Source: Pseudomonadota bacterium (lineage in GTDB: Bacteria; Pseudomonadota; Alphaproteobacteria; Acetobacterales; Acetobacteraceae). From it: a stretch of DNA of 64,000 nt. Shown one piece after another: positions 1 through 64,000 of this stretch. Position 1 is the first letter of the stretch, and the number at the start of each line of letters is the position of its first letter. The position numbers were made by a program, and so were the translations under genes. Location of the stretch: positions 62,001 through 126,000 of the forward strand of contig JAJZES010000045.1 in assembly GCA_021845985.1 (NCBI GenBank), given 5' to 3'. The notes under the pieces were generated by a model. It had not been told where the DNA came from and searched no databases. It saw only the letters and a list, made by a program, of their open reading frames with translations.

Positions 1-1
1 G

Positions 2-274
2 TTCGTCGCCCCCGACAGCTTTGAAGTGATGCTCTCCATCGCCTTGTTTGTCGGCCTCGTCGTCGGCGGCACCGGCTCGCTGCCGGGTGCGGTGGCGGGC
101 GCCGGCTTCGTCCTGTTCGTGCCAAATCTTTCAGAGCTGGTCAGCAAGAGCGCGCCCGGCGTGGTCTATGGCGTGCTGCTGGTGGCGGCGCTGTTCGTCA
201 TGCCGTCCGGCGCCGCCGGTGCGCTGCGCCGTCTCGTCGCGTCCCGCCGCCGCGCGCGGCCCGATACCGCATAA
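2..274 (+). CDS. Branched-chain amino acid-type ABC transporter permease, LivM C-terminal part (partial)
   Basis: The 5' end lies outside the window; about 90 codons remain, read from base 2. They contain a segment reading SIALFVGLVVGGTGSLPGA, the GG-G-L-G-P/A-GA stretch that closes the membrane domain of LivM-type permeases. A last hydrophobic helix and a basic tail (RRLVASRRRARPD) follow. LivM pairs with LivH to form the inner-membrane channel of HAAT-family importers. The binding-protein gene starts 16 bases downstream, so the two are almost surely one operon. The substrate cannot be told from this fragment. Confidence 0.82.
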   Translation, partial: FVAPDSFEVMLSIALFVGLVVGGTGSLPGAVAGAGFVLFVPNLSELVSKSAPGVVYGVLLVAALFVMPSGAAGALRRLVASRRRARPDTA

Positions 275-289
275 AGGAGGACATGGATC

Positions 290-1492
290 ATGCTGACCAG
301 AAGAACGCTGCTTCAGGGCACCGCCGCCGCGTCGCTCGTGCCGGCCGGCCGCGCCCTCGCCGCCGACATGCCCGGCGTTACCGCGAGCGAAATCCGCATC
401 GGCAACACCAATCCGCACAGCGGCCCGGCATCCGCCTGGGGCGTCATCGCCACTGCCGAGGCGGCGTATTTCCAGATGATCAACGACCAGGGGGGCATCA
501 ACGGGCGCAAAATCGCCTTCCAGTCGCTCGACGACGGCTACAGCCCGCCGCGCACCGTGGCGCAGACGCGCAAGCTGGTCGAAGAAGACGAGGTTTCCTT
601 CATGTTCAACGGCCTCGGCACCGCCTGCCAGACCGCCGTGCGGCAATACCTGAATGCGAAGAAGGTGCCGCAGCTTTTCGTCGCCACCGGGGCCGACAAG
701 TTCGGCGACCCGCAGCATTTTCCGTGGACGATGGGCTGGAACCCGAGCTACCGCACCGAAGCGGCGATCTACGGCAAATACCTGGTGCAGGAAAAGCCGA
801 ACGCCAAGGTCGGCGTGCTCTACCAGAACGACGATTTCGGCAAAGACTATCTGCTCGGCCTCAAGGATGGCATGGGCGAGCATTACGCCAGCATGGTGGT
901 CAAGGAGGTCTCCTACGAAAGCACCGACCCGACGATCGACAGCCAGGCGATCAGCCTGCAATCCGCCGGCGTCGATGCCGTGGTGACCGCAGCGCTGCCC
1001 AAGATCGCCGCCCAGATGATCCGCAAGATCGCTGATCTGAACTGGCATCCGCTGCATATCATGAGCAACGTATCGGTCTCCGTCGCGGCGGTGCTGATCC
1101 CGGCCGGGCCGGAGAAGGCGATCGGCATGCTGACCGCCGCCTATCAGAAGGACAATTCCGATCCGCGCTGGGTCAACGATCCGGGCATGGAGGAATGGCG
1201 CGGCTTCATGAAGAAATATCTGCCCAGCGCCGATCTCGCCGACGCCAATTTCGGCTATGGCTTCGCCACCGCCGGCACCATGGCCCATGTGCTGCGCCAG
1301 TGCGGCGACGATTTGTCACGCGCCAATGTGATGAAACAGGCCGCCAGCATCAGCGGATTGCAGGCACCGACCTTCCTGCCCGGCGTGCTGATCGCCACCA
1401 GCCCGAGCAACTTCCACCCGATCCGCGCCATGCAGATGCAGAAATGGGACGGCGCCGCATGGCAATTGTTCGGCCCGGTGATTACCGCCTGA
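290..1492 (+). CDS. ABC transporter substrate-binding protein, branched-chain amino acid type (Peripla_BP_6)
   Basis: A 400-residue periplasmic binding protein. The N-terminus (MLTRRTLLQGTAAASLVPAG, then RALAAD) is a signal peptide with an RR pair, possibly Tat-type. The mature part starts with EIRIGNTNPHSGPAS, has QMINDQGGINGRKI near residue 65, and contains a GVLYQNDDFGKDYL lobe motif, all typical of Leu/Ile/Val-type (HAAT) binding proteins. An AAAGGAGG sequence 8-15 bases upstream fixes the ATG at 290 over an out-of-frame ATG at 283. It follows the permease directly. The family binds amino acids, amides, urea and aromatic acids. The nearby CoA-ligase operon suggests a carboxylic acid, but that is inference. 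Confidence 0.9.
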   Translation: MLTRRTLLQGTAAASLVPAGRALAADMPGVTASEIRIGNTNPHSGPASAWGVIATAEAAYFQMINDQGGINGRKIAFQSLDDGYSPPRTVAQTRKLVEEDEVSFMFNGLGTACQTAVRQYLNAKKVPQLFVATGADKFGDPQHFPWTMGWNPSYRTEAAIYGKYLVQEKPNAKVGVLYQNDDFGKDYLLGLKDGMGEHYASMVVKEVSYESTDPTIDSQAISLQSAGVDAVVTAALPKIAAQMIRKIADLNWHPLHIMSNVSVSVAAVLIPAGPEKAIGMLTAAYQKDNSDPRWVNDPGMEEWRGFMKKYLPSADLADANFGYGFATAGTMAHVLRQCGDDLSRANVMKQAASISGLQAPTFLPGVLIATSPSNFHPIRAMQMQKWDGAAWQLFGPVITA

Positions 1493-1504
1493 GCCGCCGG
1501 CCTG

Positions 1505-1532
1505 CACCCTCTCCCGCCGGCGGGAGAGGGTG
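1505..1532. repeat. 28-bp perfect palindrome between convergent genes; likely bidirectional terminator or REP-type element
   Basis: The left arm CACCCTCTCCCGCC is followed immediately by its exact reverse complement, giving a 14-bp stem with no spacer. It lies 13 bases after the stop of the binding-protein gene and about 55 bases past the 3' end of the converging acyl-CoA dehydrogenase gene. A strong hairpin here would suit termination from both sides. There is no T-run, so a dispersed palindromic repeat is equally possible. Confidence 0.6.
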
Positions 1533-1585
1533 GCGCCGGGACACTCGCGGGCGTCGGCGACGGATCACCAACGCGCGCGGCCCGC

Positions 1586-2722
1586 TCAATTCACCGCGGC
1601 GAGTTGCCGCAGATGGTGGTCGCTGTCGCCAAACAGCGACTCGATCATCGTCAGTCGCTTGAAATAATGCCCGGCCTTGTAGTCGCGCGTCATCGCGATG
1701 CCGCCGTGCAACTGGATCGACGCCTGACCGAGCGCGCGCGAGGAATCGTTCATCTGCACCTTCGCCGCGGCCAGCGCCGCCCGCCGTTGCGCCGCGTCCG
1801 GTGCCTCTGCCATCATCGCCGCATACATCGCCATCGACCGCGCCTGTTCCAACTCGACCAGCATATCCGCGGCGCGGTGCTGCAACGCCTGAAAACTGCC
1901 GATGGCGACGCCGAATTGCTGGCGGGTTCGGAGATATTCGACGGTGATGTCCTGCAGCACCGTCATCGCCCCGACCGCTTCGGCGGCGAGCGCGGCGATG
2001 GCAGAATCGGTCACCTGCTCGATCAACGGCAGGGCAGCATCGGCCGCGCCGATCATCGCCGACGCCGCCACGCGCACGCCGTCGAAGACGATCTCGGCGG
2101 CGCGCAAGCCGTCCTGGGTCGGATAGCCACGCCGCAGCACGCCGGGCGCCGCCGCATCGACGAGGAACAGGCTGATCCCCTGCCCGTCCCGCCGCGCCCC
2201 GGCGGTGCGCGCACTCACCACCAGCAGATCGGCCGAGTCGCCGTGCAGCACGACGCCTTTTCCGCCGTGCAGGACGAAGCCGCTGCCCTCGCGCCGCGCC
2301 GTCGTGGCGACGTCGAACAGGTCATAGCGCGCCTGCCGCTCGACATGGGCGAACGCCATGCGCAGGTCACCGGCGGCGATTTGCGGCAGGATGCGCGCCC
2401 GCTGCGCCGCGTCGCCGCCGAGCCGAACGATGCCGCCGCCAAGCACCACCGTCGCCAGATAGGGTTCGACCACCAGCCCGCGCCCGATCGCCTCCATGAC
2501 GATCATGGTTTCCACTGGCCCGCCGCCGAATCCGCCATCCGCCTCGGCGAACGGCATCCCGAGCAGGCCAAGCCCGGCATAGCGCGCCCACAGCGCGGCG
2601 CTCCACCCCGCCGGTTCCGCCTGATAGGTCTTGCGCTGCTCGAAATCGCCATAGGCATCGGCAATCAGGCGATCGACGCTGGTCTTGAGCAGAAGCTGCT
2701 CGTCGCTGAAATCGAAATCCAT
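1586..2722 (-). CDS. Acyl-CoA dehydrogenase, pimeloyl-CoA dehydrogenase small-subunit-like
   Basis: A 378-residue flavin acyl-CoA dehydrogenase. It starts MDFDFSDEQLLLKTSVDRL, has GGFGGGPVETMIVMEAIGRG in the helical N-domain, QQFGVAIGSFQALQHRAADM at about residues 268-287, and LHGGIAMTRDYKAGHYFKRL near residue 340. This profile is typical of proteins annotated as PimD, the shorter partner of a two-gene dehydrogenase. It would oxidise an acyl-CoA at the alpha-beta bond and pass electrons to ETF. It is the last gene of the operon, nine bases after the larger dehydrogenase. Whether one or both paralogues keep the catalytic base needs an alignment. Confidence 0.85.
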   Translation of the reverse strand: MDFDFSDEQLLLKTSVDRLIADAYGDFEQRKTYQAEPAGWSAALWARYAGLGLLGMPFAEADGGFGGGPVETMIVMEAIGRGLVVEPYLATVVLGGGIVRLGGDAAQRARILPQIAAGDLRMAFAHVERQARYDLFDVATTARREGSGFVLHGGKGVVLHGDSADLLVVSARTAGARRDGQGISLFLVDAAAPGVLRRGYPTQDGLRAAEIVFDGVRVAASAMIGAADAALPLIEQVTDSAIAALAAEAVGAMTVLQDITVEYLRTRQQFGVAIGSFQALQHRAADMLVELEQARSMAMYAAMMAEAPDAAQRRAALAAAKVQMNDSSRALGQASIQLHGGIAMTRDYKAGHYFKRLTMIESLFGDSDHHLRQLAAVN

Positions 2723-2731
2723 GTCAGGTCC

Positions 2732-3928
2732 TCACAGGCCCAGGAATGCCTTGGCAATGATGTTGCGCTGGATTTCGTTCGAGCCGCCGTAGATCGACAC
2801 TTTGCGGTTGTTGAAATAGGCCGGCGCGGCATAGGGCGCCCAGTCGGGCGCCACCGCGGGCGCGTTGGACAGGTCGTCCGCCGCGTCGGGCAGCGGCAGG
2901 GCGTATGGGCCGGCGATGTCCTTCAGCAACTCGGCCGTCGCCTGCTGCAACTCCGAGCCGCGGATTTTCAGGATCGACGAATTGGGATCGGGCTTGTCCG
3001 ATCCCTGCGTCGATCCGGCAACGACGCGCAACTGAGTGATTTCCAGCGCCTTCAACTGCACTTCCAGGCGCGCGACGCGCATGCGGAATGCGGCATCGTC
3101 CCACAGCGTGCCTTGGCCCGACGGCGTCTCGCGCGCAAGCTGCTTCGCCCGCGCCACCCGCTCCTTGGACAGGCCGACGCGGGCGATGCCGGTGCGTTCA
3201 TTGCCGAGCAGGAACTTGGCATAGTCCCAGCCCTTGTTCTCGACGCCAACGAGATGCTCCGCTGGCACCCGCACGTTGTCGAAAAACACCTCGTTGACCT
3301 CATGCGCATCGTCGATGGTGATGATCGGCCGCACGGTGATGCCCGGGCTGGTCATGTCGATCAGCAGAAAGGAGATGCCCTGCTGCTTCTTCGCCGTTCG
3401 GTCGGTGCGCACGAGGCAGAAGATCCAGTCGGCGTATTGCGCCAGTGTGGTCCAGGTCTTCTGGCCGTTGACGACGTAGTGGTCGCCGTCCCGCTCGGCC
3501 CGCGTCTTCAGCGAAGCGAGGTCGGAGCCTGCGCCCGGCTCGGAAAATCCCTGGCACCACCAAATGTCGATATTCGCCGTCGGCGGCAGGAAGCGCCGCT
3601 TCTGCGCCGCGCTGCCAAAGCGGGCGATCACCGGGCCGACCATCTGGGTGTTGAACGGCAGCGGCGGCGGCACCGCCGCGCGCTGCATCTCCTCCTGGAA
3701 AATGTAGCGCTGCACCACGCTCCAGTCCTGCCCGCCCCATTCGGCCGGCCAGTGCGGCACGGCCCAGCCGCGCGCGTTCAAAATGCGGTGAGCGGTGACG
3801 ATGTCCTGCTTCGTCAGATGACGACCCTCGGACACCAGCCGGCGGATGTCCGCCGGAATCGCAGTTTCAAAGAACGCCCGCACGCTATCGCGGAACGCCA
3901 GTTCCTCGGCGGTGAAGCGCAGGTCCAT
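2732..3928 (-). CDS. Acyl-CoA dehydrogenase, pimeloyl-CoA dehydrogenase large-subunit-like
   Basis: A 398-residue acyl-CoA dehydrogenase. The start MDLRFTAEELAFRDSVRAFF is chosen because a GAGGAG ribosome site sits just upstream; a longer reading to 4030 adds only an arginine-rich shadow. WWCQGFSEPGAGSDLASL at residues 123-140 is the flavin/substrate-binding family signature, and NGQKTWTTLAQYADW follows. FLLGNERTGIARVG and a C-terminal YGGSNEIQRNIIAKAFLG are also family hallmarks. The sequence style matches PimC-type subunits, which act with the smaller protein encoded next. It lies between thiolase and the small subunit in one operon. The chain length and class of the substrate are unknown. 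Confidence 0.87.
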   Translation of the reverse strand: MDLRFTAEELAFRDSVRAFFETAIPADIRRLVSEGRHLTKQDIVTAHRILNARGWAVPHWPAEWGGQDWSVVQRYIFQEEMQRAAVPPPLPFNTQMVGPVIARFGSAAQKRRFLPPTANIDIWWCQGFSEPGAGSDLASLKTRAERDGDHYVVNGQKTWTTLAQYADWIFCLVRTDRTAKKQQGISFLLIDMTSPGITVRPIITIDDAHEVNEVFFDNVRVPAEHLVGVENKGWDYAKFLLGNERTGIARVGLSKERVARAKQLARETPSGQGTLWDDAAFRMRVARLEVQLKALEITQLRVVAGSTQGSDKPDPNSSILKIRGSELQQATAELLKDIAGPYALPLPDAADDLSNAPAVAPDWAPYAAPAYFNNRKVSIYGGSNEIQRNIIAKAFLGL

Positions 3929-3981
3929 CGTGGTCTCCTCAGGCGTCCGCCGCCGCGCTGCCGCGGCGGCGGGGCGCGGTA

Positions 3982-5160
3982 CTACGCGATCTCGATCAGC
4001 CCGGCGGCACCCATGCCGCCGGCGACGCACATCGTCACCACCGCGCGCTTGGCCCCGCGCCGCCGCCCCTCCAGCAGCACATGCCCGACCAGCCGCGCCC
4101 CGCTCATGCCGAACGGATGGCCGATCGAGATCGCCCCGCCATTGACGTTGAGCTTGGCCGGGTCGATGCCGAGCCGGTCACGGCAATAAATCGACTGCGA
4201 GGCGAATGCCTCATTCAGCTCCCACAGGTCGATGTCATCGACCGTCAGGCACATGCGGCTGAGCAGGCGCGGCACCGCGAACACCGGCCCGATGCCCATT
4301 TCCTCCGGCTCGCAGCCGGCGACGGCGAGGGCGCGGAACGCGCCGAGCGGGGTCAGGCCGCGCCGCGCCGCTTCGGCCGACGACATCATCACGCAGGCCG
4401 AGGCGCCGTCGGACAACTGGCTGGCATTGCCGGCAGTGATGAACTGGCCTTCGCGCACCGGCTTGAGCTTGGCCAGCCCCTCGGCGCTGGTGTCGGGCCG
4501 GTTGCCCTCGTCGCGCGCCAGCGTCACCTGTTCCAGGCGTGTCTCGCCGGTCGCCTTGTCGGTGACGCTCTGCATCGTGGTGATCGGCACGATCTCATCG
4601 GCGAAGCGGTTGGCCTGCTGCGCCGCCGCGGTGCGGCGCTGGCTTTCCAGGGCAAATTCGTCCTGCGCCTGGCGGCTGACGCCGTAGCGTGCGGCGACCA
4701 GATCGGCAGTTTCGATCATCGTCGCATAAATGCCCGGCGTGTGCTCCTCCAGCCAGGCGTTGCGATAGTGGTTGCGGTTGACGGTCGGCTGCACGAGGCT
4801 GATCGACTCGACGCCGCCGGCCACCGCCACCGGCACGCCATCAATGACGATCCGCTTCGCGGCGCCGGCAATCGCCTCCAGACCAGAGGCGCAGAACCGG
4901 CTGACCGTGACCGCCGCCGACTGCACCGGAATCCCGGCGCGCAGTGCCCCGTGACGGGCGACGTTGCCGCCGGTGGCGCCTTCCGGGTAGCCGCAGCCGA
5001 TCACCACTTCCTCGATCTCCGCCGGCTCGATGCGGGCGCGCTGCAGGGCGGCGGCGATGGCGTGCGCGGTCATATCGGCGCCGTGGGTGGCGTTCAGCGC
5101 GCCGCGGAAGGCGCGGCCGATCGGCGTGCGGGCGGTGGCAACGATGACGGCTTCGGTCAT
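3982..5160 (-). CDS. Thiolase (acetyl-CoA C-acyltransferase)
   Basis: A 392-residue thiolase of normal length. The acyl-accepting cysteine is Cys90 in [14 protein letters not shown]. His348 lies in [16 protein letters not shown], and the second active-site cysteine is Cys378 in [14 protein letters not shown]. It cleaves a 3-ketoacyl-CoA into acetyl-CoA and a shortened acyl-CoA, or runs in reverse. The ATG overlaps the stop of the CoA ligase by four bases (ATGA), showing translational coupling. The hydratase and 3-hydroxyacyl-CoA dehydrogenase needed between dehydrogenase and thiolase are not in this window. Confidence 0.92.
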
Positions 5161-6848
5161 GCGGACACTCCTGGAGCGTTGATCTGGGTCGCCCTGGCGG
5201 CTTCCTCGTCGCGCAGCGCGCGCGCCAACAGCTTGCCGGCCGGGCTGCGCGGCAAGGCGTCGCGCAGTTCAAGTGCGGCGGGCATTTCGTGCCGTCCGAT
5301 CCGCTCGGCGAGAAATGCGCGCAATGTCTCCAGCGTCAAGGGTGCCGCGCCTTGCCGCAGGGTGACGAACGCCTTGGCCGCCTGCCCGCGATACGCATCG
5401 GCGATGCCGATGACGATGACCTCGGCCACGTCGGGATGCTCGTAGATGGCGTTCTCGATCACCGTCGGATAGACGTTGAAGCCGCCGGAGATGATCATGT
5501 TCTTCTTGCGGTCGAGAATGCGGCACAGCCCGTGCGCGTCCATCGCGCCGATGTCGCCGGTGAGGAAATATCCGTCATGGAAGGCGGCGGCGGTTTCCTC
5601 CGGCCGGTTCCAGTAGCCGGCAAACACGTTGGGCCCGCGGATGGCGAATTCGCCGATCTCGTCCGGGCCGAGCACGCGCCCCGGATCGTCACGATCGACC
5701 ACGCGCATGTCGAGGCCGGGCAGCGGAATGCCAATCAGTCCCGGCCGCGGCGTCGCCGCTTCGGGAATGCGGGTGCCGGCGGGCGAGGTTTCCGTCATGC
5801 CCCAGCCGCCGCCGAGCCGCTGCCCGATCAGCCGCTCGACCCGCTGCTCGACCTCGAACGGCAGCGGCGCGCCACCGCAGGTGGCCAGTTCGAGCGAGGA
5901 GAAATCGGCCCCCGCCGCATCCGGATGGTTGACCAGCGCGATGAACATGGTCGGCACGCCGGCGAACGCCGCCGCCCGCTTGCGCGCGATGTCGTCGATC
6001 AGCGTTGCGACATCGAAGCGCATGTGCAACAGCAATTCGTTGCCCTCGGCAAGCTGGCGCAGCAGCAGCGTGGTCAGTGCGTAGATATGAAACAGCGGCA
6101 GCACCGCAATGACGCGCTGCGGCAACCCGCTCCGGCCCTGTCCGCCATCGGTCCAGTTGCGGTAGATGCTGACGGCGGCAGTCAGATTGCCGTGCGTCAG
6201 CATCGCCCCCTTGGGCATGCCGGTGGTGCCGCCGGTATATTGCAGCAGGCAGACATCGTCGGGCACGATCACCGGCCAGTGCGGCGGCGGCGGCGCCTGT
6301 GGCAACGGCCGCAGCCGCGCGTCGTAGGCCACCGGCAGCGGCGCGACGTCGCCCGGTCCCCAGTGCGCATCGTCACCGATCAGCACATGATCGACGGCAC
6401 CCTGCGCCAGCAAGGCCAGCGCCGCCGGCAGCATGCCGGGCAAATTGGTAGTGATCAGCGTACGCGCGCCGCTGTCGGCAAGCTTTAACGCCAGTTCGCG
6501 CGGCGCGTCGAGCGCGGAGAGATGCACCAGCCGCGCCCCGGTGCGCGCCGCGCCGAAGAAGGCGATCGGATGCCACGGCGTATTCGGCAGATAGAGCGCC
6601 ACCGTGTCACCCCGGCCGACACCCATCTCCAGCAGCCCGGCGGCGGTTTGGTCGGCGGCGGCGGCGAGGTCGTGATAGGTGATGCGCTGCTCGCGGAACG
6701 CGATGGCCGGTCGCTCGGCGAAGTCGGCGGCGGCCTGCTGCAGCAGCGCCGGCACGCTGCCCTGGACCACCTTGGCGCCCCAGTCGGCGGCGTCGGGAAA
6801 GGCGATGTGCCAGGGCCGCCGGGCGGCCGGATCGTGGTTGGACGTCAC
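5157..6848 (-). CDS. AMP-forming acyl-CoA synthetase (long-chain fatty acid/dicarboxylate CoA ligase type)
   Basis: About 563 residues from a GTG start at 6848, preceded by AGGGAGA; an in-frame ATG at 6959 adds a low-quality extension. The adenylation motif is [20 protein letters not shown], followed by [26 protein letters not shown] and [33 protein letters not shown] near the end carries the catalytic lysine. The enzyme activates a carboxylic acid to its CoA thioester using ATP. It heads the four-gene operon, which makes it the likely entry step. The order ligase, thiolase, large and small dehydrogenase matches pimA-pimB-pimC-pimD, suggesting a medium or dicarboxylic acid, but homology searching is needed. 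Confidence 0.88.
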
Positions 6849-7041
6849 GTTGATGTCTCCCTGCGCGCACTCTGCCCGCCGGCCGGGGCGGCGGCAAGCC
6901 GCACCTGGGGGCGCCGCGCCCACGCTGCCGCCGCACCGCATGAGGGTCGCGGAGTTCATCGCCCGCGGGCCGTTGCGCGATGGCGCGCGGTAACCTGCTC
7001 CGCCGCCAGCGACAGCGTCGCGGTGGCGGACCCGGTGACGC

Positions 7042-8040
7042 CTATCGCCGCCCGGGGCCGACCTGAGCCAGTTCCTCGGGCAGCACCGCGGCGATCATCG
7101 CCAGCACCTCGGCCACCTGCCGCCGCCGCCAGCCATCGGCGCCGTCCAGCAGGTGCGGCAAGGCCGCGCGGAACTGCGCCGCCTCCTGCAGCAGCAGTTC
7201 GCGCCAGCGGGTGCGGAAGATGCGGGGCGCATCGTGCATCAGTTGCGCCCGCTCGGCGGCCGGCAGCCGCGCCACGGCGAAGGTCTCGACATGCGCATAG
7301 GCGGTGGTGATCAGCGGCACCATCCAGCGCAATTCGGCGATGCTGTCATCGAGCGGCAGGCCGCGCTGCGCCGCCTCGGTCATCGCCCGGGCGATGCGGC
7401 GCACCGGTTTGCCGGGATCGCGGCGCAGATAGAGCAGTTCCGGCACATGGCGGATTTCCCCGTACAGCGCCAGCTCGGCCAGCGCCGCATGGTCCCACCC
7501 CGCGGTCGGCCGGAACCGCGCCAGTTGCGCCACCGCCGCACGCCGGTACACGCCCCAGAAGCTCGGCGCGCTGGTATAGCGGGTCATCACGCTGCGCGCC
7601 CGCGCCAGCCGGTCCGGCCCCACCGCATGCAGCCGGTGGGTGGCCGGATAGACCGACTGCACCACCCCGTCACCGCCGAACACCAGCCCGCCGGCATGGC
7701 ACATGGCGCATTCGGGATACGCGCGCAGCACCGCCATCGCCTGGGCGACGAAGTCGGGCGCCAGCAGGTCATCGGCGGTCTTCGGCATGACGAACTCCGC
7801 CGCACCGCAGGCGAAGGCACGCTCGCAATTCGCCGTCAGCCCGATATCGACCGGCGCGCGCAGCAACCGCAGCGCATCGCCATAATGCCGCACGATCTCC
7901 ACCGTGCGATCGGTGGAGGCGTTGTCGAGCACGGTCAGCGTCAGCGCCGGCCAGCTCTGCGCCAGCACGCTTTCGATCGCGGCGGCGATGGTCGCCTCGC
8001 CGTTGCGCACGAACAGCGCCACATCAACCGTCGGCGTCAT
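7042..8040 (-). CDS. Family 2 glycosyltransferase
   Basis: A 332-residue GT-A fold glycosyltransferase starting MTPTVDVALFVRNGEATIAA. The nucleotide-binding N-terminal pattern includes SVLAQSWPALTLTVLDNAST. KTADDLLAPDF near residue 90 supplies the metal-binding acidic motif. No membrane segment is seen. The ATG overlaps the stop of the GT41 glycosyltransferase by four bases, so the two are co-translated. As the last gene of the hook-filament arm, it probably extends or makes a glycan placed on flagellin. This role is inferred from position; its donor and acceptor sugars are unknown. Confidence 0.85.
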   Translation of the reverse strand: MTPTVDVALFVRNGEATIAAAIESVLAQSWPALTLTVLDNASTDRTVEIVRHYGDALRLLRAPVDIGLTANCERAFACGAAEFVMPKTADDLLAPDFVAQAMAVLRAYPECAMCHAGGLVFGGDGVVQSVYPATHRLHAVGPDRLARARSVMTRYTSAPSFWGVYRRAAVAQLARFRPTAGWDHAALAELALYGEIRHVPELLYLRRDPGKPVRRIARAMTEAAQRGLPLDDSIAELRWMVPLITTAYAHVETFAVARLPAAERAQLMHDAPRIFRTRWRELLLQEAAQFRAALPHLLDGADGWRRRQVAEVLAMIAAVLPEELAQVGPGRR

Positions 8041-10337
8041 GCGCAGGCATCCCGCCACATCGCCCGCAGCGCGTCACCGAGGGCGCGGCCGAAGCGCGGC
8101 GCATCACATAGCGGGCTGGCCGCCATGCGCGGGCGCAAATCCCCGCGCAGTGCCGCCAGCCGGTCGCGGTCGGCGGCGCGGCGCACGGCGATCTCGACAT
8201 ACGCAGCGCGGTCGGCGGCGACCCAGTCGGTCAGCCCGACATTGCTCAGATGCGACAATGAATGGCGTGAGGCGAAGCTGCCGCCCGGCAGCGTCACCAC
8301 CGGCACACCCATCCACAGCGCCTCGCAGGTGGTCAGGCCACCGGAATAGGGGAACGGGTCGAGCACCACATGCGCCGCCGCATGCGCCGCCAGATGCGCG
8401 CGATGCGGCGTGGCGCCTTGCAGATCGAGCCGGTCGGCGGCGATGCCCTCGGCGGCGAAGGCAGCGGCGATGCGCGCCGCGGTCGCCGGATCGCCGAACT
8501 GGTTGGCCTTCAGCAGCAGCCGCGATTGCGGCACCCGGCGCAGGATCGCCGCCCAGGTGGCGATCACCAGCGGGGTGATCTTCGCCAGGTTGTTGAAACA
8601 GGCGAAGGTCGTTTCGCCCTCCGGCAGCGGTGCAACCTCGGGCGCCTGCACCGGCGGAGTGTAGCAGACATAGCCGTCCGGCATGCGGAACAGCCGTTCG
8701 GTGTAGAAGCATTCGGTGCCGGCCGGGGTCTGCCAGCGATCGGTCAGCATCCAGTCGATTGCTGCCAGCCCGGTGGTGGCCGACTGGTTGCCGACCCATT
8801 TGACCTGCACCGGCGCCGGCCGCTCGGCGCAGGCGGCGAGCATGCCGTCATCGCCCCAGCCGCCGAGATCGATCAGCACGTCGATGCCGCGCGCCCGCAC
8901 CCGCGCCGCGACCTCCGCCGGCGGTCGCAGCACGACCTCATGCCACTCGGCGGCGACGGCAGCGAAGCGGCGCTGCAGCGGGTCGGCGGAGGGCGCCTGA
9001 GCAAAACAGACCAGCTCGAACGCCTCGGGATCGAGATGCTCGAAACCGGCGACGGTCAGCCAGCCGACCGGATGGGTGCGCAGCTTCGGCGACAGCAGCC
9101 CGAGGCGCAGCCGCCGCCCCGGATCATGCGCCAGGACGCCGGCGGCCGGGCGCGGCGGCAGCGTCGCCGCGGCGCGCTCGGCGATGCTGCGCAGCGCCGC
9201 CGCATCGTCCTCGGCATAGACCAGCGCCGCCGCCAGGGTGCGCCAGGCGAGATGCATCTCGGGCGCCAGCTCGCCCGCCCGCCGCGCCGCCGCGACGCCT
9301 GCGCGCTGCTCGCCGAGCAGCACCAGCGCATTGGCGAGATTGCACAGACACTCGGGAACCTCGCCAATCTCGGCGATCAGGTCGGCGAGCAGGTCGCGGG
9401 CTTCGGCGTAATGATGGATGCGGGTCAGCGCCGCCGCCAGATTGTTGCGCAGCGCGATGTCGCCCGGCGCCAGGTGCAGCGCCCGGCGCAGCGCCGCCAC
9501 CGCGGCATGCAAACGCGGGGTGCGCAGCAGCGCCTCGGCCAGCGCCAGCGCCGGCTCGGCCGCGTCCGGCGCCAGCGTCGCCGCCAGCGCCAGCGTATCC
9601 GCCGCCTCGTTGGCGCGGCCGAGCCAGTGCAGCAGCGCCCCGCGCGCCGTCGTGGCAGCGGCGTCGAGCGGGTCGGCCGCGCTCAGCCGAACCAGCTCCG
9701 CCGCCCCCTGCCCCGCCGCCTGTGCCGCCTGGGTCCGCCGCAGGGCATAGCCGATCACCTCCGGGCGCAGCCGCGCCGCCTCGGCATAGGCGGCGGCGGC
9801 AAGCGCGGGGTCGGGCGTGGCGCGGCCGAGCGCGTCCCACGCCTCCGCCCGTGCCGGCGCCAACGCGCAGCCGCGCAGCAGCAGACGCCGCGCCGGCTCG
9901 CGCTCACCGGCCACCAGCAGCAGCGCCGCCAGCCCGATCAGCGCCTCCACCCGATCGGGGTTGATGGTCAACGTGCGTTCATAGGCGGCACAGGCGCCGG
10001 CCGCATCGCCGGCCCGCCGCAGACTCTCGGCGAGCCGCAGCGGCGGCTCGTCCCAGCCGGGATGCTCGCCGGCCAGCGCCTGCATGGCGCTGCGGCCGTC
10101 GTCACCGAGCCGGTCTTCCGCCAGCGCCAGATTGAGCCGCGTCGCCGGCGAGTGGTCGCCGCCCGCCGTCGCCGCCGCCAGCGAGTCGCGGGCGGCCGGC
10201 CAATCCGCCGTCGCCAGCCGCGCCATGCCGCGCACGGCGTGATCTTCCGCGTCCTGCGGCGCGGTCAGCAGGGCCAGTGCCCCGGCATGGTCGCCCCCGG
10301 CGAGCCGCGCCAGCGCCCGCTGCGCGAGGCGGCTCAT
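8037..10337 (-). CDS. TPR-GT41 (OGT/SPINDLY-type) glycosyltransferase, probable FlmG-like flagellin O-glycosyltransferase
   Basis: A 766-residue, two-part protein. Residues about 1-390 are tetratricopeptide-like helical repeats (for example AYERTLTINPDRVEALIGLA). The C-terminal half is a family 41 catalytic domain. SPKLRTHPVG holds the conserved histidine (about residue 422), FNNLAKITPLVIATW holds the UDP-contact lysine (about 586), and DPFPYSGGLTTCEALW (from about 660) is the donor-site motif. In Caulobacter, FlmG has this TPR plus GT41 layout and glycosylates flagellin. Here the gene lies downstream of flagellin, flbT and flaF, which supports the same job. It overlaps both neighbours by four bases. 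The nucleotide sugar donor is not known. Confidence 0.85.
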   Translation of the reverse strand: MSRLAQRALARLAGGDHAGALALLTAPQDAEDHAVRGMARLATADWPAARDSLAAATAGGDHSPATRLNLALAEDRLGDDGRSAMQALAGEHPGWDEPPLRLAESLRRAGDAAGACAAYERTLTINPDRVEALIGLAALLLVAGEREPARRLLLRGCALAPARAEAWDALGRATPDPALAAAAYAEAARLRPEVIGYALRRTQAAQAAGQGAAELVRLSAADPLDAAATTARGALLHWLGRANEAADTLALAATLAPDAAEPALALAEALLRTPRLHAAVAALRRALHLAPGDIALRNNLAAALTRIHHYAEARDLLADLIAEIGEVPECLCNLANALVLLGEQRAGVAAARRAGELAPEMHLAWRTLAAALVYAEDDAAALRSIAERAAATLPPRPAAGVLAHDPGRRLRLGLLSPKLRTHPVGWLTVAGFEHLDPEAFELVCFAQAPSADPLQRRFAAVAAEWHEVVLRPPAEVAARVRARGIDVLIDLGGWGDDGMLAACAERPAPVQVKWVGNQSATTGLAAIDWMLTDRWQTPAGTECFYTERLFRMPDGYVCYTPPVQAPEVAPLPEGETTFACFNNLAKITPLVIATWAAILRRVPQSRLLLKANQFGDPATAARIAAAFAAEGIAADRLDLQGATPHRAHLAAHAAAHVVLDPFPYSGGLTTCEALWMGVPVVTLPGGSFASRHSLSHLSNVGLTDWVAADRAAYVEIAVRRAADRDRLAALRGDLRPRMAASPLCDAPRFGRALGDALRAMWRDACA

Positions 10338-11626
10338 GCCGGGCGCTCCAGCAGGCCGATCATACCGGGCACCGGCGCGTCGTGTTCGAAGCGCACCACC
10401 TCGGCGCGCAGCAGCACCACCGACAGCCCGGCGGCGGCGGCGGCGGCCGCGAGATGGGCGGGCGCATGGGCAAACCGCCCCTGCGGGCCGAGCCGCCAGC
10501 CCGCCGCCTCGCCGGGCAGCGTCTCGGCCGAGAACAAAAACCGCCCGCCGGGCGCCAGCCGCGCCGCGACGCCGCCGAACAGCGTCACCAGACTGCCGAA
10601 ATAGGGCAGCACGTCGCCGGCCAGCACGAGGCCGAAGCGGCGCCGTTCGGCGGCCAGATAGGCCGGCAGATCGGCCTCGAACAATTCGGCATAGAGGCCG
10701 CGCGCCGCCGCCGCGGCGAGCATGCGCGGCGCCAGATCGACGCCGATGAACGTCCCGAGGTTGAGGTCCGACAGCGCCACCGCCATCAGCCCGGTGCCGC
10801 AGCCGAGATCGAGCACCGGCCCGCGCGCCTCCGCCAGCAGCGCCCGCGCGACACCCGGAATGCGATAGCCGAGGCCAAGCAGGTGCAGGTCGAAATGCGC
10901 CGCATAGCCGTCGAACACGACGCGGATATAATCGGCCGGGGCGCGCCCGAGGTCGCGCGCCAGTCCCGACGCCGCGGCGAGGTGGCGGACATAGAGGTCC
11001 TCCGGCGCCAGCGCCAGCGCCGCCGCATAGGTCGGCGCCGCCGCCGCATGCCGGCCGAGGCTGGACTGCGCGTGGCCGAGCAGCCCGAGCACGCAGGCAT
11101 CGGTCGCCCCTTCGGCGCGCGCCGCCTCGCCGAGTGCCACCGCATTGGCGAAGTCGCGCTGCCCGACCAGCAGCAGCATTGCCGCGGCGGTCAGAAGTGG
11201 GTCACGCGCCGGGCCTTGCGTCAAGGTCACCAGCGCCGCCGCCGTATCGCCGCACGCCGCCTGCGCCGACGACAGCGCCAGCCGCACCGCGACATCGCCC
11301 GAGCGCAGCGCCAGTGCCGCCAGCAGATGCGCCCGCGCCGCCGCCGCGCCGCCGCTCTCCAGCAGCATCCGCCCGAGCAGCAGCCGCAGCGCCGGCGCCT
11401 GCGGAAACGTCGCCACGCCGCGGTCGAGCAGCGCCCGCGCCTCCGCCGTCCGGCCCTCCTCGATGGCGAGCAGCGCCTCGACTTCCCACAACTCGGCCGA
11501 GGCTGGCGCGATCCGCGCCACCGCGCTCAGCAGCGGGCGGGCGGCGGCGAGGCGGCCGGCATCGACCATGCGGCGCAGATGGCGCACCAGGGCCGGCACA
11601 TCCTGTGCCGGGGCAACGTGTGACAT
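10334..11626 (-). CDS. TPR-repeat SAM-dependent methyltransferase
   Basis: A 430-residue fusion. Residues about 1-235 form TPR-like helices (LLDRGVATFPQAPALRLLLG, AALALAPEDLYVRHLAAASG). These are followed by a class I methyltransferase domain with GPVLDLGCGTGLMAVALSDL near residue 270, FIGVDLAPRMLAAA, and LVLAGDVLPYFGSL. It starts at ATG 11626 with GGGAG upstream. It overlaps the TPR-GT41 gene by four bases. Two consecutive enzymes with TPR heads suggest that both dock on the same acceptor. Methylation of flagellin or of its glycan is my inference; the family itself does not prove a substrate. Confidence 0.8.
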   Translation of the reverse strand: MSHVAPAQDVPALVRHLRRMVDAGRLAAARPLLSAVARIAPASAELWEVEALLAIEEGRTAEARALLDRGVATFPQAPALRLLLGRMLLESGGAAAARAHLLAALALRSGDVAVRLALSSAQAACGDTAAALVTLTQGPARDPLLTAAAMLLLVGQRDFANAVALGEAARAEGATDACVLGLLGHAQSSLGRHAAAAPTYAAALALAPEDLYVRHLAAASGLARDLGRAPADYIRVVFDGYAAHFDLHLLGLGYRIPGVARALLAEARGPVLDLGCGTGLMAVALSDLNLGTFIGVDLAPRMLAAAAARGLYAELFEADLPAYLAAERRRFGLVLAGDVLPYFGSLVTLFGGVAARLAPGGRFLFSAETLPGEAAGWRLGPQGRFAHAPAHLAAAAAAAGLSVVLLRAEVVRFEHDAPVPGMIGLLERPA

Positions 11627-11660
11627 GGGACAACTCCCGTTCTGGGATGGCGTGTCGGCA

Positions 11661-12482
11661 TCAGGCGACGATCCCGGCGGCCTGGATCGCCAGGCTGTCC
11701 ATGCTCGGTGCGGTCTGCGTCGTCGCTGCCTGCTGCTGCATATTCAGCAGATACTGGTCGGTGATGGTCTGCACGAATTTGGGGTCGGAGAAGCGGCTGA
11801 TGTCGATTTGCGAAGTGATCGCCAGACCCTGCGCGGTGAGGTCCTGGAAGGCGATCTGCAGGGGGATGTTGAGCGCCGTGGTGACGACGCTGCGCATCGT
11901 CGGATCGCCGAGGATCTGATCGACCGAGGTGATGGTGCTGGCGCTGGATAGGAAGCTCAGCGCATTGGACAGGCCGGGCGTGGTGGTGTTGAGCGAATTC
12001 AGCCAGGTCTGCTGGGCATAGTTGTCGGTGATGGTGGCGATCACGCTCGGCGTCTGGATCACCGACAGGCCCTGGGTGGCGAAGTTGTAGGTCTGGTTGA
12101 CCGTCTTCCAGCGCGTGTCGCTCAACTGATTGACCAGTGACGCGGTGTTCGACGGATCGGACAGCAATGCCTGCGAGGCCAGCGCGGTGAAGCCGATCTG
12201 GTCGCTCATGCCGCTGGCCGTCAGCAGCACTTTCATCACCGCCGGATTGGCCAGCAATTGCGCCGGCGAGGTGGCGCTGTTCACTCCCTGGGTAAAGGCG
12301 GCGATGTCGCGCGCGATGGCCGGTTGCGCCGCCACCTGCGCGACATCCTGAGTCTGCTTCTGCTGCGCGATCTGCAGCGCCTGCACCGGATTGCCGCCGG
12401 ACGCGCTGCTGCCGTACAGCGCCGACAGGATCGGGTCGGTGATGCCGGCGGCGCCGGTGAACAGCGACAGCAGACCCGACAT
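11661..12482 (-). CDS. DUF1217 family protein, flagellar locus
   Basis: A 273-residue protein from MSGLLSLFTGAAGITDPI to QAAGIVA. It has repeated helical units of the form ...RWKTVNQTYNFATQGL and FSDPKFVQTITDQYLLNMQQ, typical of DUF1217 proteins. These occur in flagellar clusters of alphaproteobacteria, and no biochemical function is established that I know of. It lacks a signal peptide and membrane segments. The Ser/Thr/Gln-rich content resembles secreted axial proteins, so export through the flagellar apparatus is possible. It starts five bases after the flaF stop and belongs to the same operon. The start was chosen at ATG 12482 because upstream sequence in that frame is arginine-rich shadow. 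Confidence 0.8.
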   Translation of the reverse strand: MSGLLSLFTGAAGITDPILSALYGSSASGGNPVQALQIAQQKQTQDVAQVAAQPAIARDIAAFTQGVNSATSPAQLLANPAVMKVLLTASGMSDQIGFTALASQALLSDPSNTASLVNQLSDTRWKTVNQTYNFATQGLSVIQTPSVIATITDNYAQQTWLNSLNTTTPGLSNALSFLSSASTITSVDQILGDPTMRSVVTTALNIPLQIAFQDLTAQGLAITSQIDISRFSDPKFVQTITDQYLLNMQQQAATTQTAPSMDSLAIQAAGIVA

Positions 12483-12487
12483 CGCCG

Positions 12488-12841
12488 CTACCCCGCGCGA
12501 TCCAGGCCGGCGGCGATATTCTCGTTGACGGCAACGAGAAAGCCGAAATCCGGGGTGGTGCTGCGCATCTCGCGCTGCACCGCCAGGCCAACCGAAATGA
12601 TCGAGGCGCGCAAGCCTTCCGGCAGCGCGTTCGCCGGGTCGCGCAACAGGTCGATCACCATCGTCCACAGCCGCTCATTGTCGGCCAGGGCGCGCGAGCG
12701 GGCGACGCCGTCGCGTTGCGCGGCGCGGCGCAGGGCGGCGCCGACGCCGCGAAACAACTCGGCCTCCTGCGCCCGCGCCGGTCGCGCATCGGCGGCGGCA
12801 GCATAGGCGCGCATCGCCTGACGCTGAGCGGATGTCTGCAT
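12488..12841 (-). CDS. flaF: Flagellar biosynthesis regulator FlaF
   Basis: A 117-residue protein starting MQTSAQRQAMRAYAAAADAR, with NERLWTMVIDLLRDPANALP and LRASIISVGLAVQREM, the FlaF family pattern. GGAGA lies seven bases upstream of the ATG. In Caulobacter, FlaF is a secretion chaperone/partner that promotes flagellin production and opposes FlbT. It follows flbT by 25 bases, the standard alphaproteobacterial pairing. It should set flagellin output together with FlbT, acting in the cytoplasm. Confidence 0.92.
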   Translation of the reverse strand: MQTSAQRQAMRAYAAAADARPARAQEAELFRGVGAALRRAAQRDGVARSRALADNERLWTMVIDLLRDPANALPEGLRASIISVGLAVQREMRSTTPDFGFLVAVNENIAAGLDRAG

Positions 12842-12866
12842 TTTGCGATCTCCAATAAGCCGCCTG

Positions 12867-13271
12867 CTATTCAGGCTGGACACGACCGAGCACGGCATCC
12901 TCGTGGCGGATGATGCGGCGCGCCAGCTTGAGCGCCTGGTAGCACTGATCGGTCTCGGCGAGCGCCAGCGCGCGGCCGAGAATCTCGCGCACCAGTACCG
13001 AAGTGGTGGCACCGGAAAATTGCGCGATCAGGCCGCGGGCGGCACCAAGGCCGGTGGCCCGCTCCGCCTCGGTGCCGATATAGGCCGACTGCAGCGCAAA
13101 GTAGATGCGCCGCGCCGGGCTGTCGGCCTCCTCCGGCGCCATGATCTGCTTGCCGAACAGAAAGCGCGCATGCGCCGTCAGTTCGATGCGTGACTTGGTA
13201 CGGAAGCGGATCGGCGCGCCATTGACGATCATTGTATCGCCCTGACGTAGTTCCAGAACCAGCGTGGACAT
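12867..13271 (-). CDS. flbT: Flagellin mRNA regulator FlbT
   Basis: A 134-residue protein, MSTLVLELRQGDTMIVNGAP onward, with FLFGKQIMAPEEADSPARRI and YQALKLARRIIRHED, matching FlbT. In Caulobacter, FlbT binds the 5' leader of flagellin mRNA and destabilises it until the hook is complete. It sits just downstream of the flagellin gene. Its Shine-Dalgarno-like GAGGGGG and start codon lie inside a 9-bp inverted repeat (13269-13303), so its own translation may be controlled by RNA folding. Confidence 0.93.
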   Translation of the reverse strand: MSTLVLELRQGDTMIVNGAPIRFRTKSRIELTAHARFLFGKQIMAPEEADSPARRIYFALQSAYIGTEAERATGLGAARGLIAQFSGATTSVLVREILGRALALAETDQCYQALKLARRIIRHEDAVLGRVQPE

Positions 13272-13303
13272 GCGCCCCCTCGATCTTGCCGGATGGGCGC
13301 ATG
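13269..13303 (-). promoter_or_regulatory. Inverted repeat covering the flbT start codon and ribosome site
   Basis: CATGCGCCC at 13269-13277 and GGGCGCATG at 13295-13303 are exact reverse complements separated by 17 bases. In the flbT transcript the 3' arm contains the ATG and the end of the GAGGGGG ribosome site. A folded leader would therefore hide translation initiation. The repeat is seen directly; regulation by it is inference, and GC-rich DNA yields some repeats by chance. Confidence 0.5.
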
Positions 13304-13342
13304 GCCCCCTGCCCTCGCCGCGATGCTGCGCGGGCGCGCATA

Positions 13343-14203
13343 TCAGCGGAACAGGCTGAGCAGGCTGGATGGCGCCTGATTGGCGATCGACAGCGCCTGC
13401 GTGCCAAGCTGCTGCTGGATCTGCAGCGACTGCAGCTGCGCCGATTCCTGCGCCAGATTGGCATCGACCAGCGCGCCGAGGCCGTTGTTGAGCGCGGTGA
13501 TCTTGTCGCTGTTGTAGCTGACCTGGTTGGTGACGTAGTTGGTCGCGGAACCGTAGTTGTTGAGTTCGGTGCCGAGCTTGTTGGTCTGGTTGATGAACGT
13601 CGCCGCGGTGGCACTGGTGCCGATCAGGGCGGCAACCTGCGTCGCGCTGGCAAGCTGGGTGCCGGTGAAGTGGATTGACGTGTAGAGCGATGAGCCGCCG
13701 AAGGTGGCGATGTTGTAGGTGGCACCGGTCTCGTTGCGCACCACGTTGACGGCGCCGAAACTGCCGCTGCTGCCGGTGATGTTGCCGATCAGCGTTTTGC
13801 CGTTGTACGACGAATCTTCGATGTTGGACTTGATGTTGGTCAGCAGCGACTGGTACTGCTGGATATACTGGGTGCGCTGGGTACCCTGAGTATTGCCGTC
13901 GGCCAGCTTGACCAGCACGTCGCGGGCGCTGCTCATCAGATTCGAGACGTCGTTGAGGCCGGTGACGGTGATCGACAACAGGCCCTGGACGTTGCCGAGC
14001 TGCTGGTTGGCGCTGGTCAGCGCGCCGACATCGGAGCGCACGCGCTGCGCCACCGCATAGGCGGCGCCGTCATCGGTGGCGTCGGCGACGCGGTAGCCGG
14101 TGGAAATCTGCTTCTCGGTCGCCGTCAATGCGGTCTGGGTGCTTTCCAGCGACGCCAGGGCGATACTGGCGGCGGTGTTGGTGATGATCGGATTGAGGGC
14201 CAT
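13343..14203 (-). CDS. Flagellin
   Basis: A 286-residue flagellin. The N-terminal helix is conserved (MALNPIITNTAASIALASLE, then KQISTGYRVADATDDGAAYA). The C-terminal D0/D1 helix ends LQIQQQLGTQALSIANQAPS then SLLSLFR. The middle (about residues 135-205) is short and rich in Ser, Thr and Gly, offering O-glycosylation sites for the nearby GT41 enzyme. AAGGAAA precedes the ATG by about six bases. It is the filament subunit, exported by the flagellar type III system whose FlhA is encoded on the other arm. It lies between flgL and flbT, with a 104-base leader after the flgL stop. Confidence 0.95.
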   Translation of the reverse strand: MALNPIITNTAASIALASLESTQTALTATEKQISTGYRVADATDDGAAYAVAQRVRSDVGALTSANQQLGNVQGLLSITVTGLNDVSNLMSSARDVLVKLADGNTQGTQRTQYIQQYQSLLTNIKSNIEDSSYNGKTLIGNITGSSGSFGAVNVVRNETGATYNIATFGGSSLYTSIHFTGTQLASATQVAALIGTSATAATFINQTNKLGTELNNYGSATNYVTNQVSYNSDKITALNNGLGALVDANLAQESAQLQSLQIQQQLGTQALSIANQAPSSLLSLFR

Positions 14204-14239
14204 GTCTGCTTTCCTTGCTGACCGGACGGATCACATGCC

Positions 14240-14256
14240 CCCACTGTTTTGGTGGG
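14240..14256 (-). promoter_or_regulatory. Small stem-loop in the flagellin mRNA leader
   Basis: CCCAC and GTGGG pair across a 7-base A/T-containing loop about 40 bases upstream of the flagellin ATG. FlbT is known to act on flagellin leaders in Caulobacter, so this could be its target. Only five pairs are seen and no promoter was confidently identified in the leader. Confidence 0.3.
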
Positions 14257-14307
14257 CCGGGAGCGATCATGCAGCGACCATGTTAAGGGAGGGTGAAGTG
14301 CGGCGCA

Positions 14308-15417
14308 TTATCCGACCGTCGGCGTGATCAGCTTGGCCAGCGAGTAGGTCTGCAGGCCGTTGATGAGCTGATACGATGCCTGCAGCCGGGTCTGCATCTG
14401 CATCAGCGTTGACAATGTCTGTGCCATATCGACGCTTTGCACGCCGGAAAGCTGGGTGCTCAGCGCGGTCGCCGTGTCGCCGAGCGTGGTCTGCTCGGTG
14501 GCGAGGCTGGCCTGGGTGTTGCCGAGCACGCCGGCATCCTCGTTCAGCGCGGTGATGGCGCCGCCGAGGCTGCTGCGGACATCGGCAACCACGGCGGCAA
14601 AGCCCGGATCGTTGATCTGCGAACTGCTCAGCGAGCCGAGCGTCGCCAGCGCGCGCAGGATGTCACGACTGTACGACCCGGTGGTCGAGCTGCCGGTCGA
14701 GGCGACGAAGGCGTTGGCGCTGGCCGGAATGCCGATCGGCGCCGAGGTGCCCGGCCCGGTCGCCACGCTCGGCAGCGCCGCCTGCAGCACCGCCGCCGGC
14801 TGCGACATGCCCGGCGAGAACGGCGACACGCCGGGGGCGTTCGACGCGGCGGTGGCAAGCGTGCTGGCGATCACCGCCGGCGCCCCGGTGGTGGCGAGTC
14901 CGGCAACCGCCGACTGGATCGCGCTGTAGAAGCCCGAGCCGGTGATCGTGTCCGGGTTTGGCACCGGGGCATTGCTACTGTCCTGCCCGGCAAAGACGTA
15001 GGTGCCGCCATCGGTGCTGTCGAGCATCCCGGCGACCTGCGACAGCGCCTGACGCGCCGCGCTGGCGGTGCTGTCCACTTCGGAGGCGTTGAGGCCGTTG
15101 AGGTTGTTGGTGTCGGCATAGAAGGTCGAGGCGATGGCGCTGATCTGGGTCAGCGCCGTCTGCGCCACCTGCATCGGCCCGGTGGCGGCGTTGATGTCGT
15201 TCTGCCAGGCTTTGACACTGGCAAGCTGCGGCGCCACCGCCAGCGCGATACCGGCATTGCTGCCAAGCCCGGCATAGGTATCGGCGACATAGCCGCTGCC
15301 GGCCTGGGTGGTCAGCGTATCGAGCTGCTGGCGCACCGCGGCGCTGTCCTGCAACAGCGTGCCGGCAATGCCGCCGCCGAAGGCACCGAATTCGCCGCTC
15401 GCCGCGATCCCGCTCAT
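14308..15417 (-). CDS. flgL: Flagellar hook-associated protein 3 (hook-filament junction)
   Basis: A 369-residue flagellin-like axial protein. The N-terminus contains LLQDSAAVRQQLDTLTTQAG, then ADTYAGLGSNAGIALAVAPQ. The C-terminus is QSVDMAQTLSTLMQMQTRLQ and ASYQLINGLQTYSLAKLI, matching FlgL terminal helices. It forms the junction between FlgK and the flagellin filament and is exported without a cleaved signal. It follows flgK by about 25 bases and precedes the flagellin gene, so assembly order mirrors gene order. Confidence 0.9.
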   Translation of the reverse strand: MSGIAASGEFGAFGGGIAGTLLQDSAAVRQQLDTLTTQAGSGYVADTYAGLGSNAGIALAVAPQLASVKAWQNDINAATGPMQVAQTALTQISAIASTFYADTNNLNGLNASEVDSTASAARQALSQVAGMLDSTDGGTYVFAGQDSSNAPVPNPDTITGSGFYSAIQSAVAGLATTGAPAVIASTLATAASNAPGVSPFSPGMSQPAAVLQAALPSVATGPGTSAPIGIPASANAFVASTGSSTTGSYSRDILRALATLGSLSSSQINDPGFAAVVADVRSSLGGAITALNEDAGVLGNTQASLATEQTTLGDTATALSTQLSGVQSVDMAQTLSTLMQMQTRLQASYQLINGLQTYSLAKLITPTVG

Positions 15418-15442
15418 CGCATCATGTCCGTCCGTTCAGCGC

Positions 15443-16963
15443 TCACGACACCGCCTGATTGAGCGCCGCCCACATCGACTGCACCGCCGTCATCACCTTG
15501 GCATTTGCCTCGTAGGCGTTCTGCAGCTGGATCATCGTCGCCATCTCGGTGTCGATATTGACCGCGCTACCCGATGAAAGCTTGCTCTGCAGGGTGGACT
15601 GCACGCCCTGTTCGGTGCTCAGCGACGCCGATGTCGCGCTGCTGACCTGCGCCTCCTGCGCCGTCACCGCGGCGGCGAGGGCGGGCAGGTCGGGCGGCGC
15701 GGTGAACCCGGCCGACAGCGATCCGGCCGGGCCGAGGCCGCTGACCGGCGGCGCCGGCTGGGTTACCCCGGTCTGCACATCGGCGCCGACGGCATAGGTC
15801 AGCACCCGCTGGATCAGCGCCGAGAACCCCGCCGGCCCGCCCGGCGGATTGGCGGTGAACGCGGTGGCGCCGGTGGCGGAGCCGGCAACTGCATTGGTGC
15901 CGTCGCGCACCAGCGACGGCTGCGCCAGGACCGCCGGATTGACCTGCATCACCGCGGCATAGCCGACATAGCCGGCCTGCGCCGGGGTGCCGCCGCCGGG
16001 CGGGACGCTGCCGGCGGCATCGCTGAACAGCGTCAGCCCCTGGGCGGCAAAACGCGCGGAGAGGGTTTGGGCGAACTGGTCGATATTGGCCTGCAGCGTC
16101 GGCAGCGTGCGGTCGCGCAGGGCGATGTCGGCGCCGAGTTGTCCGCCGGTGAGCTGGCCGGTGACGTCGCGCCCGGCCAGGGTGATCGCCGGCACGCCGC
16201 CGCCGGGTGCGTAGGCACCGGGACCGAGCGTCGCGCCGCTGGTAGCGAAGGCGGTGCCGTCGGTCGGCAGCACGAGGCCGTTGCCGGTCGCCAGCAACAC
16301 GCCGCCGTTGTTCTGCTGATAGATGTTGATCGACACCTGCCCGCTCAATGACTGGATCGCCGCGTCGCGCTGGTTGGCCAGATCGGCGCTGCTGCTGCCG
16401 GCCGCCTGGGCGGTGATGATCTGGCGGTTGAGGCTGCCGATGGTGGCGAGCGTGGCGTTGAGTGTCTGCACCCCGGAGACGATGGCGTTCTGCGCGTCCT
16501 GGCGCGCCGTCTGCACCGCGTCGGCGATGCCGTTGACGGTGCCGGCGAGGGTTTGCGACGCGCTGACCACCTGCGCCTGCTGCGTGGCGTTGGCGGGATC
16601 GCTCTGCAGGCTGGCGAATTGCCCGGTCAGGGTGGCGAGCTGGCTGCCGATGTCGCTGCCGCTGCCCGGCGCGCCCATCGCCGCGTCGATCGGGGCGAGC
16701 GCGGTGGCGGTGGTCTGCGCCGCGGCAACGCTGCCGTTCTGGACGAACAGGCTTGACTGAAGCTGGGTGTTGATCTGCCGAGTGGTGACGGTGGCACGCG
16801 CGCCGAGACCGATGCCCCCGGCAGTGACGCTCTGCTGGCTCTGCGTCTCGGTGGCGAAATCCGGCGTGCTGGCGTTGGCGACGTTGTGGCCGAGCAGCGC
16901 GAACTGATCGTTGATGGTGGCGATCTCGCCGGAGGCGATGGCGAGGGACAGGCCGAGGCCCAT
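15443..16963 (-). CDS. flgK: Flagellar hook-associated protein 1
   Basis: A 506-residue protein starting MGLGLSLAIASGEIATINDQ, then FALLGHNVANASTPDFATET, the rod/hook-type N-terminal motif (N-x-A-N). The middle has LNRQIITAQAAGSSSADLAN and QRDAAIQSLSGQV, standard FlgK sequence. The end reads VNIDTEMATMIQLQNAYEAN then AKVMTAVQSMWAALNQAVS, the axial C-terminal helix. It caps the hook and receives FlgL. It starts eight bases after the flgE stop with a weak ribosome site, suggesting coupling to flgE. Confidence 0.93.
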   Translation of the reverse strand: MGLGLSLAIASGEIATINDQFALLGHNVANASTPDFATETQSQQSVTAGGIGLGARATVTTRQINTQLQSSLFVQNGSVAAAQTTATALAPIDAAMGAPGSGSDIGSQLATLTGQFASLQSDPANATQQAQVVSASQTLAGTVNGIADAVQTARQDAQNAIVSGVQTLNATLATIGSLNRQIITAQAAGSSSADLANQRDAAIQSLSGQVSINIYQQNNGGVLLATGNGLVLPTDGTAFATSGATLGPGAYAPGGGVPAITLAGRDVTGQLTGGQLGADIALRDRTLPTLQANIDQFAQTLSARFAAQGLTLFSDAAGSVPPGGGTPAQAGYVGYAAVMQVNPAVLAQPSLVRDGTNAVAGSATGATAFTANPPGGPAGFSALIQRVLTYAVGADVQTGVTQPAPPVSGLGPAGSLSAGFTAPPDLPALAAAVTAQEAQVSSATSASLSTEQGVQSTLQSKLSSGSAVNIDTEMATMIQLQNAYEANAKVMTAVQSMWAALNQAVS

Positions 16964-16971
16964 GCGACGGC

Positions 16972-18270
16972 TCAGCGCACCATGTCGAGCGCCGCCTGCA
17001 TCATCGTGTTCGCCGTCGTCACCGTCTTGGCATTGGCCGAATAGGCCTGCTGGGCGACGATCATCTGGCTGAACTCGGTGGCGATATCGACGTTGGATTG
17101 CTCGATCGAGCTGGTGACGAGGCTGCCGGCGCCGTTGGTGCCGGCGGCCTGCGCCAGCGCCGGGCCGGAGTTGGTGGTGGCGGTGAAGGTGGCGCCGTTC
17201 TGCCGCTGCAGCGCATCCGGCGCGGCGAAGGTCATCACCGGCACCTGGGCGATGGTGCGCGACTGGCCGTTGTCGTAGTTGGCGACGACATTGCCGTTGG
17301 TCTGCATGCTGATGCTGCTGAAATTGCCGGGCGGCACGCCATCCTGGCTCAGCCCGCGCAGCGAATAGGTGCTGCCGGCAAACTGCGTTAGCCCGCCGGT
17401 GCCGCCGATGGTGCCGAGATTGAGCGCGATGCTCTGGGTGCCGCCGCCGGTGGCGGGATAGGTGGTGGCCAGCGTCATCGTCGCCGCGCTGCCGGCGGTA
17501 CTGGTGGTGGTGCCGCCCTGCGTCACCGAGGCGAGCGTGCCGCCGGCGCCGAAGGCCAGCGTCGCCGAGCCGATGACGGTGCCGGCGTCGTCGGCGACCG
17601 AGACGGACCAGTTGTTGCTGCCGGCGCCGGCGGAGGTGAAGGACAGCGTCAACTGATGCGCCTGGCCCTGCGCATCATAGACACTGACATTGGAGGTCAG
17701 CGGGTCCTGGATGGTCGGCGTCACCGGGTCGGGGTTGCCGCCGGGCGGCAGATCGGCCGACAGCGTCACCGTGCTGGTCGGCACCGGCTGATACACCGCT
17801 TCGCTGACCTGGATCGGCTGCAGCGAGTTGGTATCGACCTTGCCGTTGGACTGCACCGGCCAGCCGTTCAGGTAGTTGCCGACGTCGTTGACCAGGTAGC
17901 CCTGCTTGTCGAGCTGGAAATTGCCGTTGCGGGTGTAATACTGCTGGCTGTTGAAGCTGGCGGTGCTGCCGGTGCTGGTCAGCGCGTCGCTGACCGCGAA
18001 CATGCCCTGACCGGAGATGGCGAGCGCCAGCGGGTTGTCGGTCTGCGTCACCGTGCCCTGCACCGTGTTGATGTATTGCGGCGTGGCGACGACGGCGCCC
18101 GGCTCGTTGACCGTCGCGGTGCTGGTGGTGAGGTAGTCGAGAAAGCTGGTATCGACGCGCTTGAAACCGGTGGTCTGGCTGTTGGCCAGATTGTCGCTGA
18201 TGTTGCCAAACGACGCGGATTGCGCGGTCAGCCCGCTGATCGCGGTATCCATAGCGCCGAACAGGGACAT
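16972..18270 (-). CDS. flgE: Flagellar hook protein FlgE
   Basis: A 432-residue hook subunit, MSLFGAMDTAISGLTAQSAS then NISDNLANSQTTGFKRVDT at the N-terminus. LAISGQGMFAVSD is the FlgE core motif. The C-terminus has IEQSNVDIATEFSQMIVAQQ then AYSANAKTVTTANTMMQAAL. ACGGAGG precedes the ATG at 18270; the frame stays open far upstream to 20043, but that part is the antisense of fliK and flgD. A close sigma-54 promoter match (18305-18320) lies about 35 bases upstream. It is the first gene of the leftward hook-filament-modification run. Confidence 0.95.
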   Translation of the reverse strand: MSLFGAMDTAISGLTAQSASFGNISDNLANSQTTGFKRVDTSFLDYLTTSTATVNEPGAVVATPQYINTVQGTVTQTDNPLALAISGQGMFAVSDALTSTGSTASFNSQQYYTRNGNFQLDKQGYLVNDVGNYLNGWPVQSNGKVDTNSLQPIQVSEAVYQPVPTSTVTLSADLPPGGNPDPVTPTIQDPLTSNVSVYDAQGQAHQLTLSFTSAGAGSNNWSVSVADDAGTVIGSATLAFGAGGTLASVTQGGTTTSTAGSAATMTLATTYPATGGGTQSIALNLGTIGGTGGLTQFAGSTYSLRGLSQDGVPPGNFSSISMQTNGNVVANYDNGQSRTIAQVPVMTFAAPDALQRQNGATFTATTNSGPALAQAAGTNGAGSLVTSSIEQSNVDIATEFSQMIVAQQAYSANAKTVTTANTMMQAALDMVR

Positions 18271-18304
18271 GCGGGCCTCCGTAGCGAAGCGTCGCCGGGG
18301 TGAC

Positions 18305-18320
18305 AGCATGAAGCGTGCCA
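18305..18320 (-). promoter_or_regulatory. Predicted sigma-54 (-24/-12) promoter for flgE operon
   Basis: On the minus strand the sequence reads TGGCACG-CTTC-ATGCT, against the consensus TGGCACG-N4-TTGCW. The GG and GC pairs are exactly 10 bases apart. The predicted start site is about 20-25 bases before the flgE ATG. The locus encodes FlbD, a sigma-54 activator. Caulobacter hook genes use the same promoter class. Confidence 0.75.
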
Positions 18321-18452
18321 GGGCGCGCGGCGCGGTGTTTGGCGGCGCGGCGGCGGCGGCGGCAGGGACGCAAATGCCGGGCGCGGCGGATGCTGCCGGG
18401 CAAACGCTGCCGGGTGGGCTTCGCCAACCGCCGGAATGGCGGGGGGCGGGCG

Positions 18453-18468
18453 TGGCAAGCCGCTTGCG
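18453..18468 (+). promoter_or_regulatory. Predicted sigma-54 (-24/-12) promoter for fliK-flgD operon
   Basis: The plus strand reads TGGCAAG-CCGC-TTGCG with the required 10-base spacing between GG and GC. It differs from consensus at one -24 position. The transcription start would fall near 18479, two bases before the ATG at 18481. This argues against the ATG at 18436 as the fliK start and suggests a leaderless or nearly leaderless mRNA. Confidence 0.6.
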
Positions 18469-18480
18469 TTGGCCGGCCGC

Positions 18481-19683
18481 ATGGCATCGGCCCTCCCTGT
18501 CCCGACCGGCCTGCTGGCGGCCCTGACCGCGGCACCGAAGCCGCCGCGTGGCGGCTTCGCCGGCCGGCTGGCCGAGGCGCTGAACGCGAAGGCGGCGCCG
18601 GTCGCGGCGGCGCCGCCCGTAGCAGTGCCGGTCGCGCCACGGCTCACGCCGCCGCCGATGCCGTCGGCGGCTTCGGCGGCCAGGTTGCCCGAAGCTGTGC
18701 CGCCCGGGCGTGTGCCGCCCGAAACCGTGCCGCCACAAGCGACGCCCGCCGTCGTGGCGGCGCCGGCGGTGGCGGCGCAAGCGGTGCTGGCGCGGGTGGC
18801 GATGCCGCAGGCTCAGGTCGCGGCGCATGCGGCGGCGCCGGCGCATCCGGCCGCTGAGCGGGCAGCGCCGACCCGTGCCGGGAAGAAGCCGACCGATGCG
18901 CGGCCGGGAAGCCCGAGCGCGGCACCGGCCGGCCAGATGCCCGCCGTCACGCCGCCGCCCAATCCGCCCCCGGCGCCGATGTCGCCGACACTGAGCAGTC
19001 CTCCACCGCCGCTGCCGGCGGGCGCCGCGGTTGCCCCGGTGCTGGCGAAATCGGCCCCGGCCGCAGCAACCGCGGAAACTCCGTCGGCCCCCCGCGCGGC
19101 AGCGGCGGCGGGCGCGACACCACCGCCGGACGCCGCGCCGCCGGCATCGCCGACACCCCTGCCCCCGGCGCCGGCCGCAGCGGCGACCGTTGCCGCCGCT
19201 CCCGCTGCCGCCGCCCCCACTGTGGCGGCCCCTGGCGCGGTGGCTCCGGTGGCGATTGCTCCCGTGGCGCTGGCTCCCGTGGTGGTGGCGGCGCCGCCGG
19301 TTGCCGCCGCCGCCCCGCCGCCGGTCGAGCAGGTGCAGCAGGCGCTGGCGCATATCAGCGTGCCGGCGCACGGCGCCCCGGCGCGGCTCGATCTGACGCT
19401 GCGGCCCGATACGCTCGGCCGCGTCGCCATCACCATCGCCCGTGGCGTTGATGGCAGCGCCGCGGTGCAGGTGCAGGCCGAGCAGCCGCAGACGCTGGCG
19501 GCGCTGCAGCGCGACCTGCCGCAGCTTCAGGCGGCCCTCGACCGAGCCGGCATTTCCACCAACCGCATGGTCTCGCTGGCGCTGGCCGCCCCCGAATGCG
19601 CCGGGCAGGGCCGGCCGGTGCGGGCCGCCGCCAGCCGCGCGGCGCGGCGACTGCGCCACAGCGGCATCGACATCACCGCCTGA
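18481..19683 (+). CDS. fliK: Flagellar hook-length control protein FliK
   Basis: About 400 residues from ATG 18481; an in-frame ATG at 18436 would give 415. Residues to about 270 are a low-complexity Ala/Pro/Val tract (runs such as PPPNPPPAPMSPTLSSPPPP), fitting the disordered ruler region of FliK. The C-terminal domain has ARLDLTLRPDTLGRVAITIA and QTLAALQRDLPQLQAALDRA, the Flg_hook (FliK C-terminal) pattern that acts on FlhB to switch export specificity. Neither start has a ribosome site. The sigma-54 match at 18453-18468 favours 18481. It diverges from flgE, whose length it controls, and is followed by flgD 16 bases later. Confidence 0.83.
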   Translation: MASALPVPTGLLAALTAAPKPPRGGFAGRLAEALNAKAAPVAAAPPVAVPVAPRLTPPPMPSAASAARLPEAVPPGRVPPETVPPQATPAVVAAPAVAAQAVLARVAMPQAQVAAHAAAPAHPAAERAAPTRAGKKPTDARPGSPSAAPAGQMPAVTPPPNPPPAPMSPTLSSPPPPLPAGAAVAPVLAKSAPAAATAETPSAPRAAAAAGATPPPDAAPPASPTPLPPAPAAAATVAAAPAAAAPTVAAPGAVAPVAIAPVALAPVVVAAPPVAAAAPPPVEQVQQALAHISVPAHGAPARLDLTLRPDTLGRVAITIARGVDGSAAVQVQAEQPQTLAALQRDLPQLQAALDRAGISTNRMVSLALAAPECAGQGRPVRAAASRAARRLRHSGIDITA

Positions 19684-19699
19684 AAGGAAGCCCCCGAGC

Positions 19700-20350
19700 A
19701 TGTCCGCCACCACCGCCGCCACCAGCGCCACCGGCAGCAGCGCCACCGCCGGCAGCACGGCCAATCCGCTGGCCTCGCTGACCAGCAATTTCCAGGACTT
19801 CCTGTCGATGCTGACCACGCAGCTGCAAAACCAGGACCCGACGGCGCCGATGGACAGCAGCCAGTTCACCACCGAGCTGGTGCAGTTCACCGGCGTCGAG
19901 GCGCAGATCCAGGGCAACGCCAGCCTGACCCAGCTCATCACGCAGGGCCAGAACAGCGCCGAGGTGCAGACCGCGCAGCTCGTCGGCAAGACCGCGGAGG
20001 CGACCTCCAGCCAGATGACCATGCAGAACGGCAGCGCCAGCATCGACTACACCGCCGCCGCCGCCGGCCCGGTCGCCATCACCGTCAGCAACACCGCCGG
20101 CCAGGTGCTGGCGACGACGACACTCAACGCCGCGGCGGGCAGCAATGCCTGGACGTGGAACGGCAAGAGCAATGCCGGCGTCGTCGAGCCGGACGGCGCC
20201 TATGGGGTGACGGTGATGACCCCCACCGGCACCGCACTGCCGGTCAATGCCATCGGCACGATTACCGGCGTGGTGCAGAGCAACGGCACCACCGAACTCG
20301 ATCTCGGCGCGCTGGCGGTGCCGATGTCGGCGGTGACGTCGGTGAAATAG
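19700..20350 (+). CDS. flgD: Flagellar hook assembly (capping) protein FlgD
   Basis: A 216-residue protein, with AAGGAAG nine bases before the ATG. FQDFLSMLTTQLQNQDPTAP then MDSSQFTTELVQFTGVEAQI is the diagnostic FlgD N-terminal region. A FLIG-like Ig domain follows, with NGKSNAGVVEPDGAYGVTV. It scaffolds FlgE subunits at the growing hook tip and is then discarded. Co-transcription with fliK is expected from the 16-base gap. A 9-bp stem-loop follows about 39 bases downstream, before fliF. Confidence 0.92.
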   Translation: MSATTAATSATGSSATAGSTANPLASLTSNFQDFLSMLTTQLQNQDPTAPMDSSQFTTELVQFTGVEAQIQGNASLTQLITQGQNSAEVQTAQLVGKTAEATSSQMTMQNGSASIDYTAAAAGPVAITVSNTAGQVLATTTLNAAAGSNAWTWNGKSNAGVVEPDGAYGVTVMTPTGTALPVNAIGTITGVVQSNGTTELDLGALAVPMSAVTSVK

Positions 20351-20388
20351 CCGCGGTTAACGCGCCGGTAAGCGACAAGCGGCAGTTT

Positions 20389-20413
20389 CTGCCCGGTCAC
20401 ATCGACCGGGCAG
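20389..20413 (+). terminator. Stem-loop between flgD and fliF
   Basis: CTGCCCGGT and ACCGGGCAG form a perfect 9-bp stem around a 7-base loop. It lies 39 bases after the flgD stop and 27 bases before the fliF GTG. No T-run follows, so it may be an attenuator, a processing site or a mRNA-stability element rather than a full terminator. Confidence 0.45.
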
Positions 20414-20440
20414 GACGCCTGTGCATCAGAGCCAAAAATC

Positions 20441-22051
20441 GTGAACGGCGTGCTGGAAGGGTTGCGGGCGCTCGGCGCCGTGCGGCTGGTGGCGATGGCC
20501 GCGGTGGCGGCTGGGGTGCTGGCGCTGCTGCTGGTGCTCGGGCTACGCGGCGGCACGGCGCGCCTGGGACTGCTCTATGGCGACCTCGATCTGCGCGAAT
20601 CGGCGCAGATGGCAGACACGCTGGCGCATCAGCACATCCCCTACCAGCTCGGCGGCAACGGCAGCGAAATCCTCGTTCCGGTCAGCCAGATCGCCCAGGC
20701 GCGGCTGCTGCTGGCGCGCGGCGGGCTGCCGACCGGCGGCTCCATCGGCTACGAGATCTTCGACCGCGGCGACGGCATGCTGGCCGACAGCTTCACCCAG
20801 TCGATCAACCAGACCCGCGCGCTGGAAGGCGAGATCGCGCGCACCATCCAGACCATCCGCGGCGTGCGCGCGGCGCGGGTGCATGTCGTGCTGCCGCGGC
20901 GCGAGCCGTTCGCACAGAACGAGCAGGCGGCGCAGGCCTCGGTGCTGCTGACGCTGAGCGGCGGCGGGCGGCTCGACCGCGAGGAGGTGCAGGCGATTCT
21001 CAACGTCGTTGCCGCCGCGGTGCCGGGGCTGCGCGCCGACAATGTCACCCTGGCCGACAGCCGCGGGGCGCTGCTGGCGCGGGCGGGCGACCATTCCGGC
21101 ACGCTCGGCGCGGCGGCGACGCTGGCCGATTTGCAGCACGCGGCGGAATTGCGGCTGTCGCGGGCGGTGGAGGAGATGCTGGAGCGCAGCCTCGGCGTCG
21201 GCCATGTGCAGGCCGAGGCGACGGTCGAGATGGACCTCGATCAGGTGCACGAGACCCAGGAACGCTTCGACCCCGACGGGCAGGTGGTACGCAGTACGCA
21301 GTCGGTCAGCGACGACAGCCGCAGCACCGAAACGGCGCAGACGACATCGGTGCAGAACAATCTGCCGAATGCCGACCCGGCACAGGGCAATTCCGGCTCG
21401 CAGGACAAGCGGCAGGAGGACACCACCAATTACGAGATCGGCAAGACGGTGCGCAATGTGGTGCGCGAGCACCCGCAGATCCGTCGCATCAGCCTCGCCG
21501 TGCTGGTCGATGAGATCGCCGGTCATCCGCGCCCGCCGGAAGAGCTGGCGCGCATCGCCGCACTGGTAAAAAGCGCCGTCGGCTACGACGAGAAGCGCGG
21601 CGATCATGTCGAGGTGGTGGCGATGAAGTTCGCCGCCGAGCCGGCCCCGGCGCCGGCGCGGACGCTGCTCGGCCTGCAGGTTGAAACCCCCGACGTGATG
21701 CGGCTGGCGGAAACCGGTCTGATCGGCCTGCTCGGGCTGGTGGCGCTGCTGTTCGTGCTGCGGCCGACGATGCTGCGTATCGTGCAGGCCAGCACTGCCG
21801 TCGCCGGTGGCGGGGCGCTGGCGCTGGCCGGCGGCGGCGGCGGCGGAGGAACCGCCGCCCTGACAGGCGCGGCCGATGTGCGGATGCTCGCCGGTCCTGA
21901 CGGCGACGGCGCCGAAGCCATGGTCGCGGTTGCCAACATTGACGGGCATATCAGGGCCTCCTCGGTGCGGCGGCTGGCCGAGCTGGTCGAGAAACACCCC
22001 GAGGAAAGCCTGTCGATCGTGCGCACCTGGATGCAGGGCGAGGCCGCCTGA
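20441..22051 (+). CDS. fliF: Flagellar MS-ring protein FliF
   Basis: A 536-residue protein with a GTG start; no other start is available upstream in frame and no clear ribosome site is visible. One membrane helix lies at about residues 15-37 and a second at about 430-447 ([20 protein letters not shown]). The ring-building region has [20 protein letters not shown] and [19 protein letters not shown]. The C-terminal tail ([20 protein letters not shown] then WMQGE) is the FliG-binding segment. A run of about eight glycines follows the second helix. It forms the inner-membrane base of the motor. The stop shares its last base with the fliG ATG (TGATG). Confidence 0.94.
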
Positions 22052-23061
22052 TGGCCGCCGAGGACATCCGCGCCCTGGCCGGGCCGCAGAAGGCGGCGCT
22101 GCTGATGCTGGCGCTCGGCGAGGAACATTGCGCCAAACTGTTCAGCCTGATGCACGAGGACGAGATCAAGGAGATTTCCTCGGCGATGGCGCAGCTCGGG
22201 CCGGTGCGCTCGGAGATGGTCGAGCGGCTGTTCGTCGAGTTCTCTGAGCATCTCGGCAGCGCCGGCAACCTCGTCGGCAGTTTCGAGAACACCGAGCGGA
22301 TGCTGATGAAGACGCTGCCGCGCGACCGCGTCTCGCAGATCATGGAGGAAATCCGCGGTCCGGCCGGGCGCACCATGTGGGACAAGCTCGGCAATGTGCA
22401 TGAAGCGGTGCTCGCCAACTACCTCAAGAACGAATACCCGCAGACCGTCGCGGTGGTGCTGGCCAAGGTGCGGCCCAACCATGCGGCACGGGTGCTGGCG
22501 CTGCTGCCGGAAGGCTTCGCCATGGAAGTGGTGATGCGCATGCTGCGCATGGAGAGCGTGCAGAAGGAGGTGCTCGACGGGGTCGAGCGCACGCTGCGCT
22601 CGGAGTTCATGTCCAACCTCGCACGCAGCACCCGGCGCGATGCGCATGAGATGATGGCGGAGATTTTCACCAGCCTCGACCGGCAGGCCGAGCAGCGCTT
22701 CCTGGGCGCGCTGGAGGAGCGCAACCGCGAGGCGGCGGAGCGGATCAAGGCGCTGATGTTCACCTTCGACGATCTGGCGCGACTGACGCCGCAGGCGGTG
22801 CAGGCGCTGCTGCGCGCGGTCGAGAAGGACAAGCTGCCGCTGGCGCTGAAGGGCGCCTCGGAAAAGCTGCGCGAGCTGTTCTTCGGCAATCTCAGCGAAC
22901 GCGCGGCGAAGATGCTGCGCGAGGAAATCGAGTCGCTGGGTCCGGTGAAGCTGCGCGATGTCGATGAGGCGCAGGCGGCGATCGTCGCCCAGGCCAAGGA
23001 GATGGCCGACCAGGGCCAGATCGAGATCAGCGAAGGCGACGAGCAGGAGATGGTGTATTGA
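22051..23061 (+). CDS. fliG: Flagellar motor switch protein FliG
   Basis: A 336-residue protein of usual length. The N-domain has [20 protein letters not shown]; the middle domain has [20 protein letters not shown] (an EHPQT-like motif) and [20 protein letters not shown]. The C-domain has [20 protein letters not shown] and [20 protein letters not shown], carrying the charged torque helix that meets MotA. It couples FliF to the C-ring. It is translationally coupled to fliF and overlaps fliH by four bases. motA, motB and fliM are not in the window. Confidence 0.96.
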
Positions 23062-23672
23062 GCCATCATCGCCGCTTCCTGTTCGCCGAGGATTTCGCCG
23101 AACGCCAGCCACCGGCGCCGCCCTTGCCTCCACCGCCGCCGCCGCCGGGATTTTCCGCCGCCGATGTCGCCGCGGCGCGCGCCGCCGGCGTGGCCGAAGG
23201 TCAGGCCGCCGGGCTTCGCGCCGCCGACGCCGCACATCACGCCATCATGGCCGATCTGCTCGCCGCCATCGCCGGGCGGCTCGATGCGGCCGAGGCGTCG
23301 CGGCGGCAGGCGGCGCAGGCCACGGCGCTGGCGCTGGCGCAACTGCTCACCGACGCACTCGCCGCCGTCTTCCCGACGCTGCGCCAGCGCACTGCCACGG
23401 CGGAACTGCACCGCGTCGCCGCCGCGGTGCTGCCGCCGCTGCTCGGCGAGCCGGACGTGGTGGTGCGGGTCAATCCGGCGCAGGCGGCGGCGCTGGCGCA
23501 GCAGATCGCGGCGATGCCGGCGCATGCCGGGCCGGTGCCGCGCATCGAAACGCTGGAGGCGCTGCCGCCGGGCGACGCCGTCATTCTCTGGCGCGATGGC
23601 CGCATGCTGCGCGATGCCGCCGCGATCTGCGCCGATGTTACCGCCATTCTGCGAGAGGTTTGCGCATCATGA
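23058..23672 (+). CDS. fliH: FliH-like flagellar export ATPase regulator (FlbE-like)
   Basis: A 204-residue protein with an apparent TTG start that overlaps the fliG stop. It begins [16 protein letters not shown] after the initiator, followed by a polyproline linker ([10 protein letters not shown]), then a helical Ala-rich stretch and [37 protein letters not shown] is the C-terminal FliH-like region. FliH holds the ATPase FliI at the export gate. Identity rests partly on position: fliF-fliG-fliH/flbE-fliN-flbD is the Caulobacter order. It overlaps fliN by four bases. Confidence 0.78.
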
Positions 23673-23989
23673 GTCAGGACGACACGGATTTTTCGGAGAC
23701 CGCCGAGCCGCCGCCGGACGGCGCCGCGCCACGCGGCGCGCGCGAACTGGAGGCGGTGTACGACATCCCGGTCACCGTCAGCGCGGTGCTCGGCAAGACC
23801 ACCATGCAGGTCAGCCAACTGCTGAAGCTCGGCCGCGGCGCCGTGGTCGAGCTCGACCGCAAGCTCGGCGAGGCAATTGATGTCTATGTCAACAACCGGC
23901 TGGTGGCGCGCGGCGAGGTGGTGATGGTTGATGACAACCGGCTCGGCATCACCATGACCGAGATCGTCAAGGCGGATCGCGCCCCGTGA
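23669..23989 (+). CDS. fliN: Flagellar motor switch protein FliN
   Basis: A 106-residue protein. An acidic N-terminal tail precedes the SpoA domain: LEAVYDIPVTVSAVLGKTTM, VSQLLKLGRGAVVELDRKLG and VDDNRLGITMTEIV. This is the FliN core that builds the lower C-ring and contacts FliH. It starts within the fliH stop (ATGA). FliM, its usual partner, is encoded elsewhere. Confidence 0.95.
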   Translation: MSQDDTDFSETAEPPPDGAAPRGARELEAVYDIPVTVSAVLGKTTMQVSQLLKLGRGAVVELDRKLGEAIDVYVNNRLVARGEVVMVDDNRLGITMTEIVKADRAP

Positions 23990-24032
23990 CGCATCCACCG
24001 GCGCACCGCCGCTGCGCATGTGCGGATCTGCC

Positions 24033-25358
24033 ATGCGGCTGCTGATCATCGGCTCGCTGGCCGGCGAGCTCGGGCAGGCGGCGAGCATGGCGATTGCGCG
24101 CGGTGCCAAACTGGTGCAGGCCGACGACACCGGCATCGGTCTCGACCGGCTGCGCGGCGATGGCGGTATCGACATCATCCTGTGCGATCTGCGCCACGAC
24201 ATCCCCGCCCTGCTGCGCGCGCTGGCGCAGGAGCGCATGGTGATCCCGGTCGTCGCCTGCGGTGTCGATGCCCAGGCCGACGCTGCGGTGCGCGCCATCG
24301 CCGCCGGCGCGCGCGAGTTTCTGCCGCTGCCGCCGGATGCGGCGCTGATCGCCGCCATCCTTGCCTCGGTTGCCGAGGACCGGCATGAGCTGATCGCCGC
24401 CGATCCGTTGATGCAGGCGACGTTGCACCGCGCCGAGCAGGTGGCCGCCGCCGAAGCCTCGGTGCTGATCACCGGCGAGAGCGGCACCGGCAAGGAGGTG
24501 ATGGCACGCCACATCCACGCGCGCTCACGCCGCGCCGCCGGCCCGTTCGTGGCGCTGAACTGCGCCGCCATCCCGGAAGCCCTGCTCGAATCGGAGCTGT
24601 TCGGGCACGAGAAAGGCGCCTTCAGCGGCGCCCTGGCGCGGCGCGTCGGAAAGTTCGAGGCGGCGCATGGCGGCACGCTGCTGCTCGATGAAATCGGCGA
24701 GATGGACGTGCGCCTGCAGGCCAAGCTGCTGCGCGCGGTGCAGGAGCGCGAGATCGACCGCGTCGGCGGCGACCGGCCGGTGCGCATCGACGTGCGCATC
24801 CTTGCCGCCACCAACCGCAACCTTGCCGCCGATGCGGCGCAGGGACGGTTCCGCGAGGATCTGCTGTTCCGGCTCAATGTCGTGGCGCTGCGCATCCCGC
24901 CGCTGCGCGAGCGCCGCGGCGACATCGCGCCGCTGGCGCATACGTTTGCGCGGCGCTACGCCGAGGTCAACGGGCTGCCCTATCGGCCGCTGGCGCCGTA
25001 TGCGTTGCAGCGGCTGGCCGCCCACGCCTGGCCGGGCAATGTGCGCGAGCTGGAAAACGCCGTCCACCGCGCCGTGCTGCTGGCCACCGGCGACGCCATC
25101 GGGCCGGATGCCATCGAGCTCGTCGCCGAGACGGCGGCGCCGGCGGCGCCCGGCGAGGGCGTCGCCGGGCTGGTCGGCCGCAGCGTCGCCGAGGTCGAGC
25201 GCGACCTGATTCTGCACACGCTGCGCCACACCGCGGGCAACCGCACGCATGCCGCGACCATTCTCGGCATCTCGATCCGGGCGCTGCGCAACAAGCTGCG
25301 CGATTTCACCGCCGAGGGCATCGCCGTGCCGCCGCCGGCGCTGGGTGTCGGCGGCTGA
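24033..25358 (+). CDS. flbD: Sigma-54-dependent flagellar regulator FlbD
   Basis: A 441-residue bacterial enhancer-binding protein starting MRLLIIGSLAGELGQAA; an ATG five codons upstream (24018) is possible. Residues 1-115 are receiver-like but lack the acidic pair after strand 1. The AAA+ domain has Walker A GESGTGKE (148-155), the sigma-54-contact loop GAFSGA (195-200; Ser replaces the usual Thr) and Walker B LLLDEIGEM (from 217). The Fis-type HTH is NRTHAATILGISIRALRNKL. It should activate the -24/-12 promoters before flgE and fliK. In Caulobacter, FlbD lies in the same fliF operon and is controlled by FliX, which is not found here. Confidence 0.93.
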   Translation: MRLLIIGSLAGELGQAASMAIARGAKLVQADDTGIGLDRLRGDGGIDIILCDLRHDIPALLRALAQERMVIPVVACGVDAQADAAVRAIAAGAREFLPLPPDAALIAAILASVAEDRHELIAADPLMQATLHRAEQVAAAEASVLITGESGTGKEVMARHIHARSRRAAGPFVALNCAAIPEALLESELFGHEKGAFSGALARRVGKFEAAHGGTLLLDEIGEMDVRLQAKLLRAVQEREIDRVGGDRPVRIDVRILAATNRNLAADAAQGRFREDLLFRLNVVALRIPPLRERRGDIAPLAHTFARRYAEVNGLPYRPLAPYALQRLAAHAWPGNVRELENAVHRAVLLATGDAIGPDAIELVAETAAPAAPGEGVAGLVGRSVAEVERDLILHTLRHTAGNRTHAATILGISIRALRNKLRDFTAEGIAVPPPALGVGG

Positions 25359-27442
25359 TGTCGCAAAGCTTCGCCGCCCATCTGCCGGCGTGGTCGGCAC
25401 GGCTGCGCGTCTATGCGCCGGGCAGTGATGTCGGGCTGGCGCTCGGCGTGGTGGCGCTGCTCTCGGTGCTGATCCTGCCGCTGCCGCCGTTCGTGCTCGA
25501 TGTCGGCCTGTCGCTGTCGGTCACCGCCGCGGTGCTGGTGCTGATGGTCGCGCTGTTTTTGCGCCGGCCGCTCGATTTCACCAGTTTCCCGACCCTGCTG
25601 CTGCTGACCACGCTGCTGCGCCTGTCGCTCAATGTGGCGACGACGCGGCTGATCCTGTCGCGCGGCAACGAGGGGCCGGCGGCGGCCGGGCACGTCGTTG
25701 CCGCGTTCGGCGGCTTCCTGATGGGCGGCGATGTCGTCATCGGGCTGATCCTGTTCGCCATCCTGCTGGTGGTGAACTTCATGGTCATCACCAAGGGATC
25801 GGGCCGCATCGCCGAAGTCGCGGCGCGCTTCGCCCTCGATGCCATGCCGGGCAAGCAGATGGCGATCGACGCCGAGCTGTCGTCGGGCGGCATCGACGAG
25901 AAAACCGCGCGCCGCCGCCGTCGCGAACTGGAGGAGGAGAGCGGCTTCTACGGCGCGATGGACGGCGCCGCCAAGTTCGTCCGCGGCGATGCGGTGGCCG
26001 GGCTGCTGATCACCAGCATCAACATCGCCGGCGGTCTGGCGATCGGGCTGGTGCGGCACGGCATGGCGTTCTCCGATGCCGCCGACACCTATACCACGCT
26101 GACCGTCGGCGACGGGTTGGTCAGCCAGATTCCGGCGCTGCTGGTCTCCGTCGCCGCCGGCATCGTGGTGACCAAGGGCGGCACCGAAGGCCCCGCCGAT
26201 GCGGCGCTGATGCGCCAGTTGGGCGCTGGGCCGAAGCCGCTGGCCATCGCCGCCGGTGCCGCCGGGGTGCTCGCCGCGATGCCGGGCCTGCCCGCCCTGC
26301 CGTTCCTGGCGCTGGCCGGGCTTGCCGGCGGCGGCGCTTGGCTGCGCTTCAAGAATCCGCTGACCGAGCCGGACGCCGCCCCGGCCGTCACCGCGCCGGT
26401 CAGCCGCGAGCCGCCGATCGGCGATGCGCTGCGCATGGACATGATCCGGCTGGAACTCGGCTACGGGCTGCTGGCGCTGGCCGGCGGCGAGACGCCGCGG
26501 CTGACCGAGCAGATCAAGGGGCTGCGCCGCGCCATCGCCGGCGAGATGGGGTTCATTCTGCCCCCGGTGCGCATTCAGGACAACATGCAACTGCCGGCCG
26601 ACACGTATGCGGTGCGTATCAAGGAGATCGAGGCCGGGCGTGGCGAGTTGCGCCCCAATTTGCTGTTGGCGATGGACCCGCGCGGCGGCCTGCCCGAGCT
26701 GCCCGGCGAGCGCACCAGCGAACCCGCCTTCGGCCTGCCGGCGCTGTGGATCGACCCGGCGCTGCGTGACGAGGCCGGGCTGCGCGGCTACACTGCGGTC
26801 GATCCGCCGAGCGTGCTGGCGACGCATCTGACCGAGATCGTGCGCCAGACCATGCCGGAACTGCTGTCGTTTGCCGAGACCCAGAAGCTGCTCGACGAAT
26901 TGCCGCGCGAGCATCAGAAACTGGTGAGCGAGCTGATCCCGTCGCAGATCAGCACCGGCGGCGTGCAGCGCGTGCTGCAATCGCTGCTGGCCGAGCGCGT
27001 CTCGATCCGCGACCTGCCGACGGTGCTGGAGGGGATTCAGGAAGCCTGTGCGGCGCAGGCGCGCGCGGTGTCGGCCATCGCCGGACATGTCCGCGCCCGC
27101 CTCGCCCGGCAGATCAGCGACGCGCATACCGGCCCGGCCGGCTACATCCCGCTGGTGACGCTCAGCCCCGAATGGGAGGCGGCGTTCATCGAGGCGCTGA
27201 CCGGCCCGGCCGAGGACCGGCAACTGGCGATGGCGCCGACGCGGCTGGCCGAGTTCATGCAGCGGTTCCGCGCCGCCTTCGACGCCGCCGGCGCCGCCGG
27301 GGAGGCGCCGGTCTTGCTCACCGGCGGCGGCGTCCGCGCCCATGTCCGCGCCATCGTCGAGCGGATCCGCCCGGCAACCGCGGTGCTGGCGCAGGCGGAG
27401 ATTTCCCCGCGCGCGCGCATCCGCACCGTCGGCAGCATCTGA
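25358..27442 (+). CDS. flhA: Flagellar export gate protein FlhA
   Basis: A 694-residue protein, full family length. The N-terminal half has about eight membrane helices, with TLLRLSLNVATTRLILSRG and ALDAMPGKQMAIDAELSSG, both FlhA/InvA signatures. The cytoplasmic C-domain (from about 360) includes RLELGYGLLALAGGE, LRRAIAGEMGFILPPVRIQD and PRGGLPELPGERTSEPAFGL, the chaperone/substrate docking part. It is the major export-gate subunit of the flagellar type III system. Its ATG overlaps the flbD stop (TGATG), and flhF follows with the same junction. Confidence 0.96.
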   Translation: MSQSFAAHLPAWSARLRVYAPGSDVGLALGVVALLSVLILPLPPFVLDVGLSLSVTAAVLVLMVALFLRRPLDFTSFPTLLLLTTLLRLSLNVATTRLILSRGNEGPAAAGHVVAAFGGFLMGGDVVIGLILFAILLVVNFMVITKGSGRIAEVAARFALDAMPGKQMAIDAELSSGGIDEKTARRRRRELEEESGFYGAMDGAAKFVRGDAVAGLLITSINIAGGLAIGLVRHGMAFSDAADTYTTLTVGDGLVSQIPALLVSVAAGIVVTKGGTEGPADAALMRQLGAGPKPLAIAAGAAGVLAAMPGLPALPFLALAGLAGGGAWLRFKNPLTEPDAAPAVTAPVSREPPIGDALRMDMIRLELGYGLLALAGGETPRLTEQIKGLRRAIAGEMGFILPPVRIQDNMQLPADTYAVRIKEIEAGRGELRPNLLLAMDPRGGLPELPGERTSEPAFGLPALWIDPALRDEAGLRGYTAVDPPSVLATHLTEIVRQTMPELLSFAETQKLLDELPREHQKLVSELIPSQISTGGVQRVLQSLLAERVSIRDLPTVLEGIQEACAAQARAVSAIAGHVRARLARQISDAHTGPAGYIPLVTLSPEWEAAFIEALTGPAEDRQLAMAPTRLAEFMQRFRAAFDAAGAAGEAPVLLTGGGVRAHVRAIVERIRPATAVLAQAEISPRARIRTVGSI

Positions 27443-28320
27443 TGCGGCTGAAACTCTACCGCGCGGCGACGCTGAGCCAGGCAATGGCGCGGGTGCGCGC
27501 CGAACTCGGCGTCGAGGCGCTGATCCTGGGCAGCCGCCGGGTCGGCGACGGCGTCGAGCTGACCGCGGCGCTGGAGCCGGCCGAGGCGCGACCGCCGCCG
27601 GCGGCGGCACCGCCGCGGGTCGATTTCCACAACATCCCGCGCCCGCTGGCCGAGCGGCTGGGCGGCGCATCGCTTGCCGCCGGGCTGGCCGGCGCGCTCG
27701 ATTTCACCGCGCTGCCGCTCGGCCCGGCGGCGCCGCCGCTGCTGTTCGCCGGGCCGCCGGGCGCCGGCAAGACGCTGACCGTGGTGCGGCTGGCGACGCG
27801 GCTGGTGATGGGCGGGGCGCTGCCGCTGGTGGTCAGCGCCGATGGCCGCCGCGCCGGCGCCACCGAACAACTGGCGGCGCTCACCCGCCTGCTCGGCCTC
27901 GACCTCGCCATTGCGGCGCATCCGGTGGCGCTGGCGCGCGTCGTGGCGCGGCGGGCGGAGGCGGCGCCGGTGCTGCTCGACCTGCCGGGCAGCGACCCGT
28001 TCGCCGCCGCCGATCGCGACGAGCTGGCGGCGCTGGCAACCGCGGTGGGCGGCAGCCTCGTCGCTGTGCTGCCGGCCGGCCTTGATCCGGCCGAGGCCGA
28101 TGACATGGCGCGGGCCTATCGCGAGGCCGGCGCACGCTATCTGGTGGCGACCCGCATCGACTGCGCCCGCCGGCTCGGCGGCGTGCTGGCGGCGGCCTCC
28201 GGCGGCCTCGGCTTCGCCGAGGCCGGCATCGGGCCGGGCGCCGCCGACGGGCTGGTGCCCGCCACCCCCGACCTCATTGCCGGCTGGCTTGCCCGCCGCG
28301 CGCAGGATGCCATCGCATGA
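27442..28320 (+). CDS. flhF: Short, divergent FlhF-like SRP-family GTPase
   Basis: A 292-residue protein. The N-terminus MRLKLYRAATLSQAMARVRA then ELGVEALILGSRRV is typical FlhF. The GTPase domain has P-loop GPPGAGKT (104-111), SADGRRAGATEQLAALTRLL (usual TDTYRIGAVEQL) and TRIDCARRLGGVL (usual TKLDE). The switch motif, normally DTAGR, is DLPGS here. Overall length is well below usual FlhF because the linker B-domain is nearly absent. FlhF sets the site and number of flagella together with FlhG, encoded next with a four-base overlap. Whether this version still hydrolyses GTP is uncertain. Confidence 0.82.
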   Translation: MRLKLYRAATLSQAMARVRAELGVEALILGSRRVGDGVELTAALEPAEARPPPAAAPPRVDFHNIPRPLAERLGGASLAAGLAGALDFTALPLGPAAPPLLFAGPPGAGKTLTVVRLATRLVMGGALPLVVSADGRRAGATEQLAALTRLLGLDLAIAAHPVALARVVARRAEAAPVLLDLPGSDPFAAADRDELAALATAVGGSLVAVLPAGLDPAEADDMARAYREAGARYLVATRIDCARRLGGVLAAASGGLGFAEAGIGPGAADGLVPATPDLIAGWLARRAQDAIA

Positions 28321-29075
28321 CCCGTGCCGCTCCGCGTCATCTCGCCATCGCCTCCGGCAAAGGGGGGGTGGGCAAGACCTGGCTCGCCATCACGCTGAGC
28401 CACGCGCTGGCGCGGGCCGGCGCGCGGGTGCTGCTGTTCGACGCCGATCTCGGCCTCGCCAACGTCGATATCCAGCTCGGGCTGGTGCCGGCCTGCGATC
28501 TTGGTGCGGTGCTGGCCGGGCGGGCGACGCTGGCCGACGCCGTGCTGACGCATGACGGCGGCTTTGACATCCTGCCCGGCCGCTCCGGCGCCGGCACCCT
28601 GGCGGCGCTCGGCCCGGCGGCGCTGGCCGGCGTGCTGAACGGGCTGCGCGGGCTGGCGGGGCGCTATGACCATGTGGTGCTCGATCTCGGCGCCGGGCTG
28701 GAGCCGACGGTGCAGCGCCTCGCCGGATTCGCCGAACTGCTGCTGGTGGTGGCGACCGAGGAGCCGACCAGCCTGACCGACGCCTATGCGGTGCTGAAGC
28801 TGCATGCGGCGGACGCCACGGCATGCGGCCCGGCGCGGATCGTGGTCAATCAGGCGGCGACGCGGGCGGCCGGCGAACGCACCTACGCGACACTCGCCCG
28901 CGCCTGCACGTCGTTCCTCGGCCGCACCCCGCCCTGCGCCGGCATCGTCCGCCGTGACGAGCGGGTGCGCGAGGCAATCCGGCGGCAGACGCTGCTGCTG
29001 ACCCGCCATCCCGGCACGGCGGCGGCGGCCGATGTGGAGGCGCTGGCGGCGGGGTTGTTGACCACCGGTGGCTGA
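28317..29075 (+). CDS. flhG: MinD-like ATPase FlhG/FleN (flagellar number regulator)
   Basis: A 252-residue P-loop ATPase. ASGKGGVGKTWLAITLSHAL is the deviant Walker A; LLFDADLGLANVDIQLGL is the MinD/FleN switch; HVVLDLGAGLEPTVQRLAGF is Walker B. FlhG limits flagellar number and, where studied, stimulates FlhF GTPase through an N-terminal DQAxxLR helix. That helix is missing here: the protein starts only 12 residues before the P-loop. It overlaps flhF by four bases. No C-terminal amphipathic membrane helix is evident. Confidence 0.88.
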   Translation: MTRAAPRHLAIASGKGGVGKTWLAITLSHALARAGARVLLFDADLGLANVDIQLGLVPACDLGAVLAGRATLADAVLTHDGGFDILPGRSGAGTLAALGPAALAGVLNGLRGLAGRYDHVVLDLGAGLEPTVQRLAGFAELLLVVATEEPTSLTDAYAVLKLHAADATACGPARIVVNQAATRAAGERTYATLARACTSFLGRTPPCAGIVRRDERVREAIRRQTLLLTRHPGTAAAADVEALAAGLLTTGG

Positions 29076-29103
29076 TCGGCGCCGCCGCCCGGCTCGGCGC
29101 CGA
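29076..29103 (+). terminator. Stem-loop directly after flhG
   Basis: TCGGCGCCG and CGGCGCCGA make a perfect 9-bp stem with a 10-base loop, beginning at the base after the flhG stop. Each arm is itself palindromic. No T-run follows. It could end or lower transcription from the flagellar genes into the acetylation genes. Confidence 0.4.
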
Positions 29104-29140
29104 CATTGCCTGGCGGACCGTTCCGGGCCAAGACGCCGCG

Positions 29141-30472
29141 ATGGCGTTCTCCTCCATCCCGTTCCTGGTCTTCTTCCTGCCGGTGTTTCTCGCCGCCTAT
29201 TTCGCCACGCCCGGCACCGCGGCCAAGAACGCGGTGGCACTGCTCGCCTCGCTGCTGTTCTATGCCTGGGGTGAGCCGCAGTATCTTGCGCTGCTGCTCT
29301 ACGCCATTGCCGGCAACTATGCCGCGGCGCTGGTCATTGACCGGCTCGACGGTGGCTGGCGGCGCGCGGCGCTGGCGCTGGCGCTGGCCGGCGACCTGCT
29401 GCTGCTCGGGCGCTTCAAATATGCCGCCTTCGCCGGGCTGTTGCCGGCGGTGGCGCTGCCGCTCGGCATTTCGTTCTACGTGTTCCACTGCATGTCCTAT
29501 CTCATCGACGTGCAGCGCCGGCGCCTGCCGGCCAACCGCAATCCGCTGGAGATTGCGCTCTACATCGCGCTGTTTCCGCAGCTCATCGCCGGGCCGATCG
29601 TGCGCTACGGCACGGTGGCGCGGCAGTTGCGGCGGCGGCGTCATCGCCTCGCCGTCGCCTCCGCCGGCATGCGCATCTTCATCATCGGGCTGGCGCAGAA
29701 AGTGCTGCTCGCCGATCAGGTGGCGCCGCTCGCCGACACCGCCTTCGCCGGGACGCCGGGCACCGCCGATGCGTGGCTCGGCCTGCTTGCCTACACGCAG
29801 CAGATCTACTTCGATTTTGCCGGCTATTCGGCGATGGCGGTCGGCCTCGGGTTGATCTTGGGCTTCACCCTGCCGCGCAATTTCCGCCTGCCCTACATCT
29901 CGCGCTCGCTGACCGAGTTCTGGCGGCGCTGGCACATGTCGCTGTCGCGCTGGCTGCGCGACTATCTCTACATCCCGCTCGGCGGCAATCGCGGGCCGCG
30001 CTGGCGCACCTGGAGCAACCTCGTCATCGTCTTCCTGCTGTGCGGCCTGTGGCACGGCGCCGCCTGGACCTTCGTGCTGTGGGGCGTCTGGCATGGCGCC
30101 TTCCTGGCCGCCGAGCGGGCCGGGCTGTCGCGCCTGCTTGGCCGCCTGCCGGCGCCGCTGGCCTGGGGCTATGCGATGCTGGCGGTGATGGGTGGCTGGG
30201 TGCTGTTCCGCGCCCCCGATCTGGCCGCCGCCGGCGGCTATTTCGCTGCCCTGGCGGGGCGGCATGGCGGCAGCCTGTCGTTTGCCATGCACATGGCGCT
30301 GACGCCGCTGGCGACGCTCGCGCTCGCGGTCGGCGGCGTGCTTGCCGTGGTGCCGCGCTGGCCGGCAGCGCCGGCCGTGCTCGACACCGCCTGGACCGTG
30401 GCGCTGCTGGCACTGACGGCGCTGTTCGTCGCCGCCGGCACCTACAGCCCGTTCCTCTATTTCCGGTTCTGA
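29141..30472 (+). CDS. MBOAT-family membrane O-acyltransferase (AlgI/DltB-like)
   Basis: A 443-residue multi-pass membrane protein. TEFWRRWHMSLSRWLRDYLY then IPLGGN, and LWHGAAWTFVLWGVWHG with the active-site histidine, are AlgI-type MBOAT signatures. SFYVFHCMSYLIDV and GPIVRYGTVARQL are also conserved. It moves acetyl groups across the inner membrane to an extracytoplasmic transferase. It begins 65 bases after flhG, with no clear ribosome site, and is followed by an AlgX/AlgJ-like gene six bases later. Acetylation of an exopolysaccharide or of the flagellar glycan are both possible. Confidence 0.9.
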   Translation: MAFSSIPFLVFFLPVFLAAYFATPGTAAKNAVALLASLLFYAWGEPQYLALLLYAIAGNYAAALVIDRLDGGWRRAALALALAGDLLLLGRFKYAAFAGLLPAVALPLGISFYVFHCMSYLIDVQRRRLPANRNPLEIALYIALFPQLIAGPIVRYGTVARQLRRRRHRLAVASAGMRIFIIGLAQKVLLADQVAPLADTAFAGTPGTADAWLGLLAYTQQIYFDFAGYSAMAVGLGLILGFTLPRNFRLPYISRSLTEFWRRWHMSLSRWLRDYLYIPLGGNRGPRWRTWSNLVIVFLLCGLWHGAAWTFVLWGVWHGAFLAAERAGLSRLLGRLPAPLAWGYAMLAVMGGWVLFRAPDLAAAGGYFAALAGRHGGSLSFAMHMALTPLATLALAVGGVLAVVPRWPAAPAVLDTAWTVALLALTALFVAAGTYSPFLYFRF

Positions 30473-30478
30473 GCCGGC

Positions 30479-31546
30479 ATGCTGCGCCGCCATCGCCGCC
30501 TGCTGTTTCCGCTCGCCGCGCTGCTGCTGGCGCTGCCGCTGCTCGGGCTGCTGCTGGCGCCGGACAGCGCCGCACGCTCGGCCGCCGAGTTGCGCGCGCT
30601 GGCGCCGTGGCCGGGCAGGCTCGACCCGACGGCGCTGGATGCCTGGGCGCGTGACCATTTCGGCTTCCGCCGGCTGCTGATCGGCGCCGAGGCCCGCCTC
30701 GTCCACGGCGCGCTGGCCACCGGCACCGGCGAGGTGTTCATCGGACGCGGCGGCCGGCCGTTCCTGCGGGTCAACCGGATGATCGAGCAAAGCGCCGGGC
30801 TGCGGCTGGACCACGACGCGGTCGCCGCCACCGCCGGCATGCTGGCCGCGCTGCGCGACGCGCTGGCGGCGCGCGGCATCCCGCTGATCGTCGCGCCACC
30901 GCCGAACGCCTCGACCATCGCCACCGCGGCGCTGCCGGCCTGGGCGCGTAACCCCGGCCGCGCCACCGAATACGACGCGCTGCTGGCGGCGCTGGCGGCG
31001 CGCGGCGTGAGCGCGCTCGACCTGCGCCCGGTCGCCCGCGCCGTCCCCGCACCCTATCGCCGCTTCGACAGTCACTGGACTCCGCGCACCGCCCTCGCCG
31101 CCGCCAACGCCGTGGCCCGCGCCGTCGGCCGGCCGGACTGGACGCTGGACGAGGCCGAGGCGCTGACGCCGCCGGTCCCGGTCGGCGGCGGCGACCTGCT
31201 GCGGCTGCTCGGGCTGCCCGACCGCCGCGAGGCGATCCCGTGGCTCAGCCTGCCGGGCGGCGGCGAGCAACGGCTCGACGCCCTGCCCTACCCCAGCGTC
31301 GCCGTCAGCGGCGCGCATCCGGGCCCGACGCTGCTGGTGATCGGCGACAGTTTCACCCGCGCGCTGCTGCCGCCGCTGCTGCTGGCGCGCCTGGGCCGCG
31401 TCGTCTGGGTCTATCACGACCTGTGCCGGTTCGATTTCGGCGTTGTCGATCGGGTGCGGCCGGCGCAGGTCTGGTATATGCCGACCGAGCGGCGCATGCT
31501 GTGCGATCCCGGCGCCTACCCGGCGGGGCTGCCCGGCGGCGGCTGA
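30479..31546 (+). CDS. AlgX/AlgJ-like SGNH-type O-acetyltransferase, periplasmic
   Basis: A 355-residue protein with one N-terminal membrane anchor (about residues 9-27) and a periplasmic SGNH-like domain. FGFRRLLIGAEARLVH and GRPFLRVNRMIEQ are typical of AlgX/AlgJ proteins. YRRFDSHWTPRTALAAANAV carries the catalytic D-x-H-W motif, and VIGDSFTRALLPPLLLARLG carries the nucleophilic serine. It would receive acetyl groups from the adjacent MBOAT protein and transfer them to a glycan. Its acceptor is unknown. The pair sits between flagellar and c-di-GMP genes. Confidence 0.85.
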   Translation: MLRRHRRLLFPLAALLLALPLLGLLLAPDSAARSAAELRALAPWPGRLDPTALDAWARDHFGFRRLLIGAEARLVHGALATGTGEVFIGRGGRPFLRVNRMIEQSAGLRLDHDAVAATAGMLAALRDALAARGIPLIVAPPPNASTIATAALPAWARNPGRATEYDALLAALAARGVSALDLRPVARAVPAPYRRFDSHWTPRTALAAANAVARAVGRPDWTLDEAEALTPPVPVGGGDLLRLLGLPDRREAIPWLSLPGGGEQRLDALPYPSVAVSGAHPGPTLLVIGDSFTRALLPPLLLARLGRVVWVYHDLCRFDFGVVDRVRPAQVWYMPTERRMLCDPGAYPAGLPGGG

Positions 31547-31640
31547 TGCCAAAACGCACTATTCATGCCGCCCTCACGGCAATTTTCACAGCACGTTGAC
31601 GACCGGACGGGATAGTGCTGGTCGATCGTCAGGACGCAGC

Positions 31641-33266
31641 ATGTCCGCCACCACCTCCGCCGCCGGCCAACTTGACCGATTTCTCGGATTCGCCTTCGCC
31701 GCAGCCGATCTGCTGGTGGAGGCGACACCGGAGGGCGAGATCACCTTCGTCACCGGCGCGGTGCAGTTGCGTCTCGGCGTATCGCCCGCCGCGCTGCTCG
31801 GCCAGCGCGTTACCGCTCTGGTGACGTTGGAGGACCGCGCGCCGCTTGCCATCGCGCTCGCCACCGCCGGCCTGCGCGGGCGGATCACCCCGATGGTGCT
31901 GCGGCTGAACGATGCCGAGCGCTCGCCGGTCACCGTCGGCGCCATCCTGGTGGCCGGTCCGCCGGCGCGGCTCTGCCTCGCCTTCGGCCAAGTGCCGATC
32001 GCCGCCCCGGCGGTGCCGACGCCCAGCCCCGGCGCGCTCGATGCCCGCAGCTTCACCCGCGAGGTGGAGGCCAGTCTGCGCGCCGGGCAGAGCGGCGCGG
32101 TGACCCTGATCGAAGTGAAGGACTGGTCCGCCATGTGTGAAGCGCTGTCGCCACCGGAGCGGCGACGCATGCGCGAGGGCATTGACGCGGCTCTCGGCGC
32201 CGGCACCCAGGGCGCCATCGCCGGCGAGATCGCCGCCGGCCGCTTCGGCGTGCTCAGCGGCAGCGGCGCCGATGTCGCCGCCATCTCGCGGCTGATCGAA
32301 CGGGCGGTGCGGGCGACTCGGCTGGTGCGTCCGCCGCGCGTCGATGGCACCGTCATGGCGCTGACGCCCGAGGCGATGGCGCCGTCGCAGGCGGCGCGCG
32401 CGCTGCGCTGGGTGCTGTCGCAATTCGCCACCGCCGGCATCGCCGGCGCCACCGCCGCCGGCAGCGGCGGCGGGCTGGAAAAAGTCATGTCGATCGCCGA
32501 GGCGCGCGCCCGGACGATGAGCGCCGCCATCGCCGACCGCCGCTTCCGGCTGAGCTTCCAGCCGGTCGTCGGCCTTGGCGACCGCAGGGTGCACCATTAC
32601 GAGTCGCTGCTCCGCCCGCTGCCCGCCGCCGACGGCACGGTGCTGGGCACGCAGGATTTCGTCACCTTCGTGGAAGCCGTCGGCCTGTCCGAGGAACTCG
32701 ACCTCGCAGTCGCCGAGCAGGCGCTGGCCACGCTGCGCGCCGCGCCGGCCGTCTCGATCGCGGTCAACGTCTCCGGCCTGTCGATGCAGAGCGCCGATTT
32801 CTGCGACCGGCTGCTGGCGCTGCTGCGCGGCGCGCCCGGCATCACCGCGGCGCAGCGGCTGCTGGTCGAGCTGACCGAAACTGCCGAGATCGACGACATG
32901 CCGCAGGCCGCCGCCAGCATCCACATGCTGCGCGCCGCCGGGGTGCCGGTCTGCCTGGACGATTTCGGCGCCGGCGCCGCCGCCTTCCACTACCTGCGTG
33001 ACTTCACCGTCGATTTCGTCAAGATTGATGGTGCCTATGTGCAGCGCGCGGCGCGCGAAACGCGCGAGCGGCAGCTTGTCGGCAGCATGGTGGAAATGGC
33101 GCTGGCGACCGGCGCGCAGGTGGTGGCGGAGATGATCGAGACCGACGAACAGGCCGCCATGATGCGGCAACTCGGCGTGCAGTTCGGCCAGGGCTGGCTG
33201 TTCGGCCGGCCCGGTCTGCTGCCCGGCCTCGGCCGCAGCGATGCCACCCGCCTTGCCACCGCCTGA
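31641..33266 (+). CDS. PAS-EAL domain protein, probable cyclic di-GMP phosphodiesterase
   Basis: A 541-residue soluble protein. Residues about 10-118 look like a PAS domain. Residues 135-225 look like a degenerate GGDEF domain without the GGDEF motif (IAAGRFGVL at that place). The EAL domain starts near 300: ESLLR (321-325), AVNVSGLSMQ, LLVELTETAEI, CLDDFGAGAAAFHYL, VKIDGAYV and AEMIET. The metal-binding and catalytic acidic residues appear intact, so hydrolysis of c-di-GMP is expected. A 94-base gap separates it from the acetyltransferase gene, so it may have its own promoter. It likely links motility with surface polysaccharide. Confidence 0.88.
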   Translation: MSATTSAAGQLDRFLGFAFAAADLLVEATPEGEITFVTGAVQLRLGVSPAALLGQRVTALVTLEDRAPLAIALATAGLRGRITPMVLRLNDAERSPVTVGAILVAGPPARLCLAFGQVPIAAPAVPTPSPGALDARSFTREVEASLRAGQSGAVTLIEVKDWSAMCEALSPPERRRMREGIDAALGAGTQGAIAGEIAAGRFGVLSGSGADVAAISRLIERAVRATRLVRPPRVDGTVMALTPEAMAPSQAARALRWVLSQFATAGIAGATAAGSGGGLEKVMSIAEARARTMSAAIADRRFRLSFQPVVGLGDRRVHHYESLLRPLPAADGTVLGTQDFVTFVEAVGLSEELDLAVAEQALATLRAAPAVSIAVNVSGLSMQSADFCDRLLALLRGAPGITAAQRLLVELTETAEIDDMPQAAASIHMLRAAGVPVCLDDFGAGAAAFHYLRDFTVDFVKIDGAYVQRAARETRERQLVGSMVEMALATGAQVVAEMIETDEQAAMMRQLGVQFGQGWLFGRPGLLPGLGRSDATRLATA

Positions 33267-33288
33267 GCCGCGCCGGCCCGATCCGACC

Positions 33289-35070
33289 ATGCCCGAGACT
33301 GTTCTGCGCGAGCCGCACGACCTCGACGATCCGGCGCTGCGCGACGCCGCCGTCGCCGCCGCCACCGGGCGGGCGCCGTTCGACCTGCTGCTGACCGGCG
33401 CGCTGGTCGCCGATGTGGCGATGCAGGAATTGCGGGCGGCCGATGTCGGCATTGTCGGCGGGCTGATCGCCAGCGTGCATCCGCCCGGCACGCGCGACGA
33501 TGCGCGTGCGCGCCGCGACCTCGCCGGCGCGGTGCTGGCGCCCGGCCTGATCGACACGCATCTGCACATCGAAAGCTCGATGATGACGCCGCGGCGCTAT
33601 GCCGAGGTGGTGGTGCCGCAGGGCACCACGACGATTTGCTGGGACCCGCACGAGGTCGGCAACGTGCTCGGGTTGGACGGGGTGCGCTGGGCGATCGAGG
33701 CCGCCGCCGGCCTGTCGCTGCGGGTGCTGGTGCTGGCGCCGTCCTGCGTACCCTCGGCGCCGGGGCTGGAGCGGGCCGGCGCCGCCTTTGGCCCGGACGA
33801 GATGGCGACCATGCTCGGCTGGCCGGAGGTGGCCGGCGTCGCCGAGGTGATGGACATGCGCGGCGTGCTGGAGCGCAGCGTCCGCATGCGCGGGATCGTC
33901 GATGCCGGTCTGGCCAGCGGCAAGCTGGTCTGCGGCCATGCGCGCGGGCTGGAGGGCGCGGCGCTGCAGGGCTTTGCCGCCGCCGGCATCGGCAGCGACC
34001 ATGAGATCACCGGCGGCGCCGACGTGCTGGCCAAGCTGCGCGCCGGCTTCACCGTCGAACTGCGCGGCTCGCACGACCATGTGCTGCGCGAGGCAGTGAC
34101 GGCGCTGGCCGGGCTGGCGCATCTGCCGCAGACGCTGACACTGTGTACCGACGACGTGTTCCCCGACGATCTGGTCGCCGTCGGCGGCATGATCGACGTG
34201 CTGCGCCGGGTGGTGCGCTACGGCATGGCGCCGCTGGCGGCGCTGCGGGCAGCGACGCTGAACGCGGCGATGCGGCTCGGCCGGCGCGATCTCGGGCTGG
34301 TGGCGCCGGGGCGGCGGGCCGATCTGATCGTGCTGTCCGATCTGACGACGCTGCGGGTGGGCGATGTCATCGTCTCCGGCCGGCATGTCGCCGCGTCCGG
34401 GCGGATGCTGGCGCCGGTTCGCCGCGATGCGGCGCCGGCGCCGACCGCGACGATGCATGTGCCGCCGCTCGCCGCCGCCGATTTCGTGCTGCGCGCGGCG
34501 GACGGCGCGGTGCGCCTGCGCAGCGTCGTGCAGCCGCGCTTCACCCGCTGGGGCGAGCTTGCCGCCGAGGCAAGCGGCGGTGCCGTGGCGCTGCCCGACG
34601 GCGCGATATTGATGGCGGTGATCCATCGTCACGGCCTCGCCCCGGCGGTGCCGGTGCTCGGCGTGCTGGAGGGGTGGAGCTCCTGGCGCGGCGCGCTGGC
34701 GACGACGGTGTCGCATGACAGCCACAACCTCGTAGTGTTCGGCCGCGCCGCGGACGACATGGCGGCGGCGGCGAATGCGGTGATTGCCGCCGGCGGCGGC
34801 ATGGCGGTGGCGCAGGACGGCGGCGTCACCGCGCTGCTGGCGCTGCCGGTCTGCGGGTTGCTGTCGGAGGCGCCGGCGACGGAGGTGGCGGCGGCGTTCC
34901 GCGCGCTGCGCGCCGCGGCAGACCGGATCGTGGACTGGCAGCCGCCGGGGCTGACCTTCAAATCGGTGGTCGGCGCCAGCCTCGCCTGCAATCCCGGCCC
35001 GCATGTCACCGATCTCGGCATCACCGACGGCAGCGACGGGCGGGTGTTCGCCGAGACGCTGATCGGCTGA
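33289..35070 (+). CDS. ade: Adenine deaminase
   Basis: A 593-residue amidohydrolase, converting adenine to hypoxanthine and ammonia. HLHIESSMMTP (from residue 91) carries the first metal ligands; CGHARGLEG, TDDVFPDDL and VSHDSHNLVVFG are family motifs. The C-terminal ADE domain includes GGMAVAQDGGVTALLALPV. ATG 33289 is preferred; the frame is open 16 codons upstream but that part is Pro/Arg-rich. It follows the EAL gene by 22 bases. The Mo hydroxylase 3.5 kb downstream could in principle take its product, though it looks more like an N-heterocycle hydroxylase. Confidence 0.92.
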   Translation: MPETVLREPHDLDDPALRDAAVAAATGRAPFDLLLTGALVADVAMQELRAADVGIVGGLIASVHPPGTRDDARARRDLAGAVLAPGLIDTHLHIESSMMTPRRYAEVVVPQGTTTICWDPHEVGNVLGLDGVRWAIEAAAGLSLRVLVLAPSCVPSAPGLERAGAAFGPDEMATMLGWPEVAGVAEVMDMRGVLERSVRMRGIVDAGLASGKLVCGHARGLEGAALQGFAAAGIGSDHEITGGADVLAKLRAGFTVELRGSHDHVLREAVTALAGLAHLPQTLTLCTDDVFPDDLVAVGGMIDVLRRVVRYGMAPLAALRAATLNAAMRLGRRDLGLVAPGRRADLIVLSDLTTLRVGDVIVSGRHVAASGRMLAPVRRDAAPAPTATMHVPPLAAADFVLRAADGAVRLRSVVQPRFTRWGELAAEASGGAVALPDGAILMAVIHRHGLAPAVPVLGVLEGWSSWRGALATTVSHDSHNLVVFGRAADDMAAAANAVIAAGGGMAVAQDGGVTALLALPVCGLLSEAPATEVAAAFRALRAAADRIVDWQPPGLTFKSVVGASLACNPGPHVTDLGITDGSDGRVFAETLIG

Positions 35071-35285
35071 TCCCTGGCTCGGGCGCGGCGGCTGCCGCGG
35101 CAGCGCTAGGTTGCCGCTGCGCCGGAGCCGACAGTCGAGATCGCCGCCGCCGCGCTTCTGGCGGACGGCATTCTTGCCGCGCCGGCGATCCGGCCGGTGA
35201 TGGATGCGTGCCGGCAGGTGGAAACCCTGCCCGACGCCGGCGATGACGGGGCGTCGGATGCCGGCCAGAGATCAGGCGGCGCAGG
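35071..35285. other. 215-base gap between convergent genes, with a possible start-less coding remnant
   Basis: No complete gene. The plus strand at about 35131-35268 translates to a protein-like stretch (TVEIAAAALLADGILAAPAI, then RPVMDACRQVETLPDAGDD) that begins after an in-frame TAG at 35107 and lacks a convincing start. It may be a decayed gene fragment or chance coding in GC-rich DNA. No strong hairpin or promoter was recognised. Confidence 0.3.
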
Positions 35286-36845
35286 TCATTGCGGCAGCCG
35301 CGTCGTCAGATAGGTGTCGAACATCGTCCTGCGCTGCGGGTCCAGCACCGCGATCGGCTGCGTCACGTCGCCAAGCTGCATGATTGTCGGCCCGGTCGGC
35401 GCGAAGCGCGGCCATGTCGGCAGCCCGTCGCCGTTCGGGTCGCCGGTCTTGGCGAAGTTGGTCCAGTATTGCTGCATCTGGTCCGACAGTTCGCGGTCCC
35501 GCGCCGACCACGGCCGATCGACCGATGCCTGGGTGCCGAACACATAGACGAGTTCCGCCGAGTGGAACGCACCGACCTTGATCGGGTCCGAGCCCGGCGC
35601 AAGCCGCACGAAGCGGTACACGAAGGCCGGAATGCCCTGCGCCGCCACCACTTGCGCCTCGCGCGCCGAGGCGGCCAGCAGGTAGTCGCTCTGCATGCGG
35701 TCCTGCGCCGCCGTGGCGTCGTCGGCATCTGCGCCGCTGTAGCGCGCGGCGACCTCGGCGCCCTCGGCGGCGAAGCGCCGGCGGGCCAGCGCCGCCAGCC
35801 CCGCCGGCGTCGTCGGGGGCAGCAGTTCGGTGCCCTCGTCGTAATTCACCCCGATCAGCAGCGCGGCGGCATTGCCGCCACCGGCAATCATCGCCGGCAT
35901 GTCCTGCGGCAGGATATGCCCGTCCACGTTCGGCCGCAGCCCGAAGCCGACCGCATTGCCCCGCATGGCGCGAACCAGATCGGTGCTCGCGACCATGCGC
36001 AGATCCGCCACGCTGTCGGCACCGACCGCGTGGGCAAAGGCCGCGCCGCCCGCTTCGGCCTGCGCCAGCGTCTGCATCGGATCGGCCATGCCGAACATCG
36101 GATAACTCTCGACGATGGCGCGCCGGAACAGGCCATGCGCCAGCGGCGCGGCGATCATCGCGTTGACCCCCATCGCGCCGGCGGATTGGCCGAACACCGT
36201 GACCGCGTCAGGGTCGCCGCCGAAGCCGGCAATGTTGCCGTGGACCCAGCGCAGCGCCGCGAGCATGTCGAGCAGGCCGTAATTGCCCGAGACATGATCG
36301 GGACTTTCGCGGTCCAGCTCGGGCAGTGCCAGAAAGCCGAGCGGCCCGAGCCGATAATTGATCGTCACCACCACCACGCCACGACGCGCCAGCGCGGCGC
36401 CGTCAAAGCTCGCCAGCGACCCCGACCCCTGCACGAAGCCGCCGCCGTAGAACCACACCATGACCGGCAGCGCGTGGCCCAACGGCGCGGTCGGCGTCCA
36501 GATGTTGAGGTAGAGGCAATCCTCGCTCTGCCGCTCGGAGGTGCGGAAAAACTCGTTCTGATAGAACGAGCCGGGCGGCGGCAGCGGTTGCGGACAGGCG
36601 GCTGCGGCATGGGTGGTTTCCAGCACGCCCTGCCACGGCGCCACCGGTTGCGGCGGGCGCCAGCGCAGCCCGGCCACCGGCGGTGCTGCGAACGGCACGC
36701 CGAGATATTGGCTGACGGCGCCATCGGCGCTCACCGTCCCGAGGATGGCGCCGCCCTGCACCTGCACCGTTGCCGCCGTGGCCCCGCCGGCCCACAGCAG
36801 CCACAGCGCGGCGGCGGCCGCGGCGATGCGTCGTGTCATTGCCAT
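35286..36845 (-). CDS. Secreted type-B carboxylesterase
   Basis: A 519-residue alpha/beta hydrolase with a signal peptide (MAMTRRIAAAAAALWLLWAG, then GATAA). QYLGVPFAAPPVAGLRWRPP and SEDCLYLNIWTPTAPLGHAL are type-B signatures. YGGGFVQGSG forms the oxyanion hole and TVFGQSAGAMGVN holds the nucleophilic serine. VNYDEGTELLPP holds the probable acidic residue and GAFHSAELVYVFG the histidine. It acts on ester bonds in the periplasm or outside the cell; the substrate is unknown. It overlaps the preceding esterase gene by ten bases, so the two are co-transcribed. Confidence 0.9.
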   Translation of the reverse strand: MAMTRRIAAAAAALWLLWAGGATAATVQVQGGAILGTVSADGAVSQYLGVPFAAPPVAGLRWRPPQPVAPWQGVLETTHAAAACPQPLPPPGSFYQNEFFRTSERQSEDCLYLNIWTPTAPLGHALPVMVWFYGGGFVQGSGSLASFDGAALARRGVVVVTINYRLGPLGFLALPELDRESPDHVSGNYGLLDMLAALRWVHGNIAGFGGDPDAVTVFGQSAGAMGVNAMIAAPLAHGLFRRAIVESYPMFGMADPMQTLAQAEAGGAAFAHAVGADSVADLRMVASTDLVRAMRGNAVGFGLRPNVDGHILPQDMPAMIAGGGNAAALLIGVNYDEGTELLPPTTPAGLAALARRRFAAEGAEVAARYSGADADDATAAQDRMQSDYLLAASAREAQVVAAQGIPAFVYRFVRLAPGSDPIKVGAFHSAELVYVFGTQASVDRPWSARDRELSDQMQQYWTNFAKTGDPNGDGLPTWPRFAPTGPTIMQLGDVTQPIAVLDPQRRTMFDTYLTTRLPQ

Positions 36846-38443
36846 GTCCTCGCCACCAGACCCGCGTGTTCCCAGAAGGCGCAGTTGTGTTCAGCCGCAA
36901 ACGTCTCGGTCGGCGCCGGCGCGGCGGAGATCGACAGCACCGCGGGATGCTCGCCGGTGTAGCGTGGCCATGCCACCCCGACCGCCGCGTCCTGAACTGT
37001 GCCGGGATCGCCGGCGGCAACGAAGCGCGACCAGTAGCCGATCATCATCCGCGACAGCGCCGCATGGTATCCCAACAGCGGCCGGCCCTCGACGTCGTTG
37101 TCGAACACATAGCCGAGGTCGCTGGTGTGGTAGGAGAGATTCGGCAGATCGGCGCCCTGCGGCAGCGGCTGCTGCTGCGCCGGGTCGGCGATGTCGAGTT
37201 GATAGCCGAACACCGGGACGAAGTGCGACATGTCGGCGCGCGCCAGATTGGCCATGCAGGCGAAGCGGCGGTCGGTCAGCACGCTGCCGATCAGCGTCGC
37301 GGCGTTGACATAGGCGTCGGGCGGATACTGTACCAGCACGGCCTCCGCAGCGCCGCCGAAACTGGCCTTGAGTTGCGCCGGCAGATCCGCGCGCGTCAGG
37401 TCGCGCTGCAACACGTCGGACTCGACGCGGGCGGTGAACAGGTAGTTTTCCCTGGCATTGCTGCCGATCAGAACAGGAACCCGGACGAAGCGCCCCTGCT
37501 GGAACGCGGCAAACGGATCGAGTGGCAGCACCGCTCCGTCCTGCACCATCGTCGGCCGCACCGTCATGCGCAGAAACGCCTGCACCGGCGCCGCCCGCAG
37601 GCAGGCCAGTAGGCCGGGACCGCCGGGGCAGCCGATTTCATCGAGCGCATGCGCATAGGTCTGCGCCTCGGCCTGCGCCAGCGGCACCGTATGGGCGCCA
37701 TCGGTGCTGCTTTGCACGATGGCGCGCTGGAACAACCCCTCCGAGGCGGGCGAGGCGAGCAGCCCGAGCACCAGATTGGCGCCGGCGGATTCACCCATCA
37801 CGGTGATCCGGTGCGGGTCGCCGCCGAACGCCGCGATGTTGCGGTTGACCCAGCCCAGCGCCGCCTGGGCATCGAGCAGGCCGTAATTGCCCGACACATG
37901 TCGCGCATCCGCTGCATCGAGCGCCGCGGCAGCCAGAAAGCCAAGCGCGCCGACGCGGTAATTCGCGCTGACGACAACGGCATGCGCCTGCTCGGCGAGC
38001 CGGGTCGCGTCATACTGCCGGGCGGCGCCGTAGCCCTCGACGAAGCCGCCGCCATGCAGCCAGACGATCACCGGCCGCGCCGCCGCCGCGGATTGCGGCG
38101 CCCACACGTTGAGATAGAGGCAGTCTTCGGTGTTGCTGGCCAGCCCGGCCGGATCGGCCGATGCGGTCTGCGGACAGGACGAGGGCGGGATCGTCGCCTG
38201 CAGCGCGGCCGTCCATGCCGCCGGCGCGGCGGGCGGCGCCAGCCGCAGCCCGCCGACCGGCGGCGCCGCGAATGGAATGCCGAAGAACACATCGACACCA
38301 GCGCGATGCACCCCGGCGACCGGCCCGAACTCCGTCTGCACGACCGGGGCCGGCTGCGCGCCGGCGGGGGAGATTGAAACCGCCGCCACGAGGCAGGCAA
38401 CGACGCCGCCGAGGAGGGCGGACGAGACAGCGAACCGGGGCAT
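36836..38443 (-). CDS. Secreted type-B carboxylesterase (tandem paralogue)
   Basis: A 535-residue paralogue of the downstream esterase. ATG 38443 (GGGAAG upstream) gives a signal peptide MPRFAVSSALLGGVVACLVA through PAGAQ; the frame is open further upstream without signal character. Motifs: FFGIPFAAPPVGGLRLAPPA, NTEDCLYLNVWAPQ, HGGGFVEGYG oxyanion hole, VMGESAGANLVLGLL nucleophile, GSNARENYLF acidic region and LSYHTSDLGYVFD histidine. The acidic region differs from the YDEG of its neighbour, so substrate range may differ. It is transcribed divergently from the Mo-hydroxylase operon, from which a 162-base gap separates it. Confidence 0.88.
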   Translation of the reverse strand: MPRFAVSSALLGGVVACLVAAVSISPAGAQPAPVVQTEFGPVAGVHRAGVDVFFGIPFAAPPVGGLRLAPPAAPAAWTAALQATIPPSSCPQTASADPAGLASNTEDCLYLNVWAPQSAAAARPVIVWLHGGGFVEGYGAARQYDATRLAEQAHAVVVSANYRVGALGFLAAAALDAADARHVSGNYGLLDAQAALGWVNRNIAAFGGDPHRITVMGESAGANLVLGLLASPASEGLFQRAIVQSSTDGAHTVPLAQAEAQTYAHALDEIGCPGGPGLLACLRAAPVQAFLRMTVRPTMVQDGAVLPLDPFAAFQQGRFVRVPVLIGSNARENYLFTARVESDVLQRDLTRADLPAQLKASFGGAAEAVLVQYPPDAYVNAATLIGSVLTDRRFACMANLARADMSHFVPVFGYQLDIADPAQQQPLPQGADLPNLSYHTSDLGYVFDNDVEGRPLLGYHAALSRMMIGYWSRFVAAGDPGTVQDAAVGVAWPRYTGEHPAVLSISAAPAPTETFAAEHNCAFWEHAGLVARTWQ

Positions 38444-38546
38444 GGACGTTGCTTCCCGCAGGTTTTGCTGCAGGCTATCCGATGTACCGCTGACTGGCCA
38501 TGGCCCTGCCCGCCGCGACCGCGACAACGGCGGAAAACATCGCCGG

Positions 38547-38576
38547 TTGACAGCTTGGCGAAACCGGTCCGATCAT
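38547..38576 (+). promoter_or_regulatory. Possible sigma-70-type promoter before the Mo-hydroxylase operon
   Basis: A perfect -35 hexamer TTGACA is followed after 18 bases by GATCAT, which matches four of six -10 positions. Transcription would start near 38583, about 23 bases before the ATG at 38606. It sits in the divergent gap with the esterase genes. Confidence 0.4.
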
Positions 38577-38605
38577 ATGTGTGCAAACAATCTCGGAGCG
38601 GTGCG

Positions 38606-39442
38606 ATGGGTCAGCATCTCCGTCCGGCAACGCTGGAGGCGGCCGTTGCGCTGCTCGCCGAACGCCCGCGTACCGTGCTCGCCGGCGGCACCGACCATTA
38701 TCCGGCACGGGTAATGGCGGCGCCGGAGGAGGACGTGCTCGACATCGCCCGCCTGCCCGGCCTCCGCGCCATCACGCACGTTGACGGCGCCTGGATCATC
38801 CCCTGCCTTGCCACCTGGACCGACCTGATCGCGGCGGCGCTGCCGCCGGCCTTCGACGGGCTGCGCGCGGCAGCGCGCCAGGTCGGCGGGGTGCAGGTGC
38901 AGAACGTCGCCACGGTGGTCGGCAATCTGTGCAACGCCAGCCCGGCGGCGGATGGCGTGCCGTGCCTGCTGGCGCTGGACGCTTCGGTCGAGCTGGTCTC
39001 GCTGCGCGGCCGGCGGCTGGTGCCGGTGGCCGAGTTCGTGCTCGGCCCGCGGCAGACGGCACGGCGGCCGGATGAGCTGGCGATCGGGCTGCGCATTCCG
39101 GCGCAGCACGGGTGCGGTTCGTTCCTCAAGCTCGGCGCCCGCCGCTATCTCGTCATCTCCATCGTGATGGTTTCGCTGGTCGCCGAAATGGCCGGCGGGC
39201 GGATCGCGCGGGCGCGGGTCGCGGTCGGTGCCTGTTCGCCGGTGGCGCGGCGGCTGCCGGCGCTGGAGGCGGCGCTGGCCGGGCAGGTGCCGGACGCGGC
39301 GCTGGTGCAGGCCGGGCATCTGGCGCCGCTGACGCCGATCGACGACATCCGCGCCACCGGCGCCTACCGGCAGGCCGCCGCGCTGGAACTGCTGCGCCGG
39401 GCGGTGGCGGCTTTGGGCGACACGGGGGCGATGGCGGCATGA
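38606..39442 (+). CDS. Molybdenum hydroxylase FAD-binding (medium) subunit
   Basis: A 278-residue CO-dehydrogenase/xanthine-dehydrogenase-type flavoprotein. TVLAGGTDHYPARVM is the FAD-binding loop. VGGVQVQNVATVVGNLCNAS then PAADGVPCLLAL is the second family motif, and SFLKLGARRYLVISIVMVSL lies in the C-terminal lobe. GGAG precedes ATG 38606. It passes electrons from the Fe-S/Mo subunit, whose gene overlaps it by four bases, to an acceptor. It heads the catabolic run that extends to 50407. Confidence 0.9.
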   Translation: MGQHLRPATLEAAVALLAERPRTVLAGGTDHYPARVMAAPEEDVLDIARLPGLRAITHVDGAWIIPCLATWTDLIAAALPPAFDGLRAAARQVGGVQVQNVATVVGNLCNASPAADGVPCLLALDASVELVSLRGRRLVPVAEFVLGPRQTARRPDELAIGLRIPAQHGCGSFLKLGARRYLVISIVMVSLVAEMAGGRIARARVAVGACSPVARRLPALEAALAGQVPDAALVQAGHLAPLTPIDDIRATGAYRQAAALELLRRAVAALGDTGAMAA

Positions 39443-42165
39443 GGTCTCCCGCAGAACCGATCGACTTCACGCTCAACGGGCGCGCGGTGCGCGTGCTTGC
39501 CGATCCGGGGCGGCGGCTGGCCGACCTGCTGCGCGACGATCTCGGGCTGACCGGCACCAAGATCGGCTGCAACGCCGGCGATTGCGGCGCCTGCACCGTG
39601 CTGCTCGACGGGCGGCAGGTATGCGCCTGCATGGTCCCGGCCGGACGGGTCGAGGGCGCCGCGGTGGTGACGGTGGAGGGGCTGCCGGTGGGCGCGCTGC
39701 AGCGGGCGTTCCTGCGCCACGGCGCGGCGCAGTGCGGCATCTGCACGCCGGGGATGCTGGTCGCTGCCAGCGACCTGCTGGCGCGCAACGCCGCGCCCAA
39801 CGAGGCGGAGGTGCTGGACGCGCTGGGCGGTGTGTTGTGCCGCTGCACCGGCTACCGCGCCATCGTCGCGGCGGTGCTCGACCGCGGCGATGAAGCGGCA
39901 GCATCGCCCGCCCCGCGCGGCGCGGTCGGTGAGCGGCTCGACAAGGTCGATGGCATGGCCAAGCTGACGGGGGCGGAGAAATTCGGCGCCGATGCGCTGC
40001 CCGACGAACCGTTCCTGACGCTGCGCGCGGTGCGCAGCCCGCACCCGCATGCCCGCTTCGTCCTCGGCGACCTGCGCGGGTTGCGCGCCGCCCATCCCGG
40101 CCTCGCCGCGGTGCTGACGGCGGCGGATATTCCCGGCCGCAACCTCTACGGCATCTACCCGACCGGCAAGGATCAGCCGGTGCTGGCCGATGGCTATGTG
40201 CGCCATCGCGGCGAGGCGGTCTGCGCCCTGGTCGGCGATCCCGCGACCCTCGCCACGATCGCCGATGCGGCGGTGCCGATCACCTGGGAGGTGCTGCCGC
40301 CGGTGACCTTCGCGGATGCGGCGGCGGCGCCGGATCTGCATGCCCATGCCCCCGGCAACGTGCTGTGCCGCGGCCGGGTGGCGCGCGGCGATGTCGCCAC
40401 CGGCATGGCGGCGGCGGCGGTGCGGGCGGAAATCGCGGTGCGCACCGGCTTCGTCGAACACGCCTATATCGAACCCGAGGCCGGCTATGCGCGGCGGGTC
40501 GGCGAGCGCATCGACGTCGTCGCCTGCACCCAGACGCCTTATATGGACCGCGACGAACTGGCGCCGATTCTCGGCATCGCGCCGGACCAGGTCCGCGTCA
40601 TCCCCACCGCGGTTGGCGGCGGCTTTGGCGGCAAGCTCGATCTCTCGGTCCAGCCGCTCGCCTGCGTCGCCGCCTGGACGCTCGGGCGGCCGGTGCGCAT
40701 GGTCAATGCCCGCCCCGAGAGCATGGCGGCGACCACCAAGCGCCATCCCGCCCGCATCCGTGCCGAGGCGGCGGCGGATGCCGACGGGCGGCTGACGGCG
40801 TTCCGCTTCCACGGCGATTTCGATACCGGCGCCTATGCGAGCTGGGGACCGACCGTCGCCAACCGGGTGCCGGTGCATGCGATGGGGCCGTATGCGGTGG
40901 CCAACGTGCTGTGCGAAACCGCGGCGATCCACACCAACGGGCCGCCCGCCGGCGCCTTCCGCGGCTTCGGCGTGCCGCAGGCGGCGATTGCCGGCGAGGC
41001 GCTGATGGACATGCTGGCGGCGCAACTCGGGCTCGACCCGTGGGAGATGCGGCGGCGCAACGCGCTCGGCGTCGGCGGCGTCACCGCGACCGGACAGGTG
41101 CTCGGCGCGGGCGCCGCGCTGCCCGAGTGTCTGGCTGCGATCCGGCCGCGCTGGCTGGCGCTGCGCGCCGAGGCCGCCGCGTTCAATGCGGCCGGTCCGG
41201 CCGGGCTGCGGCGCGGCGCCGGCATCGCCTGCATGTGGTACGGCATCGGCAACACCAGCCTGCCGAACCCGTCGCAGATGGTCATGGGGATCAGGCGCGA
41301 CGGGCTTGCCGTGCTGTTCTCCGGCGCGGTGGACATCGGCCAGGGGTCGAACACCATCATGGTGCAGATCGCCGCCACCGCGCTCGGCGTCGCGGCGGCC
41401 GAGGTGGTGCTCGTCGCCGGCGACACCGACCGCACCCGCGACGCGGGCAAGACCAGCGCCTCGCGCCAGACCTTCGTCAGCGGCAACGCGGCGAAGCTGG
41501 CCGGCGAGGCGCTGCGGGCGGAGATTTTGCGGCGCTCCAACGCGGGACCGGAGGCGGTGATTTCGCTGGGCCAGGGCGGCGTCAGGGTGACGCATCGCGG
41601 CGGCACCACGCCGCTCGATCTCAGCGAACTGGCGGCCGATGACGAGGGCATCGTACTGCGCGGCGAGGGCCGCTACGATCCGCCGACCACGGCGCTGGAC
41701 GCCGATGGCCAGGGCATCCCCTACGCCTCCTACGCCTTCGCCGCACAGGCGGCGCTGGTCGAGGTGGATACCGCGCTCGGCAGCGTGCGGGTGCTGCGCA
41801 TCGTCGCCGCGCATGATGTCGGCCGGGCGGTCAACCCGACGCTGGTGGAGGGGCAGATCCACGGCGGCATTGCGCAGGGCCTCGGCCTCGCGCTGATGGA
41901 GGAATACGTGCCCGGCCGCACCGACAATCTGCACGACTACCTGATCCCGACCATCGGCGACATTCCACCGATCGAGACCATGCTGATCGAGCAGCCCGAC
42001 CCGCTCGGGCCATACGGCGCCAAGGGGGTCGGCGAGCCGGCGCTGGTGGCGACCGCGCCGGCCATCCTCAACGCCATCTCCGACGCCACCGGCGTTCGGC
42101 TGACGCAGGTTCCGGCGACACCGGCGCGCGTGCTGGCGGCGCTCGGCGCCGGGCGGGCGGCATGA
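39439..42165 (+). CDS. Molybdenum hydroxylase: 2Fe-2S subunit fused to molybdopterin catalytic subunit
   Basis: A 908-residue fusion. Residues 1-150 hold two 2Fe-2S centres: Cys44, 49, 52, 64 (plant-type) and Cys99, 102, 134, 136 (CGICTPG and CRCTGY). From about 160 the molybdopterin domain begins (RLDKVDGMAKLTGAEKFGAD). GGGFGGKLD, GAFRGFGVPQ and IGQGSNTIMVQIAATALG bind the cofactor, and GAKGVGEPALVATAPAIL holds the catalytic glutamate. Such enzymes hydroxylate aromatic N-heterocycles, purines or aldehydes with water-derived oxygen. Small and large subunits are usually separate genes, or fused with FAD in eukaryotic xanthine dehydrogenase; here only two parts are fused. The reductase next door suggests a nicotinate-like or other N-heterocyclic substrate. 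Confidence 0.9.
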   Translation: MRSPAEPIDFTLNGRAVRVLADPGRRLADLLRDDLGLTGTKIGCNAGDCGACTVLLDGRQVCACMVPAGRVEGAAVVTVEGLPVGALQRAFLRHGAAQCGICTPGMLVAASDLLARNAAPNEAEVLDALGGVLCRCTGYRAIVAAVLDRGDEAAASPAPRGAVGERLDKVDGMAKLTGAEKFGADALPDEPFLTLRAVRSPHPHARFVLGDLRGLRAAHPGLAAVLTAADIPGRNLYGIYPTGKDQPVLADGYVRHRGEAVCALVGDPATLATIADAAVPITWEVLPPVTFADAAAAPDLHAHAPGNVLCRGRVARGDVATGMAAAAVRAEIAVRTGFVEHAYIEPEAGYARRVGERIDVVACTQTPYMDRDELAPILGIAPDQVRVIPTAVGGGFGGKLDLSVQPLACVAAWTLGRPVRMVNARPESMAATTKRHPARIRAEAAADADGRLTAFRFHGDFDTGAYASWGPTVANRVPVHAMGPYAVANVLCETAAIHTNGPPAGAFRGFGVPQAAIAGEALMDMLAAQLGLDPWEMRRRNALGVGGVTATGQVLGAGAALPECLAAIRPRWLALRAEAAAFNAAGPAGLRRGAGIACMWYGIGNTSLPNPSQMVMGIRRDGLAVLFSGAVDIGQGSNTIMVQIAATALGVAAAEVVLVAGDTDRTRDAGKTSASRQTFVSGNAAKLAGEALRAEILRRSNAGPEAVISLGQGGVRVTHRGGTTPLDLSELAADDEGIVLRGEGRYDPPTTALDADGQGIPYASYAFAAQAALVEVDTALGSVRVLRIVAAHDVGRAVNPTLVEGQIHGGIAQGLGLALMEEYVPGRTDNLHDYLIPTIGDIPPIETMLIEQPDPLGPYGAKGVGEPALVATAPAILNAISDATGVRLTQVPATPARVLAALGAGRAA

Positions 42166-43643
42166 CCACGACCCACGCCGACCCGGCGGCGCCGGACGAA
42201 GCCGCGCTGGAAGCGGTCGGGCGCGCCGAGCCGGGCATCGTCACCTGCGACGCCTGCCCGGTGCTGTGCCGCATCCGCCCCGGCAAGACCGGCGCCTGCG
42301 ACCGCTACGGCAACGAGGCCGGCCGGCTGACCCGGATGGAGCCGCTGACCGTGCTCGCCCGGCGGCCGGAGGCGGTGCGCTTCGCCGGTGCCGACTGGTC
42401 GGGCAATCCGATCGCCGGCCAGGACGTGTTCGTCACCGGCATCGGCGCCGGCACCACCTATCCCGATTACAAGCCGGCGCCGTTCATCGTCGCCAGCGAG
42501 GTCGCCGGGGTCGATATGGTGACCGTGGTAACCGAGGGGATTTTCAGCTATTGCGGGCTGAAGGTGAAGATTGACACCGACCGCCATCTCGGCGCCGAAT
42601 GCGCCCCGGTGCGCGCCGGCGGCGAACAGATCGGCCACGTCACCACCGCCGAATATGGCAGCCAGATGCTGAGCCTCGGCGGGGTGCGGCACCTGACCGG
42701 CGGCTCCAAGCGCGAGGGGGTGGCGACCTGCGATGCCCTGCTGACGCTGTCCAATGGCGGCGCGGTGGCGCTGAGCGTCGATGGCGGCGCCGAGGTGGTG
42801 GTGCAGTCCGCCGCCGCGCCGATCGTCGATGGCGTGCCGGAGAGCCGCATGCGGGTCGGCTGCGGCTCGGCCACCATCGGCATCTTCGCCAGCCAGTGGC
42901 TCGGCCATGCCGACGAGGTGATCGTCGTCGATGACCATATCACCGGCGTACTGACCGAGCATCAGGCGGGCCGGTTCCTCGACATGCGCCCGGCCGGCAT
43001 CCGGGTGCGCGGCCGGCGCTCGACGCCGGGGCGGTATTTTCAGGTGGCGGCGCCGGGCCTCGGCTGGGGCGGCACCGACATCGCCGACCCGCTGGCGATC
43101 ATCGAGCGGATCGACGCCAGGCTGGCGTGGCCCGGTCTGCGGCTGCTGATGGTCTCGACCACCGGGGAACATGCGGCGTGGTTCGTGCTCGACGCGGCGT
43201 TGCGGCCGCAGCCGGCGCCGATGCCCCCGGCCATCGCCGCCGCCGTGGCGCGGATCGGCGAGAATTGCGAGCCGGCGCTGTGTTCGGTGCTGTTCATGGC
43301 CGGCGCCGGGGGCAGTCTGCGCGCCGGGGCGACGGAAAATCCGGTGCTGCTGACGCGCGCGGTGCAGGCCGGGCGGGCGCGGGTGACGGCCGGTGGCGCG
43401 CCGGTGACGGTGTGGCCGGGCGGCGGCATCACCTTCATGGCCGACGTGGCGGCGCTGCCGGCCCGCGCCTTCGGCCATGTGCCGACGCCGGCCCTGGTGG
43501 CGCCGATCGAGTTCTCCCTGCCGCTGGCCGAGTATGCGGCGCTCGGCGGCCATATGGACCGGGTGCGCCGGCTCGGCGATGTGCTGGCGGAGCTGCGCCC
43601 GCGTTCGGTGGCCTTGCCGGCGGGCGTGCGGTTTCCGTGGTGA
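42162..43643 (+). CDS. 6-hydroxynicotinate reductase-like iron-sulfur protein
   Basis: A 493-residue protein. The N-terminal cysteines 29, 32, 36 and 46 (CDACPVLCRIRPGKTGAC) suit an iron-sulfur centre. GIGAGTTYPDYKPAPFIVAS, VVTEGIFSYCGLKVKIDTDR, TAEYGSQMLSLGGVRHLTGG and VGCGSATIGIFASQWLGHAD are long conserved blocks I associate with proteins annotated 6-hydroxynicotinate reductase. The characterised enzyme, from Eubacterium barkeri, reduces 6-hydroxynicotinate to the tetrahydro-oxo form. It overlaps the Mo-hydroxylase gene by four bases, supporting a hydroxylate-then-reduce sequence. The actual substrate here is not proven. Confidence 0.75.
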   Translation: MTTTHADPAAPDEAALEAVGRAEPGIVTCDACPVLCRIRPGKTGACDRYGNEAGRLTRMEPLTVLARRPEAVRFAGADWSGNPIAGQDVFVTGIGAGTTYPDYKPAPFIVASEVAGVDMVTVVTEGIFSYCGLKVKIDTDRHLGAECAPVRAGGEQIGHVTTAEYGSQMLSLGGVRHLTGGSKREGVATCDALLTLSNGGAVALSVDGGAEVVVQSAAAPIVDGVPESRMRVGCGSATIGIFASQWLGHADEVIVVDDHITGVLTEHQAGRFLDMRPAGIRVRGRRSTPGRYFQVAAPGLGWGGTDIADPLAIIERIDARLAWPGLRLLMVSTTGEHAAWFVLDAALRPQPAPMPPAIAAAVARIGENCEPALCSVLFMAGAGGSLRAGATENPVLLTRAVQAGRARVTAGGAPVTVWPGGGITFMADVAALPARAFGHVPTPALVAPIEFSLPLAEYAALGGHMDRVRRLGDVLAELRPRSVALPAGVRFPW

Positions 43644-43663
43644 GCGCGCGGCGCACCGCGCCC

Positions 43664-43743
43664 CCCAACGTCCTCGCGCAAGCGGAGGAGCAGCAAAACG
43701 CGACTCCCCCTCCCCTTGCGGGACGACGTTGGGAGGGGTCGCG
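43664..43743. repeat. Nested inverted repeats, REP-like intergenic element
   Basis: CCCAACGTC (43664-43672) pairs exactly with GACGTTGGG (43725-43733). CGCGACTCCCCCTCCC (43699-43714) nearly pairs with GGGAGGGGTCGCG (43731-43743), so two alternative folds compete. The element fills most of the 106-base gap inside the operon and ends six bases before the UPF0280 start. It resembles dispersed palindromic elements of GC-rich alphaproteobacteria. Confidence 0.55.
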
Positions 43744-43749
43744 CGAGCA

Positions 43750-44616
43750 ATGACCGCCCAAATCGCCCTGCTGCCCGGCGACCGGCTGCATCTGCAGCAT
43801 GGCCCGATCGACTGTATCTGCCGTGCCTGGGGCGCGCCGGGGGAAGTGCGTGCCGCCTATGGGCAGGCCGCTGCCGCCTTCCCGGCGATGCTGCCGGCGC
43901 TGTGCGAGGAGCTTGCCGCCCTGCGCCGCCGCGTGCTCGCCGCGGCGCCACCCGCCGGGGCGGTGGCGCGCGCCATGCACGCCGCCTGCCTGCCCTATGC
44001 CGACCGCTTCATCACCCCGATGGCCGCCGTCGCCGGCGCCGTCGCCGATCATCTGCTGGCGGCGCTGACCGCCGGCCGCGCGCTCGACCGCGCCTTTGTC
44101 AACGACGGCGGCGACATCGCCTTTCATCTCGCGCCGGGGGAGTCGCTGCGCGCCGGTCTCGTCGCCGATCTGACCGCCCCGGCGCTCGACGGCACTTTCC
44201 TGCTCGACGCGGCACATCCGGCGCGCGGCCTCGCCACCTCCGGGCGCGCCTGCAGGGGCCAGGGTGGCCGCAGCTTTTCGTTCGGCATCGCCGATGCGGT
44301 CAGCGTGCTCGCCGCCACCGCCGCCGACGCCGACGCCGCCGCCACCATCATCGGCAACGCCGTCGATCTGCCGCGGCATCCCGCCATCAGCCGCCGCCCG
44401 GCGACGGCGATCGACCCGGACAGCGATCTCGGCGCCCGCCCGGTCACCTGGAGCGTCGGCCGGCTGAGCGCCGAGGAGGTGGCGCACGCCCTGGACGGCG
44501 GGGAGCGGGTGGCCGATGCTCTGATCGCCGCCGGACGGATCCACGGCGCCGTGCTCGCGCTGCGCGGTGCCGTGCGTGTCCGCGGCGCCGCGCTGCCAGC
44601 ACTGGAACAATCATGA
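43750..44616 (+). CDS. UPF0280 family protein (ApbE-like fold)
   Basis: A 288-residue protein. FVNDGGDIAFHLAPGE and GLATSGRACRGQGGRSFSFG then IADAVSVLA, with AAATIIGNAVDLP, form the UPF0280 signature, which resembles the ATSG and D-x-x-T regions of the FMN transferase ApbE. No signal peptide, so cytoplasmic. No function is established; by relation to ApbE it may bind or transfer a flavin, perhaps for the neighbouring reductase. ATG 43750 follows the REP-like element with no obvious ribosome site. It overlaps the DUF1185 gene by four bases. Confidence 0.82.
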   Translation: MTAQIALLPGDRLHLQHGPIDCICRAWGAPGEVRAAYGQAAAAFPAMLPALCEELAALRRRVLAAAPPAGAVARAMHAACLPYADRFITPMAAVAGAVADHLLAALTAGRALDRAFVNDGGDIAFHLAPGESLRAGLVADLTAPALDGTFLLDAAHPARGLATSGRACRGQGGRSFSFGIADAVSVLAATAADADAAATIIGNAVDLPRHPAISRRPATAIDPDSDLGARPVTWSVGRLSAEEVAHALDGGERVADALIAAGRIHGAVLALRGAVRVRGAALPALEQS

Positions 44617-45188
44617 TCCGCAAGCTGCTCACCATCATCGAGGAGACGCACCAGGAGGCCGGGCAGGACATCCGCCCGCCGACGCGCAAGGCCGCGGCGG
44701 TGGCCGTCATTGGCAACCCATTTGCCGGCCGTCATGCCGAGGATCTCGGCGAACTGATCGCACTCGGCGAGATGCTCGGCGGCCTGCTCGGCGAACGCGC
44801 GGTGCGGGCGCTCGGCATCCCGCCGGCGCAGGTGGAGAGCTATGGCAAGGCGGCGATCGTCGGCGAGGACGGCGAACTGGAACACGCCGCTGCCATCCTG
44901 CATCCCAAACTCGGGGCGCCGTTGCGCGCCGCGGTGGAAAAGGGCGCCGCCCTGGTGCCAAGCGCCAAAAAGCGCGGCGGCATGGGGACGGCGATCGACG
45001 TGCCGCTCGGCCACAAGGACGCCGCCTTCGTGCGCAGCCATTTCGATGCGATGGAGGTGCGCGTCGGTGACGCACCGCGGCGCGACGAGATCGTCGTCGT
45101 CGTCGTCGTCACCGACAGCGGCCGGCCGTTGCCACGCATCGGCGGTCTGACGGTGGCCGACATCGTCGGCACGGACGGGTTGCGCTGA
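44613..45188 (+). CDS. DUF1185 ('amino acid synthesis') family protein
   Basis: A 191-residue protein: MIRKLLTIIEETHQEAGQDI then RPPTRKAAAVAVIGNPFAGR, GIPPAQVESYGKAAIVGEDG, HAAAILHPKLGAPLRAAVEK and KKRGGMGTAIDVPLGHKDAA. These are DUF1185 hallmarks. The family name 'amino acid synthesis' rests on no firm biochemistry that I know of. A run of six GTC codons (45093-45110) encodes a poly-valine strand. It overlaps both neighbours. Repeated pairing with UPF0280 and a ring reductase would suggest a ring-opening or amide-processing role, but this is inference. Confidence 0.82.
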   Translation: MIRKLLTIIEETHQEAGQDIRPPTRKAAAVAVIGNPFAGRHAEDLGELIALGEMLGGLLGERAVRALGIPPAQVESYGKAAIVGEDGELEHAAAILHPKLGAPLRAAVEKGAALVPSAKKRGGMGTAIDVPLGHKDAAFVRSHFDAMEVRVGDAPRRDEIVVVVVVTDSGRPLPRIGGLTVADIVGTDGLR

Positions 45189-45844
45189 TGCCGCGCTTGC
45201 TGCGGATCCTGTCCGGCCATCCACGACTGTTCGCGTCAGCGATCGTCGGCATCGCGGTGGCGCTGGTGCTGCCGGCGATGACCGGACTAACGCGCGGGCT
45301 GCTCGGCTGGGATGCCGGCTGTGCGGCGTTCCTGCTGCTGTCGGCGCAGATGTTCAGCTCGCCGCGGCCGGGCGGCATCGCCGCCGATGCGGAACGCCAG
45401 GAAGAAGCCGAGTGGACGATCTTCTGGCTCACCGTCGGCGGCGTCACCGCCAGCTTCGCCGCCATCATCGGCGAGTTCTCGCTGTCGAAGGACGTGGCGC
45501 CGGGCGTGCGCAACCTGCATGTCGCGCTGGTCGCGGCGACGCTGCTGCTGTCGTGGCTGATGACGCATACCGTGTTCGGATTGCGCTATGCGCACGAATA
45601 TTATGAGCTGATCGGCAGCGACGGCGCGATCGCGCGCGGTCTGGAGTTTCCCGGCGACGTGCCGCCCGACTACTGGGATTTCTTCTATTTCGCGCTGGTG
45701 CTCGGCATGACCTTCCAGGTCTCCGACGTGCAGATCACCAGCCGCAAGCTGCGCCGGCTGGCGGCGGCGCACGGCTTGCTCGGGTTCCTGTTCAACACCG
45801 TCATCCTCGCCCTCTCCGTCAACATCGGTGCCGGACTTCTGTAG
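45188..45844 (+). CDS. DUF1345 membrane protein
   Basis: A 218-residue protein with about five membrane helices (for example HPRLFASAIVGIAVALVLPA, TIFWLTVGGVTASFAAIIGE, LHVALVAATLLLSWLMTHTV). YAHEYYE and DYWDFFYFALVLGMTFQVSD then VQITSRKLRRLAAAHGLLGF are DUF1345 signatures. The function is unknown. Its ATG shares a base with the DUF1185 stop (TGATG), tying it to the catabolic operon; possibly it helps export or import a small product. Confidence 0.82.
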   Translation: MPRLLRILSGHPRLFASAIVGIAVALVLPAMTGLTRGLLGWDAGCAAFLLLSAQMFSSPRPGGIAADAERQEEAEWTIFWLTVGGVTASFAAIIGEFSLSKDVAPGVRNLHVALVAATLLLSWLMTHTVFGLRYAHEYYELIGSDGAIARGLEFPGDVPPDYWDFFYFALVLGMTFQVSDVQITSRKLRRLAAAHGLLGFLFNTVILALSVNIGAGLL

Positions 45845-45864
45845 CCCTTACCAGGAAGGTTGTC

Positions 45865-47070
45865 ATGTCCCTCAGCCGCCGCAGCCTGCTTGCCGCCACT
45901 GCCGCAACGCTCGCCACGCCCGCGCTGCTGCGCGCAGCGGGGGCGCCGATCCGCATCGGCGAGATCAATTCCTACACCGCCGTCCCCGCCTTCACCCTGC
46001 CCTACCGCAACGGCTGGCAGCTTGCCGTCGAGCAGATCAATGGCAGCGGCGGCGTGCTCGGGCGCATGGTGGAGGTGATCAGCCGCGACGATGCCGGGCA
46101 TCCGGCGGACGCCATCCGTCTGGCCGGCGAGTTGCTCAACGACCAGAAGGTCGATCTGCTGGCCGGCGGCTTTCTGTCCAACATCGGTCTGGCGCTCAGC
46201 GATTTCGCCAAACAGTCGGGCAAGCTCTACATCGCCGGCGAACCGCTGGCCGATGCGCTGGTCTGGGGCAAGGGCAACCGGATGTGCTTCCGGCTGCGTC
46301 CCTCGACCTACATGCAGGCGGCGATGCTGGTACCCGACGCGGCGCGGCTGAAGGCGAAGCGCTGGGTGACGGTGGCGCCGAACTACGAATACGGCACCTC
46401 GGCGGTAAAGTGGTTCAAGCAATTGCTGACGGCGGTGCAGCCGGACGTGCAGTTCGTCGGCGAGCAATGGCCGGCGCTCGGCAAGATCGACGCCGGCGCC
46501 ACCGTCGCCGCGCTGGCCGAGGCAAAGCCCGATGCGATCTTCAACGTCACCTTCGGCGGCGATCTGACCAGCTTCGTGCGCCAGGGCAACACCCGCGGCC
46601 TGTTCGAGGGGCGCGGCGTCGTCTCGGTGCTGACCGGCGAGCCGGAATATCTCGGCCCGCTCGGCGAGGAAACGCCGGAGGGCTGGATCGTCACCGGCTA
46701 TCCGGTCGCCGCCGACACCTCGCCCGCCAACAGCGCATTCGTCGCCGCATACAAGGCGAAGTTCGGCGAGTTGCCGAAAATGGGCTCGGTGGTCGGCTAT
46801 GCGCTGATCCAGTCGATCGCCGCCGGCATCATCCGCGCCGGCGGAACCGACACCGCGGCGATGGCCGACACCGGTTTCCCCGGCGCGTCGTTCGCCACCC
46901 CGATCGGCACCGCATCGTGGCGCGCGCTCGATCATCAATCGACGCTCGGCACCTATGTCGGGCGCACCGCGCTGAAGGACGGGCATGGCCAGATGGTCGA
47001 TTGGCGCTATGTCGATGGCGCCACCGCGCTGCCGTCCGACAGCGCGGTCAAAGCGATGCAGGCGGGGTGA
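45865..47070 (+). CDS. ABC transporter substrate-binding protein, branched-chain amino acid type
   Basis: A 401-residue periplasmic protein. MSLSRRSLLAATAATLATPA is a signal peptide, possibly Tat (SRRS). The mature part has IRIGEINSYTAVPAFTLPYR, QINGSGGVLGRMVEVISRDD and VAPNYEYGTSAVKWFKQLL, typical of HAAT binding proteins. AGGAAGG lies about six bases upstream. It starts 20 bases after the DUF1345 gene and precedes the permease and ATPases, so one importer is fully encoded at 45865-50407. The substrate is probably the compound broken down by the upstream enzymes. Confidence 0.9.
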   Translation: MSLSRRSLLAATAATLATPALLRAAGAPIRIGEINSYTAVPAFTLPYRNGWQLAVEQINGSGGVLGRMVEVISRDDAGHPADAIRLAGELLNDQKVDLLAGGFLSNIGLALSDFAKQSGKLYIAGEPLADALVWGKGNRMCFRLRPSTYMQAAMLVPDAARLKAKRWVTVAPNYEYGTSAVKWFKQLLTAVQPDVQFVGEQWPALGKIDAGATVAALAEAKPDAIFNVTFGGDLTSFVRQGNTRGLFEGRGVVSVLTGEPEYLGPLGEETPEGWIVTGYPVAADTSPANSAFVAAYKAKFGELPKMGSVVGYALIQSIAAGIIRAGGTDTAAMADTGFPGASFATPIGTASWRALDHQSTLGTYVGRTALKDGHGQMVDWRYVDGATALPSDSAVKAMQAG

Positions 47071-47116
47071 GCGGCGCAGCGGCGCCGGCGGGCGCAGCAG
47101 GGCGCGGCCTGGACGC

Positions 47117-48949
47117 ATGACGGTCTTTCTCGTCCAGCTACTCACCGGGCTTGCCGGTGCCGCGGCGCTGTTTCTCGTTGCCGCCGGGCTGACGGTGATC
47201 TTCGGCGTGACCCGGGTGGTCAACTTCTCTCACGGCAGCCTCTACATGCTCGGTGCCTATGTTGGCTGGACGGTGCTCGCTCATCTGCCGCACAGCATCG
47301 CCGGCTTCGCGCTTGGCGTCGTCGTCACCGCCCTGGTGCTGGCGGCGTTCGGCGCCGGGCTGGAGATGGCGCTGCTGCGCCGGCTCTATCGCGCGCCCGA
47401 ACTGCTCCAGTTGCTCGCCACCTTCGGCGTCGTGCTGATGGTGCAGGACATCACCCAGGCGATCTGGGGCGCCGAAGACCTGACCCTGCCGCGCCCGCAC
47501 TGGATGCGCGGTTTCGTCGCCATTGGCGGCGAGCGGTTCCCGCGCTTCGATCTGGTGCTGATCGCCGCCGGCCCGCTGGTGCTGGGGCTGCTGTGGCTGC
47601 TGCTGCACCGCACCCGCTTCGGCACGCTGGTCCGCGCGGCGACCCAGGATCGCGACATGGTGGCGGCCCTCGGCGTCGATCAGCGGCGGCTGTTCACCGC
47701 CGTCTTCGCGCTCGGCGCGGCGCTGGCCGGGCTGGGCGGCGTGCTGTCGCTGCCCGACGGCTCGGCCAATCTGCAACTCGATCTGTCGGTCATCACCGAT
47801 GCCTTCGTCGTCGTCGTGGTCGGCGGCCTGGGCAGCATCGGCGGCGCCTATCTGGCCAGCCTGATCATTGGCGTGCTGCAGGCGTTCGGCATTCTGCTGC
47901 TGCCGAAGCTGACGCTGGTGATCGTGTTTGCGGTCATGGCGGTGGTGCTGGTGTTCCGCCCACAGGGTCTGCTCGGCCGCGCCGCCGATGCGGTGCGTGA
48001 GGCGGCGGCGCCGCCACTGGTGCGTCCCGCTGCGCCGGCGCTGCGCCTGCTCGGCGCCGCGGTGTTTGTGCTGCTGGCGGCGGCGCCGTTCGCGGTCGGG
48101 CCGTTCGCCGTCTCGGTGCTGACCGAGGCGATGATCGCGGTGCTGTTCGCCGCCTCGCTGCATTTCATGATGGGGCCGGGCGGCATGCCGAGCTTCGGTC
48201 ACGCCGCATGGTTCGGCATCGGCGCCTATGCCGCGGCGCTGGCGGCGACGGCGCTGCATCTGCCGCTGCCCGCCGCGCTGCTGCTGGCGCCGCTCGCCGC
48301 GGCAGTGGTGGCGGCGCTGTTCGGCTGGTTCGTGGTGCGGCTGTCGGGGGTTTATCTCGCCATGCTGACGCTCGCCTTCGCGCAGATCGTCTGGGCGGTG
48401 GCGCTGCAATGGACCGGCCTGACCGGCGGCGACAACGGCATTCTCGGCGTCTGGCCGGGCGGCGTGCTGGCCGGGGCGCATGCGTTCTATTGGGTGGTGC
48501 TGGCGCTGTGCGTGCTGGCCACGCTGCTGCTGCGCCGCGTGCTCTATGCGCCGTTCGGCTACGCGCTGCGCGGCGCGCGCGATTCGACGCTGCGGGCGGA
48601 GGCGATCGGCCTGCCGACGGTGCGCATCCGGCTGGCCGCCTTCACCATCGCCGGGGCGGCGGCGGGGCTGGCCGGCGGACTGTCGGCCTACAGCAAGGGC
48701 AGCGTGTTCCCGACCTATGTGTCGATCGGCCGCTCGGTCGATGCGCTGCTGATGGTGCTGCTCGGTGGCGTGCAGACCATCGCCGGGCCGATCGTCGGCG
48801 CGCTCGCCTATACCGGACTCTACGACGCGCTGCTGCTGGCGACCAGCCAGTGGCGGCTGGCCCTGGGGGCGGCGATCGTGGCGCTGGTGCTGGCATTTCC
48901 GCAGGGCATCGCCGGCGCCGCGCAGCAGCTCCGCCGCCGCGCCGCATGA
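47117..48949 (+). CDS. Fused LivH-LivM ABC transporter permease
   Basis: A 610-residue permease. Residues 1 to about 290 are LivH: IFGVTRVVNFSHGSLYMLGA, RAATQDRDMVAALGVDQRRL and VVVVGGLGSIGGAYLASLII. Residues about 300-610 are LivM: MMGPGGMPSFGHAAWFGIGA, RDSTLRAEAIGLPTVRIRLA and LLGGVQTIAGPIVGALAYTG. These are usually two genes; fusion fixes their 1:1 ratio. ATG 47117 follows a 46-base gap. The stop overlaps the LivG-type ATPase start by four bases. Confidence 0.92.
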   Translation: MTVFLVQLLTGLAGAAALFLVAAGLTVIFGVTRVVNFSHGSLYMLGAYVGWTVLAHLPHSIAGFALGVVVTALVLAAFGAGLEMALLRRLYRAPELLQLLATFGVVLMVQDITQAIWGAEDLTLPRPHWMRGFVAIGGERFPRFDLVLIAAGPLVLGLLWLLLHRTRFGTLVRAATQDRDMVAALGVDQRRLFTAVFALGAALAGLGGVLSLPDGSANLQLDLSVITDAFVVVVVGGLGSIGGAYLASLIIGVLQAFGILLLPKLTLVIVFAVMAVVLVFRPQGLLGRAADAVREAAAPPLVRPAAPALRLLGAAVFVLLAAAPFAVGPFAVSVLTEAMIAVLFAASLHFMMGPGGMPSFGHAAWFGIGAYAAALAATALHLPLPAALLLAPLAAAVVAALFGWFVVRLSGVYLAMLTLAFAQIVWAVALQWTGLTGGDNGILGVWPGGVLAGAHAFYWVVLALCVLATLLLRRVLYAPFGYALRGARDSTLRAEAIGLPTVRIRLAAFTIAGAAAGLAGGLSAYSKGSVFPTYVSIGRSVDALLMVLLGGVQTIAGPIVGALAYTGLYDALLLATSQWRLALGAAIVALVLAFPQGIAGAAQQLRRRAA

Positions 48950-49704
48950 CGGTGCTGGCGGCCGAGGGGCTGCGCAAATCCTTTGGCGGCACGGCGGCGG
49001 TGCAGGGCGTGTCCTTCGCCGTCGCCGCCGGCGAGATGCTGGCGCTGATCGGCCCCAACGGCGCCGGCAAATCGACCTGTTTCAACATGCTGAGCGGCCA
49101 GTTGCGGCCCGATGCCGGGCGGGTGCTGCTCGGCGGCGCCGACATCACCGCGCTGGCGCCGCGCCGCATCTGGCGCCTGGGCGTCGGCCGCACCTTCCAG
49201 ATCACCGCCACCTTTGCCTCGATGACGGTCGGCGAGAACGTGCAGATGGCGCTGCTGTCGCATGCCGGGCAGGTCTGGCGGTTCTGGCGCCCGGTGCGGC
49301 GGCGCGGCGTGGCGGCGGCGGCGGCGCTGCTCGATCAGGTCGGGCTGTCGGCGCTGGCCGACACCGCCGCCGGCGTGCTGGCCTATGGCGATCTCAAGCG
49401 GCTGGAACTGGCGATGGCGCTGGCCAACGCGCCGCGTCTGCTGCTGATGGACGAACCAACCGCCGGCATGGCGCCGGCCGAGCGCACCGCGCTGATGCGG
49501 CTGGCACGCGATCTGGCCACCGCGCACGGCATCGCCGTGCTGTTCACCGAGCACGACATGGATGTGGTGTTTTCCGCCGCCGACCGGATTCTGGTGCTGC
49601 ACCACGGCGCGCTGATCGCCGAGGGCGACGGCGCCGCGATCCGCGCCGATGCGCGGGTGCGCGAGGTCTATCTCGGCAGCGGCGCCACCAGCGGCGGCCA
49701 CTGA
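48946..49704 (+). CDS. ABC transporter ATP-binding protein, LivG type
   Basis: A 252-residue ATPase. Walker A GPNGAGKST, Q-loop region VGRTFQITATFASMTVGENV, a signature region AYGDLKRLELAMALA (in place of LSYG.QRRLEIARAL) and Walker B LLLMDEPTAGM, then LFTEHDMDVVFSAADRILVL with the switch histidine. It powers the fused permease together with the LivF-type subunit encoded next. It overlaps the permease gene by four bases. Confidence 0.93.
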   Translation: MTVLAAEGLRKSFGGTAAVQGVSFAVAAGEMLALIGPNGAGKSTCFNMLSGQLRPDAGRVLLGGADITALAPRRIWRLGVGRTFQITATFASMTVGENVQMALLSHAGQVWRFWRPVRRRGVAAAAALLDQVGLSALADTAAGVLAYGDLKRLELAMALANAPRLLLMDEPTAGMAPAERTALMRLARDLATAHGIAVLFTEHDMDVVFSAADRILVLHHGALIAEGDGAAIRADARVREVYLGSGATSGGH

Positions 49705-49705
49705 G

Positions 49706-50407
49706 ATGCTTCGGGTCGATGCCCTCGATGCGTTTTACGGCCGCGCCCATGTGCTGCATGCGGTGTCGTTCGCCGTCGCCTCCGGCGAGGTGCTGGTGCT
49801 GCTCGGCCGCAACGGCGCCGGCAAGAGCACGATGATGAAGGCGCTGATCGGCCTGCTGCGCCCGCGCGGCGGCGGCATCGACTTCCTCGGCCGGCAGGTC
49901 GCGGGGTGGGAGCCGCATCGCATCGCCCGGCTCGGCATGGGCTATGTGCCGGAGGAGCGGCGCATCTTTACCGAGCTGACGGTGATGGAGAATCTGGCGG
50001 TCGGCCGCCGCCCGCCGCGCGACGGCCGGCCGGCCTGGACGCCCGAGCGGCTGTTCGCGCTGTTCCCCAATCTCGGGCGAATGCGCGACCGGCCGGGCGG
50101 GCGGATGAGCGGCGGCGAGCAGCAGATGCTGACCATCGCGCGCACCCTGATGGGCAACCCGAGCCTCGTGCTGCTCGATGAGCCGAGCGAGGGGCTGTCG
50201 CCGCTGATCGTCGAGCAGATGGCCGCCGCCGTGCTGGCCCTCAAGGCGGCCGGTGTCACCGTGCTGCTGGCCGAGCAGAATCTCTATTTCGCCGCGCGTG
50301 TCGCCGACCGCGCGGTGGTGATCGAGAGCGGCCGGGTGGTGTGGTCCGGCACGATGGCCGGGCTGATGGGCGACGCGGCGGCGCGCGCGGCACATTTGCA
50401 GGTCTGA
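49706..50407 (+). CDS. ABC transporter ATP-binding protein, LivF type
   Basis: A 233-residue ATPase. Walker A GRNGAGKSTMMKALIGLL, GMGYVPEERRIFTELTVMEN (LivF-specific), signature MSGGEQQMLTIARTLMGNP, Walker B LVLLDEPSEGLSP, and LLAEQNLYFAARVADRAVV. ATG 49706 follows the LivG-type stop by one base. It is the last gene of the catabolic/import run, with a 73-base gap to the MFS gene. Confidence 0.94.
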   Translation: MLRVDALDAFYGRAHVLHAVSFAVASGEVLVLLGRNGAGKSTMMKALIGLLRPRGGGIDFLGRQVAGWEPHRIARLGMGYVPEERRIFTELTVMENLAVGRRPPRDGRPAWTPERLFALFPNLGRMRDRPGGRMSGGEQQMLTIARTLMGNPSLVLLDEPSEGLSPLIVEQMAAAVLALKAAGVTVLLAEQNLYFAARVADRAVVIESGRVVWSGTMAGLMGDAAARAAHLQV

Positions 50408-50480
50408 CCCGAGCCGCCCCGCCACATCGCCGTCCGGCACAATCTGGCACGCCGCGCCGCAGTCTGCTTAGCTGCGAGGG

Positions 50481-51683
50481 ATGGAAACTTCCTTGAAGCT
50501 GGACCGGCGCACACGGTCGAACGTGACTCGGCTGGCGCTGGCGCAGGCGCTGGCCGGCGGCAACGCGGCGGTGGTGGTGGCGACCGGCGGCATCGTCGGC
50601 GCAGCGCTCGGCCCCTCCCCGGCCCTGGCAACGCTGCCGGTGACGGTGTTCGCCATCGGCATGGCCCTGGCGACGCTGCCGGCCGGCTGGCTGGCGCGGT
50701 ATTATGGCCGGCGCACCGCGTTCCTCTCCGGCGCCGGCTGCGGCGCCGCCGCCGGACTGATCGCCGCGCTGGCCGTGGTGATCGGGTCGTTCGCGCTGTT
50801 CTGCCTCGCCACCCTGTTCGCCGGCTTCTATGCCGCGGTGATCCAGTCGTTCCGCTTCGCCGCCGCGGACGGCGCCAGCCCGGCGTTCCGCCCGCGCGCC
50901 ATCGCCTGGGTGCTCGCCGGCGGCATTTTCGGCGGCCTGCTGGGGCCGCAATTGGTCACCTGGACGATGCAGCTCTGGCTGCCCTATCTGTTCGCCGCCA
51001 GCTATCTGGCGCAGGCCGGCGTCGCCCTGGTGGCCGCGCTGGTGCTGGCCGGGGTCGATCTGCCGCGCCCGGAACGGGCGTCGCATGCGGCCGGGCGGCC
51101 GCTCGGCGTCATCGTGCGGCAGCCGCGCTTCATGGCCGCGGCGGCCTGCGGCATCGTCTCCTATGGGCTGATGAACATGGTGATGACCTCGGCGCCGCTC
51201 GCCATGCACATGTGCGGCCTGCCAATCGCCGCCTCCAATTTCGCCATCCAGTGGCATATCGTGGCGATGTACGGGCCGAGCTTCGCCACCGGCTCGCTGA
51301 TCGCCCGCTTTGGCGCGCAGCGTGTCGTCGCCGCCGGGCTGCTGCTGATCGTCGGGGCGGCGGCTGTCGGCCTGACCGGCATCACCGCGTGGCATTTCAT
51401 GGCGACGCTGGTGCTGCTCGGCCTCGGCTGGAATTTCGGCTTCATCGGCGCCTCGGCGCTGGTGCTGGAGACGCACCGGGCGGAGGAGCGGACGCGGGTG
51501 CAGGCGTTCAACGACTTCCTGGTGTTCGGCACGATGGCGTTCGGATCGTTCCTGTCCGGGCGGGTGCTGGCGGCGGCGGGGTGGGACGCGGTGGTGATGA
51601 TCGTGTTTCCGCTGGTGGCGCTGGCGCTGGCGCTGCTGCTGTCCGGCGGGATGCTGCGGCGGCGGGTGGCAGCGGCGTCCTGA
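50481..51683 (+). CDS. MFS transporter
   Basis: A 400-residue protein with about 12 membrane helices. LARYYGRRTAFLSGAGCGAA after helix 2 is the MFS G-x-x-x-D/R-x-x-G-R-R-type loop. A middle cytoplasmic loop (LPRPERASHAAGRPLGVIVR) and FLVFGTMAFGSFLSGRVLAA in the second half fit the fold. The N-terminal half has the Gly/Ala-rich helices of drug or metabolite exporters. The stop shares a base with the nagZ start (TGATG). The substrate is unknown. Confidence 0.87.
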   Translation: METSLKLDRRTRSNVTRLALAQALAGGNAAVVVATGGIVGAALGPSPALATLPVTVFAIGMALATLPAGWLARYYGRRTAFLSGAGCGAAAGLIAALAVVIGSFALFCLATLFAGFYAAVIQSFRFAAADGASPAFRPRAIAWVLAGGIFGGLLGPQLVTWTMQLWLPYLFAASYLAQAGVALVAALVLAGVDLPRPERASHAAGRPLGVIVRQPRFMAAAACGIVSYGLMNMVMTSAPLAMHMCGLPIAASNFAIQWHIVAMYGPSFATGSLIARFGAQRVVAAGLLLIVGAAAVGLTGITAWHFMATLVLLGLGWNFGFIGASALVLETHRAEERTRVQAFNDFLVFGTMAFGSFLSGRVLAAAGWDAVVMIVFPLVALALALLLSGGMLRRRVAAAS

Positions 51684-52675
51684 TGCTGGCCGCCATCGTC
51701 GGCATTGCCGGGCTGGCGCCGGACGCGGCGGAGGCGGCGCTGTTCGCCGCCCATCCGCCGGCCGGGGTGATCCTGTTCCGCCGCAACGTCGCCGACCCGG
51801 CGCAACTGCGCGCGCTGACTGCGGCGCTGCGCCGCTTGCTGCCGGCCGGCGCGGCGATCCTGGTCGATCAGGAGGGCGGGCGCGTCGCCCGGCTGGGTCC
51901 GCCGCACTGGCGCGCCCATCCGCCGGCCGGCGCCATCGGCGCGCTGCATGGGCGCGATGCCGCCGCCGGGCTGCGCGCGGCGTGGCTCAGCGGCGCGCTG
52001 ATCGGCGCCGACTGCGCCGATGCGGGAATTGATGTCGTCTGCGCGCCGGTGCTCGACCTCGCCTGGCCCGGCAGGCATGCAGTGGTCGGCGACCGCAGCT
52101 TCGCCGCCGACCCGGGTTCGGTGGCGGCGCTCGGCCGGGCGATGGCGGCGGGGTTGCTCGCCGCCGGCGTGGTGCCGGTCGGCAAACACGCGCCGGGCCA
52201 CGGCCGGGCGCAGGCCGACAGCCATCTCACGCTGCCGGTGGTGGACACCGCCGATCTTGACGCCGATATGGAGCCGTTCGGCCGCAACGCCGATCTGCCC
52301 TGGATGATGACCGCACATATCCTCTATTCCGCCCTCGACCCGGCGCTGCCGGCAACGCTGTCCCCGCGCATCGTCGCCGAGGTGATCCGCGGACGCATCG
52401 GCTTCGCCGGGCTGCTGGTGTCCGACGATCTCGCCATGCAGGCGCTGGCCGGCGCCCCGGCGGCGCGGGCGCTGGCGGCGCTCGCCGCCGGCTGCGACGT
52501 GGCGCTCTATTGTCCGGGCGATGCGGCGGGCAATGCCGCCGTGCTCGCCGCCTGCCCGCCGCTCGCCGCCGGCGCCGCCGCGCGGCTGGCGGCGGGGCGG
52601 GCGCTGGCCGGGGCGCGGCGGCAGGAGATCGACGCCGCCTCGCTCGCCGCCGAGCGCGACCGGCTGATGGCATGA
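51683..52675 (+). CDS. nagZ: Beta-N-acetylhexosaminidase NagZ
   Basis: A 330-residue family 3 glycoside hydrolase, slightly shorter than many NagZ. ILVDQEGGRVARL, DVVCAPVLDLAWPGRHAVVG and KHAPGHG (168-174, with the catalytic histidine region), then HLTLPVV and GLLVSDDLAMQAL with the nucleophilic aspartate. It removes N-acetylglucosamine from muropeptides in the cytoplasm during peptidoglycan recycling. It overlaps the site-2 protease gene by four bases. In many alphaproteobacteria nagZ stands directly before scpA. Confidence 0.92.
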   Translation: MLAAIVGIAGLAPDAAEAALFAAHPPAGVILFRRNVADPAQLRALTAALRRLLPAGAAILVDQEGGRVARLGPPHWRAHPPAGAIGALHGRDAAAGLRAAWLSGALIGADCADAGIDVVCAPVLDLAWPGRHAVVGDRSFAADPGSVAALGRAMAAGLLAAGVVPVGKHAPGHGRAQADSHLTLPVVDTADLDADMEPFGRNADLPWMMTAHILYSALDPALPATLSPRIVAEVIRGRIGFAGLLVSDDLAMQALAGAPAARALAALAAGCDVALYCPGDAAGNAAVLAACPPLAAGAAARLAAGRALAGARRQEIDAASLAAERDRLMA

Positions 52676-53406
52676 CCGCGCTGATCCTGTCGTTCGTGCT
52701 GGCGGCGGTGCCGACCATCATCGCCATCACCCTGCATGAGGCGGCGCATGGCTATGCCGCGCTGGCGATGGGCGACGACACGGCGCGGCAGGCCGGGCGG
52801 CTGTCGCTCAACCCGCTGCGCCATGTCGATCGCGTCGGCACCATCATCCTCCCCGGCATCCTGCTGGTCTCGCAATTGCTCACACTCGGCCGCGTCGTGT
52901 TCATGTTCGGCTGGGCCAAGCCGGTGCCGGTCTCCACCTGGCGGTTCCGCGACCCCAGGCGCGGCATGATGGTGGTGGCGGCGGCGGGGCCGGCGATGAA
53001 CTTCCTGCTTGCCTGGATCGGCGCGCTAGCGCTGCATCTGCTGCCGCTGTTCGCCGCGCTGCCGGCGGTCGCGGCCGATCTGCTGCGCTTCCTGTTCTAT
53101 TTCATGCTGGCCAACATCGTGCTCGGCACCTTCAATCTGATCCCGCTGCCGCCGCTGGACGGCGGCCGGATCGCGGTCGGGCTGCTGCCGCTGCCGCTGG
53201 CCCGCGTCTGGGCGCAGACGGAACGCTGGGGGCTGCCGATCGTGCTGCTGGTGGTGTTCGTGCTGCCGGCGCTGGCGCGGCAGGCCGGCTATCAGTTCGA
53301 CCCGGTGCGCAGCCTGCTCGGTGCCGTCGCCGAGCCGGCCTTCCGCCTCATCCTGATGCTCGCCGGACATCCCGCGCACGGCGTGGCGCTGTTCGGCGAT
53401 GGCTGA
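52672..53406 (+). CDS. Site-2 protease (M50) family intramembrane metallopeptidase
   Basis: A 244-residue membrane protein. AITLHEAAHGYAALAMGDDT contains the zinc motif H22-E23-x2-H26. GPAMNFLLAWIGALALHLLP and LANIVLGTFNLIPLPPLDGG hold the second conserved region with the third ligand aspartate. This is the short YwhC/Rip-like class without PDZ domains. Targets are unknown. It overlaps nagZ by four bases and scpA by eight, so it is inserted in the usual nagZ-scpA neighbourhood. Confidence 0.9.
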   Translation: MTALILSFVLAAVPTIIAITLHEAAHGYAALAMGDDTARQAGRLSLNPLRHVDRVGTIILPGILLVSQLLTLGRVVFMFGWAKPVPVSTWRFRDPRRGMMVVAAAGPAMNFLLAWIGALALHLLPLFAALPAVAADLLRFLFYFMLANIVLGTFNLIPLPPLDGGRIAVGLLPLPLARVWAQTERWGLPIVLLVVFVLPALARQAGYQFDPVRSLLGAVAEPAFRLILMLAGHPAHGVALFGDG

Positions 53407-54148
53407 GGCGACCGAGGCGCTGCTGCTGCGGCTGGAGGGGTTCGAGGGGCCGCTCGACCTGCTGCTCGATCTCGCCCGCGCGCAGAAACTCGACCTTGCG
53501 GCGATTTCCATTCTCGCCCTGGTCGAACAATACCTCGCCGTCATCGACAGCGCGCGGGCGATCCGGCTGGAACTGGCCGCCGACTGGCTGGTCATGGCGG
53601 CGTGGCTGGCGTGGCTGAAAAGCCGGCTGCTGCTGCCGGCCGGAAGCGAGGCGGCGGAGGAGGCGGAAATCGCCGCCGAGGTGCTGGCGGCGCGACTGCT
53701 CGATCTGGAGCGGATGCGGGCCGCGGCGCTGTGGCTCGGCACCCGGCCGCTGCTCGGGCAGGTCGTGTTCGCCCGCGGCGCGCCGGAGGAGTTCGCCGAA
53801 AACGAACACGCCCGGCTGGCGGCCGATCTGCCGGCGCTGATGCGCGCCTATCTCGCCGGGCTGCGGCGCGGCGCGGCGACGCGCAGCTACCGGCCGCCGC
53901 CGCTGACGCTGTGGAGCGTCAAGGACGCGCTCGGCCGGCTCGCCGCGCTGCTCGGCAGCCTGCCGGACTGGAGCAGCCTCGACCAGTTCCTGCCCGACCG
54001 GCTGGGCGCGCCGCTGCAACGCCGGGCGGCGCTGGCGAGCACGCTGCTGGCCGGGCTGGAACTGGCGCGCGACGGCCGGCTGCGGCTGCGTCAGGAGGCG
54101 GCGTTCGGCCCGATCCTGCTGCGGCAGGAGCGTGTGCATGGCGGATGA
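53399..54148 (+). CDS. scpA: Segregation and condensation protein A
   Basis: A 249-residue kleisin. LLLRLEGFEGPLDLLLDLAR then AQKLDLAAISILALVEQYL is the ScpA N-terminal SMC-binding signature. MAAWLAWLKSRLLLP lies at about residue 62. It bridges SMC heads with ScpB for chromosome condensation and segregation. ATG 53399 lies in the end of the protease gene. scpB follows with an 11-base overlap. Confidence 0.93.
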   Translation: MAEATEALLLRLEGFEGPLDLLLDLARAQKLDLAAISILALVEQYLAVIDSARAIRLELAADWLVMAAWLAWLKSRLLLPAGSEAAEEAEIAAEVLAARLLDLERMRAAALWLGTRPLLGQVVFARGAPEEFAENEHARLAADLPALMRAYLAGLRRGAATRSYRPPPLTLWSVKDALGRLAALLGSLPDWSSLDQFLPDRLGAPLQRRAALASTLLAGLELARDGRLRLRQEAAFGPILLRQERVHGG

Positions 54149-54671
54149 GCTGGCAGCGGCGCTGCGGCTGGCCGAGGCGATGGTGTTCGCCGCCGCCGCC
54201 CCGGTGCTGCCGCGGCAGCTCGCCCAGATGCTGCCGGAGGGCGTCGAGGTCGAGGCGGTGATCGCCGCCCTGCGCGACCGCTATGCCGGGCGCGGCGTCG
54301 AACTGGTCGAGGTGGCGGAGGGGGTGCAGTTCCGCACCGCGCCCGACCTCGCGCCGATGCTGCGCCGGGTGGTGCAGGTGCCGCGCCGGCTGCCGCGGGC
54401 GGCGATGGAGACGCTGGCGATCATCGCCTATCATCAGCCGGTGACGCGCGCCGAAATCGAGGAGATCCGCGGCGCCGCGCTGTCGCAGGCGACGCTCGAC
54501 GCGCTGCTGGAGGCGGCGCTGATCGCCCCGCGCGGCCGGCGGGAAACGCCGGGGCGGCCGACCCTGTGGGGCACCACGCCGGGCTTCCTGGAGCAGTTCG
54601 GGCTGAAGGATCTGCGCGAGCTGCCGCGGCGGGAGGATCTGTTGGTCGAGCCGCCGGCGCCGCAAGACTGA
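54138..54671 (+). CDS. scpB: Segregation and condensation protein B
   Basis: A 177-residue protein starting MADELAAALRLAEAMVFAAA; a GTG two codons upstream (54132) is possible. ELVEVAEGVQFRTAPDLAPM and AAMETLAIIAYHQPVTRAEI then EEIRGAALSQATL are the winged-helix motifs of ScpB. RPTLWGTTPGFLEQFGLKDL then RELPRRE is the typical C-terminus. It completes the SMC-ScpAB complex and ends this operon. Confidence 0.93.
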   Translation: MADELAAALRLAEAMVFAAAAPVLPRQLAQMLPEGVEVEAVIAALRDRYAGRGVELVEVAEGVQFRTAPDLAPMLRRVVQVPRRLPRAAMETLAIIAYHQPVTRAEIEEIRGAALSQATLDALLEAALIAPRGRRETPGRPTLWGTTPGFLEQFGLKDLRELPRREDLLVEPPAPQD

Positions 54672-54750
54672 GCCGTGGCCGGTGCCATGGTTGGCGCCGT
54701 CCCCCCGCGCCTGTAACCTGATCGGCGCGGCAGACGCGGGGAGGACACGG

Positions 54751-55500
54751 ATGGAAAACCAGACACGTTTCGTCGGCAAGGTGGCGGTCGTCACCGGCGG
54801 CGCCTCCGGCATCGGTCTTGCCGCGGCGGCGCGGCTGCTGCGCGAGGGCGCCCGTCTCGCCGTGTGGGACCGCGACGCGGCGGCGCTGGCGCGGCTGGCG
54901 GCAACGCTGGGCGGCGAGGTGTACACGCGCACCCTCGACCTCGCCGACGCGGAGGCGGTGCAGCACGCCGCCGATGCGACCGTGCAGGCGCTCGGCCGGC
55001 TCGACATCCTGGTGGCCAGCGCCGGTCTCGCCGGACCAAACCACATGACCTGGGAATTTCCGGTCGAGGCCTGGAAGCGCGTCTTCGACGTCAACGTCCA
55101 TGGCGTGTTCTACTGCAACCGCGCCGTGGTGCCGCATATGCTGGCCAACGGCTACGGGCGCATCGTCAACATCGCCTCCATCGCCGGCAAGGAAGGCAAC
55201 CCGACCGCCTCGGCCTATTCGGCGTCGAAGGCGGCGGTGATCGGCCTGACCAAGTCGATCGGCAAGGAGCTTGCCAAGACCGAGATCCGCGTCAACTGCA
55301 TCACCCCGGCGGCGGTGCGCACGCCGATCTTCGACCAGATCACGCAAGAGCACATCGACTACATGCTCTCGCGCATCCCGATCGGCCGGCTCGGCCGCGT
55401 CGAGGAGATCGCTGCGATGATCTGCTGGCTGGCAAGCGAGGAAGCCTCGTTCAGCACCGGCGCCGTGTTCGACTGCTCGGGCGGCCGAGCGACCTATTGA
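54751..55500 (+). CDS. Short-chain dehydrogenase/reductase
   Basis: A 249-residue SDR. VAVVTGGASGIGLAAAARLL binds the dinucleotide cofactor. VASAGLAGPNHMTWEFPVEA contains a variant NAG site (ASAG). NIASIAGKEGNPTASAYSAS with the following K holds the Ser-Tyr-x3-Lys centre. ITPAAVRTPIFDQI and SFSTGAVFDCSGGRATY close the fold. GGGGAGGA precedes ATG 54751, so a longer reading from 54682 is not needed. The substrate is unknown; it is probably a single-gene unit. Confidence 0.9.
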   Translation: MENQTRFVGKVAVVTGGASGIGLAAAARLLREGARLAVWDRDAAALARLAATLGGEVYTRTLDLADAEAVQHAADATVQALGRLDILVASAGLAGPNHMTWEFPVEAWKRVFDVNVHGVFYCNRAVVPHMLANGYGRIVNIASIAGKEGNPTASAYSASKAAVIGLTKSIGKELAKTEIRVNCITPAAVRTPIFDQITQEHIDYMLSRIPIGRLGRVEEIAAMICWLASEEASFSTGAVFDCSGGRATY

Positions 55501-55568
55501 GCGCACCCGGTTAACAGTTCGTTCATTCCCGTCTTGCAGCCTGCGCCGCGGCGGCGCGGAGAGCGGGC

Positions 55569-56420
55569 GTGCGGGTTCTCGTCACCGGCGGGGCCGGGTT
55601 TCTCGGGCGGCAGATCGTCGCCGCGCTGCGCGCGCGCGGCGCCGCCGTCGCCGCCCCGGCGCGCAGCAGCGCCGACCTGCTGCGCCCGGAGGGGCGGCAG
55701 GCCGCAGTGGCGGCGGCACGCGCGCCGACGCTGGTGCATGCCGCCTGGGTGACGCGGCCGGGCGTCTATCGCGACAGCCCGGAAAACCTCGATTGGGTGG
55801 CGGCGACGCTCGATCTCGCCGGCCGCTTTGCCGCCGCCGGCGGGCGCCGTTTCGTGCTGGTCGGCAGTTGCGCCGAATACGACTGGTCGCTGCCGCCGGG
55901 GACGAAATGGACCGAAGAACGGCCATGCCGCCCGGCCACCGTCTATGGCGCCGCCAAGCTGCTGGCCTGGACCATGCTCGCCGGCATGCCGCTCGCCGTC
56001 GCCAATGCGCGGGTGTTCTGGCCGATCGGGCCGCATGAACACGCGGCGCGGCTGCTGCCGTCGATGCTGCGTGCCGTGCGCAGCGCCTGTCCGCTCGACA
56101 TCGGGCCGGCGGCGCTGACCCGCGACCTGCTCGACGTGCGTGACGCCGGCGGCGCCATCGCTGGTCTGGCGCTGTCCGATGCCGAGGGGGTGGTCAATAT
56201 CGGCTCCGGCATCGCGCTGCGGCTGGACCGGCTGGCGGCCGCGGTCGGCGACCCGCAGGCGCGGCTGCTGCGGCTCGGCGCGCGACCGCTGCCGGCAGGC
56301 GAGCCGCTGCACATGGTCGCCGATGCGGCGCGGCTCGGCGCCATCACCGGCATCGCGCCGCGCTACTCCCTTGCCCGCACCATCGCCGACAGCCGCGCCG
56401 TGTCGGCAGCGGCGGCCTGA
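55569..56420 (+). CDS. NAD-dependent epimerase/dehydratase (nucleotide-sugar type)
   Basis: A 283-residue extended SDR. MRVLVTGGAGFLGRQIVAAL holds the G-x2-G-x2-G motif. VLVGSCAEYDWSLPPGTKWT with EERPCRPATVYGAAKLLAWT gives the Y-x3-K catalytic pair. FWPIGPHEHAARLLPSMLRA and RDLLDVRDAGGAIAGLALS are substrate-lobe motifs. It follows the SDR by 68 bases and precedes a sugar-methyltransferase-like gene by 3 bases; together they suggest synthesis of a modified deoxysugar. Confidence 0.85.
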   Translation: MRVLVTGGAGFLGRQIVAALRARGAAVAAPARSSADLLRPEGRQAAVAAARAPTLVHAAWVTRPGVYRDSPENLDWVAATLDLAGRFAAAGGRRFVLVGSCAEYDWSLPPGTKWTEERPCRPATVYGAAKLLAWTMLAGMPLAVANARVFWPIGPHEHAARLLPSMLRAVRSACPLDIGPAALTRDLLDVRDAGGAIAGLALSDAEGVVNIGSGIALRLDRLAAAVGDPQARLLRLGARPLPAGEPLHMVADAARLGAITGIAPRYSLARTIADSRAVSAAAA

Positions 56421-56423
56421 GCC

Positions 56424-57548
56424 ATGACCGAGACCTGCCCGCTCTGCGCCGCGCCGGCGCCGCCGCCGTTCCTGTGGCGCGCCGCGGTGCCGGTGCATCA
56501 GAACCTCACCGCCGCCGATCCACCCGCCGCCCGCGCGCTGCCACAGGGCACCCTAGCGATGGCCGCCTGCACCGCCTGCGGCTTCGTCTTCAACCGAGCA
56601 TTCGACGCCGCCCGGCTGCGCTATGGCGCCGGCTATGACAACGCCCAGGCACATTCGCCGCACTTTGCCGGGTATCTCGATGCACTGGCCGGGCATCTGG
56701 TTCGGCGCGGCGTGCGCGGGCTGCGGGTGGTCGAAGTCGGCTGCGGCCAGGGCGATTTCCTGCGCCGCCTCGCCGCCGCCGGCAATGCCTGCGTCGGTTT
56801 CGACCCCGCCTATGCCGGCCCGCCACAGGCCGGCGGCATCCGCTATGAGCGGCGGCTGTACGGCCCCGACTGCGAGGTGCCGGCCGATGTCGTCGTCTGC
56901 CGCCATGTCATCGAGCATGTCGCCGATCCGGCCGCCCTGCTCGGCGCCATCCGCGCCGCGCTGCGTTCGGCACCCGCGGCGCGGCTGTTCATCGAGACGC
57001 CGTGCGTGCGGGCGATTCTGCGGCGGCGGGTGCTGTGGGACTTCTTTTACGAGCATTGCTCGCTGTTCAGCGCCCGCACGCTGCGCGCCGCCCTGGCCGG
57101 CGCCGGCTTCGCCCCCGGCGCGGTGCGCCACGTCTTTGCCGGCCAGTATCTGCTCGCCGAGGCAATGCCCGGCACCGCCGCGCCGCCGGCCGGCGCCGGC
57201 AGCGTGCCCGACCTAGCGGCGCGCTATGGCCGCGCCGAGCCGGCGCTGCTGGCCGGCTGGCGGCGCCGCCTCGACGCCATGGCGGCCGATGGCGGCGTCG
57301 CGCTGTGGGGCGCCGGCGCCAAGGGTGCCACGCTCGCCGCCCTGGCCGATCCCGACGCCCGCCGCATCGACTGCCTGATCGACGTCAACCCGGCCAAGCA
57401 GGGCCGGTTTCTGCCCGGCACCGCGCATGCCATCCTGCCCCCGGCGGCGCTGGCGGCGCGCCGGGTGCGCCATGTCGTGCTGATGAACGACGCCTATCGG
57501 GCGGAGGTCGGCGCCATGCTGCCCGCCGGCACCAGCCTCGCCGCCTGA
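56424..57548 (+). CDS. SAM-dependent C-methyltransferase, sugar type
   Basis: A 374-residue three-part protein. The N-terminal zinc-binding region has ETCPLCAAPAPPPF and MAACTACGFVFNRAFD. The SAM domain has LRVVEVGCGQGDFLRRLAAA and VVCRHVIEHVADPAALLGAI. The C-terminal domain has GVALWGAGAKGATLAALADP then CLIDVNPAKQGRFLPGTAHA, typical of TylC3-like deoxysugar C-methyltransferases. It probably acts on a keto-deoxysugar nucleotide; the epimerase encoded just upstream fits. The product might feed a surface or flagellar glycan. Confidence 0.82.
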   Translation: MTETCPLCAAPAPPPFLWRAAVPVHQNLTAADPPAARALPQGTLAMAACTACGFVFNRAFDAARLRYGAGYDNAQAHSPHFAGYLDALAGHLVRRGVRGLRVVEVGCGQGDFLRRLAAAGNACVGFDPAYAGPPQAGGIRYERRLYGPDCEVPADVVVCRHVIEHVADPAALLGAIRAALRSAPAARLFIETPCVRAILRRRVLWDFFYEHCSLFSARTLRAALAGAGFAPGAVRHVFAGQYLLAEAMPGTAAPPAGAGSVPDLAARYGRAEPALLAGWRRRLDAMAADGGVALWGAGAKGATLAALADPDARRIDCLIDVNPAKQGRFLPGTAHAILPPAALAARRVRHVVLMNDAYRAEVGAMLPAGTSLAA

Positions 57549-57593
57549 GGCCGGCCCTGCTATCCTGCGGCCCGATCAAATGAGGAGCGCGCC

Positions 57594-58244
57594 ATGGCGC
57601 CACGCCGCATCCTGTGCTTCGGTGATTCCAACACCTGGGGCTTCGTGCCGGTGGCGACCCCACCGTCCACCCGCTATGCGGCGGAGCACCGCTGGCCGAT
57701 CGTGATGCGGCAGGCGCTCGGCGGGGCCGAGGTGATCGAGGAAGGGCTGAACGGCCGCACCACCGACACGCCCGACCCGGCCAATCCGCTGCTCGGCGGC
57801 GCCGGCCTGGACGGCAGCGCCTATCTGCCCGCCTGCCTCGCCAGCCATCTGCCGCTCGATGCCGTCGTCATCATGCTCGGCACCAACGACACCAAGCCGC
57901 ATCTCGGCCGCACACCGGCGCGCATCGCCCAGGGGGCGAAGCGGCTGCTCGACATCGTCCGCACGCTCGATGGCGGCGTCGGCACCTCCTACCCTAATCC
58001 GCATCTGCTGCTGGTGTGCCCGCCGCCGCTCGGCAATTTCAGCGCCGCCTTCGTCGAGATGTTCGCCGGCGCGGTGGAAAAGTCGCGCCTGCTGCCGCCG
58101 CTCTATGAGGCGGCGGCGCGCGCCGCCGGTGCCGCGTTCCTCGACGCCGGGCGATTCATCAGCACCGACGGGATCGACGGGGTGCATCTCTCGGCGGAGA
58201 TGCAGCGCCGGCTCGGCGAGGCGGTGGCGGCGGCGCTGGCCTGA
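57594..58244 (+). CDS. SGNH/GDSL-family hydrolase
   Basis: A 216-residue esterase-like enzyme. RILCFGDSNTWGFVPV holds the nucleophilic serine; EEGLNGRTTDTPDPANP, VVIMLGTNDTKPHLG (block III GxND) and TDGIDGVHLSAEMQRRLGEA (block V D-x2-H) complete the SGNH set. The style matches arylesterases/acetyl esterases of the SGNH class. TGAGGAG lies upstream of the ATG. It converges with the RND efflux operon. The substrate is unknown. Confidence 0.9.
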   Translation: MAPRRILCFGDSNTWGFVPVATPPSTRYAAEHRWPIVMRQALGGAEVIEEGLNGRTTDTPDPANPLLGGAGLDGSAYLPACLASHLPLDAVVIMLGTNDTKPHLGRTPARIAQGAKRLLDIVRTLDGGVGTSYPNPHLLLVCPPPLGNFSAAFVEMFAGAVEKSRLLPPLYEAAARAAGAAFLDAGRFISTDGIDGVHLSAEMQRRLGEAVAAALA

Positions 58245-58290
58245 GCCGCGCGGCGGCGGCGGCCATGGGACGGGATGGGAGACGGGGCAG

Positions 58291-61200
58291 CTACTCCGCC
58301 TCCACGTGCCGCGAATGGTCGGCGGCGACCACCAGATAGACCGCCGGGACGACGAACAGCGTAAACAGCGTGCCGATGGCAAGCCCGGTCGCGATCACCA
58401 GCCCCATGTTGAAGCGCGACGCGGCGCCGGCGCCGCTGGCGGTGATCAGCGGCACCACGCCGAGCACCATCGCCGCCGTGGTCATCAGGATCGGCCGCAG
58501 ACGGATGCCGGCGGCGGCGATGATCGCCTCCAGCTTCGTCGCCCCGTCGCGCTGGCGCGCATTGGCGACCTCGACGATCAGGATGCCGTGCTTGCTGACC
58601 AAGCCCATCAGCGTGACCAGCGCGATCTCTGAATAGATGTTCAGGCTGGCGCCGTAGATGAAGCCGGTGTTGATGAACACCAGGGCCCCGGCAATCGACA
58701 TCGGGATCGACACCAGGATGATCAGCGGGTCGCGGAAGCTCTCAAACAGCGCCGCCAGCGACAGGAAAATGATGATCAGCGCCAGCGCGAACGTGGTCAG
58801 GATGCCGCTCGATTCCTGCACATATTGCCGCAACTGCCCACCGTAATCGACGCTGACCTCCGGCGGCAGCGTGTCTACGGCGAGTTTTTGCAGATAGGCC
58901 AGTGCGTCGGCCTGCGCCACGCCCGGCGCCGCCACCCCGGCGATGGTCGCCGAGCCGATCTGCTGAAAATGGTTGATCGTCTCTGGCACTGTCACGTCCT
59001 TCAGCGCCGCCACCGCCGACAGCGGCACCGGGATGCCGCCGATCGCCGCCACCTGATAGCCCAGCACCTGCGACACGTTGAGCCGCGAGCGCTGCTGCAC
59101 CTGCGGGATCACCTTGTAGGAGCGCGACCCAAGATCGAAGTAGTTGACATAGCCGCCGCCGAGCATGGCGCCCATCGTGCCGCCAACCTGGGTCATGCTC
59201 AGCCCGAGCATCGCCGCCTTGTCGCGGTCGATGACGAGATTGCTCTGTGGCTGATCGAGCTTGAGGTCGCTGTCGAGGAACATGAACAGCCCGCTCTTGA
59301 CCGCATCGGCGAGAAAGGCGCGCGACTCGGTATAGAGCAACGAGGTCGGCTGCGTCGATTTCAGCACGAACTGCACCGGCAATCCCTGCGCCCCCGGCAG
59401 GGCCGGCGGCTGGAAGGCGACGATGCGCTGGCCGGCGACGTGGCTCACCTGGTTCTGCAGCATGCGCTGGATCGTCGTGCCGTCGCGCTTGCGCTCGTCC
59501 CAAGGTTTCAGCGTCAGTCCGGCGAGCGACAGCGACGGGCTTTCGATGCGGAAGGTCTGATCGCCCTCCGGCACCTTCTGCAGGATCTTCTCCATCTCCT
59601 CGCCGTAAAGCTGCTTTTGCTGCAGCGTCGCGGTCGGCGCCGAAGTCGATTGCAGGATGATCACGCCCTGATCCTCCTGCGGCGCCAGCTCGGTGTCGGA
59701 ACTGGTATAGAGGAAGAAGATGCTGACCAGCACCAGGGCGGCGAAGCTCAGCGTCACCGAACGGGTGCGCAGGCTGCCGCGCAGCATCCGTTCGTAGCGC
59801 CGCTGCACCCGCCCGAAGCTGCGGTCGAGCAGGCTGACCAGTTTGTCCTGCCAGTTGCCGGCGCCGACCGGCGCGCGCAGCAGCTTGGCGCACATCATCG
59901 GCGACAGGGTCAGTGCGATGATCGCCGAGACGGTGACGGCGCCGACCAGGGTGAAGGCGAACTCGGTGAACAGCGCGCCGGTCAGCCCGCCCTGAAAGCC
60001 GATCGGCACATAGACCGCGACCAGCACCACCGTCATCGCCACGATCGGGCCGCCCAGCTCGCGCGCCGCGCGCAGCGCCGCCTGGGTCGGCGACAAACCC
60101 TCCTCGATATGCCGGTTGACGCTTTCGACGACGATGATCGCATCATCGACGACAAGGCCGATCGCCAGCACCAGCGCCAGCAGCGTCAGCAGATTGATCG
60201 AGAAGCCGAAGATCAGCATGGCGGCGAAAGTGCCGACCAGCGACAGCGGGATGGTGACCACCGGGATCACCACCGAACGCGGTGAGCCGAGGAAGGCGAA
60301 CACCACCAGCGTGACGATGCCGAGCGCCTCGGCCAGCGAGCGCTCGACCTCGGCGATCGAGCTGTTGACGAATTTGGTGCTGTCGTAGATCACCGCGCTG
60401 TTGATGCCGGAGGGCAGTTGCGACTGGATGTCGGGCAGCGCCGCACGGACATTGTCGATCACGCTCAGCAGATTGGCCGAGGGCACGGTCTGGATGCCGA
60501 TATAGACGCCGCGCCGCCCGTTGAACGACACGCTGGATTCGTAGTCGTCGGCGCCGAGCGTGACATGGGCGATGTCGCTCAGTCGGACGATGCCGCCATT
60601 GACCTGTTTGACGACGAGGTTGCGGAACTGCGCCAGCGTGGTCAGGTTGGTCGTCGCCGACAGGTTGATCTGGATCATCTGGCCCTTGGTGTTGCCAAGG
60701 CCGGAGATCACGTCGTTGCCGGCGAGTGCGGTGCTGACATCGGCGGCGGTGATGCCGTAGGCGGCGAGCTTGTCGGGCTCCAGCCAGGCGCGCAGCGCGA
60801 AGTTCTGGCCGCCGAGGATTTCCGCCGTCTGCACACCCTGCACCGATTGCAGCCGCGGCTGCACGTTGCGCACCAGATAATCGGTGACCTGGTTCGGTCC
60901 GAGCACGTCGCTGCCGAAACCGATGATGATGGCGTCGAGCGACTGGCCGACCTTGACCGACAGCGTCGGCAGCTGCGAGGCCGATGGCAACTGATTGGTG
61001 ACCGAGTTGATCTTGGCGCTGATCTCGGTCATCGCCCGGTCGGGATCGTAGTTCAGGATCAGATTGGCGGTGATGATCGAGACGCCGCTCTGGCTCACCG
61101 AGGTCATGTAGTCGATGCCGTTGGCCTGGGCGATGGCGTTTTCCAGCGGCGTGGTGATGAAGCCGGCGACGGTGGCGGCGTCGGCGCCGTAATAGGCGGT

Positions 61201-61344
61201 GGTGATGGTCACCACGGCGTTTTCGGTTTTCGGATATTCCAGCACCGGCAGCGAATAAAAGGCGCGCACGCCGACCACCAGGATCATCAGGCTGATCACG
61301 CTGGCCAGCACCGGGCGGCGGATGAAGATGTCGGTGAAGCTCAT
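58291..61344 (-). CDS. RND efflux pump permease (HAE1 family)
   Basis: A 1017-residue proton-driven exporter of usual length. It starts MSFTDIFIRRPVLASVISLM. VLAIGLVVDDAIIVVESVNR holds the paired aspartates of helix 4. FEFRDPLIILVSIP-like region (ALFESFRDPLIILVSIPMSI), TLMGLVSKHGILIVEVANAR and RLRPILMTTAAMVLGVVPLI are second-half motifs. It forms the inner-membrane part of a tripartite drug or metabolite pump with the adaptor and outer-membrane channel encoded upstream on the same strand. No local regulator gene is seen, and the operon head is outside the window. Confidence 0.94.
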   Translation of the reverse strand: MSFTDIFIRRPVLASVISLMILVVGVRAFYSLPVLEYPKTENAVVTITTAYYGADAATVAGFITTPLENAIAQANGIDYMTSVSQSGVSIITANLILNYDPDRAMTEISAKINSVTNQLPSASQLPTLSVKVGQSLDAIIIGFGSDVLGPNQVTDYLVRNVQPRLQSVQGVQTAEILGGQNFALRAWLEPDKLAAYGITAADVSTALAGNDVISGLGNTKGQMIQINLSATTNLTTLAQFRNLVVKQVNGGIVRLSDIAHVTLGADDYESSVSFNGRRGVYIGIQTVPSANLLSVIDNVRAALPDIQSQLPSGINSAVIYDSTKFVNSSIAEVERSLAEALGIVTLVVFAFLGSPRSVVIPVVTIPLSLVGTFAAMLIFGFSINLLTLLALVLAIGLVVDDAIIVVESVNRHIEEGLSPTQAALRAARELGGPIVAMTVVLVAVYVPIGFQGGLTGALFTEFAFTLVGAVTVSAIIALTLSPMMCAKLLRAPVGAGNWQDKLVSLLDRSFGRVQRRYERMLRGSLRTRSVTLSFAALVLVSIFFLYTSSDTELAPQEDQGVIILQSTSAPTATLQQKQLYGEEMEKILQKVPEGDQTFRIESPSLSLAGLTLKPWDERKRDGTTIQRMLQNQVSHVAGQRIVAFQPPALPGAQGLPVQFVLKSTQPTSLLYTESRAFLADAVKSGLFMFLDSDLKLDQPQSNLVIDRDKAAMLGLSMTQVGGTMGAMLGGGYVNYFDLGSRSYKVIPQVQQRSRLNVSQVLGYQVAAIGGIPVPLSAVAALKDVTVPETINHFQQIGSATIAGVAAPGVAQADALAYLQKLAVDTLPPEVSVDYGGQLRQYVQESSGILTTFALALIIIFLSLAALFESFRDPLIILVSIPMSIAGALVFINTGFIYGASLNIYSEIALVTLMGLVSKHGILIVEVANARQRDGATKLEAIIAAAGIRLRPILMTTAAMVLGVVPLITASGAGAASRFNMGLVIATGLAIGTLFTLFVVPAVYLVVAADHSRHVEAE

Positions 61345-61354
61345 CGGCCGCGCC

Positions 61355-62533
61355 TTATTGATCGGCCGGCGCCGGCGCCGCGTCGTTGGTCGGCACCAAG
61401 CTGTTGTTGATCAGCACCTGGGCGTTGTTGCGCAGCTTGATCTGCCCCGCGGTCACCACCTGATCACCGGCGGCGATGCCCTTGAGGATCGCCACCTGAT
61501 CGCCGCGCGTCTCGCCGGCGGTGACGAAACGCTGTCGCGCCACCAGCTTTGGCTTGCCATCCGTCCCGCTGCCGTCCTGCTCGACCACGAACACGACGCT
61601 GCCATAGGGATTGTAGGCAACCGCGGTCTGCGGGATCGTCACCCGCTGGCTCTGCGCGCCGGCCGCAAGGGTGACGGAGACGAACATGCCGGGCAGCAGC
61701 GCGTCGTCGGCGTTGTGCAGGCTGGCGCGCACCTGCACCATCCGGCTCGCCGAATCGATCTTCGGATTGATCGCCGTGACGATGCCGGGAAAGCTGCGGC
61801 CGGGGGCGCTGTCGGACTCCACCACCACGCTCTGGCCCGGCGCGATGCTGTCGGTGTTCTGCTGCGGCAGGAAGAAATCGACGAAGATCGGATCGAGCGC
61901 CTGCAGGGTGACGATGGCGGTGCCGGCGGCGAGATACTGGCCGCGATCGACCTGGCGCACGCCAAGGCGGCCGGCAAACGGTGCGCGCACCAGCTTTTCC
62001 GCCATCAGCGCCTGCTGTGCGCCGACCTGCGCCTGCGCCGCCTTGAGATTGGCGGCGTCGGTATCGACCACCGATTGCGCCACACCCTGCGCCGCGAGCT
62101 GGCGCACATCGCGGTGCAGGGTGACGCCGGCAAGGTCGGCCGCGGCCTGAAGCTGCGCCAGTCTGGCGTCGTCATCGTTCGGCCGCAGCCGCAGCAGCAG
62201 CGCGCCGGCGGCCACGTCCTGTCCCGAATCAAAGTGAATCTCGTCGACGATGCCGGCGATCTCGGCGGCGATGTCGGTGCCGCTGGAGGCGCGCAGCGTC
62301 CCGGTGGCATGCAGTTGCGGCTGCCATGGCTGCGTCGTCGCCGTGGCGGTGGCGATCGTCGGCACCTGGGAGGTGATCTGATGCACCACCTGGGTCAGAA
62401 TCCTGGTCTTGAAGCGGTGGAACGCGATCAGCCCGACGGCGAGCAGCCCCATCACGACCAGCATGACCAGCATGCGCAGCCACGTCCGCGGCCGTCGCGG
62501 CCGGACGCTGGTGACCGAGGCGCTGTCGTTCAT
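61355..62533 (-). CDS. RND efflux periplasmic adaptor (membrane fusion protein)
   Basis: A 392-residue protein with an N-terminal anchor (RTWLRMLVMLVVMGLLAVGL). HATGTLRASSGTDIAAEIAG and VDEIHFDSGQDVAAGALLLR are the lipoyl-like half motifs. A helical hairpin spans about residues 115-160. VRAPFAGRLGVRQVDRGQYL is the second half motif. Beta-barrel and membrane-proximal parts follow. It links permease and outer-membrane channel. ATG 62533 overlaps the end of the channel gene by four bases. Confidence 0.93.
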   Translation of the reverse strand: MNDSASVTSVRPRRPRTWLRMLVMLVVMGLLAVGLIAFHRFKTRILTQVVHQITSQVPTIATATATTQPWQPQLHATGTLRASSGTDIAAEIAGIVDEIHFDSGQDVAAGALLLRLRPNDDDARLAQLQAAADLAGVTLHRDVRQLAAQGVAQSVVDTDAANLKAAQAQVGAQQALMAEKLVRAPFAGRLGVRQVDRGQYLAAGTAIVTLQALDPIFVDFFLPQQNTDSIAPGQSVVVESDSAPGRSFPGIVTAINPKIDSASRMVQVRASLHNADDALLPGMFVSVTLAAGAQSQRVTIPQTAVAYNPYGSVVFVVEQDGSGTDGKPKLVARQRFVTAGETRGDQVAILKGIAAGDQVVTAGQIKLRNNAQVLINNSLVPTNDAAPAPADQ

Positions 62534-64000
62534 GGCAGTATCCCGCAGCAATCGACGATGTCGGCGTTGACGTCGTGACGGTTCCACCAGCCGCCGCCAA
62601 GCGCCTGGAACAGCGCGACGGTGTCGGAGAACCGGATCGCCTGCGCCGCGACCAGCAGCAGGCGTGCATTCTGGAACGTCTGCTCGGCGGCGAGCAGCGA
62701 CAAATAGCTGCCGGCGCCGGCGCTGAACTGCGCCCGCGCCACCTCCAGGCTTTCCGCCGCAGTGCGCTCCGACAGCAACTGGGCGTGCAGCGCCTGCGCG
62801 TCCTGATCGAGCGACACCAGCGCGTTGGCGACATCCTTGAACGCCGTGTTGACGGTGCTGCTGTACTGGGCGGCGGCGACCTGCACCGTGGCCATCGCGG
62901 CGCGGCGGCGGTGCAGCAGCGTGCCGCCCTCGAACACCGGCTGAGCAATCGCCTGCGCCAGACTCCACACCAGCCCGGTCGGCGTGAACAGCAGCGGCAG
63001 CGTCGTGCCCTCATAGCCATAGCCGGCGGTCAGCGAGACATTCGGCAGCATGTTGGCGGTGGCGATGCCGACGCCGGCGGTGGCCGAATGCAGCAGCGCC
63101 TCATAGGCGCGGATGTCCGGCCGCTGCTCGACCAGTTTGGAGGGCAGCGACAGCGGCAGTTCCTCCGGCAGATTGAGCGAGGCGAAGGTCACCGGTGCGT
63201 CGGTGAACTGCGCCGGCTGGGCGCCGAGATAGACGGCAAGCTGATTGCGCGTCTGTTCAAGCTGCTTGATCAGCGGCGGCAGCGTCGCCTCGGCGGCGGC
63301 CAGGCTCGATTGCTGCTGCAGCACGTCGGCGCGGCTGATCCCGCCCAGCTCGAAGCGGCGCTGCGACACGTCGAGTTCCTGGCGATACAGCCGCAGGATC
63401 TCCCGCGTCGCGTCGATCTGCGCCTGCGTCGCCGCCTCGCTGATCGCGGCGTTGACGACGTTGGCGGCGAGGGTCAGATAGGTTGCTTCGAGTTCGAACC
63501 GCTCATACTCGGCCTGCGCATCCAGTTGCTCGACCTGCCGACGGATGCCGCCGAACACGTCGAGCGTGTAGGAAACGTTGAGCGACGCCGAATCGAGGCT
63601 GAACAGTGCCGAGCCGTTGCCGAGGCCGAACGCGGCCAGCGACACTTGCTGGCGGGTATGGCTGAAGCCGCCCGAGATGCTGGGAAAAAGCGCGCCCTGC
63701 CCGGCCCGGGTGTTTTCCCGCGCCACCCGCAGCGTCGCCTCGGCGGCGGCGAGGTCGGGGTTGGCGCGGATGGCACGGGCGACGAGGTCGGTGATCTGCG
63801 GTGAGCGGAACAGGCTCCACCACTCGCCGGGCAGGTCGCGGCCGGCGACGAGGTGCTGCGCCGCGCCGCCCTTGATGTCGGCGGTCTCGGTCGTCTGCGG
63901 CGCCGGGGTGCGGGTAAAGCCATCCGCTGTCGGCGGCGCCGGACGCGCAAAGTCCGGGCCGACGGCGCAGCCCGCCAGCAGCAGAACCGCGGCGGCGGCG
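62530..64000 (-). CDS. Outer-membrane efflux lipoprotein, NodT/OprM type (partial N-terminus)
   Basis: The gene runs off the right edge; about 490 codons are present. Near the edge the translation reads AVLLLAGCAVGPDF, a lipobox with the lipidated cysteine, so only a few signal-peptide residues are missing. WWSLFRSPQITDLVARAIRA then NPDLAAAEATLRVARENTRA is the standard NodT start. Two OEP repeats follow (LDVSQRRFELGGISRADVLQ and VARAQFSAGAGSYLSLLAAE). It forms the exit channel of the RND pump, and its position makes it the first of the three pump genes seen here. Confidence 0.92.
   Translation of the reverse strand, partial: AAAAVLLLAGCAVGPDFARPAPPTADGFTRTPAPQTTETADIKGGAAQHLVAGRDLPGEWWSLFRSPQITDLVARAIRANPDLAAAEATLRVARENTRAGQGALFPSISGGFSHTRQQVSLAAFGLGNGSALFSLDSASLNVSYTLDVFGGIRRQVEQLDAQAEYERFELEATYLTLAANVVNAAISEAATQAQIDATREILRLYRQELDVSQRRFELGGISRADVLQQQSSLAAAEATLPPLIKQLEQTRNQLAVYLGAQPAQFTDAPVTFASLNLPEELPLSLPSKLVEQRPDIRAYEALLHSATAGVGIATANMLPNVSLTAGYGYEGTTLPLLFTPTGLVWSLAQAIAQPVFEGGTLLHRRRAAMATVQVAAAQYSSTVNTAFKDVANALVSLDQDAQALHAQLLSERTAAESLEVARAQFSAGAGSYLSLLAAEQTFQNARLLLVAAQAIRFSDTVALFQALGGGWWNRHDVNADIVDCCGILP

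Follow-up and report, generated by a model that had tools for sequence, protein, structure and literature searches.

A flagellin operon of Acetobacteraceae with a translationally coupled TPR-methyltransferase and a SPINDLY-like TPR-GT41 glycosyltransferase: a probable flagellin modification module

Introduction

What do the three enzyme genes that follow flagellin in this filament operon do to the filament, and from which sugar donor would they do it? Detailed knowledge of flagellin glycosylation by GT41-like enzymes comes from one system, in Caulobacter, which depends on pseudaminic acid. In the window analysed here (the whole stretch of DNA, 64,000 nucleotides in length), a first-pass annotation had described a TPR-methyltransferase (MT), a TPR-GT41 enzyme and a GT2 enzyme joined to the flagellin genes as a flagellin modification module. 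If this is true, it would represent a widespread version of that glycosylation without nonulosonic acids, in which the donor site is SPINDLY-like and a TPR-methyltransferase is coupled to the enzyme. A literature search, which left most subscription journals outside its reach, found no paper on flagellin glycosylation in Acetobacteraceae.

Organization of the filament operon

The operon consists of seven genes on one strand, all of them above their Pfam cut-offs (Table 1), and the order and families given by the first-pass annotation are exact to the base. Its statement that no promoter-sized gaps interrupt the series is likewise confirmed: from flagellin onward the intergenic gaps measure 71, 25, 5 and 34 bases, and a scan of positions 6700-14500 found no sigma-70-like promoter. 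The last three genes are joined by the two four-base ATGA overlaps that had been claimed. Terminator-like sites in the same interval are at chance level, with 2 present and 2.1 expected.

Table 1. Genes of the filament operon and the overlaps between them.
Feature	Position	Strand	Support
Flagellin, 286 aa, presumed acceptor	13343..14203	-	Pfam Flagellin_N 4e-18, Flagellin_C 4e-9
flbT	12867..13271	-	Pfam FlbT 1.8e-28
flaF, flagellin secretion chaperone/regulator, 117 aa from ATG 12841	12488..12841	-	Pfam FlaF 2.9e-20
DUF1217 gene, 273 aa from ATG 12482	11661..12482	-	Pfam DUF1217 2.5e-40
TPR-methyltransferase (MT), 430 aa	10334..11626	-	Pfam matches; AlphaFold2 model pLDDT 91.6
ATGA overlap, MT stop/GT41 start (translational coupling)	10334..10337	-	
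TPR-GT41 glycosyltransferase, 766 aa	8037..10337	-	Pfam Glyco_transf_41 3.3e-42; model pLDDT 91.7
ATGA overlap, GT41 stop/GT2 start	8037..8040	-	
GT2 glycosyltransferase, 332 aa from ATG 8040	7042..8040	-	Pfam Glycos_transf_2 4.7e-13

For the GT2 gene, the ATG at 8040 is preferred as the start over the listed GTG at 8058, which is less likely. An FlgL gene lies immediately upstream of flagellin on the same strand, and the genome holds a single full flagellin in addition to FlgL. The genes downstream of GT2, a CoA ligase (by Pfam) and then frames reading as a thiolase and acyl-CoA dehydrogenases, are unrelated to the flagellin module.

Conservation of the arrangement

The arrangement was surveyed in 120 sampled Acetobacteraceae genomes and in a genome collection (individual genomes are given G-numbers and loci L-numbers); some assemblies occur in both sets, and the two counts cannot be added. 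The clade of this GT41 occurs in 49 of the 120 genomes (about 40%). Flagellin is encoded on the same contig as GT41, within about 7 kb, in 43 of them, the remaining 6 being on contigs that end, and no clade member away from flagellin was found. In the collection, the order flagellin-flbT-flaF-(DUF1217)-MT-GT41 is present in 40 loci, counted as flagellin and/or flaF, MT and GT41 in series and belonging mostly to named or binned Acetobacteraceae and Roseomonadaceae. The closest GT41 relatives in this collection nearly all share the same flagellin setting, and in most of the 40 loci the MT stop and the GT41 start are at most about 10 bases apart.

Not every gene is equally constant. The DUF1217 gene is missing from part of the family's loci, as judged from synteny. 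An intact MT stands between flagellin and GT41 in 41 of the 49 genomes; of the other eight, three are broken by contig ends, four have a TPR-only protein instead, and in G031 both are missing. In the GT41 tree the enzymes form one clade with a support of 100, in which all members with readable neighbors are linked to flagellin, the others being cut loci. The flagellin-linked MTs of Acetobacteraceae also form one clade, with a support of 99.

An arrangement that recurs in 40 loci and in 43 of 49 genomes is not a product of chance and, since the linkage is conserved and no member was found elsewhere, flagellin glycosylation is well supported by gene context. The conserved linkage, the single clades and the intact catalytic residues described below uphold the idea of a flagellin modification module of the TPR-GT41 kind in the filament operon.

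Two loci, L006 and L015, carry Acetobacteraceae-like flagellin operons under Solirubrobacterales and Pirellulales titles, and are probably misbinned or misnamed assemblies.

The GT41 glycosyltransferase

The product of 8037-10337 is a GT41 enzyme, with a Glyco_transf_41 score of 144.9 bits against a cut-off of 25, and it is the only GT41 found in the genome by profile search. TPR helices occupy residues 3-391 and the catalytic domain about 405-765, so that both the TPR domain and the GT-B domain of an FlmG-type enzyme are present according to Pfam, the model and the fold. The catalytic His (about 422) and Lys (about 586) read from the sequence beforehand were located exactly, as H422 and K586, and are invariant in 35 of 35 aligned GT41 sequences. 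In the alignment H422 corresponds to OGT H558 and SPY H495, and K586 to OGT K842 and SPY K665. Structural work describes the lysine as essential, but the histidine as an active-site residue and not the base (PMC9715652).

The nearest solved protein is SPINDLY (SPY), ahead of OGT, both by profile (E 1.4e-145) and by Foldseek on the model (E 1.7e-45). Residues K610, A651, Y664 and E672 of the window enzyme match SPY K689, A731, Y744 and E752, and the three positions that discriminate SPINDLY from OGT, reported together with the SPY donor residues (PMC10027727), are all in the SPINDLY state (K610, A651 and Y664) and not in that of the OGT donor residues L866, R904 and C917. Across the 35 aligned clade members, position 610 is always Lys or Arg and position 664 always Tyr, while position 651 is variable. 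Since these states are widespread in bacterial GT41s, with K610/Y664 common even among unrelated ones, they are better evidence against OGT-type donor binding than in favor of fucose. At the positions of SPY S496, T747 and T748 the enzyme has P423, G667 and L668, which are invariant in the clade. The enzyme belongs to GT41 and is FlmG-like in its presumed action, but it differs from FlmG in the donor feature and from SPINDLY, the solved protein that it resembles most, in two features; the module is therefore reported as a distinct variant of GT41 flagellin modification.

The sugar donor

One reading of the enzyme would make it a nonulosonic acid transferase of the FlmG type, whose domain plan and presumed substrate it shares (PMC7591256). 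NeuB is absent, however, from this genome, which is 98.9% complete, and occurs in only 3 of the 120 Acetobacteraceae genomes (absent in 117); without NeuB there is no pseudaminic-type donor, and nonulosonic acid donors are thus excluded within the limits of a 98.9% complete assembly. G126, the only genome to combine NeuB with a flagellin-linked MT, does not help this reading either: it lacks an operonic GT41, and its one GT41, a 606 aa protein of the XcOGT kind, lies about 100 kb away. A transferase of this type is therefore extremely unlikely here, FlmG-like pseudaminic acid chemistry was rejected for want of NeuB, and FlmG, chosen at first as the model, is not supported as a chemical one. 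The SPINDLY likeness raises a different alternative, that of a bacterial SPINDLY-kind O-fucosyltransferase acting on flagellin, which would agree with the order of profile and fold matches and with the four matching residues. Its donor is the difficulty: no gmd was found in the genome at E<=1e-60 and the gene is also missing from 19 of the 49 GT41-bearing genomes, which makes GDP-fucose unlikely and disfavors it as a general donor; the co-occurrence of gmd and GT41 is not significant (Fisher p 0.06). The loss of the three SPY residues throughout the clade, the variability of position 651 and the frequency of K610/Y664 in unrelated enzymes count against it as well, and O-fucosylation is regarded as very unlikely. 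The genome encodes a ManC-type GDP-mannose enzyme, and the likely donor is GDP-mannose or a common UDP-hexose.

The TPR-methyltransferase

The MT combines TPRs (about residues 10-220) with a class I SAM fold (about 231-427), and its membership of the class I SAM methyltransferases follows from the Rossmann fold and motif I, seen in the model and in the fold matches. Motif I reads LDLGCGTG at 272-279, with DLGCG-G invariant in 37 aligned proteins. At 430 aa, the window protein is about one TPR unit shorter than its full-length relatives, most of which have about 465-490 aa. Fold comparison was dropped as a pointer to the methyl acceptor, because UbiG, NodS, NTMT1 and KijD1 are all similarly near and do not separate a sugar from a protein acceptor.

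The SAM domain is dispensable to GT41, being absent in five GT41-bearing genomes (G062, G079, G109, G123 and G031). In the first four of these (loci L148, L147, L156 and L151) a TPR-only open frame takes the place of the MT directly upstream of GT41, and G031 has GT41 with neither MT nor TPR-only frame. In G126 (L220, L221 and L145) the MT adjoins flagellin, and the combination with NeuB could reflect a swap to a nonulosonic acid system.

Flagellin-linked relatives of the MT are also found in other families of the class, in G467 (twice), G458, G368 and G299, in the orders flaF-DUF1217-MT (G467), FLAF-MT (G458) and FLA-MT-FLAF (G368). No GT41 was found anywhere in the G368 genome, although its MT lies beside flagellin. 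A single origin of the flagellin linkage is not supported, as the MT tree does not place these relatives with the Acetobacteraceae clade. Just upstream of flagellin, G368 has a 564 aa frame (L222 12056-13747) that begins with TPR-like sequence, matches nothing in Pfam or the PDB and might be the glycosyltransferase of this genome. In G458 (L192 3360-5975), flaF and MT adjoin a TPR protein whose C-terminal part gives a weak GT9-like match. G299, from another family of the class (L196, G299:C195), has 63 GT41 profile matches, often two per gene; two of its flagellin genes flank a series of GT41 genes, and a TPR-methyltransferase lies alongside. Other Acetobacteraceae have MT paralogues (L171-L176) at a distance of about 15 kb from flagellin; these form a separate clade, stand beside FlhA, FTHFS and other genes, and were left uncounted.

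Since the SAM domain can be absent while GT41 is present, and the MT can stand by flagellin without GT41, the methyl acceptor may be either the glycan or the flagellin protein, the glycan being the more likely. Two alternatives concern the MT and partly overlap with the glycan reading. In one, the MT methylates flagellin itself, independently of GT41, and both share the operon only through a common substrate. The flagellin-linked relatives in G467, G458 and G368, the last without any GT41, fit this idea, as do the MT that G126 keeps without an operonic GT41 and the protein N-methyltransferases among the structural neighbors; but methyltransferases acting on sugars and small molecules are structurally just as near, other glycosyltransferases could provide a glycan in G368 and G126, and in Acetobacteraceae the MT is nearly always directly upstream of GT41 and overlapping it. 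Protein methylation is regarded as rather unlikely. In the other, the MT serves mainly as a TPR scaffold for presenting flagellin to GT41, with methylation as an option. This would explain why four genomes have lost the SAM domain and kept a TPR-only frame upstream of GT41, G031 alone having neither, but 41 of the 49 genomes have an intact SAM motif, which the alignment shows to be invariant and which suggests that catalysis is usually under selection, and the remnants, short in G109 and weakly similar in G123, may be passing stages of loss. A scaffold role is a little less likely still. A more specific combination, in which the MT is primarily the flagellin-presenting subunit of a two-enzyme TPR complex and the SPINDLY-type GT41 uses a non-fucose GDP-sugar such as GDP-mannose, giving cytoplasmic O-mannosylation with optional methyl capping, appears distinctly improbable.

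The GT2 glycosyltransferase and possible acceptor sites

Judging from synteny, only a minority of the related loci carry the GT2 gene. In the window's genus and in some other genomes it immediately follows GT41; in Roseococcus it precedes flagellin, and elsewhere it is absent. In the loci without it, no common family was found among the genes downstream of GT41. The methylated, extended glycan suggested by the first-pass annotation is accordingly supported only in part: most loci lack GT2, five GT41-bearing genomes lack the MT domain, and in G368 the MT stands by flagellin without any GT41. Conserved Ser/Thr residues were set aside as a guide to acceptor sites: in the central region of flagellin, S171 is the only one conserved above 90%, and no clear sequon was found.

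Proposed mechanism

The module is probably a flagellin-dedicated, cytoplasmic O-glycosylation system encoded in the filament operon. Flagellin, FlbT and FlaF, the last acting in export, would be produced from one operon, and the TPR array of GT41 would dock flagellin, which its operon linkage points to as the acceptor, in a manner analogous to FlmG. Before export, the SPINDLY-type catalytic domain would transfer one sugar to surface Ser/Thr residues of the small central region, likely taking it from GDP-mannose or a common UDP-hexose, not from a nonulosonic acid and probably not from GDP-fucose. The translationally coupled MT may dock the same flagellin through its own TPR array and cap it with methyl groups, placed on the sugar more likely than on the protein, and in those lineages that have it GT2 may add a further sugar.

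If the module is indeed free of nonulosonic acids and SPINDLY-like, it would be well suited to asking what sugar is used by SPINDLY-like enzymes of bacteria and by what means TPR arrays select flagellin. Natural knock-outs are available in lineages that have lost the MT domain, the operonic GT41 or GT2, and cultured relatives bearing the module include Rhodopila globiformis, Roseococcus, Belnapia and Siccirubricoccus.

Comparison with known systems

Among flagellin-dedicated glycosyltransferases is GmaR from Listeria; both GmaR and the Clostridioides difficile type A system belong to other organisms and use glycosyltransferase families different from GT41. The type A modification is methyl-bearing (PMC4441256). 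Pseudomonas syringae has a dedicated methyltransferase for its flagellin glycan, VioM (PMC3927599), which provides, by description, a functional precedent for the methylation of flagellin glycans. However, the VioM gene belongs to a viosamine island that also carries dTDP-sugar genes, and the protein, with 241 aa, is too short for a TPR array comparable to that of the MT.

Within GT41, human OGT, XcOGT and TtOGT share the fold and the lysine equivalent to K842 with the window enzyme, but the overall similarity is below that of SPINDLY and L866/R904/C917 are K/A/Y here. SPINDLY, the GT41 protein O-fucosyltransferase of Arabidopsis, is the nearest solved structure over both the TPR and catalytic domains and has the donor-site Lys, Tyr and Glu in common with it, whereas its S496, T747 and T748 are unconserved here, gmd is lacking and the presumed substrate is different. 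FlmG from Caulobacter crescentus is, by description, a close functional counterpart; a control search showed that Caulobacter has a PF13844 match. FlmG has 596 aa, transfers pseudaminic acid and depends on NeuB, and two-hybrid tests showed binding of flagellins by its TPR domain (PMC7591256). Like the window GT41, it joins an N-terminal TPR array to a C-terminal GT-B domain and is presumed to modify flagellin in the cytoplasm before FlaF-dependent export. In contrast to FlmG, the enzyme described here is encoded within the flagellin operon, is coupled to a TPR-methyltransferase and belongs to a genome without NeuB.
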